Of a DNA stretch of 64,000 nt, positions 1-64,000 are shown piece by piece. How positions within the stretch are numbered: the stretch's first letter is position 1; every line of letters starts with the position of its first letter. The DNA comes from Hyphomonas sp. (GTDB lineage Bacteria > Pseudomonadota > Alphaproteobacteria > Caulobacterales > Hyphomonadaceae). Made by a program: the position numbers and the translations under genes. The notes below the pieces were generated by a model that worked only from the letters and a program-made list of their open reading frames with translations, made no database searches and was not told the origin of the DNA. The stretch lies in contig NZ_PNMA01000009.1 of NCBI RefSeq assembly GCF_013823385.1, positions 1-64,000 on the forward strand. Reading direction: 5' to 3'.

Positions 1-59
1 GTAGGTTCCTCAAGAGATATATTCTTCGTTCAGACGCTCATGGCTTTGTCGGCCGTGTA

Positions 60-761
60 GTGGATCTTTCGATTGTTGGAATGCATTTCGACACATACGA
101 AGAGCTTTGCGAATATGAAGACGCGAAGTATGTCTGGGATGTGTACAATGCGCTTTGCTCGGTAAGAGACCGTGTTGAATCGCTAAACATGGTTGCGGCC
201 ATGTTATGGCCGAAAAATCTACCGGAAGATTTTAAGCACTTTCCAGTATCTCGATATGAGTGGCTTAGAATATCAGTAGACGTATTTCTGGTTCGATACA
301 TTTCTGTAGTTGATTGCCTGATTATTCTTGCGAGCGAGGTATTGGATACCGGGTTGCCAATCAAATCTTGTACATTGAACAACCTGAAAAAAACGTCGGC
401 GCCAGCTTCAATTATTTCGCACTTGGACCTAATGATCGGCGACCAGGGCGAGCTTCGATCTGAACGTAATCGACGTGTGCATCATGGACTGGAGCGAGCC
501 TTTAGTTCTGACGATCAAATTCTTGAAATGGGAGCATTGTTTGAGCATCGGTATAGCACTGCTCGCGGCGAAAATGGCCGCCCGTTACCGGTAAACAAGT
601 TGTTTAGAGAAGGGCTCGTCGAGCTCCAGCGTGACTTCAACGCTGCCTCTAAGTTACTCGTGCGAAGGATCGACGTTCTGTATGATATGCTGTCAACAGC
701 GTTTGAAGAACGATTTTGCGAAAGACTTGAGCGGAGATTGTCAGAACAAGGAGGAGGTTAA
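60..761 (+). CDS. Hypothetical protein with an HEPN-type R-N-x3-H motif (RNRRVH)
   Basis: 233-aa ORF, GTG start at 60 or in-frame ATG at 81. Helix-rich sequence with '...LRSERNRRVHHGLERAF'. Followed 2 nt later by the next ORF. Confidence 0.6.
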   Translation: MDLSIVGMHFDTYEELCEYEDAKYVWDVYNALCSVRDRVESLNMVAAMLWPKNLPEDFKHFPVSRYEWLRISVDVFLVRYISVVDCLIILASEVLDTGLPIKSCTLNNLKKTSAPASIISHLDLMIGDQGELRSERNRRVHHGLERAFSSDDQILEMGALFEHRYSTARGENGRPLPVNKLFREGLVELQRDFNAASKLLVRRIDVLYDMLSTAFEERFCERLERRLSEQGGG

Positions 762-763
762 AA

Positions 764-1231
764 ATGTGCTTCAATGATATTGGAGGCATCATTCCTGTAT
801 GGCAGCTTCACCGGGTTGATCCAGGTTTTGTCTACATAATTGAGAGCCATGGGAAATATAAGATTGGAAAATCTAAACACGCAGTGCATCGCTTGAGGGC
901 AGCGAAAACTTGGCTACCCGATATGAAGCTGATTGGCTTTAAGCCATTCTGGGGGGGCTCTCATCACGAGCGAATGATGCATGTCGGGTTTGCCAATTAT
1001 TGGTACTCCGGTGAATGGTTCAGCTTCCCGGAAGACGACGACGTCCGAGAGCTGTTGATTGAAGGATTTTGCGCTTTTTCAGACCACCTGCCGGACCGGA
1101 ACTCGATTGACTTCATTTATTGGTTCAACGGTAGTGGCATGGCTGAATTCGTAATGGAAATGGGCAAGCAGAAGCTCTCGCTTCCGAAATTTCAAAGGCA
1201 GGAATCCGATGAGCAAAAACGCTCTTTTTAA
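764..1231 (+). CDS. GIY-YIG family protein, MUG113/T5orf172-like
   Basis: 155-aa ORF. 'FVYIIESHGKYKIGKSKHAVHRLRAAKT...SHHERMMHVGFANYWYSGEWFSF' matches the VYxI / KIG / R / ExxxH..F...GEWF pattern of this family. Confidence 0.75.
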   Translation: MCFNDIGGIIPVWQLHRVDPGFVYIIESHGKYKIGKSKHAVHRLRAAKTWLPDMKLIGFKPFWGGSHHERMMHVGFANYWYSGEWFSFPEDDDVRELLIEGFCAFSDHLPDRNSIDFIYWFNGSGMAEFVMEMGKQKLSLPKFQRQESDEQKRSF

Positions 1232-1530
1232 GCTGAGGGGGATTAATTACCGTTCGAAAGCGCCGCGAGCAGTCCTGGTAGGTTTTGGCGTGATTGCCTG
1301 ATCACTAGCAAGCAGTGTGAACAGTTCCGAGCTAAAGATACTCTGGTACAATAACTGGTACGTTGGGCGTTTTGGTTGGAAAATTAGCTTATATATTTCA
1401 ATGGAATAATTGTTTTGGGTTATTCTCCCTTCCTCTCCGCCAGATCTTATCTCCATATGATCAAATAACTCCCTGAAAATACGAAGTTAATTGGCTTGAA
1501 TTGCTCTGGTGCACCCAGTCGAGCCTGAAC

Positions 1531-1566
1531 TGCTGCACATATTGCTGCACATTCTGCTGCACACTG
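1531..1566. repeat. Three 12-bp direct repeats (TGCTGCACAT/ACnn) just upstream of the integrase start
   Basis: TGCTGCACATAT / TGCTGCACATTC / TGCTGCACACTG at 1531, 1543 and 1555, exact 12-bp period. Confidence 0.85.
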
Positions 1567-1577
1567 GCGGAGCGGCG

Positions 1578-2230
1578 ATGTCTGTTTTCAAGCGGGGCTG
1601 CAAGTACCAGATGCGCCGGCGGGTGCCGCAGCGCTATGGCGGGATCGAACCCCGGGACATCATCTGGATCAGCCTGCACACCGCTTCTGAAAGCGTTGCC
1701 CGGAGCAAGGCGGACCTTGCCTGGGCCCAGCTCACCGAGGCCTGGGAAGCGCGGCGCGCCGGGAATTCCGGTGAAGCGGATCGGAAAGGCAGAGAAGCCG
1801 GCGATCACCGTTGAGGCGGCCCTGGAGCTCTACTGGCCCCTGGCGCGGGAGAAGGTGCTCGGCAAGAGCGAGGACCAGCTGCGCCGCTGGAAGACCCCCA
1901 GGATCAGGGCGGTGCGCAATTTCGTGGCGGGGGCCGGCAACAAGGCGATCAGGGAGGTCACGCGGGACGACCTGCTCGACTTCCGGCAGCACTGGCTTGA
2001 GCGGATCGAATCCGGAGAGGTGACCCCGAGTTCAGCCAACAAGGACCTCATCCATCTCGGCAACATCCTGAAGACCGTCAACACCATGAAGCGGCTCGGC
2101 ATCGATCTGCCGCGGGGCGAGAGGCGCAACGCTGGAGCATGTGCACAAGCTGGTGCTGGGGATCGCGATCCGAGGCGCCGGACACTTGCAGGCGGCTTCG
2201 CGCGCATTGTCCCGGTTGTGAGGTATGGCC
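1578..2230 (+). pseudogene. Degraded tyrosine-type phage integrase (N-terminal and core-binding portions only)
   Basis: 'MSVFKRGCKYQMRRRVPQRYGGIEPRDIIWISLHTAS...' in one frame ends near 1812. The continuation '...AEKPAITVEAALELYWPLAREKVLGKSEDQLRRWKTPRIRAVRNFVAG...TPSSANKDLIHLGNILKTVNTMKRLGIDLP' is in another frame (ORF 1501..2313). No catalytic C-terminal domain follows. Confidence 0.75.
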
Positions 2231-2404
2231 TCGATCTCGTGATGATCAGTTCCAGAAGCTCCGCCGACTGCAGGTATGACTCCTTCTGCGAAAATGATAG
2301 TGACTGCGCGTAAATCCGTGATTGCGGCGCCGCTGTGGCAGATCGTGTCTCGAAATCTTCCCGGCCGGTAAGAACTCATGGTCTGGTCAGGCACAAATGG
2401 CCCG

Positions 2405-2424
2405 ATCTTCCCGATCGGGAAGAT
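2405..2424. promoter_or_regulatory. Perfect 20-bp palindrome ATCTTCCCGATCGGGAAGAT, candidate HipB-type operator
   Basis: Self-reverse-complementary; lies 5 bp upstream of the hipB-like ATG (2430). A related imperfect site CTTCCCGGCCGGTAAG lies at 2357-2372. Confidence 0.6.
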
Positions 2425-2429
2425 TTAGC

Positions 2430-2660
2430 ATGATCAGTAACGCGACGGAATTCGGCCCGATGGTAGCCCGCGCCCGCAAGGCGCTGGGCATAACCCAGCG
2501 CGAGCTCGTCCTGGCAATCAATGCCGGTGAGCGCTTCATCGTGGACCTTGAAGCGGGCAAGCCAACCGCCCTGCTGGGGAAGGCGCTCGCTGCCGCCCGG
2601 GCGGCAGGTGTGCGCCTTGAAGACGTCTCTGGCAACAGATCAGGCGGAGCCCCGGGGATG
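2430..2660 (+). pseudogene. HipB-like XRE-family antitoxin remnant, now reading through into a hipA fragment
   Basis: 'MISNATEFGPMVARARKALGITQRELVLAINAGERFIVDLEAGKPTALLGKALAAARAAGVRLEDV' is HipB-like HTH. The frame continues without a stop into a HipA-like N-terminus. Confidence 0.65.
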
Positions 2661-2910
2661 AACCTGCGTGTCTTTGCCAATGGGATGAAGGTTGGCGCGT
2701 TTCGTTCCGGTGAGACAGGCGTGTCCTTCCAGTATGCCACTGGGTGGCGGCGCCACGGGGCGCTTTCCCGGTCTCGCTGTCCATGCCGCTCCGCCAGGAG
2801 ATCGCCGGACCTGAGATTGCCACTCCCTGGCTCATGAATCTCCTGCCGGAAGGCGAACCGCTGCGGGCGATGACCCGCGCGTTTGGTCTGGGGGCGGAGG
2901 ACATAGCGGG
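2657..2910 (+). pseudogene. HipA-like N-terminal fragment, frameshifted and truncated
   Basis: 'MNLRVFANGMKVGAFRSGETGVSFQYATGW' (ORF 2322..2837) continues after ~2745 in a second frame as '...FPVSLSMPLRQEIAGPEIATPWLMNLLPEGEPLRAMTRAFGLGAEDI' (ORF 2744..3097). The kinase core is missing. Confidence 0.65.
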
Positions 2911-3257
2911 GCGTGGCGGCTCCGGACCCAGCCGGGGTTTTGCCCGGGCGGAAGAGAAGAGGAAGCGTCCGCATGGGCTGAAAGCGCGCCGCCGAGAGCG
3001 GCCCCCGCCTGCGATGCGAATGTATTATCGGCCGGCGACTGCGCCAGCTGCCCGCTGGTGCCCTATGGCCGCTCGCGTTCATCGAAGCGTTCATTGATGG
3101 ACTGCGTGCGGAGTGTAGGCCGGCAATAAGCCCCTTGTTTCATGCAGAGGATGATCTGGCCTGGCGCCATGCGCGTTGTTTTCGGCTTTGAAGTGTAGAG
3201 CCGTCTCCGTAGATTCCGACCCTGCCCGGCTGCGGTAGGTCCCGATAGGAATGAATT

Positions 3258-3845
3258 GTGTTCGTGGCGAACCCACAGGAGCTGACGATGGCAATGCTTA
3301 GATATCTGTTTTTGAGTGCGCTTACTGGGGCGGTTTTGACGTTGACGGGGTGTACGTCAACACCGCCGTCTGCGGCGACCACCAGCAACATAGACGCGAT
3401 GAGTGTTCAGGCGCTGGATTCATTGACCAGCAACAATGCCGCCGCGCGCGCCATTGCCAGCAAATCGAGAGCCGTTCTGATTTTTCCTTCAATCACGAAG
3501 GCAGGGTTCGTGCTGGGCGGCGCGTATGGCGAAGGAGAACTACGCCGTGGCAGGGAAGTGGCTGGTTATTACAGCACGTTTACGGGATCGTGGGGCCTTC
3601 AGGCGGGCGCGCAATCCTATGGTTATGCCGTATTCCTCATGACCAAGGAAGCCGAAGACTACGCACTTGCGGCCGATGGCTGGGAAATTGGAGTCGGGCC
3701 TACGGTCGTCGTCGTCAATCAGGGCCTGGCTGAAAACCTCTCTTCGACTACCCTACAGGATGACGCCTATGCCTTCATCTTTGATCAGAAGGGTCTGATG
3801 GCCAGTATAAGCATTGAAGGTACCAAGATTACACGCATCAAATAG
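3258..3845 (+). CDS. Lipid-binding SYLF/Ysc84-domain lipoprotein
   Basis: Lipobox 'LTLTGCTS'; 'AIASKSRAVLIFPSITKAGFVLGGAYGEGELRRG...' is typical of the SYLF domain. A later in-frame ATG (3288) may be the true start. Confidence 0.85.
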   Translation: MFVANPQELTMAMLRYLFLSALTGAVLTLTGCTSTPPSAATTSNIDAMSVQALDSLTSNNAAARAIASKSRAVLIFPSITKAGFVLGGAYGEGELRRGREVAGYYSTFTGSWGLQAGAQSYGYAVFLMTKEAEDYALAADGWEIGVGPTVVVVNQGLAENLSSTTLQDDAYAFIFDQKGLMASISIEGTKITRIK

Positions 3846-4433
3846 TCTGTACCTTTAGGGGACGCCGCATTGGCAAGATGGGAACAGTAGATTGCTCTCT
3901 CCTGCTTCCAGATTGCCAGTGCGGTAGCTCTGTCCGTATAAACATCATTTTTTTGTCGTTCGGTGTCTAAGTAAAGTGGGGCTCAGGGCGTGCTTTGGAC
4001 AGTCGAAATGTACTGGCCGGAGTTAGGTATTGGGGCTTGTGAGTTCTTATACACTCGGCATTTCATCCATGTACTGATTGTACTGACGGCAATTGCAGAA
4101 GCGGCGATGGCAATGACCTGACCGCCAGACACTCGGTTGGCTGGAAGCGAGTGCATTTTGGCATTGCCGTTGCGCCGCCATACCAATCAGGCAAGCTCCG
4201 GCCTAGGGGTTTGTCCGGATCCCGGGGCCAGTGACTGGATGATATGGTTAGTTGGCAGTTTGTTTGGGATTGACTGCTTCACCGGATATGGGAGCTGACA
4301 ATATTCAGGCCCGCCCGGTTCTTCCGGTGCCGACTTTGGCCGGATCGCATGACAAGACGTCCGAATATTTCCCGTTCAGGCTGTGAAGTGTGGTAGGGAT
4401 GAACATCAGCGATCGCGCTGAGGGTGCAAATTA

Positions 4434-7400
4434 ATGCCAGAATCAAGACCACCCTCTTCGGGAGAGGGAGCCATTCCAGGTATTGCGGCTTCTCAGCCGG
4501 GCGTATCGGAATTGGAGAAGAAGGCGATTCCTGTCGTCGGAATCGGCGCGTCAACCGGCGGCCTTCATGCCTTCATTCACTTGCTCGAGGCCGTGCCTGA
4601 GCGAGCGGGAATGGCTTTTGTCCTCATTCAGCACCTTTCGCCGGACCATGAAAGCATGATGGCGGAGTTGTTGGGCGCCAGCACGCATATGACCGTTCGC
4701 CAGATTGACGCCGACATGGTGATCGAGCCGGACTGCGTTTACGTAAATGCGCCGGGACAAGACGTCTCCCTGTCGGAAAATACGCTTCTGGTGACTGATC
4801 GTCCTGCGAAGAGGGCGGATCGCCTGCCATTTGATACCTTCCTGATGTCTCTTGCCCTGGAGCGCGCCGGTCAGGCCATGTGCGTGGTGCTTTCCGGGAT
4901 GGGGCATGACGGAAGCAAGGGTTTGAAGGCGATCCGGCATGTCGGAGGTTTTGTGATTGCGCAGGATCCGGCGGAAGCTGAGGCCGACGGCATGCCACAA
5001 AGCGCCATTCAGACCGGAGATGTGGACGCTATCCTTTCGGCAGCCCTTATTCCTGCCGCGCTGATGAACTGGAACAATCTTCCCGACCGCACCCGCAAAC
5101 TTCGCACCAAAGCTGCGGTTGACGACGAGCCTGACTGGTTGAGCCGGATTCTGAAGATATTGCTGGAGCGAACCGGTACGGATTTCAGCCTCTATAAGCC
5201 CGGAACACTTGTCCGCCGGATTACGCGGAGGATGTCCCTGTTGTCGGCAAAAACTCTGCAGGGTGCAGATTATCTCAAGATACTTCTGGACAGCCCGCAG
5301 GAGTGTGAGGCGCTCGCGGCGGATTTGCTGATCAATGTAACGCGCTTTTTTCGCGACGGCGATGTGTTCCAGTTTCTGGAAAGCAGTGTGATTCCCGAAC
5401 TTGTAGGCAATCACAGGGATGACCGGCCCTTCCGGGTCTGGGTTGCGGGCTGCAGCACAGGTGAAGAAGCCTGGTCGCTCGCCATGCTGCTGCACGAAGC
5501 GATAGCGTCCGACGGCCGGAACATAAGGCTGCAAATCCTCGCCTCCGATATTGATCCGGATGCAATCGCCACCGCAAGGGCGGGCATCTACCCCTCATCT
5601 ATCGCCGCTGACATTTCCGCCGAAAGACTGGCTCGCTTTTTCACGCCGGACGAGCGCGGGTACCGGGTGCGGGACGACTTGCGCGCCCACGCAGTGTTCA
5701 CGGTGCAGAACCTGCTTACCGATCCACCCTTTGCCCGGCTTGATCTTGTCTCATGCCGCAATGTCCTCATCTATCTGGGCCCTGAGGCGCAGGCCAAGAT
5801 CATCTCGCATTTCGAGTTCTCTCTGGTTGCGCGTGGAATCCTGTTGCTTGGCTCGTCCGAGACAGGGGGAGACATCAGCGGCAGGTTCGAAGTGGTTTCC
5901 AAGCCGGCCCGCGTCTACAGGCGCGTTGGCCGCACCTGGCAGCCTGAAGCCCATACTCAGGACTTTTTTAAGGATGCTTATCCTGAACCGCCTCGCTTCT
6001 TCCTTGATCTGGAGCCTACACCGGATGTGCGCTTTGCCGATGTTTGCCGCCGGGCTGTATCCCAGCATTACACGCCTGCCTCCGTACTTGTGACGAGGGA
6101 GGGAGCATGCCTTCACTTCCTCGGCCCCGTCGACCGGTTTCTGGAGGTTCCTGAAGGCTCGGCCTCTCTGGACATTCTGCCGATGGTGCCGCTTTCACAT
6201 CGCGCCGCCCTTCGAGCCGCCATCGAAGAGGTCGGACAAGACAATCCCTACATTCAGATTGCGGGTTTAAGCACGCTCGAGTCTGGCGCCGAAAAGCCGT
6301 TCAGTACGGATGTCAGGTATACGCCCTCAGAGTCTGATGAACTCATTCTGATCACATTCCACCCTTCGCATCTGCCTGACCGGGAAGCTGGGCCGGATTC
6401 TGCGGCGCCCATTGGCAGCGAAGCGCTCCGGCTGGCTGAGATTTCTGGGCTGAGGCGGGAAGTTGCCCATGCAGGCCGCCTTGTGGACCAGGCACTGGAA
6501 AGCGAACGCAAGACCCGGCGAGAGTGTGTGCGATTGAATGAAGAGTATCAGTCTACGAATGAAGAGCTATTAACTTCGAAGGAAGAGCTTCAGGCCCTCA
6601 ATGAAGAGCTGACAGTCCTGAACAGCCAGCTTCAGGAAACAATCGAGCGCCAGCGCACGACCGCAGACGACCTGACCAATGTTCTCAACAGCACAAATGT
6701 GGCGACCCTGTTTCTGGATCTCAATCTCTGCATCCGCTTCTTCACCCCCGCGACCCGGACGGTGTTCGGTGTCATCGCCACGGACATCGGCAGGCCAATC
6801 TATGATCTCCGTCCGTTGGCGTTGGATACATACCTGCTTGATGAGGCCAGAAAAGTTCTCGATTCAGAAGAGCCGATCGAACGCCAAATCTCGACATCTG
6901 AGGACATATGGTTCCTCAGGCGCATACTGCCCTACCGGACGCATGCCGGCCAGGTCGAAGGTATCGTGATCACTTATGTGAACATTCAGGAACAACATCT
7001 GGCGAATGAAACGCTCAAGGCCGCTATCTTCAAGGCGGAGCAGGCGATTATCGCCAAGAACCGGTTTCTCGCATCGGCGAGCCACGATCTGCGCCAGCCT
7101 CTGCAAACACTGACTTTTATTCACAGCTTGCTTTCCCGCAGCGCGGAAGCTGAAGAGGTGCGGCTCCTCGCGAGCCGGATGCAACAGGCCGTCAGCGCGA
7201 TGTCCGGCATGTTGGATACAATGCTGGACATCAATCAGATACAGGCAGGGATCATAACCTACGAGCTCGAAAACATTCCGGTTGCCGAGATCCTGTCAAA
7301 CCTCTTCAACGAGTTTTCATACCACGCGCATGCCAAAGCACTTGAGTTGAGAATGGCTCGTTCGAGCGCGGTCATCCGTACCGATCGCCGGCTTTTTGAG

Positions 7401-8807
7401 CAGATGATCCGGAACCTGCTAAGTAATGCCATCCGGTATACGGATACAGGGCGCATTCTTATTGGTTGCCGCCGGCGAAACGGCCGCCTGCGGATCGAAA
7501 TCTGGGATACCGGCATCGGCATCTCAGAGAGAGAGCTTCCCAAAGTGTTCGGCGAATACCATAAGGTGGGCACCGGGAACCGCGTCTCATCCGGGGGCGT
7601 GGGTCTGGGCCTGTCTATTGTCCAGAGGCTTGCCGGCCTTCTGAGCCACAGCATTCACGTCCGCTCCTGGCCGTCCAGAGGGTCAATGTTCTCCATCGAA
7701 GTCGACCTGGCCAGTGACGCTCCCGACGAAGCAAGGCGGCATTCCGGCGATGCCGTATCCTCGGTGCAGGCCAGCCCCCGGCTGACAGCCCGCATACTGC
7801 TCGTTGAGGATGAGCCGGACCTGCGCCAGATGCTTGAGATTCTGCTCAAGAAGGCCGGTCACGATGTTGTTTCAACAGCAACGCTGGAGGAGGCCATGGA
7901 GGTAGCGGCGTTGCGGGCGGGGTATCCTGATCTTGTGATCGCCGACTACAATCTTCCCAATGGCCGGAACGGGGCCGAACTGGCGCGGTTGCTCCGGCGG
8001 CAGAACGCTTCGCTTCCGGTTATTATCCTGACAGGTGACATATCCGCTTCCACCCGCAGCCTGATTGCGGGCGAGGGGCTCACCCAGATGAACAAGCCTG
8101 TCAGTGCAGGCGATTTGGAAGACCAAACCCAGGCCATGCTGCGCCTGCAAGAGGGGGGCTCTGAAAGCACTTCTCGATATGAGCCGCAGGTCACCTCGGG
8201 TATTCACGTCGTTATTGTAGACGATGACCTGAACTTCTGTGAAACACTTTCGCTGCTGCTTCGGGCGGATGGCATTCCCACATCTTACTTCGCCTCAGGG
8301 GAAGCCTTCCTTGGGCAATGGAATGACCTCGATACCCAAGGCGGGGAAGTCTGCGTTCTCATTGATGCTTATCTTGGCGGCATCAGCGGCTTTGATGTTC
8401 TGGCGGCATTGAAGAAAGCCGGATCGAGGGCGCGGTCTATAATGATCACCGGGAACGGCGATGTGAGGATGGCAGTGCAGGCGATGAAGTCAGGTGCCCT
8501 CGATTTCATCGAGAAACCTGTGGAACTATCCAGTCTTCGGGCTGCCATTGACCGCGCGATTGCCATCGGCCGGTACACCCTTCCGCGTCAGGAAGCCGAT
8601 CCGGATGCTTCAAGACGTTTGGAAAATCTGACCCCGCGGGAGCGCGAAGTGCTGGAGCGGATTCTGTCAGGTCAGCCCAACAAGAATATTGCGGCTGATC
8701 TGGGGATCAGTCAGAGGACGGTCGAAAGTCATCGGGCGTCGATAATGGTGAAATCCCAATGCAAGTCATTGCCGGAGCTTGTGCGTCTTGCGTTCATGGC
8801 GTCCTGA
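4434..8807 (+). CDS. CheB-CheR-PAS-hybrid histidine kinase-REC-REC-LuxR HTH fusion protein
   Basis: 1457 aa. CheB: 'GIGASTGG', 'IQHLSPDHESMM', 'LSGMGHDGSKG'. CheR: 'VWVAGCSTGEEAWS', 'VSCRNVLIYLG'. HisKA: 'FLASASHDLRQPLQTL'; ATPase: 'RNLLSNAIRYT', 'DTGIGI', 'GVGLGLSIV'. REC1: 'LLVEDEPDL...VIADYNLP'; REC2: 'VIVDDDLNF...VLIDAYLGG'. HTH: 'LTPREREVLERILSGQPNKNIAADLGISQRTVESHRASIM'. Confidence 0.92.
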   Translation: MPESRPPSSGEGAIPGIAASQPGVSELEKKAIPVVGIGASTGGLHAFIHLLEAVPERAGMAFVLIQHLSPDHESMMAELLGASTHMTVRQIDADMVIEPDCVYVNAPGQDVSLSENTLLVTDRPAKRADRLPFDTFLMSLALERAGQAMCVVLSGMGHDGSKGLKAIRHVGGFVIAQDPAEAEADGMPQSAIQTGDVDAILSAALIPAALMNWNNLPDRTRKLRTKAAVDDEPDWLSRILKILLERTGTDFSLYKPGTLVRRITRRMSLLSAKTLQGADYLKILLDSPQECEALAADLLINVTRFFRDGDVFQFLESSVIPELVGNHRDDRPFRVWVAGCSTGEEAWSLAMLLHEAIASDGRNIRLQILASDIDPDAIATARAGIYPSSIAADISAERLARFFTPDERGYRVRDDLRAHAVFTVQNLLTDPPFARLDLVSCRNVLIYLGPEAQAKIISHFEFSLVARGILLLGSSETGGDISGRFEVVSKPARVYRRVGRTWQPEAHTQDFFKDAYPEPPRFFLDLEPTPDVRFADVCRRAVSQHYTPASVLVTREGACLHFLGPVDRFLEVPEGSASLDILPMVPLSHRAALRAAIEEVGQDNPYIQIAGLSTLESGAEKPFSTDVRYTPSESDELILITFHPSHLPDREAGPDSAAPIGSEALRLAEISGLRREVAHAGRLVDQALESERKTRRECVRLNEEYQSTNEELLTSKEELQALNEELTVLNSQLQETIERQRTTADDLTNVLNSTNVATLFLDLNLCIRFFTPATRTVFGVIATDIGRPIYDLRPLALDTYLLDEARKVLDSEEPIERQISTSEDIWFLRRILPYRTHAGQVEGIVITYVNIQEQHLANETLKAAIFKAEQAIIAKNRFLASASHDLRQPLQTLTFIHSLLSRSAEAEEVRLLASRMQQAVSAMSGMLDTMLDINQIQAGIITYELENIPVAEILSNLFNEFSYHAHAKALELRMARSSAVIRTDRRLFEQMIRNLLSNAIRYTDTGRILIGCRRRNGRLRIEIWDTGIGISERELPKVFGEYHKVGTGNRVSSGGVGLGLSIVQRLAGLLSHSIHVRSWPSRGSMFSIEVDLASDAPDEARRHSGDAVSSVQASPRLTARILLVEDEPDLRQMLEILLKKAGHDVVSTATLEEAMEVAALRAGYPDLVIADYNLPNGRNGAELARLLRRQNASLPVIILTGDISASTRSLIAGEGLTQMNKPVSAGDLEDQTQAMLRLQEGGSESTSRYEPQVTSGIHVVIVDDDLNFCETLSLLLRADGIPTSYFASGEAFLGQWNDLDTQGGEVCVLIDAYLGGISGFDVLAALKKAGSRARSIMITGNGDVRMAVQAMKSGALDFIEKPVELSSLRAAIDRAIAIGRYTLPRQEADPDASRRLENLTPREREVLERILSGQPNKNIAADLGISQRTVESHRASIMVKSQCKSLPELVRLAFMAS

Positions 8808-9444
8808 CCACATGCGCGCGGTATCCACGGCCTCGCGCTGGATGGTAGTATTTTAGACGGTTTCCCGCCGGCCAACCTGGCAATGGTATCGAAATTTCTG
8901 TCAGTATACCGAATGGTCCACGCTTTGATACGCGAAGCTGAGAATTTCTGACAAGAGGCGTGGATGCAAGGTTTCGGATTATAATGAAAGTTTGAAGCTG
9001 CTCGGCATGTTTCTTTATGTTGTGTAGCGAAGGCGCGCCGGCAAACCAGATCGTGGCTGAGCGCACAGGTGCGATCGTTCGCAGATGCAGACGGGGATCG
9101 GCAGGCTGGGGAAAATATCCCCTGGAGGCATCATCCGGAAAATCAAACCTGACAACCGGTTTTCCCCTTACCCGTTCTGCTTCCGCAGGTGCGGCAAGAA
9201 CCCATTGGTCATCCGCCGATTGCTCCACGGGTGCCCGAAGATTTATGGGGCGGTGAGAGGCATTGCGGCCTGACAGGTAGTCAATGAGGATGAGATAACA
9301 GTTCTCTTCAGAAGCGTCTTCGCCCTCAACAATGTCGATTTCCGCCGACAGATGCTCCGGGATTTCCCGGATCTCTATCCGGCCCTCCCTCAGTATTGTC
9401 CGTCCCCGATGGTTTTGCGTTTCCATACCATCGGATCCTTTCAA
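8794..9444 (-). CDS. Hypothetical protein
   Basis: Start overlaps the stop of the upstream ORF 9441..9899 (ATGA-type coupling). The N-terminal part looks protein-like. The C-terminus runs into the end of the preceding convergent gene, so the end is uncertain. Confidence 0.4.
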   Translation of the reverse strand: MKGSDGMETQNHRGRTILREGRIEIREIPEHLSAEIDIVEGEDASEENCYLILIDYLSGRNASHRPINLRAPVEQSADDQWVLAAPAEAERVRGKPVVRFDFPDDASRGYFPQPADPRLHLRTIAPVRSATIWFAGAPSLHNIKKHAEQLQTFIIIRNLASTPLVRNSQLRVSKRGPFGILTEISIPLPGWPAGNRLKYYHPARGRGYRAHVVRTP

Positions 9445-9899
9445 TTTGTGGTTCTGCTGCCGGGAAGTCTTTCTGCATCGTCCATGATCTTTATGAGGAA
9501 TGGGCTCAGTGCCGCCGGGAGGCTCACAGAACCAAGACCTGACAGCAAGGCAACAAGAAGCGCGGCCATCGGACTGTCAGGCGCCATGCGTTCGGCAATC
9601 CGCATTCCGCGGGCCACGACGTCGTCTGATCCCGTCATTTTCTCCGTATCAGAGGCTTCATTCTTTGCCTCTGGTCTGGCCGTCATGCTGCGGCTTACAA
9701 GATAGCCGAGCAGCGATATGCAAATGAATACTCCGCCGGTAATCGCTGCCGCCAGCGGCTGCGCGACGATCAGCGCAAACCAACCCCACACCGCGATGCT
9801 AAGCCAAACAAGGCCAAGCATCGCAATTGTGCTGAGTGCCACCAGGAGCAGGATGCGCCCCAGCGCACTCTCAGATTTGCGGATTGCATAGTTGAGCAT
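9441..9899 (-). CDS. Holin-X/YqjE-like membrane protein
   Basis: Two hydrophobic segments ('ILLLVALSTIAMLGLVWLSIAVWGWFALIVAQPLAAAITGGVFICISLLGYLV'); lies directly downstream of a DUF883-like gene. Confidence 0.65.
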   Translation of the reverse strand: MLNYAIRKSESALGRILLLVALSTIAMLGLVWLSIAVWGWFALIVAQPLAAAITGGVFICISLLGYLVSRSMTARPEAKNEASDTEKMTGSDDVVARGMRIAERMAPDSPMAALLVALLSGLGSVSLPAALSPFLIKIMDDAERLPGSRTTN

Positions 9900-9901
9900 G
9901 C

Positions 9902-10210
9902 TCAGCGACGACCTGACAGCATCATGCCAATGAGTACACCAATTCCGGCAACCACACCCACGGTAAGATTTGGGCGCTCCTGAAGGGACTGGCGGACAAA
10001 TTTGATGACCTTCGAGGATTCATCTTCGGCAAGGTGCGCCAGCTGGCGAACACCGTCCTTGGTGTCCGACTGAGCAGCCTCTGCGAGTGCACCAATGTCT
10101 TTGGCTGCGGTGCGAGCTGCCACGGCGGTGTCGTGAAACGTCTCGGCAGCTGCGGTGGCAGTGTTCTTGGCGCTTTTTACAACAGTATTGGTGATGGATT
10201 CGTTCGACAT
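9902..10210 (-). CDS. DUF883/ElaB/YqjD-like protein with C-terminal membrane anchor
   Basis: 'MSNESITNTVVKSAKNTATAAAETFHDTAVAARTAAKDIGALAEAA...VRQSLQERPNLTVGVVAGIGVLIGMMLSGRR'. Confidence 0.8.
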   Translation of the reverse strand: MSNESITNTVVKSAKNTATAAAETFHDTAVAARTAAKDIGALAEAAQSDTKDGVRQLAHLAEDESSKVIKFVRQSLQERPNLTVGVVAGIGVLIGMMLSGRR

Positions 10211-10290
10211 TTTAATGCTCCGGGAGGCAGATGCGTAAGTGACAGGATCGTCACGCAGGCATCACACATATTTAATGTTTTCCGCGCGGC

Positions 10291-11232
10291 TCACACAGGC
10301 TCGGATTGTACGGGTTGCCTGTGCATCAATCTCGCCGTCGTATCCCCGGCCCGATCCGTACCACCTGCAAGCAGGGCGAGCTGATCCATAAGGTCGTCGA
10401 TCGCGTCGCCGGCACTGAGAGTGGAGTTTGAGATCAAGCCCTGCTCGCTCCCTAACATGAGTTCAGCCAGCCGGACGCGCGCCCGCGACACTCTGCTTTT
10501 GATCGTACCTACTGCGCAGCCGCATACCTTTGCCGCTTCGATGTAGCTTTTGCTGCCAACCCCGACGAGAAGTATTGCTTCACGCTGGTCCAAAGGCAGC
10601 AATCCAATCGCGTGCCTCAGGGACAGCAGCTCAAGCCGGTGGTCGAGGTTGCATTCTTCTGAAGCAAGATTGGCGATGATATCGTCGGACAAAGGTGTCG
10701 TTCGCCAACTGCGCCGCTTATGTGAAAAGAATACGTTGCGCAGGATCGTGGTGCACCAGGCTTTCAGATTGGTGCCTGCCTCAAAACGGCTACGTGCCGC
10801 CCATGCGTTGAGAAGAGTTTCCTGGATCAGATCGTCCGCCAGACTGCTGGACCGGCAGAGCCAGAGCGCATAGCTGCGTAACTCAATCATCTGGCGGGCG
10901 AGATCGACGCTGAAACTCTGCTGGCCCTCTTGGGCGGGGCGTATTCCCGGGTTTGCCGGAACGCCAGCGGCAACGGGCAGGCCGTTAGGAAAACGGACGG
11001 GCAGCGCAGGTCTTTCCGCCGGCTGTCTCACCGGCCAGAGACGACCGGTTTCAGGCGTTCGTACGACATTCTTCCTAGCTTGAGAGATCATTGGAAACCT
11101 CGACTTTCGCATTTGTGCGCCAAATCCGGCGTCAGCATGAGCAATGATGAAAGGCCAGCTCTGGTGCGCCTTCCCACTCAGGTTCATTAAAGAATACACA
11201 ACAAACTGATCTCGGTTAGCTTCGGGAATCAC
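10291..11232 (-). CDS. RNA polymerase sigma-70 family factor (ECF/EcfG-like core)
   Basis: Region 2 'LADDLIQETLLNAWAARSRFEAGTNLKAWCTTILRNVFFSHKRR' and region 4 'LPLDQREAILLVGVGSKSYIEAAKVCGCAVGTIKSRVSRARVRLAELM'. The N-terminal start is uncertain. Confidence 0.85.
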   Translation of the reverse strand: MIPEANRDQFVVYSLMNLSGKAHQSWPFIIAHADAGFGAQMRKSRFPMISQARKNVVRTPETGRLWPVRQPAERPALPVRFPNGLPVAAGVPANPGIRPAQEGQQSFSVDLARQMIELRSYALWLCRSSSLADDLIQETLLNAWAARSRFEAGTNLKAWCTTILRNVFFSHKRRSWRTTPLSDDIIANLASEECNLDHRLELLSLRHAIGLLPLDQREAILLVGVGSKSYIEAAKVCGCAVGTIKSRVSRARVRLAELMLGSEQGLISNSTLSAGDAIDDLMDQLALLAGGTDRAGDTTARLMHRQPVQSEPV

Positions 11233-11345
11233 GCAGGCCGTCTGCCGTGGAAATAATCAGGAGCCGGAAGGGAACCATTCGGCTCACCCGGCACTAACAG
11301 GAAACAGATCACGCTCCGCCAATGGAGCGGCTGAGGAGATTTCCG

Positions 11346-11699
11346 ATGAGTAAGATTTTTGCAGCGACCCTTCTGGGGCTCGCATTACTGGCTGCACCTG
11401 CGGCATTTGCCGATCCTGCCCGGGATGAGCTGATCCGGACTGAAGCGCAGATCGCTGCGCTAAACACAGCGGATGCATCAACTGCCGCCCCCGCGAATTT
11501 CAAGGAAGCCCAACTCCGGCTCAGTGAAGCGCGCGCTGCAGAAGACAAGAACAAGGACAAGGAATCCATATGGCGCTCTACGGAGGCATCGCTTCAGGCA
11601 GAAATTGTCCAGGAAAAAATCAAGCTTCGCAGTCTCCAGCGAACAGTCTCTGAAATCGAGATTGGCATCGCCACGCTCCGCCGTGAACTGAACTCATAG
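11346..11699 (+). CDS. Small exported DUF4398-like protein
   Basis: Signal peptide 'MSKIFAATLLGLALLAAPAAFA' then an Ala/Glu-rich coiled region; adjacent to an OmpA-family gene. Confidence 0.65.
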   Translation: MSKIFAATLLGLALLAAPAAFADPARDELIRTEAQIAALNTADASTAAPANFKEAQLRLSEARAAEDKNKDKESIWRSTEASLQAEIVQEKIKLRSLQRTVSEIEIGIATLRRELNS

Positions 11700-11702
11700 A
11701 AA

Positions 11703-12605
11703 GTGACGACGATGAAACGCCAACAAACACAACAAGCCGGGCTCACAGGAATCGCCCTTGTTCTTGCCCTGGGCGCCTGTGCTTCTGCGCCGGATGCGAG
11801 CCCCCGGCTTCTCGCGGCTGAGGCGTCTCTGGCGCAGGCCAGAACCCAACCGGCAACCATGCAATCGGGCCGCTCTGCAATCGAAAGAGCAGACATAGCA
11901 ATGGCAGAGGCGCGTGAGTACTACATGCGCCGCAAACAGGATGAGTACATTCACGCAATCCGTATGGGGGAGGGGTATGTTACCCTTGCTGAAACGCGTG
12001 GGCTTCAAAGTACCTCAAATGCGCGTATCGCGGCCCTCAATGCGGAACGCGCAGAAATTGTCTCGCAAGCCAGATTGCGAGACCTGGCAACGGCCAGAGA
12101 CAGGGCAATGGTTGCCGAGAAACGGGCAGACCGCTCAGAAGTGGTTGCTGCCGGGGCAGTCGCAGACAGCGAAATCTCGGAAGCCGGCCGCGTCTCGGCT
12201 GAAGCCCGCGCTACCACCCTGAGAGAAGAACTTGCCGAATACGAACAATCAAGAACAGACCTCGGTGTGACGCTTATCCTTAGAGACCTGCAGTTTGCTT
12301 CTGGATCTGCGGTGCTGACCAGCGGTGCAAAAGGACGTTTGTCACCTTTGGCCTCCTTTCTGGCCAAGCAGCCCGAAGCGCGTATCCAGATTGCGGGCCA
12401 TACTGACTCACAAGGCACTGAAGACTACAATCTGGGCCTCTCCGAACGCCGGGCAAGGTCGGTAGCGGCCTACCTCATTTCTACGGGCGTCGATGCCGGG
12501 AGGGTCACCAGTATTGGCTTTGGTGAAAGCGTTCCATTGTCGTCAAATGATACCGCCGCAGGCCGGGCGATAAATCGCCGCGTGGAAGTGACAATTATGG
12601 ACTGA
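11703..12605 (+). CDS. OmpA-family lipoprotein with DUF4398-like N-terminal region
   Basis: Lipobox 'LALGACAS'; C-terminal OmpA motif 'IQIAGHTDSQGTEDYNLGLSERRARSVAAYLISTGVDAGRVTSIGFGESVPL...NRRVEVTI'. Confidence 0.9.
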   Translation: MTTMKRQQTQQAGLTGIALVLALGACASAPDASPRLLAAEASLAQARTQPATMQSGRSAIERADIAMAEAREYYMRRKQDEYIHAIRMGEGYVTLAETRGLQSTSNARIAALNAERAEIVSQARLRDLATARDRAMVAEKRADRSEVVAAGAVADSEISEAGRVSAEARATTLREELAEYEQSRTDLGVTLILRDLQFASGSAVLTSGAKGRLSPLASFLAKQPEARIQIAGHTDSQGTEDYNLGLSERRARSVAAYLISTGVDAGRVTSIGFGESVPLSSNDTAAGRAINRRVEVTIMD

Positions 12606-12719
12606 GGTTTTTGTTCGGCGAAATATTCGGGCTCCTCATTAGCCAGCCCTAAGAGGGGAGGCGGCTGCAGGGGCACGAATCCGCCTGACGGCGATATCGG
12701 TTCTTGTTTCCTGAAGCTT

Positions 12720-13574
12720 ATGGAGAGTGAAATGCCGCGCAATGCAGACCGCGCCTTTCGCGCAGAGGCGAACCTCCGGTCTCAGGTGCCCAAGCCCGAT
12801 TCCCTGGAGACCGGACTGGATATATCGGGCGTGCGACACTCGAGCGTTCTGCCGCTGCCTGAGGCTTTCCGGTACAAGCTTGAAAGATACGCTCGCCTGA
12901 GGGGACGCGCGCCCAAATCTATGGACGCGCTGCTGAAATCAAGTCGTGGGTTTGAACCTGGTGTGCAGCTGCTTTGCCAGGGTGAGCGCGCCGGGCAGGT
13001 GTTCATCGTCAAGCAGGGTTGGACATTTACCAGCTGCTCACAGCCCAATGGAACCCGTCAGATTCACAACGTGCAGATACCGGGGGATGTGGCCGGCTTG
13101 CAAAATCTTCTTATGCCCTTCACGCTCTGTGACCTTACAGCCATCACACGCGTTGAAGCATGCGAGATCGGCGCAGATTGCCTGGCAGAGGCTGCGGCAA
13201 CAGATCCTGAACTTGCGCATTTCCTGCTCTGGCTTCTGGCCTGTGAAATCGCAGTGGCGGGCGAGCGCCTGATTGGCGTCGGCCGCCGGACAGCGATCGA
13301 GCGCACAGCCCATTTCATTCTGGAACTTGCGGCCCGCCTGAAGCTTGCAGGTTTGGAAACAGAGAATGCGTTTGCCTGTCCGATGACACAGCACCTCTTT
13401 GGCGATTCGCTGGGTTTAACGTCCGTACACGTAAACAGGATGATGCGGGAACTTCGTACAGCAGGCCTCGTCCACCATCAATGCGGCTGGCTGCGGGTGC
13501 TTGATCGGGAGAGACTTGCGCGGATGGCAATGTTTGACAGTGCCTATCTTGATTATCCGGCTCTGGCTGGCTGA
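12720..13574 (+). CDS. Crp/Fnr family transcriptional regulator
   Basis: cNMP-binding-like N-terminus and HTH 'CPMTQHLFGDSLGLTSVHVNRMMRELRTAGLVHHQCGWLRVLDRERL'. Confidence 0.85.
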   Translation: MESEMPRNADRAFRAEANLRSQVPKPDSLETGLDISGVRHSSVLPLPEAFRYKLERYARLRGRAPKSMDALLKSSRGFEPGVQLLCQGERAGQVFIVKQGWTFTSCSQPNGTRQIHNVQIPGDVAGLQNLLMPFTLCDLTAITRVEACEIGADCLAEAAATDPELAHFLLWLLACEIAVAGERLIGVGRRTAIERTAHFILELAARLKLAGLETENAFACPMTQHLFGDSLGLTSVHVNRMMRELRTAGLVHHQCGWLRVLDRERLARMAMFDSAYLDYPALAG

Positions 13575-13718
13575 AGAAACGGAAACGGCACCGCTGGGGA
13601 TACCAGGGTGCCGTCATTCCAATGCTCCCCCGGCTGTAGCAGTCTAGCATTTTCCGCCAGATCGGGAAGCCGGCGCTCAATCTTGCGCGGGGCCGTTGGA
13701 GTTCAGAAACAGTTCGAC

Positions 13719-13973
13719 TTACTTGAGCGCCCGGGCCGCTTCCTTGAGTTCACGCATAGCCTCGGTGTTATTGCCGGATTTCTGCGCTTTCTCAGCAGAC
13801 TGATAATGCTTCAGAGCGTTGGCTTTCTTGACGCCTTCCGGCGCCTCGTCCCAGGCGGTCTTCACCGTCTGCATTTCGGTGATCACACCTGATTGACTGT
13901 CATTGGAAGAACCTTCTGCCGACAGCTGAGTCTGAGGAACGATGGGGTCTTTGTTCGTGTTCTGATCGGTCAT
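13719..13973 (-). CDS. Small hydrophilic hypothetical protein
   Basis: 'MTDQNTNKDPIVPQTQLSAEGSSNDSQSGVITEMQTVKTAWDEAPEGVKKANALKHYQSAEKAQKSGNNTEAMRELKEAARALK', from the internal start of ORF 13719..14024. Confidence 0.65.
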   Translation of the reverse strand: MTDQNTNKDPIVPQTQLSAEGSSNDSQSGVITEMQTVKTAWDEAPEGVKKANALKHYQSAEKAQKSGNNTEAMRELKEAARALK

Positions 13974-15017
13974 TTTCGGTTTCCTTGTATTTGTGCCTGG
14001 ACTCCGGTGGTGGCGCCCGCGCACACTTCTGCTGACGGGTCACCGTCAGCAGAAAAGCAAGTGTATGTCGTCATCGGAATTGGCGCATTGATTCAGGTTG
14101 GTTTCGAACCAGATAGTAATTTTTGGGTCATTGGCATTTCACCTGACTTCACTTGCGGAACCCGCCTCATTCGTCCGGCAATGCGGATCCAATGCCAGAT
14201 TCACATTCGACCTCAGATCTCCGCAGGAATTCTGGGTGAAGCGGGCGCGCCGATGCGGCAGTGTTCAAGGGATGCCTAACCATTGGATGTCAGCACTTCG
14301 AGACACGTGGCTATCCCTTTTGCCGCTCCGTACCGGCACCCGAGCGGCCAAGCTAAAGAGGCATTGAACGCAAGCCGTCGGCAGCAATATCGCCGCCGCG
14401 CGCATTTGTCCTAGGGCATTTGGATTATGCATCAACAAACATGTCGAATCCGGCGAGCCTGGTGCTATGGATCATTTGATAACTGCTGCACGCCGGATGA
14501 GTAATGAAAAATAAAAAATGCCTTATGTTATTCGTCCGTTGACGGAAAATTATTCCTCTCCGCCACTTTCCTGGAAAGTTGAAACAAGACAAACGCCTAT
14601 CGCGGCGGGTAACCGTCTTATGAAGTCGATGAAGGCTTCCTGCCGTCCGGGCGGCTGGCGGCTGATGTGGGCAGATCTGCAAGGGTATCTCTGGGCGGAC
14701 GGTATTGCTGGCAGGCTGAGGCAGACTTTTGGGGAGTTTATCTCCCCGGTGCCTCAAACGAAGGTGGTCCTGATACGTGAGGCAGCAGGCACACATATTC
14801 CAGGGCGCGGCCGGGTGGGATGCGTAGGCTAACTTGAAGTTGACGAAGCACGGTTGCGCCTGCCTGCGGGAGGCGCAGTAGAATGGCCTCCTCAGGGGCG
14901 ATATTTCGCACATAGGGAGAACTACCTAGGGCCCCTCCGGCCCGTGTCCGAGTATGAAGCGGATGTGAGGCTTGCAGGCCTCTGCCTGGGCGCCCACACT
15001 TCCGGAGCGAGGGTTTC

Positions 15018-15755
15018 ATGCCGCAAACAGCCGCCCCAGCCCTTACTGATACGGGCAATTGTTTCGAAGTCCGCAGGCTCCGGCGCGTCTATGGGACCGG
15101 GACGGCGGCGGTGCATGCGCTCCGCGGGATCGATCTCGACCTTCCCAAAGGCGAACTGGTCGTTGTTCTCGGCGCTTCGGGTAGCGGGAAGTCGACCTTT
15201 CTCAACATCATCGGCGGCCTCGACCGGCCGACCGAGGGAACGGTGCTGTTCCGGGGGCAGGATATTTCAAAAGCTACAGACCGAGCGTTGACGGACTACA
15301 GGCGCCGCCATGTCGGATTTGTTTTCCAGTTCTACAACCTCATGCCCAGCCTGACCGCCTGGGAGAATGTGGCGCTGGTGACGGAGATTGCCGAAAACCC
15401 CATGCCCCCCCTTGAGGCACTCGCGCTCGTCGGGCTGGAAGAGAGGGCGAACCATTTTCCAGCGCAGCTTTCGGGCGGCGAGCAGCAGCGCGTTGCCATC
15501 GCGCGCGCGGTTGCCAAACAGCCGAATGTCCTGCTGTGCGACGAGCCGACGGGCGCGCTCGACTCCCGGACAGGGGTACGCGTGCTCGAAGCGCTCAAGA
15601 CCGTGAACGAAAACCTCAACGCCACCACGCTGCTGATCACGCACAATGCGGGTATCGCGGCGATGGCCCATAGGGTCATAGAGTTCTCTGACGGACTTGT
15701 ACGGGAGGTTAGAGAGAACCGGAGCCGGATCAAGCCCAGCGAGATTTCCTGGTGA
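15018..15755 (+). CDS. ABC transporter ATP-binding protein (MacB/LolD type)
   Basis: Walker A 'GASGSGKST', signature '[15 protein letters not shown]', Walker B '[12 protein letters not shown]'. Confidence 0.95.
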
Positions 15756-18142
15756 GCTTCGTTCATCTTCCCGCCTGGCTTGGCATTCTTGATCGCAAGC
15801 TGCTGCGTGATCTCTGGGCCATCCGCGTGCAGGTGCTTGCGATTGCGCTTGTGATTGCGGGCGGTGTGTCGATCCAGCTCCTGTCTGCAGGCTTGATGAC
15901 CTCTTTGCAGGAAACCCGGCGCGTCTATTACGAGCAGTCGCTGATGGCGGATATCTGGGCGCCGGTGGTGCGCGCGCCAGATCGCAGCGTCCAGCCGCTC
16001 GCCGAGATTGGCGGTGTCCAGGCCGTGGAGGCGCGCATTCGCATGCCGGCCAGGATTGACGTGCCGGGCAGGGCCGGGTTTGCGGCCGGCGAGCTGATTT
16101 CGCTACCCGAGGGCCGGGAAGCGTCGGTGAACCGGCTGTATCTGGAAATGGGACGGCTGCCGGATCCGCATCGCCGCGACGAGGTAGCCGTGCTGAAGGG
16201 GTTTGCCCTCGCCAATGGGCTGTTGCCCGGAGACTTTCTGGATGTAACCGCGCAGGGATCGCAATTCAGGGTGACGATCACCGGATTTGTTCTGTCTGCA
16301 GAACATGTCTACAGTATCGCGCCGGGCCAGCTTGTACCCGATGAAGCCGAGTTCGGTGTGCTCTGGATGAGCCATCTGCCCCTGGCCCAGCTTACCGACC
16401 GCCGGGGCAGCTTTACCGAGGCAGTCTTCCGTCTGCGCGATCTTGCGCAGGAAGCTGCGGTGATTGCCGAGATTGACCGGATACTGGCGCCCTATGGCGG
16501 CCTTGGGGCTTATGGGCGCAAGGATCAGCTCTCCGATGCGTTCGTCTCAAGCGAGATCGACCAGTTGCAAACGCTGGGGCAGGTTGTGCCGCCGGTGTTT
16601 CTCGCTGTGGCCGCATTTCTCGTCTATGTGGTCGTCTCCCGCCTGGTTCAGGTGCAACGCCCTGCCATCGGGCTCCTGAAATCCTATGGCTACAGTGATC
16701 TTGAAGTGACGATGCACTATTTCCGGCTGCTGATGATCATCGGTGGCCTGGGGCTTCTGATCGGCATCCTGCTCGGCGCCTGGTTTGGGCACCGGCTGAC
16801 GGCCATGTATATCCGCTATTATGATTTTCCGTATCTCATCTTCCGGGCCAGCCTGACGGACTATGTGATTGTCTGCGCGGTGTCGGCTGCGGCTGTTGTG
16901 GGCGGCGGGCTGGTCGCCGTCCGGCGGGTGGCCCGGCTGAACCCTGCCGAGGCGATGAACCCTCCTCCGCCGCCGGACTTTTCGCGCGGCGCAGGCACCT
17001 GGATCACGCGGTTTGACTTCATCGATCAGCAAACCCGGATGATCCTGCGCCAGATCGTGCGCTGGCCGGGCCGGGCCGCGCTGACGGTGAGCGGCGTTAC
17101 CGCATCGCTCGCGCTGCTGATCTCGGTGATGACCATGACCGATGCCATGCAGCACATGATCGCGACCCATTTCGCCGAGGCCAACCGGTACGACGCCGCC
17201 GTGATCTTCAATGAAGCGCGCGACGCCCGCGCTGAACGCGAGATTGCCCGCATGCCGGGGGTGACAATGGCAGAGCCCTTCCGGGCCGTACCAGTCAGGA
17301 TCGAGGCAGCCCAGCGCAGCGAACGGGTTGCGCTGATGGGTGTGGTGGAGGGCGCCGAACTCTCGCGGCTGCTGGACGCGAAAGGGCGGCCCGTGACGCC
17401 CCCGCCGGGCGGTCTGGTCCTGTCGTCCGATCTGGCCGCGCGGCTGTCCATAGCGGCTGGCGACGACGTGCGGATCAGTGTTCTTGAGGGGCGCCGTCCC
17501 GTGCGGACCCTGCCGGTGTCTGCGATTGCGGAAACCTATTTCGGCTCAGGCGCCCAGATGGAAGCGGGGGATCTGGCCCGGCTTCTGGGAGACAGCCAGC
17601 TGGCCTCGGGTGTCTATCTTCGCCTTGACCCGGCATTGGAAACAGCCGTCCATGACAAGCTTCGCGACGCCCCGCTCGTCACCGGTGTCACGCTTCAGAA
17701 CCAAGCGCGGGAACGCCTGTCGCAACTGATGGATGAGAATCTCGGCGTGTCGCTCGGCGTATTCGTCATCTTTGCTGCCGTGATTGCGCTCGGTGTGGTC
17801 TACAACACCGTGCGGATCAGCTTCATCGAGCGTCAGCGCGAACTGGCTTCCCTGCGCGTGCTGGGCTTCTCCCGCGGCGCCGTCTCCTACATCCTGCTGG
17901 GGGAGGTGGCGCTGCTGACCCTCCTGGCCATCCCCTTGGGCCTGATCGCCGGGGCGGGCTTGTCCGTCTATTTCTCTCACGCCATGGCATCTGACCTGTT
18001 CCGGCTGCCGTTCATCATCAACCCGGCGACCTATGCCTTTGCCACGCTTGTCATCCTTGGCGCGGCGGCCCTTTCGGGCCTGCTCGTGCGTCATCAGATT
18101 GACCGGCTGGATCTCGTCGAAGCTCTCAAGGGCCTTCAGTAA
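15752..18142 (+). CDS. ABC transporter permease, two FtsX-like domains
   Basis: 796 aa, two MacB/FtsX permease regions, overlaps the ATPase gene by 4 nt. Confidence 0.92.
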
Positions 18143-19380
18143 TGGAGAAGCCAATGCCTTTCCGTCTCCCGCAATTCGTGTTCCGGCATTATCTCTGGGC
18201 CGGCGCAGCGATCATCCTGGCCTTGCTGCTTGTCTTCGCCTTCCTGCCCCGCCCGCTGGAGGTCCAACTCAGCGAGATCACGCGCGGCGAGGTCAATGTC
18301 GAGGTCCGGGAGGAAGGGCGCACCCGCGTCCGCGACATTTATCTGGTCTCCGCGCCTCAGGCCGGACATCTCCTCAGGATCGGGAACCCGGTGGGCGAGA
18401 CCGTCCAGGCCGGGGAGGTCATCGCCGTGCTCCTGCCGGGGGAGTCTGCATTGCTCGACCCGCGCAGCCGGAGTGACGCCGAAGCCGCGCTCAGGGCGTC
18501 GACCGCAGCTTACAGCGCCGCCGAGGCCGGTCTTGCCGAAGCCGACGCCGCGCTTGAACTCGCCCGGCGGGAAGCTGAACGCGCAGAAACGCTGTTCGCC
18601 AGGGGCGTGTCGGCCCAGGCGGCACTCGACAGGGCACGCACCGAACTGGATGCCTCCCGGACCCGGCGAAACGCGGCGGCAGCAGGCGTTGCCCGGGCGG
18701 CGGCAGAGAGAAACGGCGCCGCGCAGCGGCTCACCCCGCCCCGCAACGGTCAGCGGGAGGCCGATGTCATCGACATCCGCGCGCCTGTCACGGGAAGGGT
18801 GCTGCGGGTCCTGCAGGAAAGCGAAGCGGTCATCGCCGCAGGTGCGCCCATTCTCGAAATCGGCGATCCGGCCAGCCTCGAGATTGTCGCCGAATATCTG
18901 TCCGAGGACGCCGTGCGCATCGCTGCCGGCGCGCCTGTCCGGATCGAAGCCTGGGGCGGAGAGGGGCCCCTGGATGGACGTGTACGGATGGTGGAGCCTT
19001 TCGGCTTCCGCAAGATATCTGCCCTTGGCATCGAGGAGCAGCGCGTCAATGTGATCATCGATTTTGCCGACACTGACGCCGACCCGCAGGTGCAGCGCCT
19101 CGGGCATGGCTACCGGATGGATGTTTTCGCTCTTGTCTGGTCAGGCAGTCATGAATTACGCGTGCCGGTCGCCGCGCTTGTGCGCCAGGGCAGTGGCTGG
19201 GCGGTCTTTCGGGAGGAGAATGGCAAAGCGCTCCTCACCCCTGTGACCATCGGCGCCCAGGATACGCGCCATGCTGTTGTGGCATCCGGTCTTTCCGAGG
19301 GCGACCGTGTGATCCTCTATCCCGGCCGGGATATTGAATCCGGCACGTCAATCCGTGCACGCAAAAATCAGAGCCAGTGA
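18142..19380 (+). CDS. HlyD-family periplasmic adaptor subunit
   Basis: N-terminal TM, long coiled coil and barrel-sandwich 'APVTGRVLRVLQESEAVIAAGAPILEIGDPASLEIVAEYLSED'. Confidence 0.9.
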   Translation: MEKPMPFRLPQFVFRHYLWAGAAIILALLLVFAFLPRPLEVQLSEITRGEVNVEVREEGRTRVRDIYLVSAPQAGHLLRIGNPVGETVQAGEVIAVLLPGESALLDPRSRSDAEAALRASTAAYSAAEAGLAEADAALELARREAERAETLFARGVSAQAALDRARTELDASRTRRNAAAAGVARAAAERNGAAQRLTPPRNGQREADVIDIRAPVTGRVLRVLQESEAVIAAGAPILEIGDPASLEIVAEYLSEDAVRIAAGAPVRIEAWGGEGPLDGRVRMVEPFGFRKISALGIEEQRVNVIIDFADTDADPQVQRLGHGYRMDVFALVWSGSHELRVPVAALVRQGSGWAVFREENGKALLTPVTIGAQDTRHAVVASGLSEGDRVILYPGRDIESGTSIRARKNQSQ

Positions 19381-19588
19381 GCGCAGGAATCGTCGTTCCG
19401 GGAGCAGGATCGGCGCTTTATGAGTAGTTTCCCTTATTAACCCCCTCCTGCTGTTTGCTAGCCTGCGGTTCATCGGTTCAATTTGTGTGATCTGCCGGGC
19501 GGACAACAGATGTCCCCCAAAGGCGCGCACAGCGATTAGCCTGCGCAATCACCTGCGCGGGCGGAACCAGAAAAGGGAGGCATGAGAG

Positions 19589-20356
19589 ATGGCAGAGCTG
19601 GAATTTGCCGGTCAGGTAGCACTGGTTACGGGTGGTTCATCAGGTATTGGCGCGGCGACCGTGAAGGCGTTCTGCAAGGCTGGGGCGGCCGTCGTCATTG
19701 CCGATATTCTGGATGCCGAGGGCAAGGCGCTGGCCGCAGAACTGGCAAAGGCCGGTCATCGCGCAGTCTACCAGCATTGCGATGTGACGCGCGAAGGTGA
19801 CATCGCTGCGGCTGTGGAATGCGCCACCGGAACATTCGGCGCCCTGCATCACGCGTTCAACAATGCCGGTATTGAGGGCGAGGCCGCGCCGGTCGATCAG
19901 GCAACGAATGATGATTGGGAGCGCGTCATCGCGGTCAATCTGCGCGGTGTGTGGTGGTGCATGAAGCATGAGATCCCGGCCATGCGTGCGACGGGAGCGG
20001 CCTGTTCGATCGTCAATTGTTCGTCGATCGCCGGCCTCACCGGCTTTGCAGCTATCCCGGCCTATGTGGCGAGTAAACATGGGGTGGTCGGCCTCACCCG
20101 CAGCGCGGCGCTCGACCTGGCAACAGGATCAATCCGTGTAAATGCAATCTGTCCCGGCGTGATCCAGACCCCGATGATCGACCGGTTTGCGGGCGAAGAC
20201 GGCGCAGCCCGTGAGGCGCTCACATCGGGCGCGCCGATGGCGCGGATGGGCACGCCCGAAGAGATCGCGCGCGCGGTGCTCTGGCTTTGCGGCCGGGGCG
20301 CGAGCTACATGACCGGGCAGGCGATCGCCGTGGACGGCGGCTGGACGGCCCGGTAG
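19589..20356 (+). CDS. SDR family oxidoreductase
   Basis: 'ALVTGGSSGIGAATVKAF', 'NNAG', 'YVASKHGVVGLTRSAALDLA', C-terminal 'YMTGQAIAVDGGWTAR'. Confidence 0.93.
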   Translation: MAELEFAGQVALVTGGSSGIGAATVKAFCKAGAAVVIADILDAEGKALAAELAKAGHRAVYQHCDVTREGDIAAAVECATGTFGALHHAFNNAGIEGEAAPVDQATNDDWERVIAVNLRGVWWCMKHEIPAMRATGAACSIVNCSSIAGLTGFAAIPAYVASKHGVVGLTRSAALDLATGSIRVNAICPGVIQTPMIDRFAGEDGAAREALTSGAPMARMGTPEEIARAVLWLCGRGASYMTGQAIAVDGGWTAR

Positions 20357-20533
20357 GGGCTGCAGGTAATGCGAGGAGGGGCGTGAAGCATGAAACGGGC
20401 CGCAAGGGGGGGTGATTGCCTCTCGCCTCGGATCGCACACGCGCCTCATCCTTGCCACTGCCGCCGGTGAAATGCGCCACGCTCAGAGACATCCGCCCAG
20501 GAACTGACTGACTCCAACCGCAGGCTTCCGAAC

Positions 20534-23245
20534 ATGACCGACATTGCGACATCTCCCCCGGCTGCCGCGCCGGCCTATCATGCCCGCCCCATTGCCGATG
20601 TCGTGTCGGCGCTCGGCGCTGATCCGAGGCAGGGGTTGACCGAAGCTGAAGCTGCGGCCCGCCTTCAGAAATACGGCCCCAACCGGTTGCCTGAGGGAAA
20701 GCGGCGCCATCCGGCGCTCCGCTTCCTCGCCCATTTCCACAATGTCCTGATCTATGTGCTGATCGGGGCGGGTATTGTGACGGCTTTTCTGGAGCACTGG
20801 ATCGACACCGCCGTCATCCTGGCTGTGGTGGTGGTCAACGCCGTCATCGGCTTCATCCAGGAAGGGCGCGCCGAACAGGCGATGGACGCGATCCGCGACA
20901 TGCTGAGCCCGCACGCCTCGGTCCTGCGGGGCGGGCACCGTATCTCCGTTGACGGAGAAAATATCGTGCCCGGCGACATCGTGCTGCTCGAAGCGGGAGA
21001 TAAAGTGCCTGCCGATTTGCGCCTCATTCAGGCCAGCAATCTTCAGGCCCAGGAAGCGATCCTCACCGGCGAGTCCGTTCCGGTGGCCAAACATGTGGAT
21101 CCGGTGGCGGAAGCCGCGCCCCTCGGCGACCGGAAATGCCTCCTCTTCAGTGGCACCCTGCTGACCTCCGGCACAGCTCGCGGCGTTGTTGTCGCCACCG
21201 GCCAGGAAACCGAGATCGGCCGGATCAGCGGCCTTCTCGGCGAAGTGCAGACGCTGACCACGCCTCTGGTCGCCCAGATGGCAGGCTTTGCCCGCTGGCT
21301 CACGGTGATGATCCTGCTGATATCGGCGGTGCTGCTCCTCTTTGGCTATTTCGTCGATCATTTCGAATTCATCGATGTGTTCATGGCAGTGGTCAGCCTG
21401 GCGGTGGCCGCCATTCCCGAAGGGTTGCCCGCAGTTCTGACAATCACCCTCGCCGTTGGCGTCCAGGCCATGGCGCGCCGCAATGCCATCGTCCGCCGGC
21501 TGCCTGCGATCGAGACGATCGGGTCGGTCTCCGTTATCTGCAGCGACAAGACCGGCACCCTCACCCGCAATGAAATGGTCGTCGCATCCGTTGTGACATC
21601 TGCGGGCACAGCCGAGATCGGTGGGGAGGGCTACGCGCCTGCCGGTCCTGTCACCGGGCTTGACCCGGCCAGCCTCGTCCCGCTCGCCCGGATCGCGGCG
21701 CTCTGCAATGATGCCAGCCTCACGCAGGCGGAGGGCGACTGGCGCGTGGAGGGCGATCCCATGGAGGGCGCCCTCATCGCGCTCGCCGGCAAACTCTCTG
21801 TTCCCCGCGACGAGGTAGAAGCGCAGCATCCGCGCATTGCCGAAATCCCGTTCGATTCCAGCACGCGCTATATGGCGACGCTTCACCGGGACGAAGCCGG
21901 GCGGGGCCTTGCCGGCATCAAGGGCGCGCCTGAGCGGATCGCGGCGATGGCAACCCTTCAGCGCGCCGCCGATGGCGGCACCGAACCTGTCGATCCCGCC
22001 TACTGGCAGAAGATGGGCGATGAGATCGCGGCGCGCGGCATGCGTGTTCTGGCGCTCGCCGAAAAGCCGCTTGCCGCGCCGCCGGATGAATTTGATCCGT
22101 CCACGCTCGAAACCGGTGTCGTTCTCCTCGGCCTCGTCGGCCTCATAGACCCGCCGCGCGCCGAGGCGATCGAAGCGGTTGCTGCCTGTCATGGCGCGGG
22201 TATCGCGGTGAAGATGATTACCGGCGATCATGCGGGCACTGCCGCCGCCATCGGCCGCCAGATCGGCCTCATCAATCCGGACGAAGTGCTCACCGGCGCC
22301 GATCTCGACATGCTGGACGACGCCCAGCTGCAGGCGCGGATCGAGCGGACCAACATCTTCGCCCGCACCAGCCCCGAGCATAAGCTGCGCCTTGTCATGG
22401 CGCTGCAGGCGCGCGGTCTCAGCGTCGCCATGACCGGTGACGGGGTGAATGACGCCCCCGCCCTGAAGCGGGCCGATGCCGGCATCGCCATGGGCCGGAA
22501 GGGATCGGAAGCGGCCAAGGAAGCGGCTGACCTTGTGCTCGCCGACGACAATTTCGCCTCCATCGTGGCCGGCGTACAGGAAGGCCGCACCGTCTACGAC
22601 AATATCAAGAAGGTCATCAGCTGGACCCTGCCGACCAATGCCGGCGAGGCGGCCACGATCATGGTCGCCCTGGTGTTCGGCTTCGCCTTGCCGATGACGC
22701 CGGTGCAGCTTCTCTGGATCAATCTGATCACCGCCGTCACGCTCGGTCTCGCGCTCGCCTTCGAGCCGACCGAGAAGACCACGATGCGCCGTCCGCCCCG
22801 CCCGCGCAGCGAGCCGCTGCTCACCGGCGAACTTGTCTGGCATATCGTTCTGGTATCCACCCTCTTCCTGGCCGCCGTGTACGGTATGTTCCTCTATGCC
22901 AAGGATCAGGGCTATCCGATCGAGCTTGCCCGCACCATCGCGCTGAACACGCTCGTTGTGCTGGAGATATTCCATCTGTTCTTTATCCGGAATATCTATG
23001 GGGCATCGCTGACCTGGGCGGCTGCAAAGGGAACCAGGTTCGTCTGGTTCGCTGTCATCGCCGTCACAGCAGGGCAGTTCGCGATTACCTATGTTCCCTG
23101 GTTGCAGCAGATTTTCGGCACGGCGGCCGTGCCGCTGCAGGACGGCGTTCTCATCGTCGCCGTGGGGGCGGCCTTCTTTGCCATCATCGAAACCGAGAAG
23201 CAGATACGCCTGCGCGTCGCCGGCCTGCGCGGTGTCCATGCCTGA
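20534..23245 (+). CDS. P-type cation-transporting ATPase (P2/Ca2+-type)
   Basis: 'AAIPEGLPAVLTITLAVG', 'ICSDKTGTLTRNEMV', 'MTGDGVNDAPALKRADAGIAMG'. Confidence 0.95.
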   Translation: MTDIATSPPAAAPAYHARPIADVVSALGADPRQGLTEAEAAARLQKYGPNRLPEGKRRHPALRFLAHFHNVLIYVLIGAGIVTAFLEHWIDTAVILAVVVVNAVIGFIQEGRAEQAMDAIRDMLSPHASVLRGGHRISVDGENIVPGDIVLLEAGDKVPADLRLIQASNLQAQEAILTGESVPVAKHVDPVAEAAPLGDRKCLLFSGTLLTSGTARGVVVATGQETEIGRISGLLGEVQTLTTPLVAQMAGFARWLTVMILLISAVLLLFGYFVDHFEFIDVFMAVVSLAVAAIPEGLPAVLTITLAVGVQAMARRNAIVRRLPAIETIGSVSVICSDKTGTLTRNEMVVASVVTSAGTAEIGGEGYAPAGPVTGLDPASLVPLARIAALCNDASLTQAEGDWRVEGDPMEGALIALAGKLSVPRDEVEAQHPRIAEIPFDSSTRYMATLHRDEAGRGLAGIKGAPERIAAMATLQRAADGGTEPVDPAYWQKMGDEIAARGMRVLALAEKPLAAPPDEFDPSTLETGVVLLGLVGLIDPPRAEAIEAVAACHGAGIAVKMITGDHAGTAAAIGRQIGLINPDEVLTGADLDMLDDAQLQARIERTNIFARTSPEHKLRLVMALQARGLSVAMTGDGVNDAPALKRADAGIAMGRKGSEAAKEAADLVLADDNFASIVAGVQEGRTVYDNIKKVISWTLPTNAGEAATIMVALVFGFALPMTPVQLLWINLITAVTLGLALAFEPTEKTTMRRPPRPRSEPLLTGELVWHIVLVSTLFLAAVYGMFLYAKDQGYPIELARTIALNTLVVLEIFHLFFIRNIYGASLTWAAAKGTRFVWFAVIAVTAGQFAITYVPWLQQIFGTAAVPLQDGVLIVAVGAAFFAIIETEKQIRLRVAGLRGVHA

Positions 23246-23477
23246 GGCGGCGCGCGGGACATTCGCGAAGGGGGCCGCGATCCTGCCGTGAATGCAGGCG
23301 TTTGAGTGTGTTCCAGCCCTATCGAAGCTGCGGATGGCTGGCTGAAATGCGGAAATGTGGCCGTTCGGACCCGGCATTGACCGGATTGTGCGCAGATGGC
23401 CGCCTCGCAAAGCATATCCGGCCGGGCGCCTTGATGCGGCGCGAGAAAAGCGCAACACTTCTGAGGTGTTACAACAG

Positions 23478-24068
23478 ATGCGGGCGTTGGACGTGAGCAA
23501 TTCACCTGTGGGGTCTCTGCCAATAGACCAGAGCGGCCGGCCGGCACCTTCCGGCGGCGGGCGGTCACATGCGGTTGCCATTGAGGAATTGTACCGGACC
23601 TACTGGAAGGACCTTTGCCAGCAGCTCCGCCGGGCATTTGGCTCTGGCCCGCCTGAGCCGGAAGACGTTGCGCAGGCCGCTTTTGCGCGGTTTGCGGAGC
23701 TTGGCGAGGCGGTGCAGGTTCGCAATCCGCGGGCATTGCTGCTGGTGACTGCCCGGAACATTGTTCTGGATCACAAGCGCCGCAATGGGCGCCATGCGGC
23801 CTATGCCCGGTCGATGCAGGCGGAACTCCTCAATGCGGGCCAGGATGATATCTCGCCGGAACGCGCTCTCCTGGACATGGAGCGGCTGGAGATTGTAAGG
23901 CGCGCCATTGATCAGCTGCCGCACAAACAGAAAGTCGTCCTCAGCCTCCACCGGCATCGCGGATATACCTATCAGCAGATCGTCCAGGAAACCGGCTGGT
24001 CGTATGGGGATGTCTACCGTCAGATGGAATCGGCGCTTGCCTCGCTCTCCGAAGCGTTGAAAAGCTGA
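23478..24068 (+). CDS. FecI-like ECF RNA polymerase sigma factor
   Basis: 'PEDVAQAAFARFAELGEAVQVRNPRALLLVTARNIVLDHKRRNGRH', 'IDQLPHKQKVVLSLHRHRGYTYQQIVQETGWSYGDVYRQMESALASL'; followed by fecR-like and receptor genes. The ORF extends upstream to 23355. Confidence 0.88.
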   Translation: MRALDVSNSPVGSLPIDQSGRPAPSGGGRSHAVAIEELYRTYWKDLCQQLRRAFGSGPPEPEDVAQAAFARFAELGEAVQVRNPRALLLVTARNIVLDHKRRNGRHAAYARSMQAELLNAGQDDISPERALLDMERLEIVRRAIDQLPHKQKVVLSLHRHRGYTYQQIVQETGWSYGDVYRQMESALASLSEALKS

Positions 24069-24104
24069 TCGAAATACCAACCGGCCAGGGATGGGCTATC
24101 TGAC

Positions 24105-25127
24105 GTGACTGAGGACAACCGCAAGGGAAACGGGATAGAGGCTGCCGCCCGCAGTTGGGCGGTCTACCTGCATTCCGGCGATGCCCGGCCGGAGAAGGTC
24201 GCGGAGTTTGATGCCTGGCTTGCGGCAGACCGGGCGCACTTGCTGGCGTTCCGCCGCTATGAAAGATTGATGAGCGATCTGGCGCTGATCCCGGAGCTGG
24301 GCGATGTCGACATCGCCGCAGCGCCGAAGCTGCCGCCGGGCCAGCGTCCGCGCGTTCATCGTCCCCAGCAGCTGATCACGGCCCTTGCCCTGATAGTGGT
24401 GGTGCTGGGCGGCGCATTCGTGGGATTGCGCGGGGCTTCGCCCGGTTCCTCGCCGGTGGCTGATCCGGCGTATGAAACGATGATTGCGGAAATCCGCGAT
24501 ATTCATCTGGCCGATGGCAGCATCGTGACCCTCGGTGCCCGCTCGCGCATCGAACCGGCATTTACCGACACGATGCGGATCGTGAAACTGCAGGAGGGGG
24601 AAGCCTTCTTTGATGTGGCGCCTGATCCTGAGCGTCCATTTTATGTTGAAGCCGGGGACCGCCTGATCCGCGTGGTGGGAACACGTTTCGATGTGCGCCA
24701 GGGCCCTGACACCGTAAGAGTGGCCGTGGTGGAGGGGATCGTCGAAGTGCTTCAGGCCGAGACGCCCGCGCAGGCGGAGGCTTCACGCCAGGTGATCGAG
24801 AAGAACGTGCTGCAGGCGGGAGATGAAGTCGTCGCCCGCATCGGGTCTGTCGAGGCCACCCTCGGCGCCATAGAGCCGGCGGAGGCGGCGCCCTGGCGGC
24901 GGGGATGGCTGACCTATGAGGATGCGAGCCTCGCCGAGATCGTGTCGGACGCCAATCGCTACAGCCGGCGGCAGATCATCCTCAAAGATGAACGTATCGG
25001 CGACCTGCGGATGACGGCCGCCTTCAGTGTCGAGAAGATTGATCAGTTCGCCGCGGGCCTTGAGGTCACCTATGGTCTCAGGGCGGATTATGCCGACCCC
25101 ACCAGGATCATCCTGAGCGGTTCGTGA
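24105..25127 (+). CDS. FecR-family anti-sigma/sigma-regulator protein
   Basis: 'FDAWLAADRAHLLAFRRYE', central TM, FecR domain 'IRDIHLADGSIVTLGARSRIEPAF...GEAFFDVAPDPERPFYVEAGDRLIRVVGTRFDVR'. Confidence 0.92.
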   Translation: MTEDNRKGNGIEAAARSWAVYLHSGDARPEKVAEFDAWLAADRAHLLAFRRYERLMSDLALIPELGDVDIAAAPKLPPGQRPRVHRPQQLITALALIVVVLGGAFVGLRGASPGSSPVADPAYETMIAEIRDIHLADGSIVTLGARSRIEPAFTDTMRIVKLQEGEAFFDVAPDPERPFYVEAGDRLIRVVGTRFDVRQGPDTVRVAVVEGIVEVLQAETPAQAEASRQVIEKNVLQAGDEVVARIGSVEATLGAIEPAEAAPWRRGWLTYEDASLAEIVSDANRYSRRQIILKDERIGDLRMTAAFSVEKIDQFAAGLEVTYGLRADYADPTRIILSGS

Positions 25128-25311
25128 CGCCGCCAACCCCCCAGACGCGCTTAAAAGTTGGGTGAGCTCTGCTTAAAACCTGCGCATATCCCGGCATGTG
25201 TAAGAAACATTCAACGCAGAACCTCATTTATTTTGGATAATTGGCATCGCACGCTCGTCCTCACTTATGAGGGCTGCCTGCAGGGGGCGCCCATATCGGG
25301 GTTACAATTCC

Positions 25312-28167
25312 ATGCGCAAGACGCTTCCTCCACTTCTCCGGGTCAGCCTGGCGAGCGCGGTCTCGATGACTGCTTTGCAGTTCGCGGCGGCCTCCGCCCA
25401 GATCGCCACCAGTTCGCCGGCAGCATTTGAAATCGAATCCCAGTCGCTGGCCAAAGCGCTGGTGAAGTATTCCGAACAGTCACACATGGTGATCGTGGCG
25501 CCTGTCGAACTCGTGAATGGCAAGACGTCTGCTGCGGTCCAGGGCGTTTTTCCGCCTGAGCAGGCGCTCAACAATCTGCTGACCGGCACGGGCCTGACCG
25601 CTCAGACGCATGAAAGCGGCGCCCTTACGCTCAAACTCGCCTCGGTCGAGGAGGGCCGCAGCCCGGCCCGCCCTTTAGTGATGGCGCAGGCGGCGACCAC
25701 GGCGCCGCAACCCGCACCGGCACGGGCAAGTAGCCCCGCAGAAGATAGCGTCAGCGTCCAGGAAACGGTCATTGTGACCGGTGTTCGCGGCGCGCCGCGC
25801 TCGATCATCGACAGCCCGACACCGATCGATGTGTTCTCGGCCGATGATATTCAGCAGGGCAGCCCGACGGGCGTGTTTGAATCCCTGCGCTATCTGGTGC
25901 CCTCCTTCAACCTGCCGACCCGCGCAGGCGGGGGCACGGCCACGGTTATCGCGACCGGCGGCCTGCGTGGCTTGAACCCGGACCACACCCTCGTCCTCGT
26001 CAACGGCAAGCGCCGCCACAAGACGGCGCTGATCAACTCGGTCTCCTCGCTCTATAACGGCGCTGCGGGCGTTGATCTCAACATGATCCCGTCTTCGGCG
26101 ATTGCGCGCATCGAAGTGCTGCGCGATGGCGCGGCAGCCCAGTATGGGTCTGACGCGATTGCCGGTGTCATCAACATCATCCTGAAAGACAGCCCCGAAG
26201 GCGGTGAAGCCTCGGTCAGCTTCGGCGAGAATTTCGACCGTTCGGACGGGGAGTTCCTCACCGGCTCGCTCAACCAGGGATATGCCATCGGCGAGTCCGG
26301 CTTTGCACATTTCTCCTACAGCTATATGGACCGCAACGCGTCCAACCGCGCCGTGCCGATTGCCGACACGGTGAACCTCTATCCGCTGCTGCCGGGCGGT
26401 GTGCGCGATCCCCGCGAGGCGACGATTGACCGTCTCGTGACGAAAAACTATGGCGCCTTCCCGCAGACCTCCCACACCTTCGGCGTGAACCTCGGCTATG
26501 AGGTCAATGGGCTGGAGCTTTACGGCTTCGGCACTTATGGCGCCCGAACCTCCGTGCTCGACTGGTCCTATCGCGCGCCCAACAATATTGCCTCGCTGCC
26601 GGAACTCTATCCCAACGGCTTCAGCCCGCGTCTGACGATCTATGAAGACGATTTCGAAATCGCCGGGGGCGTGCGCGGCAGCTATGGCGAATGGAACTGG
26701 GATCTCTCGTCCAATTACGGCATCGACATTACCGACTGGGAGAATGACAACGGCCTGAATGCCAGCCTCGGCCCGGCGAGCCCGACGCATTTTGAAGTCG
26801 GCCGGCTGATCTCGTCTGAATGGGTCAACGCGTTTGACGCGACCCGCCCCTATGACCTGGGCAGCTCCGGTGAACTGCAGGTGTCTTTCGGCTTCCAGCA
26901 CCGTCTTGAGAAGTATGAGATCGAAGAAGGCGAAGAAGCCAGCTGGGCCGCCGGCACCTATGTCCGCCCGGTGGGTCAACCCTTCGCTGGCCAGTTGCAG
27001 ACGCCAGGCTCGCAGGCCACCCCCGGCTTCCGTCCGGATGATGCCGGATCTGTTGAACGCAACAACCTGTCCGTCTACGGCGAACTTGGCTGGAGCGCGA
27101 CCGACAAGCTGTTCCTGTCCGGCGCCCTGCGTTTCGAGAGCTTCGATGACGATGCCGGCGAGGAACTGATCTACAAGCTCAATGGCCGCTATGAACTCAC
27201 CGACTGGCTGGCGGCACGTGCGTCGTATAACACGGGCTTCCGGGCGCCGACGCTGGCCCAGCAGGCCTATTCCTCGACCACCAGCCAGTTCCGCGATCTC
27301 AATGGCGACGGTGAGAACGAATTGCTGTTGCTGAAGAACCTGCCGGTCAATTCTGCGGCGGCCATCGCCCTTGGGGCGAGCCCGCTTGTGCCGGAGACTT
27401 CCACCAATATCAGCTTCGGTGTCACCCTGACGCCGCTGAACAATCTGGCCATTACCATTGATGCCTACCGCATTGATGTGGACGACCGGATCGCAGTGAC
27501 TACCACTTTCTCGCCGCTCGACACCCGGTTGTCGGCAGATGGGGTGACGACCATCGGCCGGCAGATCCAGAACATCCTGACGGCAAACGGTCTGCCCGCC
27601 GAGATCAGCGGACAGTACTATACCAATGCCATTGATACGCGCACTGAGGGTGTCGATGTGGTGGCGACCTATATGCTTCCGACAGACGGTTTCGGCGATT
27701 TTGCCTTCAAGGCCGGCTACAACAAGAACGAAACCGAGATCACCGGCATTGTCGATAACCCGGCGTCGCTCTCCGTTCTGGGGGGCATCGTGATCTTTGA
27801 CCGGAGCAAGCAGAATGCCCTGACCACCGCCATTCCCGATTCCAAGATCACCCTTGGACTGGACTGGACGCTCGGCGGTTTCTCGGTCAATGCGCGGACG
27901 ACGCGGTTTGGCACCTATACCGTTCAGAATGCCACAAACCCGGCGGCAGATTATGATGTCGATCCGGCATGGATCACTGATCTCGAAATCGGCTATGCCA
28001 TCAGCGAAGCATTGAGTGTGTTTGCCGGGGCGAACAATGTGTTCAACGAATATCCTCAGGAGATCGCAGCGCCTGGTGCAACGACGGGATCGAACATGTA
28101 CAACACGTTTGCGCCCTTCGGTTTCACGGGCGGCTCCTGGTTCGTTCGCGGCGTCTATAAGTGGTAA
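25312..28167 (+). CDS. TonB-dependent receptor with N-terminal STN (signalling) domain
   Basis: STN region '[57 protein letters not shown]', plug '[26 protein letters not shown]', C-terminal beta-strand ending '...[10 protein letters not shown]'. The ORF track start at 25267 is upstream of the likely start. Confidence 0.93.
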
Positions 28168-28175
28168 TTTGAAGC

Positions 28176-28207
28176 ATAGGGCCCGGCAGACCGCTGCCGG
28201 GCCCTAT
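28176..28207. promoter_or_regulatory. Perfect 14-bp stem / 4-nt loop hairpin between receptor and acylase genes
   Basis: ATAGGGCCCGGCAG-ACCG-CTGCCGGGCCCTAT; no T-tract follows. Confidence 0.8.
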
Positions 28208-28246
28208 CCATTCTGCAGGCAGATAAAAATCGAGAGGATTTCAGGG

Positions 28247-30391
28247 ATGAAACAAATGAGGTTGGCTGCGGCCGGCTTCCTGGTGATGGCCCAGCTCGGG
28301 CTCGCAGGATGTGCAAGCGGCGGCAACGCCGCGTCAACGCTCGCCGGGGAAGTTGAGCCGGCGCCCCAGCAGGCCGAGATCCTCTGGGACACCTATGGCG
28401 TCCCGCATATCTATGGTCCGGATGCGGACTCAGTCTTCTATGGCTATGGCTGGGCGCAGGTCGCCAGCCACGCCAACACGGTGCTGCGCCTCTATGGCGA
28501 GGCACGCGGCAAGGGCGCCGAATATTGGGGCGCAGAGTATGAAGAGACCGCCAGATGGCTGGTGATGAACGACGTGCCGGCCCGCGCCCAGAAATGGTAT
28601 GAGGCCTACTCGCCGGAGTTCCGTGTAAAGATCGATGCGTTCGCCGAGGGCATGAATGCCTATGCGGCCGCCCATCCCGAAGCGATTGATCCTGAGCTTG
28701 CGATTGTCCTGCCGGTCAGCGGCGTGGATGTGGTGGCCCATGCCCACCGGCTGATGAATTTCATCTATGTCGCCTCGCCCGGCCGTGTGGCGGGGGAGGG
28801 CGATCCGCCCGAGCTTTCCGAACAGGGCTCCAACACATGGGCCATCGCCGGTTCGAAGACGGCATCGGGCAACACGATGCTGCTGCAGAACCCGCACCTT
28901 CCCTGGGGCACAGGCTATTTCATCTATTACGAGGCTCACCTCACCGCCCCTGATTTCGAGATCTATGGCGCCACGCAGATCGGCCTGCCGGTGATCCGTT
29001 TTGCCTTCAACCAGCAGATGGGCATCTCCAACACCGTCAACGGAATGCTGGGCGCCACCACCTACAAACTCTCGCTGAAAGACAATGGCTATCTCTTCGA
29101 TGGCGAGGTGCTGCCCTTCGAGGTGCGCGAAACCGGCTACAAGGTGCGCCAGGAAGATGGCAGCCTGCTGGACGTGCCGGTTTCCGTGCGCTCCACCGTT
29201 CATGGCCCTGTGTTCGACAAGCCCGATGGCACGGCGGTTGCGCTACGGGTGGCCGGCCTCGACCGGGGCGGCATGCTGGAACAGTATTTCGACATGGTCA
29301 CCGCAGACAGCTACGCCGAATTCGATGCAGCGATGAGCCGCCTGCAGGTGCCGACCTTCAACATCTCCTATGCAGACCGGGACGGGCATATCGAATACAC
29401 CTTCAATGGCATCGCGCCCAAGCGGGCTTCGGGCGATCTTGCCTTCTGGCAAGGGCTCGTGCCGGGCGATACATCCGAATATCTCTGGACGGAGGTTCAC
29501 CCCTTCGAAGACCTTCCGCGCGTGACCGATCCGGCCACCGGCTTCATCCAGAATTCCAACGATCCGCCCTGGGAGGCGACCTATCCGGTCGCCTACAAGC
29601 CGGAAGACTTCCCGCCCTATCTTGCCCCGCGCACGCCGCTCTCCATGCGCGCTCAGGAATCCATCCGCATGATGGTGGAGGCTGAAAACCTCACGCTTGA
29701 AGAACTCGTCGAGTTGAAACTCTCCGCCAATGCGCTGATGGCAGACCGCGTGTTGCCGGACCTGCTGGCGGCGGCCGCCAATGATCCGGACCCGGATATG
29801 CAGGCGGCTGTTGCGCTTCTCTCGGAATGGGACCGGACCTTTTCCAGCGATAATCGCGCGGGCGTCCTCTTCGAGGAATGGGCCAAGCTCTTTACCGGCC
29901 CGCGCATGACGGGGCAGGCCGGCTTTGCCGTGCCCTGGTCTGCGGATGATCCCATCAACACGCCTTCCGGCCTGAAAGATCCGGCCGCCGCCACCGAACA
30001 GCTGCGCAAGGCAATTGCTTCGACCAAGGAGAAATATGGGCGGATCGATCCGGTCTATGGGGAGGTGTCGCGCTTCATCCTTGAGGATGTGGATGTGCCG
30101 GGCCATGGCGGCTTTGGTAACCTCGGCGCCTTCCATGTGATCACCTGGTCGGACCCGGACGCCGAAGGCGTGCGCACGCCCACACACGGGGAAACCTGGG
30201 TCGCGATGATCGAGTTTTCGACGCCCGTGAAGGCTTACGGCCTGATGAGCTATGGCAACTCCCGCCAACCCGGCACCGCCCATTACAGCGACCAGCTGGA
30301 GATGCTCTCGGAAGGAAAGTATCGCGAGCTCTGGCTGCAGCGCGATCAGGTAGAAGCCAATCTTTCCGAACGCACCCCGCTCAATCGATAA
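28247..30391 (+). CDS. Penicillin acylase family (Ntn-hydrolase) lipoprotein
   Basis: Lipobox '[10 protein letters not shown]'; '[28 protein letters not shown]'; autocleavage/nucleophile region '[29 protein letters not shown]'. Confidence 0.92.
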
Positions 30392-30412
30392 TCCGATAAC
30401 GGAACAGAGAAC

Positions 30413-31957
30413 ATGCAACATCGCCTGAAATACCTGCCCGTCCTGCTTCCGCTGCTGGCGGCTGCCTGCGCGGCCACGCCCGAAGCGCCACAGTTCGCCG
30501 AAGCCGGGGCTGCCACCCCGGCAGCTGAAGAGGCGGGGCCCCTGTTGCCCTTCGTTTCGGTTCAGCCGGAACTCTTCGGGGAAGCCGGATCCCTCTCCAA
30601 TGCCTGGGCCGATTTTGACGGTGACGGTCAGCTTGATCTTGCTGTTTCCGTCAAAGGCGGTGCAATCCGGCTCTACAGGCAGGAGAATGGCGTCTTCACC
30701 AGCGTTGGCGAAGCGCTTGGCCTGCCTGTGTCCGGTCCGGAATTCCGTGGGCTGAGCTGGGGCGATTTCAATGGCGATGGCTATCCCGACCTCATGGCCG
30801 GCGCGACCTCGCCACAGGAACTCAGCCGCGTTTTCCGCAACGAGGCCGGAAAGGGGTTCACCGATGTCGCGCCTGAGATCGGCCTGACGATCCCCGGCCG
30901 ATCGGCCCGCCAGACCAACTGGATCGACTATGACAATGATGGCGATCTGGATGTCTATTCGGCAAACCGCGCCGGTGGGAACAAGCTTTATCAGAATACA
31001 GACGGCCTCTTCACCGAAGTCTTCATGGGCGAAGGGCCGAGCGATGAGCGCCCCACGGTGGGTGCCTGCTGGTTTGACTACGATCAGGATGGCAGGATTG
31101 ACCTCTTCCTGACAAACCAGTCCGGCGCGGAAGATGCCGTCTGGCGCAATGAGGGTAAGGGCTTCACCGATGTTGCCGCCAGTATCGGCATCGAGACGTC
31201 CGGGCGTACACAGCAGGAAGGCGGCGTTGGCTGCGCTGTTGGCGACTTCGACAATGACGGCCTGCTCGACGTCTATTTCATCAATTACGGCCCCAACAAG
31301 CTCTATCGCAACACGGGCGATGGAAGGTTGGAGGATGTCACCGACACCTTCGGCCTGGCCGAGCCTGACCATGCCGTGGGCGGTGATTGGGGCGATTTCA
31401 ACAATGATGGATATCTCGATCTGTTCGTGGTCGGCTATGAGGGGCCCCCCGGCGAGCAGGTTCCGGTCAACTATCTCTATCTCAATGACGGCAAGGGCGG
31501 GTTTGCCAATATCCTGCCACTCGACCACCCCATGAATGCCGGCGATCATGGCGCGATCTGGGTGGATTATGATCTCGATGGCGCGCTCGACCTGTCGCTG
31601 ACCGATGGGTATGGCCCGGAGGGCGGGCATTTCGTGTTCCGCAATACGCTGGGCGGCAAGGCGGCCGGCCGGGCGCTGAATGTCATGGTGCTGAACAAAT
31701 CCGGCCTGGGTGTTGTACCGGGGGCTGAGGTTCGCCTCTATGACGCGAGCGGCAACATCCTTGCCACACGCCTGGTGCATACGGGCGGAGGCTACAATGC
31801 CCAGAGCGCCATACCGGTGCATTTCGGCCTGAAGGATCTCCGCCCGGTCACGGTCGAGGTAACCTTCCTGACGCCCGAAGGCCGCGTGACCCAGTCCATA
31901 CAGGGTGTGGACCCGGCCGAATGGGCCGGAAAGGCGTTTGTGGTTCAGCAACAATGA
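30413..31957 (+). CDS. CRTAC1-like FG-GAP/VCBS-repeat lipoprotein with ASPIC/UnbV-like C-terminus
   Basis: Lipobox 'LLAAACAA'; repeated 'DFDGDGxLDL' / 'DFNGDGYPDLMAG' / 'DYDNDGDLDVY' motifs; C-terminal 'GAEVRLYDASGNILATRLVHTGGGYNAQSAIPVHFGL'. Confidence 0.9.
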   Translation: MQHRLKYLPVLLPLLAAACAATPEAPQFAEAGAATPAAEEAGPLLPFVSVQPELFGEAGSLSNAWADFDGDGQLDLAVSVKGGAIRLYRQENGVFTSVGEALGLPVSGPEFRGLSWGDFNGDGYPDLMAGATSPQELSRVFRNEAGKGFTDVAPEIGLTIPGRSARQTNWIDYDNDGDLDVYSANRAGGNKLYQNTDGLFTEVFMGEGPSDERPTVGACWFDYDQDGRIDLFLTNQSGAEDAVWRNEGKGFTDVAASIGIETSGRTQQEGGVGCAVGDFDNDGLLDVYFINYGPNKLYRNTGDGRLEDVTDTFGLAEPDHAVGGDWGDFNNDGYLDLFVVGYEGPPGEQVPVNYLYLNDGKGGFANILPLDHPMNAGDHGAIWVDYDLDGALDLSLTDGYGPEGGHFVFRNTLGGKAAGRALNVMVLNKSGLGVVPGAEVRLYDASGNILATRLVHTGGGYNAQSAIPVHFGLKDLRPVTVEVTFLTPEGRVTQSIQGVDPAEWAGKAFVVQQQ

Positions 31958-32026
31958 TAGACGAAGGCTGAGCCGGTTTCTGAACCGCTCGCGGGTTTTC
32001 ACGGCCGGGGAACTGGTGGCGCTGGG

Positions 32027-32965
32027 CTAGTCGCGCGCTGTTGGCAAGCCGGGCTGGCCGGCCTGGTCGGGATGGGCAGCGATATAGGCCTGTTTGAGCT
32101 CTGCGGAGCGGTTGTGGCGTCCCTCCGGGCTCCAGCCGGGCGCATTGACCGCGCGGCCCAGCCAGCGCCAGGGGCGCAGGCCATCGCGGGCGCAATCGGT
32201 CAGGAAGCCGCCGAGTTCGTGGAAGGCGATGGTGACGGGATTGTGCGTGGTCAGCTGTCTGACGATGCCATAGCTCGGCTTGTCATCCTCCCGCTCGGGC
32301 ACGAAGGTGCCGAACATCTTGTCCCAGATGATGAAGACGCCGGCATAGTTCGTATCCAGATAACGCGGATTGGTGGCGTGGTGGACGCGGTGGTGGGAGG
32401 GGGTGTTCATCACCGCCTCGAACCAGCGGGGCATCTTGCCGACCGCCTCTGTATGTATCCAGAACTGGTAGATGAGGTTCAGCCCGCCCGCGAGAGCGAG
32501 GACGTAGGGGTGGAAGCCGAGCCAGACCAGCGGCAGGCCGACGAGGATGAGCCCGGTGAACGGGCCGAACCAGGGCTGGCGCAGGGCGGTCGTCAGGTTG
32601 TAGTGGCGGGAGGAATGGTGCGTCACATGCTCCATCCAGAACCAGCGCATGCGGTGGGCGAAGCGGTGTTTCCAGTAATAGATGAAGTCATACGCCACGA
32701 AGCAGAGGGCAAAGCTCCACCAGGTGAGCGGGATGGTCATTATACGGAACGGCCAGGCGAGCATCATCATCCAGAGGGCGATGGTGGCCGTGAGGGTGTT
32801 GACCACGACATTGCCGAGCCCCATCGCCATGGAGGCGAGGGCGTCCTTCGTTTCATAGCGGCCCCTGGCGCGTCCGGTTTTGACCGCCCACCATTCCCAG
32901 GCCACCGAGGCCACGAAGACCGGGGCGGCAAGGGCGGTGACATCCGGGAAGGGCGTGAAGTCCAC
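32027..32965 (-). CDS. Sterol desaturase/fatty acid hydroxylase family protein
   Basis: His-rich motifs 'KHRFAHRMRWFWMEHVTHHSSRHYN', 'HTEAVG', 'NTPSHHRVHHATNPRYLDTNYAGVFIIWDKMFGTF'. Confidence 0.92.
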   Translation of the reverse strand: MDFTPFPDVTALAAPVFVASVAWEWWAVKTGRARGRYETKDALASMAMGLGNVVVNTLTATIALWMMMLAWPFRIMTIPLTWWSFALCFVAYDFIYYWKHRFAHRMRWFWMEHVTHHSSRHYNLTTALRQPWFGPFTGLILVGLPLVWLGFHPYVLALAGGLNLIYQFWIHTEAVGKMPRWFEAVMNTPSHHRVHHATNPRYLDTNYAGVFIIWDKMFGTFVPEREDDKPSYGIVRQLTTHNPVTIAFHELGGFLTDCARDGLRPWRWLGRAVNAPGWSPEGRHNRSAELKQAYIAAHPDQAGQPGLPTARD

Positions 32966-32978
32966 GGGGCGGTGATCC

Positions 32979-34283
32979 TTAGAAGGACGAAGCCTGAGGC
33001 ACGCCGCCCTGTTTGTAGACGACGCCGCCCTTCATCACGAAATCGACATTGGCGAGGCGTTGCATGTCGGCCAGCGGATCAGCGGTGACGGCCACGAAGT
33101 CTGCCTTGCAGCCAACGTCTCCGCAGCCGACTTCGCCGGACCTGCCGAGGGCTTCGGCGGCGAAGGAGGTGCCCGCGCGCAGGGCCTGCATCGGCGTCAT
33201 GCCGAAGGTGACCATGCGGGAGAACTGGTTGCCGTTGAGGCCGTGGGGATAGACCCCGGCATCCGACCCGAACACGACCTTGGCGCCGGCCTTGACGGCG
33301 GCGGAGAAGCTCGCCCGCTGGCGCGCCGAGATGGAGCGTTCCTTGGCGAGCGATTCTTCCAGGAGGCCATTCTTGGCGCCTTCGGAGAGGATGTATTCGG
33401 TGTTGTAGATGTCCATCGAGAGGTAGGTGCCATGCTCGACGGCGAGCTGGATGGTGGCCTCGTCCATGATCGAGCCATGCTCGACCGTGTCGACGCCGGC
33501 GAGGATCGCGTTGCGGATGCCGACCGTGCCGTGGGCGTGGCTGGCGACTTTCAGGCCGCGGGCGTGGGCCTCTTCGACGATGGCTTCGATCTCTTCGATG
33601 GTGCCCTGGGCGGCGCCGAGCGCCGTGCCCTTGGAGAGGACGCCGCCCGTGGAGCAGGTCTTGATCAGGTCGACACCATACTTGATGTTCTCGCGGACCT
33701 TGGCGCGCATTTCCCAGGGGCCGTTGGCGACGCCTTCGCCCTTCAGGCGGTATTCTGAGGGCAGGAGGTTCATATCCGAACAGTGGCCGCCGGTGATTCC
33801 GACTGGCGGGCCGGAGACGAGAAGGCGCGGGCCGGGCACTTCGCCCGCCTCGATGGCGTCGCGCAGGGCCACATCGCCATAGCTTTCGGCGCCGAGATTG
33901 CGGACCGTGGTGAAGCCGGCGAGCAGGGTCTTGCGGGCATTCTTGACGCCCTTGATGGCCATCCGCTCATCCGAAAGGCTCAGGGAGTAATACGGGCCGT
34001 CTTCCGCGTCGCTGGTGAGGTGGACGTGCATGTCGATGAAGCCGGGCATCAGATACGCCTGGCCGAGATCGACCGTTTTGGCGCCGCGCGGGGCTTTGAG
34101 GCTGGCCCTGGTGCCGCGCTGGGTGACGGCGCCGTTCTCGATCACGAAGGCGGCGTCGCGCACGGTCTCGCCGGAAACAGGGTCGATGAAATGGCCGGCG
34201 GTCAGGTAGACCGTTTCGGCGGCAGCGGGGCTGGCGGCAAGGGTGAGGGCTGCGGCAGCAGCAGCGAGGGCGCGAAGGATCAT
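32979..34283 (-). CDS. Exported amidohydrolase family protein
   Basis: Signal peptide; 'LMPGFIDMHVHLT', 'VASHAHGTVGIRNAILAGVDTVEHGS', 'VVFGSDAGVYPHG'. Confidence 0.92.
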   Translation of the reverse strand: MILRALAAAAAALTLAASPAAAETVYLTAGHFIDPVSGETVRDAAFVIENGAVTQRGTRASLKAPRGAKTVDLGQAYLMPGFIDMHVHLTSDAEDGPYYSLSLSDERMAIKGVKNARKTLLAGFTTVRNLGAESYGDVALRDAIEAGEVPGPRLLVSGPPVGITGGHCSDMNLLPSEYRLKGEGVANGPWEMRAKVRENIKYGVDLIKTCSTGGVLSKGTALGAAQGTIEEIEAIVEEAHARGLKVASHAHGTVGIRNAILAGVDTVEHGSIMDEATIQLAVEHGTYLSMDIYNTEYILSEGAKNGLLEESLAKERSISARQRASFSAAVKAGAKVVFGSDAGVYPHGLNGNQFSRMVTFGMTPMQALRAGTSFAAEALGRSGEVGCGDVGCKADFVAVTADPLADMQRLANVDFVMKGGVVYKQGGVPQASSF

Positions 34284-34431
34284 GGCCGGGCGATTCCTGT
34301 ATCTTTCGTCATGCGTCGTGTCTGTTGTGGGGCGCGGGGGGCGCTCGCGTCAAGCACCCCGGCACGCTTGACGGACGTTAGGGAAGGCGGGCCTTCTCGG
34401 GCGGGAAACACATCACTGGAGGAGACCGACG

Positions 34432-35340
34432 ATGGCCAGACCCAAGGAATTCAAGGAAATCATTCTCGACATCGAGGACGGCATCGCCACCCTCACCCTG
34501 CACCGCCCGGACAATATGAACGCCTTCACCGGCACCATGATGTACGAGATGATCGAGGCCTTCGACATTACCGACGCCAATGACGACGTGAAGGTGGTGA
34601 TCGTGACCGGGCATGGCGACCGGGCCTTCTGCGCCGGGGCCGACCTTTCGGCGGGCGCCAAGACGTTCGACTATGACGCCCGCGCGGGCGACGGCGAGAA
34701 GGGCCGGACCGAATCGGTGGACATCCAGCGTGATGGCGGCGGGCGCGTGACCCTGCGCATCTTCCAGAGCCTGAAGCCTGTGATCGGCGCGATCAATGGC
34801 GCGGCGGTGGGCATTGGCGTGACGATGCAGCTGCCGATGGATATCCGCATTGCGTCTGACAAGGCGCGGTTTGGCTTTGTGTTCAACCGCCGGGGCATCA
34901 ACCCGGAGGCCGCTTCCAGCTGGTTCCTGCCGCGCCTTGTGGGCATCCAGCAGGCGCTGGAATGGTGCTATACCGGCCGCGTGTTCCCGGCCGATGAAGC
35001 GCTGAAGGGCGGGCTGGTTTCCCGTGTTGTTCCGCATGCGGAGCTGATGAATGAAGCGCGCGCGCTGGCCAGGGAGATTGCCGAGAATACCGCGCCGGTT
35101 TCCAACGCCCTGACGCGGCAGATGATGTGGCGGATGCTGGGCGCGAGCCATCCGATGGAGGCCCATATCGTGGATTCGGCCGCCATCTATACCCGCGGCA
35201 AGACGCCGGACGCGAAAGAGGGCGTGATGAGCTTCCTGGAGAAGCGCACGCCGACCTATCCGGTGAAGGTTTCCGACGGGATGCCGGGCTTCTTCCCCTG
35301 GTGGGACGAGCCGGAATTTGAATGGATCGGCAACAAGTGA
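34432..35340 (+). CDS. Enoyl-CoA hydratase/crotonase family protein
   Basis: 'IATLTLHRPDNMNAFTGTMMYEM', 'VVIVTGHGDRAFCAGADLS', 'IGAINGAAVGIGVTMQLPMDIRIASDKARFGFVF'. Confidence 0.93.
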   Translation: MARPKEFKEIILDIEDGIATLTLHRPDNMNAFTGTMMYEMIEAFDITDANDDVKVVIVTGHGDRAFCAGADLSAGAKTFDYDARAGDGEKGRTESVDIQRDGGGRVTLRIFQSLKPVIGAINGAAVGIGVTMQLPMDIRIASDKARFGFVFNRRGINPEAASSWFLPRLVGIQQALEWCYTGRVFPADEALKGGLVSRVVPHAELMNEARALAREIAENTAPVSNALTRQMMWRMLGASHPMEAHIVDSAAIYTRGKTPDAKEGVMSFLEKRTPTYPVKVSDGMPGFFPWWDEPEFEWIGNK

Positions 35341-35367
35341 TGCTGGCCGGCGAGGGGCGATAAGACC

Positions 35368-35853
35368 ATGCAGACACTATTGCCCCTTGCCGCCGAGGTT
35401 GGCGACATTCTGAAGGCGCGGCGGGAGACTGTCGCGATTTCGGAATCCTCCGCTGGCGGACTGATCTCCGCCGCCCTGCTGGCCGCGCCGGGCGCTTCGC
35501 GCTATTACCGGGGCGGCGGGGTGATCTATACGCCGCAGGCCTTTCGCGGCCTTCTGGGGCTGACCCGGGAAGACCTGGGCGACAAACGCTCGTCCACCGA
35601 GCCTTATGCCAGGATGCTGGCCGGGCGCATCCGGGAATTGCTGGAGGCCGATTGGGGGCTGTGCGAGACGGGCGCTTCGGGGCCCACGGGCAATATGTAT
35701 GGCGACGATGCGGGGCATACCTGCGTGGCGCTGGCGGGGCCGGGCGGCGTGATCGTGTCGCGCACGCTGGAGACGGGGATATCTGACCGGGAAGCGAACA
35801 TGCGCCTGTTTGCGGCCGAGGCGCTGGACCTGCTGAAGGGCGGGCTCGGCTGA
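35368..35853 (+). CDS. CinA-family nicotinamide-nucleotide amidohydrolase
   Basis: 'TVAISESSAGGLISAALLAAPGASRYYRGGGVIYT', 'GASGPTGN'. Confidence 0.88.
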   Translation: MQTLLPLAAEVGDILKARRETVAISESSAGGLISAALLAAPGASRYYRGGGVIYTPQAFRGLLGLTREDLGDKRSSTEPYARMLAGRIRELLEADWGLCETGASGPTGNMYGDDAGHTCVALAGPGGVIVSRTLETGISDREANMRLFAAEALDLLKGGLG

Positions 35854-35910
35854 GGCTGGCGGCGGCGGGCTGCTATTCAGTCAAACACACGCCTCTTTCT
35901 CTTTCGTCTT

Positions 35911-36066
35911 CCCGGGATTTGCGAAAGCAAATGCCCGGGATCCAGCGCAAGCGAGAAGGTCTGGGTCCCGGTCTTCGCCTGCGGCGAAACCGGGATGACG
36001 CCACATGTGATGTGCGCATGCGGAGCGTTCAGGAGATGGGCCCTCAGATGGCCTACGGCCATCGAG
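35911..36066. repeat. Composite of intergenic palindromes (REP-like)
   Basis: CCCGGGATTTGC-GAAA-GCAAATGCCCGGG (35911-35939); CCCGGTCTTCGCC-TGC-GGCGAAACCGGG (35967-35994); GATGGCC-TAC-GGCCATC (near 36047-36063). Confidence 0.7.
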
Positions 36067-36180
36067 GGTGACGATGGAGGGGAGAGGGCGGGATATGCCT
36101 GCGCGATCTGACTTGCGCACAAACGCCTTTATCCTCCCTCGCTGGGCGGGGGAGGTGATCGGCTGGCGAGGCGGGGATGT

Positions 36181-36885
36181 TCAGGATGTGTTGGGGAGCG
36201 CCCTGGCGCGGGCGGCCTGGGTCAGTTCCTTCAGGAGGCTGATGGTATTTTCGCCCAGGGATCTGCTGACGCCGGGGATCTTGACGGGGGCCAGTGCCCT
36301 GGCGGCATCGGCGGCAGAGCGCGCGCGGCGGCGGAGCCAGCGGCGGGCATAGGGGGCCGGATCGTCATAGGCAGCGCGCAGCGCCTGGAAGCGGCGGTGA
36401 AAGGCAGCGGCAGGATCCTGCGGCGCGGGCGGCGGCCGGGCCGGCGCCGTGCGGGCGCGCAGGACAGACTCGGTGAGCAGCGTGATGCGGGGCATCAGGT
36501 CTTCTGAAAGATAATCCGTCTTGCGGTAGTGTGTGGGGCGCGGCTGAGGCTCGCTCATGCGGAAGAGGGGCGCGCGGGGGGCGGCCGGTTTGCCCTTGGC
36601 CGCTGCTGCAGGCTGGCGGGCAGCTTTGGAAGGGGCCCGGGCAGGCGCCGGGGGCGGCAGCTTGGTGGCGATCAGGAGGATGGCGCGGCGCAGGGCGGCT
36701 TCGGCAGGCAGCAGCGCGCGGCGCATCAGATAGCCGGCAGCCCGCGCATCGAGCGGAGTATCGCCCAGCCGCTCCAGCGCAGTGTCGATAAAGCCGATCA
36801 GACCAAGAATGAAATACCGCGCCCTTCCCAGAAGGTCGTTCAGGATGTCGAGGTCATCCGCAGGCTGAAAGGGCGTGTCATCCAT
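36181..36885 (-). CDS. Hypothetical protein
   Basis: 234-aa ORF, Ala/Pro-rich centre; 'MDDTPFQPADDLDILNDLLGRARYFILGLIGFIDTALERLGDTPLDARAAGYLMRRALLPAEAALRRAILLIATKL'. Confidence 0.7.
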   Translation of the reverse strand: MDDTPFQPADDLDILNDLLGRARYFILGLIGFIDTALERLGDTPLDARAAGYLMRRALLPAEAALRRAILLIATKLPPPAPARAPSKAARQPAAAAKGKPAAPRAPLFRMSEPQPRPTHYRKTDYLSEDLMPRITLLTESVLRARTAPARPPPAPQDPAAAFHRRFQALRAAYDDPAPYARRWLRRRARSAADAARALAPVKIPGVSRSLGENTISLLKELTQAARARALPNTS

Positions 36886-37003
36886 GCCGGGAAGAATAGC
36901 ATGGCCGCAGAGGGGGTGGACAAGTTGGCCGGAATTTCTTTCAAGGGGTTGAAAGAGTTGAGGTTTTTGTCGGGATTTTGGGGGATAAGAGGGCGCGCCG
37001 CTT

Positions 37004-37063
37004 CATCCTTCGGCTTCGCTCATCCTTCGGCTTCGCTCATCCTTCGGCTTCGCTCAGGATGAG
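37004..37063. repeat. Three tandem 17-bp repeats CATCCTTCGGCTTCGCT, the last forming a hairpin
   Basis: Exact copies at 37004, 37021 and 37038, then CAGGATGAG; CTCATCCT/AGGATGAG stem at 37036-37063. Confidence 0.9.
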
Positions 37064-37157
37064 TATTGTGGGGGGCCTGGCGAGATCCCCGCCTTCGCGG
37101 GGATGAGCGGGAAGGGGGAGGGGATGAGCGGAAAGGGGGGGAGGGGGAGCTTGGCCG

Positions 37158-38660
37158 CTATTCGTAGACGTCTTCGCCCATTCGGGATTTGTCGAGGTCT
37201 CCGAAGCGGGTGACGTTGGCGTCGAAGGCGAGCTTGACTGTGCCGATGGGGCCGTGGCGCTGTTTGGAGACGATGACTTCGGCGGTGCCGTAGACCTGGT
37301 CCATCCGGGCGCGCCAGGCGTTCCATTTTTCGTTCGAGGTCGGATCGTTCGGGTCGGCGGGCGGCTCTGTCCGCGCGAGATAGTATTCCTCACGGAACAC
37401 GAACATCACGATGTCGGCGTCCTGCTCGATCGAGCCGGATTCGCGCAGGTCTGACAGCTGCGGGCGCTTGTCGTCGCGCTGTTCCACCGCGCGGGAGAGC
37501 TGGGACAGGGCGACGATGGGGACGTTGAGATCCTTGGCGAGGGCCTTGAGCGCCGTGGTGATCTGGGTGACTTCCTGCACGCGGTTGGTCTGGCCGCCGG
37601 AGCTGGAGACCGTGATCAGCTGCAGATAGTCGATCACGATCATGTCGAGGCCGACCGAGCGCTGCAGGCGGCGGGCGCGGGCGGTCAGCTCACTGATGGA
37701 AATGCCGCCGGTATCATCGATATAGAGGGGCAGGTTCTGCAGCTCGGCGGTGGCTTCGACGAGTTGTTCAAAGTCTGCCTTGGTGAGGTCGCCCTGGCGG
37801 ATGCGGTGAGCGTTGATGCCGGTGCGTTCGGCGAGGATACGGGTGGCGAGCTGCTCGTTCGACATCTCGAGCGAGAAGAAGGCCACGACCGCGCCGTCCA
37901 TCGTCTTCTTCGAGCCGTCTTCCTGGGTTTCGTATTTGTAGGCGGCGGCCGCATTGTAGGCAATGTTGGTGGCGAGCGAGGTTTTGCCCATCGAGGGGCG
38001 GCCGGCGAGGATCAGAAGGTCAGACCGGTGGAAGCCGCCAAGCTGGCTGTCGAGATCGCGCAGGCCGGTGGGGATGCCGGCAATCTTGCCGCCGCGCTTG
38101 AAGGCGGCTTCGGCGGTGATCAGCGATTCGGCGAGGGCTTCGGCGAAGCTGGAGAAGCCGCGTTCGGCGCTGCCGCGTTCGGCCAGATCGAAGAGGGCCC
38201 GCTCGGCCTTGTTGATGAGGACCGAGCCAGTGTCGTCGGGCTCCGGCATGATCGCCTGGGACTGGATCGTGCCGCCGACATTGATGAGTTCGCGCCGGAT
38301 GGCGAGGTCGCGGATGATGCGGGCATAATCCTTGACCTCCGGCCCAAAGGCGGCCGCTTCCAGCAGGTCTACGAGGTATTTTGCGCCGCCGATCTCGGCG
38401 AGCTTTTCGCGCTGCTCGAAATATTCGCGCAGGGTGACGCCGTCGGCCACCCGGCCGGTCTGGATCATGTTGGAGGCGACGGCGTACACCTCGCGGTGGG
38501 CGGGGGCGTAGAAATCGTTCGCGGTGAGGATGTCGGCGATGAACTGGTAGACGTTGTTGTCGAACAGGATCGCGCCGAGCACGGCGGCTTCGGCGGCAAG
38601 GTTGTTGGGCGGCGTGATCGCGCTGCTTCCCGGCTTTTGCTCAGACATTGGCACCCCCAT
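37158..38660 (-). CDS. dnaB: Replicative DNA helicase DnaB
   Basis: 'LPPNN' type N-terminus, 'LLILAGRPSMGKTSLATNIAYNAA', 'MIVIDYLQLI', 'LSQLSRAVEQRDDKRPQLSDLRESGSIEQDADIVMFVFREEYY'. Confidence 0.97.
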   Translation of the reverse strand: MGVPMSEQKPGSSAITPPNNLAAEAAVLGAILFDNNVYQFIADILTANDFYAPAHREVYAVASNMIQTGRVADGVTLREYFEQREKLAEIGGAKYLVDLLEAAAFGPEVKDYARIIRDLAIRRELINVGGTIQSQAIMPEPDDTGSVLINKAERALFDLAERGSAERGFSSFAEALAESLITAEAAFKRGGKIAGIPTGLRDLDSQLGGFHRSDLLILAGRPSMGKTSLATNIAYNAAAAYKYETQEDGSKKTMDGAVVAFFSLEMSNEQLATRILAERTGINAHRIRQGDLTKADFEQLVEATAELQNLPLYIDDTGGISISELTARARRLQRSVGLDMIVIDYLQLITVSSSGGQTNRVQEVTQITTALKALAKDLNVPIVALSQLSRAVEQRDDKRPQLSDLRESGSIEQDADIVMFVFREEYYLARTEPPADPNDPTSNEKWNAWRARMDQVYGTAEVIVSKQRHGPIGTVKLAFDANVTRFGDLDKSRMGEDVYE

Positions 38661-38762
38661 GGCGCAAACGTTTACTATAGCGGGCCGGGCCGGTTTTGCG
38701 ACTCGCCGAAGCAGGTTGGGGCCGAATTCCCTCAGCGTTTCCCCAGCCTTTGGGGCAAAGAA

Positions 38763-38790
38763 AAACGGCGGCCCGTGAGAGCCGCCGTTT
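38763..38790 (-). terminator. Rho-independent terminator downstream of rplI
   Basis: AAACGGCGGC...GCCGCCGTTT perfect 10-bp stem; A-rich run on + (T-tract on -) at the 3' end of the rplI transcript. Confidence 0.85.
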
Positions 38791-38819
38791 GGATTGTGTG
38801 GCCGTGGCCGGGACGAAGA

Positions 38820-39404
38820 TTACTCTTCGTCGCCGCCCAGTTCTGCGCGTTCGGCAGCAGCAGCGGCGAGTTCGCCGGCCTGCTCGTCGGCCTGAGCCTG
38901 GTTGGCAGCCTGCAGCGCGGCGACGATGTCCTCGCCTTTTTCCTGACGCTCGGCCTCTTCGGTCGAGCGGGCCACGTTCACCTGAACTTTCACGCTGACT
39001 TCAGCGTGCAGGCGGACGGAGACTTCGGAAATGCCGATGGCCTTGATCGGCTTGTCGAGGCGAACCGCAGCGCGGTCGACCTTGTAGCCGGCAGCGTCAG
39101 CGGCTTCAGCGATGTCGCGGGCCGAGACAGACCCGTAGAGCTGGCCGGTTTCGCCAGCCTGACGGATCAGCACGAAGGTGGCACCTTCGAGTTTTTCCGC
39201 TTCGGTCTTTGCGGCGTCGCGGGCAGCGGCGTTGCGGGCTTCGATGGCTTCACGCTCGGCTTCGAACCGCTTGCGGTTCTTGTCGTTGGCGATCAGCGCC
39301 TTGCCTTGCGGGATGAGGAAGTTGCGCGCGAAGCCGTTCTTGACGCGGACTTCGTCACCGATCTTGCCGAGGCGGTCGATGCGCTCAAGGAGAATGACTT
39401 GCAT
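38820..39404 (-). CDS. rplI: 50S ribosomal protein L9
   Basis: 'MQVILLERIDRLGKIGDEVRVKNGFARNFLIPQGKA'. Confidence 0.97.
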   Translation of the reverse strand: MQVILLERIDRLGKIGDEVRVKNGFARNFLIPQGKALIANDKNRKRFEAEREAIEARNAAARDAAKTEAEKLEGATFVLIRQAGETGQLYGSVSARDIAEAADAAGYKVDRAAVRLDKPIKAIGISEVSVRLHAEVSVKVQVNVARSTEEAERQEKGEDIVAALQAANQAQADEQAGELAAAAAERAELGGDEE

Positions 39405-39416
39405 GGGGGTCTCTCC

Positions 39417-39674
39417 TTACTTCACTTCAAACGGAATCAGGGCCAGCATGCGGGCGCGTTTGATCGCCTGGGCAAGCTTGCGCTGGTTCTTGAGGTTTAC
39501 AGCCGTGATGCGGCTCGGCACGATTTTCCCTTTTTCAGAGATGTAGCGCTGAAGCAGTTTCACGTCTTTGTAATCGATTTCCTGTGCGTTCTGGCCGGTA
39601 AACGGGTCCACCTTGCGGCGGCGTCCGAACGGGCGGCGGGCAGGAATGTTCGTGATGTTGATTTTCTGTGCCAT
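39417..39674 (-). CDS. rpsR: 30S ribosomal protein S18
   Basis: '[49 protein letters not shown]'. Confidence 0.97.
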
Positions 39675-39692
39675 GTGTCGGTTTCCTTCCCG

Positions 39693-40034
39693 TTAGTCGC
39701 GCGGACGGCGCTCTTTGCGAGAGAGAACCGGCGAAGGCTCGTCGCTCAGCGTTTCAACGCGGACGGTCATGTAGCGCATGACATCTTCGGAAATGCGCTG
39801 GCGGCGTTCCAGTTCGTGGATCGCGTCGGCGGGGCCGTCGATGTTGATCAGGGAGTAGTGACCCTTGCGCTGTTTCTTGATCGGGTAGGCGAGGCTGCGA
39901 AGGCCCCAATACTCGGTCTTGCCGACAGTTGCGCCTTTTTCCTTGAGGAAGGTGGAAATCTCTTCGATGAAGGTTTCAACCTGGGCGGGCGAGATATCAG
40001 GCCGTGTGATCACGACGTGCTCGTATAGTGCCAT
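39693..40034 (-). CDS. rpsF: 30S ribosomal protein S6
   Basis: 'MALYEHVVITRPDISPAQVETFIEEISTFLKEKGATVGKTEYWGLRSLAYPIKKQRKGHYSLINIDG'; start trimmed from ORF 40067. Confidence 0.97.
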   Translation of the reverse strand: MALYEHVVITRPDISPAQVETFIEEISTFLKEKGATVGKTEYWGLRSLAYPIKKQRKGHYSLINIDGPADAIHELERRQRISEDVMRYMTVRVETLSDEPSPVLSRKERRPRD

Positions 40035-40274
40035 GTTTTCATTCCCAAAATTACGAAGATGCGGCACCGGGGAGCGGGAAACTCTTCCAGTGATGGCCCC
40101 TCTTTCTCCGGCTCATTCCGGATAGTCGAGGACCGCACCTTGCTGTGAAGAGGCGCTCTTAAGCCTATCCTTGTGGAAAATTCAAGCGCTTGCATGCTGG
40201 AAGGTGCGCATAGGGCGCATTGCGCTGGGCTTAATGCACCTTACGGAGCAATGAGGCTATACAGCTAGCGTTCA

Positions 40275-40523
40275 TTACCGGTCTGAGGGCTTGCTTCTAT
40301 GACTTCGGCGTCGGGTAAAAAGCCAGCACAATCCGACAGTTGCGGCTGACCAAGGAATGAGGATCGCAAGAAACCATGAGAGGAAAACTAGCGAAGAGTA
40401 AGCAACATCCACGTTTCCGTCGAGAATGAACTCCCCCTGCATGTTGTGCCGCATTCCCGCATAGAGGCAAAAGCTCGCCCAAGCGGTAGAAAGAAGCACT
40501 CCCAAAGCTAGGAACTTTTTCAT
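40275..40523 (-). CDS. Small membrane protein, hypothetical
   Basis: 82 aa with two hydrophobic segments, isolated in an intergenic region. Confidence 0.45.
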   Translation of the reverse strand: MKKFLALGVLLSTAWASFCLYAGMRHNMQGEFILDGNVDVAYSSLVFLSWFLAILIPWSAATVGLCWLFTRRRSHRSKPSDR

Positions 40524-40684
40524 TCTAGATCATGCCTGCTGACAAGTTTCATGGTCGCCAACCAAACAGTTGGGCAAATAGTACGCCGCATTGATTGAAG
40601 CGCAATGTGCTTCATCTGGCCTCGGGTTGTACCTTTCTCCGGACCGCTTTAGGTACGCCGGAAAACTAGGGAGACACGGGTAAC

Positions 40685-41632
40685 ATGACCCTCGCATTCA
40701 TCTTTCCGGGGCAGGGCAGCCAGGAAATCGGCATGGGCAAGGCGCTGGCAGACGCCTTTCCGGCCGCCAGAGCCGTATTTGACGAAGTGGATGAGGCGCT
40801 CGGCCAGAAGCTGTCCGCCCTGATGTGGGAAGGCGACATTGCCGAGCTGACCCTGACGGCCAACACCCAGCCCGCCCTGATGGCCCATTCGGTGGCCGCG
40901 ATGCGGGCGCTGGAGGCCGGTTTCGGGATTTCGGCGAAGGACGCCGCCTTTGTGGCCGGCCATTCGCTGGGCGAGTATTCGGCGCTGGCCTCTGCCGGGG
41001 CGATTGGCGTGGGCGATACGGCCCGCCTGCTGCGCATTCGCGGCAATGCCATGCAATCGGCGGTGCAGCCGGGCCAGGGCGCCATGGCGGCGCTGCTGGG
41101 GGCCGATTACGATCAGGCGGAAGCGGCCTGCAAGGCGGGCCGCGAGACCGGTGGGGTGTGTGACATCGCCAATGACAACGCGCCGGGCCAGCTGGTGATC
41201 TCCGGCAGCAAGGCGGCGATTGATGCCGCCGTGGCCTGGGCGCAGGGCAATGGCGTGAAGAAGGCGATGGCGCTGAACGTGTCGGCCCCCTTCCATTGCG
41301 GGCTGATGCAGCCGGCGGCGGACGCCATGGCTGCGGCGCTGGCGGACGCCGAGATCAGGGCGCCGATGGTGCCGCTGGTGGCGAATGTGATGGCGAGCGC
41401 TGTCACCGACCCCGAGACGATCCGCCAGAATCTCGTAAAACAGGTCACCGGCCGGGTTCGCTGGACCGAGAGCGTGCAGTATATGGTCAGCCAGGGCGTC
41501 ACCACGACAGGGGAAGCCGGGGCAGGCAAGGTGCTGACCGTGATGCAGCGCCGGATCGAGAAGTCACTCAACGGCTTCACCCTCGGCACGCCTGAGGATC
41601 TGGAAGCCTTCGCCACAGCGATCAAAGGATAA
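40685..41632 (+). CDS. fabD: Malonyl-CoA:ACP transacylase
   Basis: 'FIFPGQGSQEIGMGKAL', 'GHSLGEYSALASAG'; first gene of the fab cluster. Confidence 0.97.
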   Translation: MTLAFIFPGQGSQEIGMGKALADAFPAARAVFDEVDEALGQKLSALMWEGDIAELTLTANTQPALMAHSVAAMRALEAGFGISAKDAAFVAGHSLGEYSALASAGAIGVGDTARLLRIRGNAMQSAVQPGQGAMAALLGADYDQAEAACKAGRETGGVCDIANDNAPGQLVISGSKAAIDAAVAWAQGNGVKKAMALNVSAPFHCGLMQPAADAMAAALADAEIRAPMVPLVANVMASAVTDPETIRQNLVKQVTGRVRWTESVQYMVSQGVTTTGEAGAGKVLTVMQRRIEKSLNGFTLGTPEDLEAFATAIKG

Positions 41633-41637
41633 GACCC

Positions 41638-42375
41638 ATGTTTGACCTGACCGGCCGCACGGCCCTTGTTACCGGCGCTTCGGGCGGCATTGGCCGGGCG
41701 ATTGCGCAGGCGCTTTCCGAAGCAGGCGCCAAGGTCGCCCTTTCCGGCACCCGCGAGGCGGTGCTGCAGGAAGTGGCCGCCACCCTCAAGGGCGAGACCG
41801 CCATTCTGCCCTGCAACCTGTCTGATCCGGCCGCCGTGGACGCGCTGGTGGGCCAGGCAGAGGCCGCCATCGGCCCGCTGGACATCCTGGTGGCGAATGC
41901 CGGCATCACCCGCGACAAGCTGCTCATCCAGATGAAGGATGAGGACTGGAGCGACGTGATCAATGTTAACCTGGGAAGCTATTTCCGCCTGACCAAATCA
42001 GCTGTGAGGGGAATGATGAAGCGCCGCCATGGCCGCATCATCGGAATCACCTCGGTTGTCGGGGTTACGGGGAATCCCGGACAGACAAATTATTGTGCCT
42101 CCAAGGCCGGCATGATCGGCTTTACCAAATCGATCGCCCAGGAGGTCGCCTCGCGCGGCATTACGGCCAACACGATTGCCCCCGGATTCATCGAATCGCC
42201 CATGACGGATGTGCTGCCGGAAGCCCAGAAAACGGCGCTTTTGGGGCAGATTCCGGCCGGAAGGCTGGGGGCAGGCGGCGACATTGCAGCCGCAGCAGTG
42301 TATCTTGCTTCGAATGAAGCGGCTTATGTCACCGGCCAGACGCTGCACGTAAATGGCGGCATGGCAATGATTTAA
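41638..42375 (+). CDS. fabG: 3-oxoacyl-ACP reductase
   Basis: '[18 protein letters not shown]', '[43 protein letters not shown]'. Confidence 0.96.
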
Positions 42376-42488
42376 GCCCAGCAGTAGGGCATCAGACTAG
42401 GGCTTGGCGCTCATCCGTAGTGTGTGCTAGGCGCAACACCAATGGTTCGCATGAGGACCAGTCATCAGACATATCGAGAGAGGTATTC

Positions 42489-42722
42489 ATGTCTGACGTT
42501 TTTGAACGTGTGAAGAAAATCGTAGTCGAGAACCTCGACGTGGATGCGGACAAGGTCGTGGAAAGCGCAAGCTTCATCGATGACCTGGGTGCAGACTCGC
42601 TGGACCTCGTCGAACTCGTGATGGCTTTCGAAGAAGAGTTCAACATCGAGATCCCTGATGACGTGCAGGAGTCGATCCGTTCGGTCGGTGACGCCGTCTC
42701 GCACATCAAGGCTCACGTCTAA
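42489..42722 (+). CDS. acpP: Acyl carrier protein
   Basis: '[58 protein letters not shown]'; start trimmed from ORF 42420. Confidence 0.97.
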
Positions 42723-42737
42723 GACGCGGGGCCAAGG

Positions 42738-44024
42738 ATGTCGGAGCGTCGAGTCGTCATTACCGGTATCGGTATCGTGTCACCGCTTGCAAATGGCCGT
42801 GAGGCTACGTGGGAGCGGCTGATTGCCGGTAAATCCGGAGCAGGCAAGATTGACGCCTTCGATGCGTCCGACATGCCGTGCAAGATCGCCTTCCAGGTTC
42901 CGTGGGCCTCTGGCCGCGGCGGCGGGGCGGGCGATCCGCATGCCTTCGATCCTGACAAGGTGCTCTCCGCCAAGGAGCAGCGCCGGATCGACGAATTCAT
43001 TCTTTACGGGATCGCCGCTGCGGACGAAGCCCTCGAGGATTCCGGCTGGAAGCCGGAGACCGAAGAGGAAAAGGAACGTTCCGGCGTCATGATCGGCTCG
43101 GGCATCGGCGGCCTGGAATCGATCTATGATACGGCGATTACCCTGCACGAGCATGGCCCGCGCAAGGTCAGCCCGTTCTTCATTCCCTCGGCGCTGATCA
43201 ACCTGGCCTCCGGGCAGGTGTCCATCCGCCACGGCCTGAAGGGGCCCAACCATTCGGTGGTGACGGCCTGTGCCACCGGGGCTCACGCCATTGGCGATTC
43301 TGCCCGCCTGATTAAGTATGGCGATGCCGATGTCATGCTGGCGGGCGGCGCCGAAGCCGTGATCGGCCGGATTGGCATTGCCGGCTTCTGCGCGGCCAAG
43401 GCCATGTCCACCAATTTCAACGAGACGCCCGAAAAGGCCTCGCGCCCCTATGACAAGGACCGCGACGGCTTCGTGATGGGCGAAGGCGCGGCTGTTCTGG
43501 TGCTCGAAGAGTATGAGCACGCCAAGAAGCGCGGCGCGAAGATCTATGCCGAAGTCCTCGGCTATGGCCTGACGGGCGACGCCTACCACATCACGGCCCC
43601 TGCCGAGGGCGCCGAGGGCGGCTACCGTGCCATGAAGATGGCGCTGAAGAATGCCAAGATCGACCCGTCGGAGATCGATTATGTCAACGCGCACGGCACC
43701 TCCACGCCCAAGGGCGATGAAGGCGAGGCCGGCGCTGTCGAGCGGGCATTTGGCGATCACGCCAAGAACCTGTCGATGTCATCGACCAAATCGGCGGTCG
43801 GGCACCTGCTCGGCGCGGCTGGGGCGATCGAGGCGGCGTTCTGCGCCCTCGCGATTCGCGATCAGGTGATGCCGCCGACGCTGAACCTCGACAATCCGAG
43901 CTTCGAGACGGTGATCGACCTCATCCCGCACAAGGCCAAGAAGGGCCAGGTGCGCGCGGCCATGTCCAACAGCTTCGGCTTTGGCGGCACGAACGCCTCG
44001 CTGGTGCTGCGCAAGGTCGACTGA
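42738..44024 (+). CDS. fabF: 3-oxoacyl-ACP synthase II
   Basis: 'RRVVITGIGIVSPL', 'VVTACATGAHAIGDSARLI', 'NAHGTSTPKGD', 'SMSSTKSAVGHLLGAAGAIEA'. Confidence 0.96.
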   Translation: MSERRVVITGIGIVSPLANGREATWERLIAGKSGAGKIDAFDASDMPCKIAFQVPWASGRGGGAGDPHAFDPDKVLSAKEQRRIDEFILYGIAAADEALEDSGWKPETEEEKERSGVMIGSGIGGLESIYDTAITLHEHGPRKVSPFFIPSALINLASGQVSIRHGLKGPNHSVVTACATGAHAIGDSARLIKYGDADVMLAGGAEAVIGRIGIAGFCAAKAMSTNFNETPEKASRPYDKDRDGFVMGEGAAVLVLEEYEHAKKRGAKIYAEVLGYGLTGDAYHITAPAEGAEGGYRAMKMALKNAKIDPSEIDYVNAHGTSTPKGDEGEAGAVERAFGDHAKNLSMSSTKSAVGHLLGAAGAIEAAFCALAIRDQVMPPTLNLDNPSFETVIDLIPHKAKKGQVRAAMSNSFGFGGTNASLVLRKVD

Positions 44025-44056
44025 CGCCTCGCGCGAGCGTCTGACGCTTTTGAATA

Positions 44057-44087
44057 AACCGCTGGCTGTAAAGCCGGCGGTTTTTTC
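44057..44087 (+). terminator. Rho-independent terminator downstream of fabF
   Basis: AACCGCTGGCT-GTAA-AGCCGGCGGTT followed by TTTTTTCATTTT. Confidence 0.85.
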
Positions 44088-44227
44088 ATTTTGCCTGACA
44101 GCGCGCCGACTCATGGCAAGGTTCATGACATATCGGTTATTGCCTGATCCGGCTGCGGAGTATGCTTTTCGCAGGCCACATGGCCGGGTTAGAACTCCGC
44201 GCTGGGACACGCGAACAAGAGGCCTGC

Positions 44228-45265
44228 ATGGGATTCCTGAGAACGCTCCTTACCTGGGTGTTTGTGCTCGCATTCATTGCGGCCGCTGCGCTTGTGGCCG
44301 GCTGGGTGTGGATCAACAACGAGATGACCCGGCCGGGGCCTCTGCAGGACGAGATCGTCTTCATGGTGACGGAGGGCGACACGCTGACGGCGGTGGCCTC
44401 GCGGCTTGAAGAACAGGGCATCATCACCGATGGCCGCATCCTGCTGCTCAAGAGCCGGATCGACAAGGAGATGCAGGGCACCGTGCCCCATGTGAAGGTG
44501 GGCGAGTATGTTCTCGACCCCGGCATCAGCATGGCGGGCGTGCTGGCGATCCTCACCGAGGGCCGCTCCATTCTCCACAGGATCACCCTGCCGGAAGGGC
44601 GCACGACCGCGCAGCTACTGCGCATCATCGAGGCGCATGAGGCGCTGGTGGGCGATATGCCCGAAGTGTTGCCCGAGGAGGGCACGCTTCTTCCGGACAC
44701 CTATCTTTTCCACCGCGGCATGACGCGCCAGCAGCTGATCGACAAGGTGCAGAAGGCGCAGGCTGATGTGCTGGCAGAGCTGTGGCCGCAGCGGGCTGAG
44801 GGCCTGCTGCTGGAGACGCCGTATGAAGCGGTGATCCTGGCCTCCATCGTGGAGAAGGAAACGGGCATTGCGGAGGAGCGCGACGAGATTGCCGCCCTCT
44901 TCACCACGCGCCTCAAAAAGGGGATGCGCCTGCAGAGCGATCCGACGATCATCTATGGCATTTCGCAGGGCGAGCCGCTCTACAACAGCAAGGGCCAGCG
45001 CCGCACACTGCTCCGTTCCGAGATTGACCGGCATACCGAGTGGAACACCTATCAGATTGACGGCCTGCCCAAGACGCCGATCTGCAATCCGGGCCGGGAG
45101 GCGATCGCGGCTGTGCTGAACCCTCCGGATACGGAATATCTGTTTTTCGTGGCGGACGGGAAAGGCGGGCATCTCTTCGCCAGGACGCTGGCCGAACATA
45201 ACCGCAATGTTGCGGCTTACCGCGCCTATGAGCGCAGAGAAATCGAACGGGAGCGGTCTAACTGA
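44228..45265 (+). CDS. mltG: Endolytic murein transglycosylase MltG
   Basis: 'ASIVEKETGIAEERDEIAALFTTRLKKGMRLQSDPTIIYGI', 'YNTYQIDGLPKTPICNPG'-type motif (here 'WNTYQIDGLPKTPICNPGREAI'). Confidence 0.95.
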   Translation: MGFLRTLLTWVFVLAFIAAAALVAGWVWINNEMTRPGPLQDEIVFMVTEGDTLTAVASRLEEQGIITDGRILLLKSRIDKEMQGTVPHVKVGEYVLDPGISMAGVLAILTEGRSILHRITLPEGRTTAQLLRIIEAHEALVGDMPEVLPEEGTLLPDTYLFHRGMTRQQLIDKVQKAQADVLAELWPQRAEGLLLETPYEAVILASIVEKETGIAEERDEIAALFTTRLKKGMRLQSDPTIIYGISQGEPLYNSKGQRRTLLRSEIDRHTEWNTYQIDGLPKTPICNPGREAIAAVLNPPDTEYLFFVADGKGGHLFARTLAEHNRNVAAYRAYERREIERERSN

Positions 45266-46149
45266 TGGGCGCATTGTCTGGGATGACGGGGTTCGCGCGG
45301 GTGACCGGCGAAGCGGGCTGGGGCGGATGGGCCTGGGAGGCGAAAAGCGTCAATGGCCGCTCGCTGGATGTGCGGGTGAATGTGCCGCCGGGCGCCGAAG
45401 CGCTGGAGCGGGAGGTCAAGGCCATGGCGGCGGCGCGGTTCAATCGCGGCTCGCTGCAGGTGGGCCTGCGGATTGAGCTGTCTGCATCCGGCGCCAATGC
45501 CGTGATCAATGACGCGCTGCTGACCGAGCTGGCGCAGGCGGCGCGCAAGGTTTCGGGCCGTGAGCTGTCGTCCGAGGCGATTGCGACGCTGATGGGGGTG
45601 AAGGGCGTGGTCGATGCCGGCGCCACCTCCACGCGGGATGTGATGGACGAAGAGACGATCGCGGCGCTGACGGCGGGCGCGGCGCATGCGCTGGACGGGC
45701 TCGCCGAAGGGCGCCGGGCCGAGGGCGCGTCGCTGGAGACGCTGCTGGGCGATCTGCTGAATGAGATGGAGCGTCTGAAGGGCGAGGCCGAGACATTTGC
45801 GGGCGCCCAGCCAGAACTCATCCGCGCGAAGCTGACCAAGCAGCTGGAAGACCTCGACCGGGAAGGCAGGGTGGACGCCGAGCGCTATGCGGCAGAGGTG
45901 GCGCTGTCGGCGGCCAAGGCCGATGTGCGCGAGGAGCTGGACCGGCTGGCGGCGCATATCCGGACGGGCCGCGAGCTGCTGAAGGCAGGCTCGCCGGCGG
46001 GGCGGAAGCTGGATTTCCTGGCGCAGGAGCTGAACCGGGAAGCCAATACGCTCTGCTCGAAATCCCTCAGCCTCGATTTGACGAATGCCGGCCTTGGCCT
46101 CAAAGGGGTGATCGACCAGTTCAAGGAGCAATCGGCCAATGTCGAATAG
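45265..46149 (+). CDS. YicC family protein
   Basis: 'SGMTGFARV...WAWEAKSVNGRSLDVRVNVP' and C-terminal 'GRKLDFLAQELNREANTLCSKS...GVIDQFKEQSANVE'. Confidence 0.95.
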   Translation: MGALSGMTGFARVTGEAGWGGWAWEAKSVNGRSLDVRVNVPPGAEALEREVKAMAAARFNRGSLQVGLRIELSASGANAVINDALLTELAQAARKVSGRELSSEAIATLMGVKGVVDAGATSTRDVMDEETIAALTAGAAHALDGLAEGRRAEGASLETLLGDLLNEMERLKGEAETFAGAQPELIRAKLTKQLEDLDREGRVDAERYAAEVALSAAKADVREELDRLAAHIRTGRELLKAGSPAGRKLDFLAQELNREANTLCSKSLSLDLTNAGLGLKGVIDQFKEQSANVE

Positions 46150-46792
46150 CGGACATCCCAAGGACAGCGGCCACCGGCGCGGATTGATGCTGGTGCTGTC
46201 GAGCCCGTCGGGGGCGGGCAAGACGACGCTGTCGAAGATGCTGCTGGACGAGTTTCTCGATGTGAAGCTGTCGGTTTCGGCCACCACGCGCCCGCCGCGG
46301 CCGAACGAGGTGGACGGGAAGGACTATTACTTCAAGACGCCTGAAGAGTTTCACAAGATGATCGAGCGGCGCGAGTTTCTCGAATGGGCGCAGGTGTTTG
46401 ACAAGCATTACGGCACGCCGAAGGCCGACACGGTGGCGCGGCTTGAGGCGGGCGAGGACGTGCTGTTCGATGTGGACTGGCAGGGCGCCGACGCGCTGCA
46501 TGACCAGATGCCGAATGATGTGGTGTCGGTATTCATCCTGCCGCCGAGCATCGAGGCGCTGCAGGCGCGGCTGATGGGCCGGGAAGGCTCGACACCGGAA
46601 ATGGTGGCCCGCCGCATGGACGACGCCAAGCGCGAGATCATGCACTGGCGGCGCTATGACTATGTGATCGTCAATGACAAGCTGGAAGTGGCCTATCAGC
46701 GCCTCAAGCGTATTCTGCTGACGGAGCGTCTGAAGCGGCTGCGCCAGCTCGACCTTGAGGATCATGTGCGGGCGCTGCTGGGCGAGGCTTAG
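46139..46792 (+). CDS. gmk: Guanylate kinase
   Basis: 'LMLVLSSPSGAGKTTLSKMLL', 'SVSATTRPPRPNEVDGKDYYF', 'VLFDVDWQGADAL'. Confidence 0.97.
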   Translation: MSNSGHPKDSGHRRGLMLVLSSPSGAGKTTLSKMLLDEFLDVKLSVSATTRPPRPNEVDGKDYYFKTPEEFHKMIERREFLEWAQVFDKHYGTPKADTVARLEAGEDVLFDVDWQGADALHDQMPNDVVSVFILPPSIEALQARLMGREGSTPEMVARRMDDAKREIMHWRRYDYVIVNDKLEVAYQRLKRILLTERLKRLRQLDLEDHVRALLGEA

Positions 46793-46832
46793 CGTAGTAG
46801 CCCCTTCTCCCGAGGGAGAGGGGCTTCAGGGG

Positions 46833-47693
46833 CTAGGCGAGGCTTTCGGCGAGTTTGCGGAATTCGGCCTGGGTGAGCGTTTCGGCGCGGGCGGTGGGGT
46901 TGATGCCGCAGTCTTCCAGCCAGGCTTCAGCCTTCATGCCGCGCTTCTTGGCGAAGGGTTTGAGGGCGGCGCGCAGCATCTTGCGGCGCTGGCCGAAGGC
47001 GGCGCCGGCGATCTGTTCGAGAAGCGCGAGATGTTCGAAGCGTTCGCCGGGCGGCAGCGGCTCGAACTCCACCACGGCGCTGTCCACCTTCGGCGGCGGG
47101 CGGAAGGCGCCCGGCGGCAGGGTGAAGGCGATGCGGGGGCGGGTGACGGCCTGCGAGATGACGGCGAGGCGGCCATAGGCATCGGTATCGGGCCTCGCGC
47201 AGATGCGGTCCGCCACTTCCTTCTGGAACATCAGCGCCATGCGCCCGCGCCAGTCGCCGGCTTTGAGCCAGTCGATCAAAAGGGGCGTGCCGACATTGTA
47301 GGGAAGGTTGGCGATGATCATCACGGGCGTCTTCGCGCCCGCTTCGGTCAGCACCTTTTCCCAGTGAACCTTGCGGGCGTCGCGCGCGATCACCTGCAGC
47401 TTGCCGGATTTCGCTTCGGGCCAGCTGAGCAGCGCTTCGGAAAAGCGCGGATCGGTCTCCACGGCGATCAGCAGGGCGGGTTCCTCGTTCAGGATCGCGC
47501 GGGTGAGGCCGCCGGGGCCGGGGCCGACCTCTATGACGGTTTGCCCCTTGAGGGAGCCGGCGGCATTGGCGGCGCGCTTCAGGATGCTGGGATCAAACAG
47601 GAAGTGCTGGCCGAGCGCCTTGCGCGCCGGGGCGTCAGTGAGGGCGGGCGTTTCCCCGGTGTCCTCATCATAACTGTCGGTGTTGTCGCTCAT
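46833..47693 (-). CDS. rsmA: 16S rRNA (adenine1518-N6/adenine1519-N6)-dimethyltransferase
   Basis: 'KALGQHFLFDPSILKRAANAAGSLKGQTVIEVGPGPGGLTRAIL', 'MIIANLPYNVGTPLLIDWL'. Confidence 0.96.
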   Translation of the reverse strand: MSDNTDSYDEDTGETPALTDAPARKALGQHFLFDPSILKRAANAAGSLKGQTVIEVGPGPGGLTRAILNEEPALLIAVETDPRFSEALLSWPEAKSGKLQVIARDARKVHWEKVLTEAGAKTPVMIIANLPYNVGTPLLIDWLKAGDWRGRMALMFQKEVADRICARPDTDAYGRLAVISQAVTRPRIAFTLPPGAFRPPPKVDSAVVEFEPLPPGERFEHLALLEQIAGAAFGQRRKMLRAALKPFAKKRGMKAEAWLEDCGINPTARAETLTQAEFRKLAESLA

Positions 47694-48733
47694 GCGGCGT
47701 TCCTTGCGCGGTGGGCGGCCTGTTCGCGGGCGGCGTGGAGGGCCGCGATCAGGCTGTCAGGTTTGGCAGTGCCGGCGGCGGCCGCGTCATAGGCGGTGCC
47801 ATGGTCCGGGCTGGTGCGGATGAGGGGCAGGCCGAGCGTGGTGTTGACGCCGCCCCACATGTCCAGCGTCTTGACCGGGATCAGGCCCTGATCATGGGTC
47901 ATGGCGATGACCGCATCAAACCGCCCGGAGAGGGCTTCGGCAAACACCGTGTCGCCGGGGCGGGCATCGGAGATGTCGATGCCTTCGGCGCGCAGCCGGG
48001 CGGCGGCGGGATTGATGATCTCGATTTCCTCGCGGCCGATCGTGCCATCCTCGCCCGCATGAGGGTTGAGGCCGGTGAAGGCGAGGCGGGGGGCGGGCAG
48101 GCCGAAATTCTGTTTCAGGGCGGCGTGCGTGATGCGGGCGATGCGCGGCAGGCGGCCATCGGCCAGCGCGGCGGGCACGGCAGTGTAGGGCATATGGATG
48201 GTGGCGAGCGCCACGCGCAGGCCGCCGCCGGTGAGCATCATCACAGGCTCGGGCGCGGCCCGGCCTTCCGGCGCGCAGAGGTCTGCAATGAATTCGGTAT
48301 GGCCGGGAAAGCGGAAGCCCTGGCCATAGAGCAGCGCCTTGTTGATCGGGTTGGTGACCACCGCGCCGGCAAGGCCGCGCAGGGCGTGACCGGTGGCCAG
48401 CGTGATGGCGGCGATGATGCCGGCGGCGGTTTCCGGATCCGGCGTGCCGGGAGTGACGGGGCGGGCGTTTTCCAGCGCCAGAACCGGCAGGGCGCGCGGG
48501 AAGACGGCGGCCGCCTCTGCGGGCGCGGCGATGATTTCCACAGGCACGCCGGGGTAAAGCCCCGGCCAGCCGATGACATAAAAGGTGTTGGCGGGGTCAG
48601 CGTGCAGCGCCTTCCAGGCAGCCATGGTGATCTGCGGCCCGCAACCGGCCGGGTCGCCCATCGACAGGGCAAGGGGAAGTGCAGAGGGCGTGGTCACGCG
48701 CCGGGGTGTCGCGCCAATTGCGCGGCGGATCAA
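47690..48733 (-). CDS. pdxA: 4-hydroxythreonine-4-phosphate dehydrogenase
   Basis: 'PLALSMGDPAGCGPQITMAAW', 'GHTEFIADLC', 'AFTGLNPHAGEDGTIGREE', 'TMDHQGLIPVK'-type motif (here 'MTHDQGLIPVKTLDMWGGVNTTLGLPLIRTSPDHGTAYD'). Confidence 0.95.
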   Translation of the reverse strand: MIRRAIGATPRRVTTPSALPLALSMGDPAGCGPQITMAAWKALHADPANTFYVIGWPGLYPGVPVEIIAAPAEAAAVFPRALPVLALENARPVTPGTPDPETAAGIIAAITLATGHALRGLAGAVVTNPINKALLYGQGFRFPGHTEFIADLCAPEGRAAPEPVMMLTGGGLRVALATIHMPYTAVPAALADGRLPRIARITHAALKQNFGLPAPRLAFTGLNPHAGEDGTIGREEIEIINPAAARLRAEGIDISDARPGDTVFAEALSGRFDAVIAMTHDQGLIPVKTLDMWGGVNTTLGLPLIRTSPDHGTAYDAAAAGTAKPDSLIAALHAAREQAAHRARNAA

Positions 48734-48748
48734 GCGGTTTCGCCTGTC

Positions 48749-49996
48749 CTAGCGGTAGATGATGGTGGCGAGGCGGCGCGCGTTGCGCAGTTCGCGCTCG
48801 GAAATCATGTTGAGTTCGCGCGATTTCAGCGAGCCTTTGAGATCTTCGCGGGAGGGCAGCGCCTCGGCGCCATCTTCGCGGCGGCAGACATACATCACGG
48901 CGAGGCCGGAGCTGACCGCGAAAATCTCGGTCGGGCTGCCAACGTCTGCGGCCAGAACCAGGCTGCGGCCTTCGGGGCCAAGTTCCTCGACATTGATGTC
49001 GGTGATGTCCTGAGCGCGGAGGGTGGAGCGGGAGTTGGCGACGGACTGGACCTCATCGCAGCTTTTGATGCGGCTGATGGCTTCGGTGAGGGTGGCTTCG
49101 GCCCCGTCGGTGGCGACAAGGCGTTTGAGGTCCACGCGGGTGACCGGCTCGGCCGGTTCACGCTTGCCGCCGACCAGGATGATGTAGATGCCGTTGTCAG
49201 TCTGGACCGGCTCGAGAAGGCCGTTTCCGGAAGACGCGCGCACGGCGGCCGCAATGGCCGGATCAAGGTCGTCGGTGGTGACCCAGCCCATGTCGCCGCC
49301 AGCAGCCGAGGTGGGGGCGGAGGAAATACGCTGGGCGGCGACGCGGAAGTCGGCGCCCTGATTGAGCTGGGCGATGATGGATTGCGCTGCCGGCAGGGCC
49401 TCGGCCTTGGTGGCCTCATCGGGCGCATAGAGGAAGATTTCGCCGAGCCGGTACTGGGTCTTCCTGGAAGCGGCGCGCAGGCGGGAGAGCTGGTCGTCGA
49501 CCTGATTCTCGGAGATGCGGATACGGTTGCCATAGAGGCCGCTCATCAGGCGGTTCCAGGCGATTTCGGCGCGCATCTGCTCTTCCAGGCTGACCGGGTT
49601 GACGCCCGAGGCCGTCAGCTGCTGGCGCAGAACTTCGCCGGAAAGGCCCGCATCGGCGGCCATATCACGCACTGCGGCGTCGATTTCGCGGGGATCCACC
49701 TCGACCTTGTATTCCGCCACGCGATCAAGCTGGAGCTTTTCGTCGACCAGCTGTTCCAGCGCCTGGCTGGTGATCTGCTGCACCTGTTCCTGGGTGGGGT
49801 TGGCCGCGCCGATCGTCAGCAGCAGCAGACGGGCGCGCTGGCGCACATCGGAATAGGAGATGGGCTTGTCATTCACGATGGCGGCAATGCCTTCGAGGGT
49901 CTGCCGGTCTGATTCCTGCGCGCTGGCGGGCGACACCGGGGCGCTGAGCGCGCTGATCGCCGCAAAAGCTGCTGCCAAGAACACAACACGTACCAT
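48749..49996 (-). CDS. surA: Periplasmic peptidyl-prolyl isomerase/chaperone SurA-like
   Basis: 'IAAIVNDKPISYSDVRQRARLLLL', 'AAGGDMGWVTTDDLDP'; sits between pdxA and lptD in the canonical cluster. Confidence 0.9.
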   Translation of the reverse strand: MVRVVFLAAAFAAISALSAPVSPASAQESDRQTLEGIAAIVNDKPISYSDVRQRARLLLLTIGAANPTQEQVQQITSQALEQLVDEKLQLDRVAEYKVEVDPREIDAAVRDMAADAGLSGEVLRQQLTASGVNPVSLEEQMRAEIAWNRLMSGLYGNRIRISENQVDDQLSRLRAASRKTQYRLGEIFLYAPDEATKAEALPAAQSIIAQLNQGADFRVAAQRISSAPTSAAGGDMGWVTTDDLDPAIAAAVRASSGNGLLEPVQTDNGIYIILVGGKREPAEPVTRVDLKRLVATDGAEATLTEAISRIKSCDEVQSVANSRSTLRAQDITDINVEELGPEGRSLVLAADVGSPTEIFAVSSGLAVMYVCRREDGAEALPSREDLKGSLKSRELNMISERELRNARRLATIIYR

Positions 49997-50138
49997 ACGA
50001 CGTCTCCATGGCCCCCAGAACCGGGAAATTAAGCCTGTTTTTCGCTTGCCGACCTTACAAGTCTCGTCTCATCGCGCAACGCGCCGCTACAGTCATCAGC
50101 GAAGTTTGCTGCAGTTCGTTTTTTGTGTGGGAACCGGT

Positions 50139-52349
50139 TCAGAAGCCGTTGGAGCCGAAATTGCCGAGCGACAGCAGCGAGAAACGGATCTGGAAGCTCT
50201 CCTGCGGCCCGAGCGTCCGGTCGCGCACCTCTGAGCGGTCATAGATGATCTCGAAACGGGCGCAGTCGTCGGTATAGGCCAGGCCGATTTCCTGACGTGT
50301 ATCGACATTGCGGCTGATGTCGCGCAGCTGGCCGAAAATGATCGAATAGCGGCTGGTTATGTCGATTTCGCCGCGCAGGTAGATGCCTTCATCGGAGGTT
50401 CCGGCCGGGCTGATGCGTTCGTCGATCTTGTAATACTGGCCGACCCCGCGGAAGCGGTTGAAGGAGGTGGAGGCGCGCATATCGAGCCGGCTGAGCGACA
50501 GGTCGTCCTCGTTCAGGCGCACGCGCGAGTTGAGCTGCAGCGCCTGTCCCATCTTCAGGCTGGCGGAGGCAAGCCAGTCTGAGGAGGTGCCATTGAGGTT
50601 GCTGGCGACATCAAAGTTCGGATCGACGCGGGAGCGCCAGCGGCGCCCGACCGTGGTGGAGATTTCCGTGCCGTTCTTCCAGATCGCGCGCGCGGTGATG
50701 CCGGCGCTCAGCTTTCCGTCGCCTTCGTAAAGGTCGTAATTTCCAACGCCATTGGGTTCAAACAGGCTGGATTCGTCGAATTCGTAGAGCAGGCTGTCTT
50801 CCACCGGGATGGCGGGGTCGTTCACATTCGAGAAGCCCCAGGCCGCCATCACGGCCGGTTCAAGCATCAGATCCACGCTCTTGCCCCGGCGGATCAGCGG
50901 ATAGGCGAGCGTGGCGCCCGTATTGCCCACGGCGCGGGCCACCGAATCCTTGCCGCTGACGGCTTCGTCCAGCAGGTAATAGTCGCCGCGCAGCTCTGCG
51001 AAGGGCTTGAAGGTGAAGCCGCCGGGCAGGATTTTCATCGTGCTCCAGTCCCCGCCGAGGCTGACGCGGTGGCTGTCGGCGCCGACTTCCCGGGTGAGGA
51101 TGGCCGAAGAGGCGTTGACGGAGGCAAAGCCCAGATCGCCCATATCCCAGTATTTCTCGGCATAGGCGAGGGGCGCGACATTGGGCAGGCGGGCGGCATC
51201 ATCCTCGCCGCGCAGGCCCTGGAAGTTCAGGACAGCCGCGTCTGTGTAATAGCTGTCGCCCTGGCCGGTGACGAACACCTGGGAGAGCAGGCGGCGCGGC
51301 TGGTTTGAATAGAGGCCCCGCTTGGCGTTCTGATTGCTGATCCGGTAGCGCAGGTCGTAGAGGTCGTCCGTCTGGGTTTCCAGGCCGAAGCCCCACTGCC
51401 AGCCCGGCGTGATCGTGAACAGGCCATTGCCATAGAGGTGGCCGCGGAAGGACTCTTCGCCGAAGGTCTGCCCGTTGCTGTCAAAATCCGCTTCGTGGGT
51501 GAAGCTGCCCTCCAGACTGACGGCGCCGGAATAGAACCGTTTGCGCGCTTCCACCCCGATCAGCGGGTTCACCTTCTGGTAAACGGTGGGCGAAATCGTG
51601 ATGTCGGAATAGTCTGAAACGGCCCAGTAATAGGGCTGTTTGTAGAAGCCGCCCACCATCGTGGAGAGGCCGGCATTGGGCATCAGGAATCCTGAGCGGC
51701 GCTCGGAATTGGGATCGGGGTGAGACAGATAGGGCAGGTAGAATACCGGGACGCCGGCCACTTCGAGCACCGCGTCACGGTAGGAGATCATCTGCGTTTC
51801 TTCGTCCAGCACCGCGCGGCGCGCCCGGATCTGCCAGGTAGGCTTCTTGTCTTCGCAGACAGGGCAGGCGGTATAGACGATATGCTCCATGGCATTGATG
51901 CCATCGGAGCGGCGGATGGCGGATTTGGCGGCGACGGAGGCATTGCCTTCCAGCCGGGCCGAATAGCCGATGGCATAGCCATCGGAGAGGTTGGGGCCGA
52001 CATCGACCTCATCGGCGAATTGCTGGCTGCCATCGGCCTCGATGATGATGACATTCCCCGAAGCGCGGGCGCGCTCGGTGGTGCGGTCATAGATCAGCCG
52101 GTCAGCGCGCAGGATGCGGCCCTGATAGAGGGCTTCGACATTGCCTTCGGCGATGATCGTGTTGTCGGCGGAGTTTTCGTAGACCGTATCGGCCTCCAGA
52201 ACCACGCGTTCGTCCGTGGTGGCTGCAGGCGTGCCGGTTTCAGGGCCACTCTGGGCATGGGCCGCGACGGGCAGGACCGCCGAAAATCCGGCGAGCAGCG
52301 CATAGTGAGACCATTTCACCACAGATGGCATCCTGAACAACCCGTACAC
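50139..52349 (-). CDS. lptD: LPS-assembly protein LptD
   Basis: OstA-like 'LEADTVYENSADNTIIAEGNVEALYQGRILRADRLIYDRTTERARASGNVIIIEADG' and beta-barrel; 'VPVFYLPYLSHPDPNSERRSGFLMPNAG'. Confidence 0.94.
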   Translation of the reverse strand: MYGLFRMPSVVKWSHYALLAGFSAVLPVAAHAQSGPETGTPAATTDERVVLEADTVYENSADNTIIAEGNVEALYQGRILRADRLIYDRTTERARASGNVIIIEADGSQQFADEVDVGPNLSDGYAIGYSARLEGNASVAAKSAIRRSDGINAMEHIVYTACPVCEDKKPTWQIRARRAVLDEETQMISYRDAVLEVAGVPVFYLPYLSHPDPNSERRSGFLMPNAGLSTMVGGFYKQPYYWAVSDYSDITISPTVYQKVNPLIGVEARKRFYSGAVSLEGSFTHEADFDSNGQTFGEESFRGHLYGNGLFTITPGWQWGFGLETQTDDLYDLRYRISNQNAKRGLYSNQPRRLLSQVFVTGQGDSYYTDAAVLNFQGLRGEDDAARLPNVAPLAYAEKYWDMGDLGFASVNASSAILTREVGADSHRVSLGGDWSTMKILPGGFTFKPFAELRGDYYLLDEAVSGKDSVARAVGNTGATLAYPLIRRGKSVDLMLEPAVMAAWGFSNVNDPAIPVEDSLLYEFDESSLFEPNGVGNYDLYEGDGKLSAGITARAIWKNGTEISTTVGRRWRSRVDPNFDVASNLNGTSSDWLASASLKMGQALQLNSRVRLNEDDLSLSRLDMRASTSFNRFRGVGQYYKIDERISPAGTSDEGIYLRGEIDITSRYSIIFGQLRDISRNVDTRQEIGLAYTDDCARFEIIYDRSEVRDRTLGPQESFQIRFSLLSLGNFGSNGF

Positions 52350-52538
52350 AACGCCCCACCCGGCATCCGGCGCCGCGTTTTTCCCGAAAGGTGAGGCTTA
52401 GAGAGGAACCGCCGGGGCGTCCAGCCATCCAATTGCCGGTATATGCTTTCGGGCCATTACAGTGCTGTCAGGCCACAGCCGAACCTTACCATTCCCTGAC
52501 AATTCAAGGCGCGAGCAGGCACAGACAAGGACAGGGCG

Positions 52539-52578
52539 CGGACATTTGCGGACAAATCCGGACATTTCCGGACAGGTT
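52539..52578. repeat. Four 10-bp direct repeats starting CGGACA
   Basis: CGGACATTTG / CGGACAAATC / CGGACATTTC / CGGACAGGTT in exact 10-bp register, abutting the dprA stop. Confidence 0.85.
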
Positions 52579-53694
52579 TCAGACAGCCCGCGCCGCCAGG
52601 CCGCCGGGGAAGGTGATCGCCTCGCCGGCAAGTTCCAGCTCCATCAGGATGGCCCCGACACGGGCGGCGTGGATGCCCGTGGCGCGGGCGATCTCGTCCA
52701 GCGGCATGGCATGGGGGCTGAGCGCTTCGCGGACGCGGGCGGTTTCAGACGGCGGGATGGGATCGCCGCCGCCATGGACCGGATCATACATTTCCGCCGG
52801 GGGCGCGGAGACCTGCAGCAGGGGCAGGCTGCTCAGCACTTCCAGCACATCGCCGGCATGGCGGACCAGGGCCGCGCCGTTGCGGATGAGGTTGTTGGTG
52901 CCTGCCGCGCGCGGATCGAGCGGGGAGCCGGGGACGGCCATCACCTCGCGGCCCTGTTCATTCGCGACACGGGCAGAGATCAGCGAGCCGGAGCGCTCGG
53001 CCGCTTCTACCACCACGGTGCCGCGGGCAAGGCCGGTGATGATGCGGTTGCGGCGGGGGAAGTCCTGCGCCTTGGCGCGGTGGCCGAAGGGCATTTCGGA
53101 GAGGATGAGGCCCTGCTGGGCGATTTCGGCATAGAGCCGGTCATGCTGGGGCGGGTAGACGTGATCGATGCCGCCGCCGAGCACGGCGATGGTGCCGGTG
53201 GAGAGGCTGGCGGCGTGGGCCTCCCCGTCAATGCCGAGGGCGAGGCCGGAGACGATGGTGTAGCCGGCCTTCCCAAGGCCAGCGGCCATATCCCGCGCGA
53301 TCTTGCGGCCGGCGGCAGACGCATTGCGCGCGCCGACGATGGCGCAGCTGGGCTGGGCAGCGAGGGCGGCATTGCCCAGCAGGGTGAGCGCCGGGGGCGG
53401 GGGATCAAGCGCGCGCAGGAGGGCGGGGAAGTCCGGCTCGCAGCTCGCCACGATGCGGGCGCCATATCGGGTGGCCGCGTCGATCTCGCGGGCGATACTG
53501 TCCGCAGACGGAATGGCGACGGATTTGCCGCGCAGGGCGCGGCTGGCGATTTCCGGCAGGGCGGTGAGCGCGCGCCCGGCATCGCCATAGCGGCCGATCA
53601 GCTGGGCGAAGGTGACCGGGCCGACGTTTTGTGTGCGCGCCAGGCGCAGCCAGTCAAGGCGTTCCCCATCGGTGAGGGGACGCGCCAGCGTCAT
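52579..53694 (-). CDS. dprA: DNA-processing protein DprA
   Basis: 'CAIVGARNASAAGRKIARDMAAGLGKAGYTIVSGLALGIDGEAH', 'FPRRNRIITGLARGTVVVEAAERSGSLISA'. Confidence 0.95.
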   Translation of the reverse strand: MTLARPLTDGERLDWLRLARTQNVGPVTFAQLIGRYGDAGRALTALPEIASRALRGKSVAIPSADSIAREIDAATRYGARIVASCEPDFPALLRALDPPPPALTLLGNAALAAQPSCAIVGARNASAAGRKIARDMAAGLGKAGYTIVSGLALGIDGEAHAASLSTGTIAVLGGGIDHVYPPQHDRLYAEIAQQGLILSEMPFGHRAKAQDFPRRNRIITGLARGTVVVEAAERSGSLISARVANEQGREVMAVPGSPLDPRAAGTNNLIRNGAALVRHAGDVLEVLSSLPLLQVSAPPAEMYDPVHGGGDPIPPSETARVREALSPHAMPLDEIARATGIHAARVGAILMELELAGEAITFPGGLAARAV

Positions 53695-54350
53695 TCTCCG
53701 GCGGCGTCTTTCTTCTTGGCGCCGAAGCGGGGCTCAGTGCCTGCAAGCAGGCGGCCGATATTGGCCCGGTGCGTCCAGAAGACGAGTACGGAGAGGGCGG
53801 CAAGGCCGCCGAGGATCACCGGGCTGCGCTCTCCCAGAAGATACGCTCCCGGAGGAACGGCGACGGCGGCGGTGAGCGCCGAAAGCGAGGAAATGCGCGT
53901 GAGGGCGAACATGCCGAGCCAGACCGGCGCGCCTACGACGAGGCCGTGCAGCGGCGTGATGAAGAGGAGCAGGCCGGCATAGGTGGCCACGCCCTTGCCG
54001 CCCTTGAACTTTAGCCAGAGGGGATAGCAATGGCCGAGGAAGGCAGCGGCGCCCGCGACCATGCCCGCTTCGCGCCCCGCGATCAGCGTGAAGGCGAGGG
54101 CGACGAGGCCGGCCTTCAGGCTGTCGAGCAGGAGGGTGGCGAGGGCCAGATCCTTGCGGCCTGTGCGCAGGACGTTTGTGGCGCCGATGCTTTTCGAGCC
54201 GATCTCGCGGATGTCTCCGAGGCCGGCGGCCTTGACCAGGACGAGGCCAAACGGGATCGACCCGGCGAGATAGCCCGCCACCGCCGCGACTGCGTAAATT
54301 GCCCATTCCGGCATGTGTGCTGGTTCCTCGCCCGACCCTGTTGAGGGCAA
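53691..54350 (-). CDS. plsY: Acyl-phosphate glycerol-3-phosphate acyltransferase
   Basis: 'YLAGSIPFGLVLVKAAGLGDIREIGSKSIGATNVLRTGRK', 'GHCYPLWLKFKGGKGVATYAG'. Confidence 0.96.
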   Translation of the reverse strand: MPSTGSGEEPAHMPEWAIYAVAAVAGYLAGSIPFGLVLVKAAGLGDIREIGSKSIGATNVLRTGRKDLALATLLLDSLKAGLVALAFTLIAGREAGMVAGAAAFLGHCYPLWLKFKGGKGVATYAGLLLFITPLHGLVVGAPVWLGMFALTRISSLSALTAAVAVPPGAYLLGERSPVILGGLAALSVLVFWTHRANIGRLLAGTEPRFGAKKKDAAGE

Positions 54351-54401
54351 GGTTTAGGGGGGCGGGGGGGAAGGGGCAAGTGGGCAGGCGTTGTGGTCTG
54401 C

Positions 54402-54539
54402 TGAGAGCTGCCCCACCCCAACCCTCCCCACATCCGTGGGGAGGGGGCCTGTTGCTCTGTGGGGATAGGTAAGCTCTCCAACGGCACGACCTTACCCCCT
54501 CCCCATGACTATGGGGAGGGTTGGGGTGGGGGTCGGGGA
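54402..54539. repeat. Palindromic intergenic element, copy A, with 20-bp perfect inverted repeats
   Basis: CCCCACCCCAACCCTCCCCA (54411-54430) and TGGGGAGGGTTGGGGTGGGG (54512-54531). Shares GGGGAGGGGGCCTGTTGCTCTGT...GCTCTCCAAC.GCACGACC with copy B. Confidence 0.9.
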
Positions 54540-54549
54540 TTGGGAAAGC

Positions 54550-54948
54550 CTACTTCAACAGCCGCATCCCCGCTTCCTTTGCGGCGTTGCGGTCGAAGGT
54601 GACGGTTTCGCTTGCGCCGGCGAGGCTGGCGGTTTCGGTGATGAGGGCGTCGGCGAAGTCGGCCGAGGAAGACGCCATGTAGACGCCGAGCGCCCGGTAG
54701 GCGGCTTCGGCGTTCTCGACGATGAGTTCAGACGAGCGGAGCAGGCCTTCGAGGACGCGGGCAATGTCTCCGCGCGGGGCCTTGTAGGCACGGGCGAGCA
54801 CCCAGCTGATTTCGGCCAGGACGACGGCGCTGATGAAGCCGGGGCGGTCTTTCGTCAGGCGCGAGATGAAACGTGTGGCGGCGGCAGACTGGGCGGCATC
54901 ATCCTGCACGAGGAAGCGGATGACGATATTGGTGTCGAGGCCGGTCAT
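54550..54948 (-). CDS. PIN-domain (VapC-like) toxin
   Basis: 'MTGLDTNIVIRFLVQDDAAQSAAATRFI...AEISWVLARAY...ADFADALITETASLAGASETVTFDRNAAKEAGMRLL'. Confidence 0.9.
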   Translation of the reverse strand: MTGLDTNIVIRFLVQDDAAQSAAATRFISRLTKDRPGFISAVVLAEISWVLARAYKAPRGDIARVLEGLLRSSELIVENAEAAYRALGVYMASSSADFADALITETASLAGASETVTFDRNAAKEAGMRLLK

Positions 54949-54955
54949 GGACCGG

Positions 54956-55195
54956 TCATCCGCCTTTGGCGCCGCCCGCGATGGCGGCGTCCATGTCTTC
55001 CAGGGAAACAGGCTTCTTCGGTTTCGGGATGATGCCCTTGAGGCGTTTGACCGGCTGGGTGGCAGGCAGGACGGCGAAATTTCCATCGGCCATGCGCACG
55101 AAATCCACCCGGTCTCCTGGCCCAATGCCAAGGGCCTCGCGCACGGCCTTGGGCACGGTGATCTGGCCTTTGGAGGTGATCGTGGCGGTGGACAT
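54956..55195 (-). CDS. AbrB/MazE/SpoVT-family antitoxin
   Basis: 'MSTATITSKGQITVPKAVREALGIGPGDRVDFVRMADGNFAVLPA', immediately upstream of the PIN gene. Confidence 0.92.
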   Translation of the reverse strand: MSTATITSKGQITVPKAVREALGIGPGDRVDFVRMADGNFAVLPATQPVKRLKGIIPKPKKPVSLEDMDAAIAGGAKGG

Positions 55196-55276
55196 GGGCT
55201 TGCCTTAAGTCTGGTAAGGAGAAAAGTAAGGCGTAGGGAAAGCCAAGTCAAGGAAAGCGGCTGTCCAGCTTGCGCC

Positions 55277-55340
55277 CCTTAGCCTCCCCTCCGCAGCGGG
55301 GGAGGTGGATCGCGCTGCAGGCGCGAGACCGAGGGGGCGA
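55277..55340. repeat. REP-like palindromic element
   Basis: CCTCCCCTCCGCAGCGGGGGAGG followed by CGCGCTGCAGGCGCG and GAGGGGG. Confidence 0.65.
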
Positions 55341-55346
55341 TTGATT

Positions 55347-55525
55347 GTGGAGAGCTGCCCCACCCCGTCATTCGGGCAATCGCAGTGCGATTGCTGATCC
55401 TCATGACCCCCATAGTCATGGGGAGGGGGCCTGTTGCTCTGTCGGGAGATAGGGAAGCTCTCCAACCGCACGACCTGACCCCCTCCCCATGACGATGGGG
55501 AGGGTGGGGGTCGGGGGTGGGGGCG
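55347..55525. repeat. Palindromic intergenic element, copy B (direct orientation relative to copy A)
   Basis: GAGAGCTGCCCCACCCC...ATGGGGAGGGGGCCTGTTGCTCTGT...GCTCTCCAACCGCACGACC...CCCCCTCCCCATGACGATGGGGAGGGTGGGGG. Contains an extra internal hairpin segment compared with copy A. Confidence 0.85.
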
Positions 55526-56137
55526 TTAGCTGGCCGCGCCGATTTCTTTGATCAGGGCGCTGACATCGCCGCCATTCTTGTCCAGCATGGCCTGGAACTG
55601 GGCGCGTTGTTCGATGGCGAACCAGAGGCCCATGGCTTCGATGTCGGTGACTTTCCAGCCATTGTTCTCATTGACGCGCCAGCTGACCATATGTTCCTTG
55701 TTGTCGACGCCGCTGACTTTGGTGGTGACGATGGCGTCGCCCGGCTTGCGCTCGACGGTGCGCAGGATTTCCACTTCGGCTTCGGAGAAATCGGCCAGGT
55801 GTTCGCGCAGCTGGACGCGGGCGAAGCTGTGGAAGGCTTTCATGAAGTCTGCCTGCGTGGCTTCGTCCATGCCGCGCCAGTGGCGGCCCATGGTGAACTG
55901 GGCAACGCGTTCCACATCGATCACTTTTAGAATTTCATCCGCCTCCTGATCGGAAATATGCGCGTCCTGCAGCGCCGCGAGGGTGCGGTCGACAGCGGTT
56001 TCAACGACGGCTTCGGGGGTCGCGCCTGTCGCGGCTGCAGGCTGGGCGAGGAAAGCGAAGGAGAGCGCAAGGCCGGTGAGGGCGTGGCGCGTCTTGAGGG
56101 CTGGGAGGGACTTCAGGACTGGCATGTTCGGCTCCAT
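55526..56137 (-). CDS. MlaC/Ttg2-like phospholipid-binding ABC transport protein
   Basis: 'FTMGRHWRGMDEATQADFMKAFHSFARVQLREHLADFSEAEVEIL...WRVNENNGWKVTDIEAMGLWFAIEQRAQFQAMLDKNGGDVSALIKEI'. Confidence 0.9.
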   Translation of the reverse strand: MEPNMPVLKSLPALKTRHALTGLALSFAFLAQPAAATGATPEAVVETAVDRTLAALQDAHISDQEADEILKVIDVERVAQFTMGRHWRGMDEATQADFMKAFHSFARVQLREHLADFSEAEVEILRTVERKPGDAIVTTKVSGVDNKEHMVSWRVNENNGWKVTDIEAMGLWFAIEQRAQFQAMLDKNGGDVSALIKEIGAAS

Positions 56138-56241
56138 CGGGTCTGTGTCGTATCCGGAAGGAATTCGACTTCGCTGATGAACGCCTCGCCGGGTCTATCG
56201 GTTCCCGGCGGCACTGAGGGTGGGATCAGGGGGTGTGGCTT

Positions 56242-57084
56242 TCAGGCATCAATGCAGACCTGCTTCTGGTCGCCAAGGCCTTGTATTCCAAGGGTAACCA
56301 CGTCGCCGGCGCGCAGATAGCGGGGCGGGGTGCGCGAGAGGCCGACGCCGGGGGGCGTGCCGGTGGAGATCACGTCGCCGGGCTGGAGGCTCATGAATTG
56401 GGAGAGGTAGCTGACGATGTGGGCGACGCCGAAAATCATCGTCGAGGTGGAGCCGCGCTGCATCGCTTCCCCGTTCACGTCGAGCCACAGGGAGAGGGCG
56501 TGGGGATCGGGCACTTCATCCCGCGTGACGAGCCAGGGGCCGATGGGGCCGAACGTGTCAGCGCTCTTGCCCTTTACCCATTGGCCGGTGCCTTCCAGCT
56601 GAAACGCACGCTCGGAGACATCATGGATGACGCAATAGCCCGCGACATGATCCAGGGCATCTTCCCGGCTGACATATTTCGTCTGTTTACCGATGACGAT
56701 GCCGAGTTCGACTTCCCAGTCTGTCTTTTCCGAGCGGCGGGGAATTTCCAGATGGTCGTTCGGGCCGCAGATGGCGCTGGTGGCCTTGAAGAAGACGACG
56801 GGCTCTGCCGGGACGGCGGCGCCGGTTTCGGCGGCGTGATCGGCATAGTTCAGCCCTATACAGATGAATTTGCCGACGCCCGCGACGCAGGGGCCGATGC
56901 GGCTGGCGGGCGGGAGAATGGGGAGGGCGGTGAGGTCCTCCTTGCGCAGCTGGTCCAGCACGGCATCGGCGAGGGCGGGGCCGTCCCAGTCATCCACCAG
57001 GGCGGAGACATCGCGGTAGTTTCCGCTGGGATCGAGGAGGGCCGGCTTTTCGCGCCCAGCAGGGCCGATTCTCAGGAGTTTCAT
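56242..57084 (-). CDS. Fumarylacetoacetate hydrolase family protein, probable 2,4-diketo-3-deoxy-L-fuconate hydrolase
   Basis: 'IGLNYADHAAETGAAVPAEPVVFFKATSAICGPNDHLEIPR', 'MSLQPGDVISTGTPPGVG'; last gene of the fucose-type cassette. Confidence 0.85.
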   Translation of the reverse strand: MKLLRIGPAGREKPALLDPSGNYRDVSALVDDWDGPALADAVLDQLRKEDLTALPILPPASRIGPCVAGVGKFICIGLNYADHAAETGAAVPAEPVVFFKATSAICGPNDHLEIPRRSEKTDWEVELGIVIGKQTKYVSREDALDHVAGYCVIHDVSERAFQLEGTGQWVKGKSADTFGPIGPWLVTRDEVPDPHALSLWLDVNGEAMQRGSTSTMIFGVAHIVSYLSQFMSLQPGDVISTGTPPGVGLSRTPPRYLRAGDVVTLGIQGLGDQKQVCIDA

Positions 57085-57095
57085 CTCATCGGTTC

Positions 57096-57830
57096 CTAAT
57101 TGGTCCAGCCACCATCCACGACATGGATGGCGCCGGTGGTGAAGGAGGCCTCATCCGAGGCGAGATAGACGGCCAGATGGGCGATTTCTTCGGCTGTGCC
57201 GAGGCGGCCCATGGGCTGGCGGGCGATGAACATCTGGCGGGCTGTGTCATAATCCCCCTGCGCCGACATGCGGCCCTGCAGGGAGGGCGTATCGACCGTG
57301 CCCGGACAGATGGCGTTGCAGCGGATGTTGCGGCCGGCATAGTCTGCGGCGATGGCCTTGGTGAGGCCGATGACGCCGGCCTTGGTGGCGCCATAGGCGA
57401 AGCGGTTTGGCGCGCCGGTGACGCTGGAGGCGACAGAACTCATGTTCAGGATGACGCCGCGGCCATGGGCCAGCATGTTCGGCAGGGCGGCGCGGCAGGT
57501 TTCGTACATCGAGGTGAGGTTGATCAGCAGCGAGCGGTCCCAGTCTGCGCGGCCGCATTGCTCAATCGTGCCGTGATGGACCCAACCAGCGACGTTGAAG
57601 AGGATGTCCAGATCGCCATGGGCCGCAAGGAGGCGGGCGATGGCGGCGGGGTCTGTCACGTCCAGCACCTGCGTTTCAATGTTCGCGGCGTTGAGCGCCG
57701 AGAGGGCGTCTGCGTTGATGTCGGTGGCGATGACATGGGCGCCTTCGCGGGCGAACGCCTCGGCCGAGGCGCGGCCGATCCCGGCGCCTGCAGCGGTAAT
57801 CAGTGCTTTCTTGCCTGTCAGACGGCCCAT
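57096..57830 (-). CDS. SDR, probable 2-keto-3-deoxy-L-fuconate dehydrogenase
   Basis: 'MGRLTGKKALITAAGAGIGRASAEAFAREGAHVIATDIN...NVAGWVHHGTIEQCG...YGATKAGVIGLTKAIAADY'. Confidence 0.85.
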   Translation of the reverse strand: MGRLTGKKALITAAGAGIGRASAEAFAREGAHVIATDINADALSALNAANIETQVLDVTDPAAIARLLAAHGDLDILFNVAGWVHHGTIEQCGRADWDRSLLINLTSMYETCRAALPNMLAHGRGVILNMSSVASSVTGAPNRFAYGATKAGVIGLTKAIAADYAGRNIRCNAICPGTVDTPSLQGRMSAQGDYDTARQMFIARQPMGRLGTAEEIAHLAVYLASDEASFTTGAIHVVDGGWTN

Positions 57831-57831
57831 G

Positions 57832-58671
57832 TCATGCTCCTGATCGGTTGAGATAGATGCGCCGGGCATTGCCTGCCCAGACGGCATCCTGATGCTCCGG
57901 GAAGAAACGATTTATCAGCCGCGCGCTCTGGGCGGCCCAGCCGGCATAGTCTCCGGCCAGATTGAGCACCGGCCAGTCGCTGCCCCACATCACGCGGGAC
58001 GGCCCGAAACAGTCGCGGATATGGGCGGCCACCTCACCGAGGGCGTCGTCGCTGGTGCGGGGCCCGGCTTCGGTGAGCAGGCCGGAGAGTTTGCAGGCGG
58101 CGTTGGGGCGCCGGGCGAGGGCGGCAAGGTCTGTGCGCCAGGTGGCGAGATTGCCGCTGGCGATCTGGGGTTTGCCGCCATGGTTGAGGACGATCTGCAG
58201 GGCGGGGTGGCGATCGGCCAGCCGGGTCATGAAGGGGATGAGATCGGCGCGGGCATGGCCGTCGAAGACGAGGCCGTGCGCGGCCATCGCTTCCAGCAGG
58301 GGCGAGAAGGCGGGGCGGAGAATCCATTCCGGGTCCGGAAGGTCGGCGATCATGGGGCGCAGGCCGAGCATTCGGCGGTCAGCTGCGCGGCGGGCGATTT
58401 CGGCGGCGGCATCAGCTGCCTCGAAATCCACCCAGCCGACGACGCCGGCAACCCTCGCGTCGGCTTCGGCGAGGGAGAGGAGGTAGTTCGTTTCGGCGGC
58501 GGTGGCGGCGGCCTGGACGAGGATGGTGCGCGAGATGCCGGCCGCGCGAGCGGCGGGCCAGGCGTCGTCGATCTCAAAGTCACGATAGATCGCGCCGAGG
58601 TCTGGCGTCATCCAGTCATAATCGCCGCGCGCGAGGCGCCAGACATGCATATGGGTGTCGATCTTTTCCAT
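57832..58671 (-). CDS. Amidohydrolase 2 family, probable L-fuconolactonase
   Basis: 'MEKIDTHMHVWRLARGDYDWMTPDLGAIYRDFEIDD', 'VMWGSDWPVLNLAGDYAGW'. Confidence 0.87.
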   Translation of the reverse strand: MEKIDTHMHVWRLARGDYDWMTPDLGAIYRDFEIDDAWPAARAAGISRTILVQAAATAAETNYLLSLAEADARVAGVVGWVDFEAADAAAEIARRAADRRMLGLRPMIADLPDPEWILRPAFSPLLEAMAAHGLVFDGHARADLIPFMTRLADRHPALQIVLNHGGKPQIASGNLATWRTDLAALARRPNAACKLSGLLTEAGPRTSDDALGEVAAHIRDCFGPSRVMWGSDWPVLNLAGDYAGWAAQSARLINRFFPEHQDAVWAGNARRIYLNRSGA

Positions 58672-59663
58672 CAGGGCACCGGCGCCTCGGCGGAAATGAG
58701 GCCCTTGTCTTTCAGCGCGGTCCAGAGGGCAGGATCAATCGTCTCGCCGATCCAGCTGGCGATCTGGTTTACCTGCGCCGCTGATTGAGCGCCGGGGACA
58801 ACGGAGATGACCGCCGGATGGGCCTTGCAGAAATGCAGCGCAGCGGCCGGAAGGGACGCGCCGAATGATCCGCATACGTCCCGAAGGGCGTTGGCGCGCT
58901 CGACCGCCCAGCCAGGCGCGGCGGCGTAGTTATAATGAAGCGCGTCCCCCGGCGCGGCGGCGAGGAGGCCGGAATTGAAGGCGCCGCCGATGATGACTTT
59001 AACGCCTGCGCGGTGGCATTCATCGAGGAAGCCGAGGGAGGCGGCATGTTCCAGCAGCGTGTAGCGGCCGGCGAGCAGCAGCAGGTCGAGATCGAAATGT
59101 TCCAGCACGTCCCGGCAGACATCGATTTCGTTGACGCCGAGGCCGATGGCGCGGGTGAGCCCTTCCCATTTCATGGCGGCCATTTCCGGCAGGGATTCTT
59201 CCAGGGCCTGCGCCAGGATTTGCGGATGGGCGGCGCCATGCGTCATCTCGCCAATATCATGCAGCAGCAGGACATCGACCGACGGGACGCCGAGGCGGGC
59301 CTGGCTGCCCTCAAAGGCGGCTCGGATACCGTGGGCGGAATAATCGAAGACGGGGACGAACGGGGCCGGATCGGCAAAGCCATTGTCTGGAACAGGACGC
59401 CCGGCGGCCGGCTCCAGCCGGCGGCCAACCTTGGTGGAGAGGAAAGGCTGGGCGCCTTCGGCCCAGCGATGGGCGCCGACGCGCTGCTCGCTGAGGCCGT
59501 GGCCATAGAAGGGGGCGGTGTCGATATAGGTGAGGCCCGCCGCCTGCGCTGCCGTCAGTGTATGACTGGCCTGCGCATCAGAAACCGCCGTATACAGATT
59601 GCCGAGCCCCGCAGCGCCGAGGCCGAAATCCGGCAGGGAGAAGGGGGCGGGCGCGGCTCTCAT
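58671..59663 (-). CDS. Aldo/keto reductase, probable L-fucose dehydrogenase
   Basis: 'GLGAAGLGNLYTAVSDAQASHTLTAAQAAGLTYIDTAPFYGHGLSEQRVG', 'VDVLLLHDIGE', 'ISVVPGAQSAAQVNQ'. Confidence 0.87.
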   Translation of the reverse strand: MRAAPAPFSLPDFGLGAAGLGNLYTAVSDAQASHTLTAAQAAGLTYIDTAPFYGHGLSEQRVGAHRWAEGAQPFLSTKVGRRLEPAAGRPVPDNGFADPAPFVPVFDYSAHGIRAAFEGSQARLGVPSVDVLLLHDIGEMTHGAAHPQILAQALEESLPEMAAMKWEGLTRAIGLGVNEIDVCRDVLEHFDLDLLLLAGRYTLLEHAASLGFLDECHRAGVKVIIGGAFNSGLLAAAPGDALHYNYAAAPGWAVERANALRDVCGSFGASLPAAALHFCKAHPAVISVVPGAQSAAQVNQIASWIGETIDPALWTALKDKGLISAEAPVP

Positions 59664-60964
59664 CCGGCGACGGGCTCCTCCGCCCAGACCTTGCCATTCG
59701 GAAACTCATGATCGGCCATACTCTGGGGCCAGAGGTCTACCGAATAGCCCGGCGCGAGCGGGGCAAGATAGCGCCCGTCGCGGATTTCGATGGGGTTGCG
59801 GAAATGCTGGTGAAGGTGGGCGGCGTGTTCGATGACGCGGCCCTCCATCGTGCCGGAGATGCAGATATAGTCGATCATCGAGAGGTGTTGCACATATTCG
59901 CAGAGGCCGACGCCGCCCGCATGGGGGCAGACGGGGATGCCGGCCTTGTCCGCCATCAGCATCACGGCGACGACTTCATTGACGCCCGCAAGGCGGCAGG
60001 AATCGATCTGGCAGAAGCCGATGGCGCGGGCCTGCAGGAATTGTTTGAACATGACCTTGTTATGGGCGTGTTCGCCGGTGGCGAGCTGGATGGGCGCAAC
60101 CTGGCGGGCGATTTCCTTGTGGCCGAGCACATCATCCGGGCTGGTGGGTTCTTCTACCCAGTAGATGTCGTAAGGGGCAATCGCCTTGATGGCGGCAACG
60201 GCCTGGTCGATGTTCCAGACCTGGTTGGCGTCAACGCTGAGCTTGACGTCCTTGCCGAGGGTTTCGCGGAAGAGGGCGCAGCGGCGCACATCGGTGGCGA
60301 GATCGCCGCCGACCTTGATCTTGAAATGGCGCCAGCCTTCGGCATAGGCGGTTTTCAGCAGGCTGACGATCTGGGCATCAGTGTAGCCGATCCAGCCGGC
60401 GGATGTTGTGTAGGCCGGATAGCCTTCGCTGAGCAGGCGTTCGATGCGGGCGGCCTTGCCGGGCGCCTGCGCACTCAGGCGGGCGAGGGCTTCTTCCCGG
60501 CTGAGGAAGTCTGCGATGTGGCGGAAATCGATGGCGGAGACGAGCTTCTCCGGCGAGAGATCGGCCACATAGCGCCAGAGCGGCTTGCCGGCGCGCTTTG
60601 CCAGCGCGTCCCAGACGGCATTGTTCAGCGCGGCGGCGGCGAGATGGACCACGCCCTTTTCCGGGCCGAGCCAGCGATACTGGCTGTCATTCAGCAGGAG
60701 GCGCGAGGCAAGGCCGAGATCGGCTTCGAATTCGTCGAGGCTGCGGCCGATCAGATGCTTGCCGAGGCCATGAATGGCGGCGACGCAGAGATCATTCCCC
60801 CGGCCGATGGTGAAGGTGAGGCCGTTTCCATCCGGATCGCCGCCGCGCATCTTCAGCGTGGCATAGGCGCAGGAATAGTCCGGGTCCGGATTCATGGCGT
60901 CAGAGCCATGGCTATCGCGCGAGGTGGGAAAACGGATGTCGCGGGCCTCGATGGTTTCAATCAT
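59660..60964 (-). CDS. L-fuconate dehydratase (enolase superfamily)
   Basis: 'ARDIRFPTSRDSHGSDAMNPDPDYSCAYATLKM', 'KIKVGGDL', 'LSVDANQVWNIDQAV', 'WVEEPTSPDDVLGHKEI'. Confidence 0.93.
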   Translation of the reverse strand: MIETIEARDIRFPTSRDSHGSDAMNPDPDYSCAYATLKMRGGDPDGNGLTFTIGRGNDLCVAAIHGLGKHLIGRSLDEFEADLGLASRLLLNDSQYRWLGPEKGVVHLAAAALNNAVWDALAKRAGKPLWRYVADLSPEKLVSAIDFRHIADFLSREEALARLSAQAPGKAARIERLLSEGYPAYTTSAGWIGYTDAQIVSLLKTAYAEGWRHFKIKVGGDLATDVRRCALFRETLGKDVKLSVDANQVWNIDQAVAAIKAIAPYDIYWVEEPTSPDDVLGHKEIARQVAPIQLATGEHAHNKVMFKQFLQARAIGFCQIDSCRLAGVNEVVAVMLMADKAGIPVCPHAGGVGLCEYVQHLSMIDYICISGTMEGRVIEHAAHLHQHFRNPIEIRDGRYLAPLAPGYSVDLWPQSMADHEFPNGKVWAEEPVAG

Positions 60965-61145
60965 GCCTTGGGTTCCAGTGTGTCAGGGAGGGGGAGAAGG
61001 CCTGCAGGGCCGGGGCGCTGCAGGGGCGCGGGCGTTTCGGCGCGGGGGCGCGTCCGGAGCGGGGCGTCATGTTTCCTCCCTGGAATCATTTTTCACGGCC
61101 GCCTCTTGCCGGGTGGCCTCTGCGGAGATTGTTAGGTAAAGAGTG

Positions 61146-61178
61146 TTTCATATGCAAGCGGGATGTTTGTATATGAAC
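61146..61178. promoter_or_regulatory. Inverted near-repeat TTTCATATGCAA...TTGTATATGAAC in the divergent promoter region, candidate operator
   Basis: Half-sites at 61146-61157 and 61167-61178. The TATATGAAC core recurs upstream of the IclR-family gene (62388-62396). Confidence 0.5.
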
Positions 61179-61240
61179 CTTAAATGACCTCGCGTCAGGC
61201 GGCGCGAAGTGGCAGGCTGAGGGCGGGAACGCGGGAGGAA

Positions 61241-61573
61241 ATGATGCAGCGCAAGGCGATGATGATCCGGCTGAAGCCGGAAAAGATTTCGGAATACAAG
61301 GCGCTGCACGCCAATGCCTGGCCCGCGATCCTGCGGCAGATCACGGCCTGCAATATCCGCAATTACAGCATCTTCCTGCGCGAGCCGGAGAATCTGCTGG
61401 TCGGCATGTTCGAATATCACGGCAGCGATTATGAGGCCGACATGAAGGCGATGGCGGAGGATCCAGAGACCCGGCGCTGGTGGGCGCTGACCGATCCGTG
61501 CCAGAGCCCGCTGGAGTCAGCCGCGCCGGGCGAGTGGTGGGCGCCGATGGAAGAAGTGTTCCATCACGATTGA
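61241..61573 (+). CDS. L-rhamnose/L-fucose mutarotase family protein
   Basis: 'MIRLKPEKISEYKALHANAWPAILRQITACNIRNYSIFLREPENLLVGMFEYHGSDYEADMKAMAEDPETRRWWALTDPCQSPL'. Confidence 0.92.
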   Translation: MMQRKAMMIRLKPEKISEYKALHANAWPAILRQITACNIRNYSIFLREPENLLVGMFEYHGSDYEADMKAMAEDPETRRWWALTDPCQSPLESAAPGEWWAPMEEVFHHD

Positions 61574-61582
61574 TTCTTCGCC

Positions 61583-62350
61583 TTAGCGGGGCGCGTGGCC
61601 CAGCGTGGCGGAGATGCGCGCGGCGGTTTCGGCCACGAGATGGGGCGCCTCTTCCAGCGAGACGCGGGCGCGGCGGGTGACCACGAAGGGTACGGTGAGG
61701 CTGGCGACGGCGCCGCGGCTGGTGGCATCGAAGATCGGCGCGCCGATATCGGTCACGCCATCGACCATGCGGGAGGGCATGCAGACAAAGCCCTTCTCGC
61801 GCACGTCTCTGGTCTGCGCATAGAGGGTTTCAAGCTCTGCGGCGGTGGCGCCGGCGGCTTTCAGGTCTTCCACCATCTTGGCCTCATGCACGGGGGAGGC
61901 GAAGGCAAAGAGCACAAGGCCAGAGGCGGATTTCATGATCGAGCGGCGATGGCCGAGGCGGACGCTGAAGCCGACATCATCCGGGCTTTCCGTCCGTGCA
62001 ATGACGACGATCTGATCGGAGCTGACCACGGCGAGCTGAATCGACTGCATCATGCGGGAGGCCAGCGCCGACATTTCCGGCAGGGCCGCCTCATGCAGGT
62101 CCATCTTCGGCGGCGAGCGCATGCCGACTTCGAACAGGCGGTTGGACAGTTGCAGCTTTTCCGGATCGTCCGTACGCTCCACATAGCCGCGCATTTCGAG
62201 CACGACGACCATGCGGTAAATCTCGCTGCGGGAGCGGCCGAGATTGCGGGCGATATCGGAGATGGATTGCGGCGTGCGCAGGCTGGCCAGGCATTCGAGA
62301 ATATCGAGGCCTTTTTCCAGGGCGGGGGCTTTGTAGGGCGCTTCCGTCAT
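61583..62350 (-). CDS. IclR family transcriptional regulator
   Basis: 'ALEKGLDILECLASLRTPQSISDIARNLGRSRSEIYRMVVVLEMRGYVER', IclR effector domain 'MKSASGLVLFAFASP'. Confidence 0.93.
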   Translation of the reverse strand: MTEAPYKAPALEKGLDILECLASLRTPQSISDIARNLGRSRSEIYRMVVVLEMRGYVERTDDPEKLQLSNRLFEVGMRSPPKMDLHEAALPEMSALASRMMQSIQLAVVSSDQIVVIARTESPDDVGFSVRLGHRRSIMKSASGLVLFAFASPVHEAKMVEDLKAAGATAAELETLYAQTRDVREKGFVCMPSRMVDGVTDIGAPIFDATSRGAVASLTVPFVVTRRARVSLEEAPHLVAETAARISATLGHAPR

Positions 62351-62465
62351 TGATCGCCAGTATCCTCAGATTGCTCGGGCTGTTTTATATATGAACGCAA
62401 TCTGTAAAAATATCCATGGGTGACTGGGGCAAATTTCGCGGAAAAAGCAGGCCTGGCCGCGCGGG

Positions 62466-63155
62466 TCAGGCGCCGGTCACATCCTTGGCGGCCAGCATCT
62501 GGCGGGCGGCATTTTCAGCCAGGTCCACGGCCTGTTCGATTTCATCGGCCAGTTTGCGCTTTCCCGGGGCGGTGGCCCATCTTTCGTGGGGCAGGATCAG
62601 GCATTCCACCATCAGGGCGGCGGCAAGATCGGCAAGATAGCCGGCGGCGCGGTCCAGTTTGAAGTCTGCGGCGATATATTCCGCATAGACATCTTTTTGT
62701 CCGTGTTCGTACTGTGTCCAGGCAAAGGCGAGTTCCCGGTCATGGCGCAGATTGTTCCAGAGGGCCGCGTCGGACTGCTGGGCGCTGCGGCGGATGGCGG
62801 CATAGGCGAGGGCCTCTTCCCGGAAGAATTCAAAAAAGCCCTTGCTGGCGCGCGCGGCCCAGGCGCGTTCGCGCAGTGTGTCGACCGCGACGGCGGCCAG
62901 GCTGCTGGCGAGGTCATTCTTGGAATTGAAATGCATGAACAGGGTGGTGACGTGAATGTCCGCCTCATCCGCGATGGTCTGCATCGTGGTGGCGGCAAAG
63001 CCTGTCTTGCTGAACTGTTCGAAGGCGACGTTGAGAATCTTTTCGCGCGTGCGCCGGCGCCGCTCTGTGCGCCGGGGATACTTCACCTCTGCCGCCGTTG
63101 CCGGTCCGGCCCCCTGGACGGGCTCCGGCTTTTCGGTTTTGGGAGTTTTGGCCAT
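62466..63155 (-). CDS. TetR/AcrR family transcriptional regulator
   Basis: 'RRTREKILNVAFEQFSKTGFAATTMQTIADEADIHVTTLFMHFNSKNDL'. Confidence 0.93.
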   Translation of the reverse strand: MAKTPKTEKPEPVQGAGPATAAEVKYPRRTERRRRTREKILNVAFEQFSKTGFAATTMQTIADEADIHVTTLFMHFNSKNDLASSLAAVAVDTLRERAWAARASKGFFEFFREEALAYAAIRRSAQQSDAALWNNLRHDRELAFAWTQYEHGQKDVYAEYIAADFKLDRAAGYLADLAAALMVECLILPHERWATAPGKRKLADEIEQAVDLAENAARQMLAAKDVTGA

Positions 63156-63218
63156 TGAAAGTCTCTTGTCCAGGATCAGGGTGGTCTGCGGGTTAGTCTA
63201 GGATGGAACGCCGGGGCG

Positions 63219-64000
63219 TCAAAGTTGTTCGGCCCTTTTGCGCGCCAGTGTTTCAACAGCCCTTTCATGATCCTGCTTTGATACGGGATAAAAACTCATG
63301 ATGATGAGGGCCGCCGAAGTGAAGATGAAGGTTGCCACTGTCAGCGCCAGTGCCAGATCATTCACCGTCGTGAGGTCTACGGCGCCCGGTTTAGCGTCAT
63401 TCGGGAAGCCTACAAGCGTCAGCAGCAGGCCGGACACCAGAACGCCCATTCCCGACACGGTCTTTCCAATGAAGGTGGCGGCCGAAAACAGGAGGCCTTC
63501 GGATTGCCGGCCGGTGGTAAGCTGAATCTGGTCGGTGGCGTCAGCGATCATCGAGGCTGTGAGGATCGCCGCAGCGACCACCGACATGGCCACCACCGCC
63601 TGGAAGAGGAACAGCGAGGGCAGCAGGGCAGAGTTCCCATTCTCCGGGAACAGACCACCGAGCCGCAACAGCACGGGAACCACGATGCCGGTCAGCGTGA
63701 CGGCGAACAGCGTCAGCGTGGTCCATTTCTTGCCGAAGGTTCTGGACAGGGGAAGCGCAATCACCAGGGCGAGAACGACGCCGAGCAGGCCGGCCGAGGT
63801 GAGCACCGCGATCTGGTCGCTGGTCAGCTCCCAGAAATAGGTCTGCATGTAGATGGTGAGCGCCGCGTTGAGGCCGCCGGCCATGGAGCCGAAGATGCTG
63901 CCGATGAAGATGGGCGCGTTCACGCGGTGGAAGAGCGTGGCAAACATCTCCCTGATGGTTTGCAGGAAGGGTTTGCGCTCAGGCGGCGGGGGAGTGAGGA
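63219..64000 (-). CDS. MFS (GPH-type) transporter, N-terminus beyond window edge
   Basis: Multiple TM segments; the frame stays open through 64000, so the gene is truncated by the window. Confidence 0.85.
   Translation of the reverse strand, partial: LTPPPPERKPFLQTIREMFATLFHRVNAPIFIGSIFGSMAGGLNAALTIYMQTYFWELTSDQIAVLTSAGLLGVVLALVIALPLSRTFGKKWTTLTLFAVTLTGIVVPVLLRLGGLFPENGNSALLPSLFLFQAVVAMSVVAAAILTASMIADATDQIQLTTGRQSEGLLFSAATFIGKTVSGMGVLVSGLLLTLVGFPNDAKPGAVDLTTVNDLALALTVATFIFTSAALIIMSFYPVSKQDHERAVETLARKRAEQL

Follow-up and report, generated by a model that had tools for sequence, protein, structure and literature searches.

PD-lambda-5 (Vassallo et al. 2022; PADLOC) has been presented as a system that unites R-M and Abi in compact form (PMC9519451). 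In a survey of HEPN proteins (Anantharaman et al. 2013; PMC3710099), the HEPN family MAE_28990 occurs in an operon with a ParB nuclease and a methylase, and no gene association was recorded for Cthe_2314. Here we describe a gene pair at the left end of a 64 000-nucleotide stretch of DNA (the window) from Hyphomonas sp., namely a HEPN-like gene followed by a GIY-YIG nuclease gene. The homologues of this pair recall PD-lambda-5, in that the ParB-like protein encoded beside them matches PD-Lambda-5_A. However, this close branch of ParB proteins is without the D12 methylase (PD-Lambda-5_B), is accompanied by HEPN and/or GIY-YIG genes instead, and is only about 24–30% identical to the methylase-linked ParBs in our sample. 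The combination of a HEPN gene in an operon with a ParB-type gene is shared with the MAE_28990 system, which differs in that its HEPN protein belongs to another family and a methylase is included. No description of this methylase-free ParB branch was found in the literature searched, with most subscription papers outside the reach of that search.

The gene pair at the contig edge

Contig 9, from an assembly of 4.18 Mb and 172 contigs, begins at base 1 of the window. The named relatives of the pair belong to the Alphaproteobacteria, as do most of the matches to other DNA of the window. The preliminary description started the HEPN-like gene at the GTG at position 60 and suggested that an upstream partner gene, read in frame 1, ended in a TAG overlapping this codon. 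Neither proposal survived. The reading frame stays open as far as base 3, and the relatives from Rhizobium, Mesorhizobium, Devosia, Pseudochrobactrum and the genome G325 align from residues 1–5 of the window protein, so that the GTG is internal and not the start. The frame-1 peptide (...VGSSRDIFF...) is in the wrong reading frame, as the homologues align through this region in frame 3. Since the same relatives carry approximately 20 more residues upstream of the first residue in the window, the gene runs off the contig; 252 codons are visible, and about 20 codons appear to be missing at the 5′ end, judging from the relatives. Thus, of the two ORFs that had been taken as intact, the GIY-YIG gene is indeed complete, whereas the 5′ part of the HEPN-like gene lies beyond the contig edge. 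The coordinates of all features are given in Table 1.

The two genes are tightly coupled, as first noticed, with a gap of 2 nt and a strong Shine-Dalgarno sequence, AAGGAGGAGG, within the first gene. Both have G+C contents of 46–47% compared with 62% for the window, which bears out the AT-rich character originally ascribed to this region. Beside the pair are an integrase remnant, comprising the DUF6538 N-terminal part only (no catalytic domain was found), and remnants of hipBA that are frameshifted and truncated; the decay claimed for both neighbours is therefore real. Chromosomal DNA showing collinearity with the relative G020 starts near 4.5 kb of the window, and the first 3 kbp or so are thus accessory. 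A 1457-aa hybrid protein encoded farther along (CheB-CheR-PAS-histidine kinase-two receivers-LuxR) is conserved in G020. A search of the whole genome found no ParB (PD-Lambda-5_A) gene in the window's own assembly, and no further copy of the contig start turned up elsewhere. The DNA beyond the 5′ end of the pair lies off the contig, and a ParB gene may be hidden in a stretch that did not assemble or may have been lost.

Table 1. Coordinates of the features recognized in the window
Feature	Position	Strand	Basis
HEPN-like protein gene (Cthe_2314-like)	3–761	+	Frame open from base 3
Predicted catalytic motif of HEPN proteins, R-N-x-R-x-H (RNRRVH)	465–482	+	Both R residues, N and H identical across 8 homologues
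Likely ribosome-binding site for GIY-YIG translation (AAGGAGGAGG), within the 3′ end of the HEPN-like gene	748–757	+	Sequence
Complete gene for a 155-aa GIY-YIG (MUG113/T5orf172) nuclease whose C-terminal segment is family-specific	764–1231	+	MUG113 and T5orf172 matches
Integrase remnant and hipBA remnants	1509–3097		
Gene for the 1457-aa hybrid protein	4434–8807		

The HEPN-like and GIY-YIG proteins

Members of the HEPN superfamily are characterized by an R-x4-6-H motif, often R-N-x3-H, and by an all-helical, up-down helix bundle. The RNRRVH sequence to which the preliminary description drew attention is present in the first ORF, and RNxRxH is invariant in all eight sequences compared (the window protein and seven homologues). 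Because RN...H has a 2.5% probability of arising by chance in a shuffled copy of the protein, it is the conservation of the motif, and not its mere occurrence, that counts as evidence. The homologues from Rhizobium, Azospirillum, Mesorhizobium, Devosia, Pseudochrobactrum and G325 are 42–52% identical to the window protein. HEPN_Cthe2314 (PF18730; Anantharaman et al. 2013) is the sole Pfam family matched by all eight members (all E ≤ 1, best 3.3e-5), and its match in the window protein extends to just beyond the motif. However, the window protein scores 17.2 bits, under the curated Pfam cut-off of 27.1, and we therefore call it HEPN-like and do not file it as a PF18730 member. PF18730 members searched for in 299 genomes gave weak matches only. 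The AlphaFold model (pLDDT 68.7) is all helical with a confident core and has no PDB match at E ≤ 0.001. Values of dN/dS for the closer homologue pairs range from 0.05 to 0.13, with synonymous sites near saturation in one pair, and indicate purifying selection. On these sequence comparisons, the window protein is likely, though not proven, to be a HEPN protein.

A scan of genome contigs with the single HEPN protein as query gave no matches, and a scan with the HEPN alignment as query gave four loci; no member of the family was found in the viral-contig scans. Profile comparison detected no relation of either the HEPN-like protein of locus L035 or the protein labelled SEC2 to the window HEPN family, and we consequently regard these as distinct proteins whose motifs are alike. 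Directly after the HEPN gene, a second small protein with R-D-x3-H is encoded in two loci (L009:8783-9370 and L003:8783-9367); its gene in L003 overlaps the HEPN stop, and by profile comparison this second protein is unrelated to the HEPN family.

The assignment of the second ORF as GIY-YIG/MUG113-like was confirmed, with a MUG113 match above the cut-off (E 3.5e-5, 24.7 bits versus 22.3) and a T5orf172 match at E 0.0034. The nuclease-core residues Y24, G35, R43 and E69 are invariant in six homologues, and E69 would be the metal ligand. The family shares its domain with the T5orf172/MUG113 GIY-YIG nucleases but differs from them in its defence-gene neighbours and in an extra C-terminal segment (NSIDFIYWMNGSGMSEF-like), which is conserved in the homologues from Agrobacterium, Ensifer and two other genomes. 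The searches made found no close phage-borne relative: no homologue was present in the viral contigs scanned, and the phage search returned only five weak partial matches. In a phylum-wide sample the window was the sole match. The structure model has a pLDDT of 50 and no significant PDB match; one of the structure-prediction alignments was built without rows from plasmid records. For close homologues of the GIY-YIG gene, dN/dS is 0.10.

The ParB-like gene beside the homologues

A ParB-like gene adjoins the HEPN gene in six of the seven homologues outside the window. The two genes diverge in L004, where an IS separates them, and likewise in L008, L009, L010 and L011; in L033 they are co-directional. 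The ParB-like protein matches PD-Lambda-5_A of PADLOC over nearly its full length (E 5e-76 to 5e-88), and DGNRR is invariant in it. There is no ParB within 11 kb of the Rhizobium leguminosarum HEPN gene, and A. argentinense has ParB alone. The upstream partner gene of the preliminary description is accordingly plausible by homology, as a ParB-like gene, but not for the reason originally given, and none was found in the assembly.

The class scan (385 genomes) recovered the GIY-YIG family in two of the 384 other genomes, G325 and G455, in both cases at a ParB locus. These two homologues were first met beside ParB, but the genome-wide profile search that followed added no more from the sample. 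The G325 locus (L033:8755-11404) has ParB, followed by HEPN and then, a few nucleotides away, a convergent GIY-YIG gene. In G455 (L035) the GIY-YIG and ParB genes are convergent and 22 bp apart, and an upstream gene that carries RNAVQH and matches PADLOC PDC-S64 (E 8.6e-9) overlaps the GIY-YIG gene. The co-occurrence test proposed in the preliminary description thus found the same HEPN and GIY-YIG families as neighbours in one other genome (G325), and the GIY-YIG gene following a different HEPN-like gene in G455. The same-strand order of HEPN and then GIY-YIG, with these two families, is seen in the window only; the samples of genomes and loci are small.

A D12 methylase directly adjoins all six of the distant ParB homologues examined, and two of these methylases match PD-Lambda-5_B of PADLOC at about 1e-112. 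By contrast, the methylase is absent from all close-branch ParB neighbourhoods, within the DNA stretch examined for each locus, and the neighbours there are instead HEPN, GIY-YIG, GajA/GajB and type I R-M-like genes. In the ParB tree, the methylase-linked ParBs form one group, to which that of L037 is the neighbour, and this group is separate from the branches with HEPN and GIY-YIG genes; the two GIY-linked ParBs (G325 and G455) are sisters with a support of 1.0. The defence genes near ParB or GIY-YIG homologues are GajA and GajB (L034), genes of L037 that read as type I R-M-like from their sequence and, next to the GIY-YIG gene of L006, the Septu-like PDC-M01. At L034:5214-10437 the PD-Lambda-5_A-like ParB gene is immediately 5′ of the Gabija pair (GajA, GajB). 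An AAA ATPase with an OLD-like TOPRIM domain is encoded downstream of the Devosia HEPN gene (L009:9619-11106).

A putative defence module and its alternatives

Since the relatives of both genes cluster with ParB and defence genes, the idea of a module is supported, and it is from this genomic context that we infer a defence role for the locus. The chances appear about even that the two genes are what can be seen here of a mobile module directed against phages, one belonging to an undescribed methylase-free branch around a PD-Lambda-5_A-like ParB. The initial suggestion of a module of two or three genes, for defence or with a toxin, is strengthened to the extent that relatives of the pair are neighbours of PD-Lambda-5_A-like ParB genes and of type I R-M, Gabija and Septu-like genes. 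More tentatively, such loci may represent a modular anti-phage family of their own in Alphaproteobacteria, with a methylase-free ParB sensor and exchangeable HEPN RNase and GIY-YIG DNase effectors, in which self and non-self would be distinguished without DNA methylation. Judging from the protein families, the ParB-like protein (a ParB/Srx NTPase or nuclease) would sense infection or foreign DNA, the HEPN protein would act as an endoRNase and so arrest growth, and the second effector, GIY-YIG, would nick or cut DNA. The effectors would be exchangeable, the loci carrying HEPN alone, GIY-YIG with another HEPN-like gene, or both. A PD-lambda-5-like ParB without a methylase, but with partners that cut RNA or DNA, raises the question of how the nucleic acid of the host is spared.

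The tight coupling of HEPN and GIY-YIG in the window would also suit a toxin–antitoxin locus that stabilises mobile DNA and is not anti-phage. HEPN would be its toxin, and the antitoxin or regulator would be the GIY-YIG protein coupled to it or, in the relatives, ParB. The small gene that follows and overlaps HEPN in L003 points the same way, as do the mobile contexts, for example that of L033, around which genes resembling those for relaxases and coupling proteins were read from the sequence. We consider this unlikely, as the partner of HEPN varies (ParB only, ParB plus SEC2, SEC2 only, or GIY-YIG) and the predicted catalytic residues are kept in the GIY-YIG protein. Furthermore, HEPN persists where ParB is split by an IS (L004) or is in two pieces (L010), which a ParB antitoxin would hardly allow. 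The locus might otherwise be the remnant of a decaying island that has lost ParB and whose HEPN–GIY pair is non-functional; the truncated integrase and hipBA, the failure to find ParB in the assembly and the HEPN gene left open at the contig edge are consistent with such decay. However, the 252 visible HEPN codons and the 155 GIY-YIG codons are uninterrupted and retain the invariant motif residues, which makes a dead remnant quite improbable.

Equally improbable, in our estimation, is that the GIY-YIG gene encodes a selfish, homing-type nuclease that lies beside the HEPN gene by chance and has no joint function with it. T5orf172 is heavily mentioned in work on phages that regards nuclease genes as homing endonucleases (PMC10448857), and GIY-YIG homologues occur without HEPN or ParB in L005 and L006. 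Against this stand the ParB loci at which both other homologues of the class scan are situated, and the results of the viral-contig and phage searches given above. The reading as part of an anti-phage module is the one that we prefer.

In Agrobacterium (L005 and L006, at about 4800–8940) the GIY-YIG gene, unlisted in the plasmid records, has an HNH gene on one side and an HNH/AAA-ATPase pair on the other, the latter being the Septu-like PDC-M01 in L006. At L013:2292-2762 the C-terminus of the GIY-YIG homologue weakly matches the N-terminus of a PtuA1 model (E 4.8e-4), a feature absent from the other GIY-YIG homologues tested. In the Ensifer locus (L007:1444-6414) the GIY-YIG homologue comes after genes for a metallophosphoesterase, an ORC-CDC6-like ATPase and a CARF6 protein (PADLOC E 7e-160), and has an integrase and VapBC close by.
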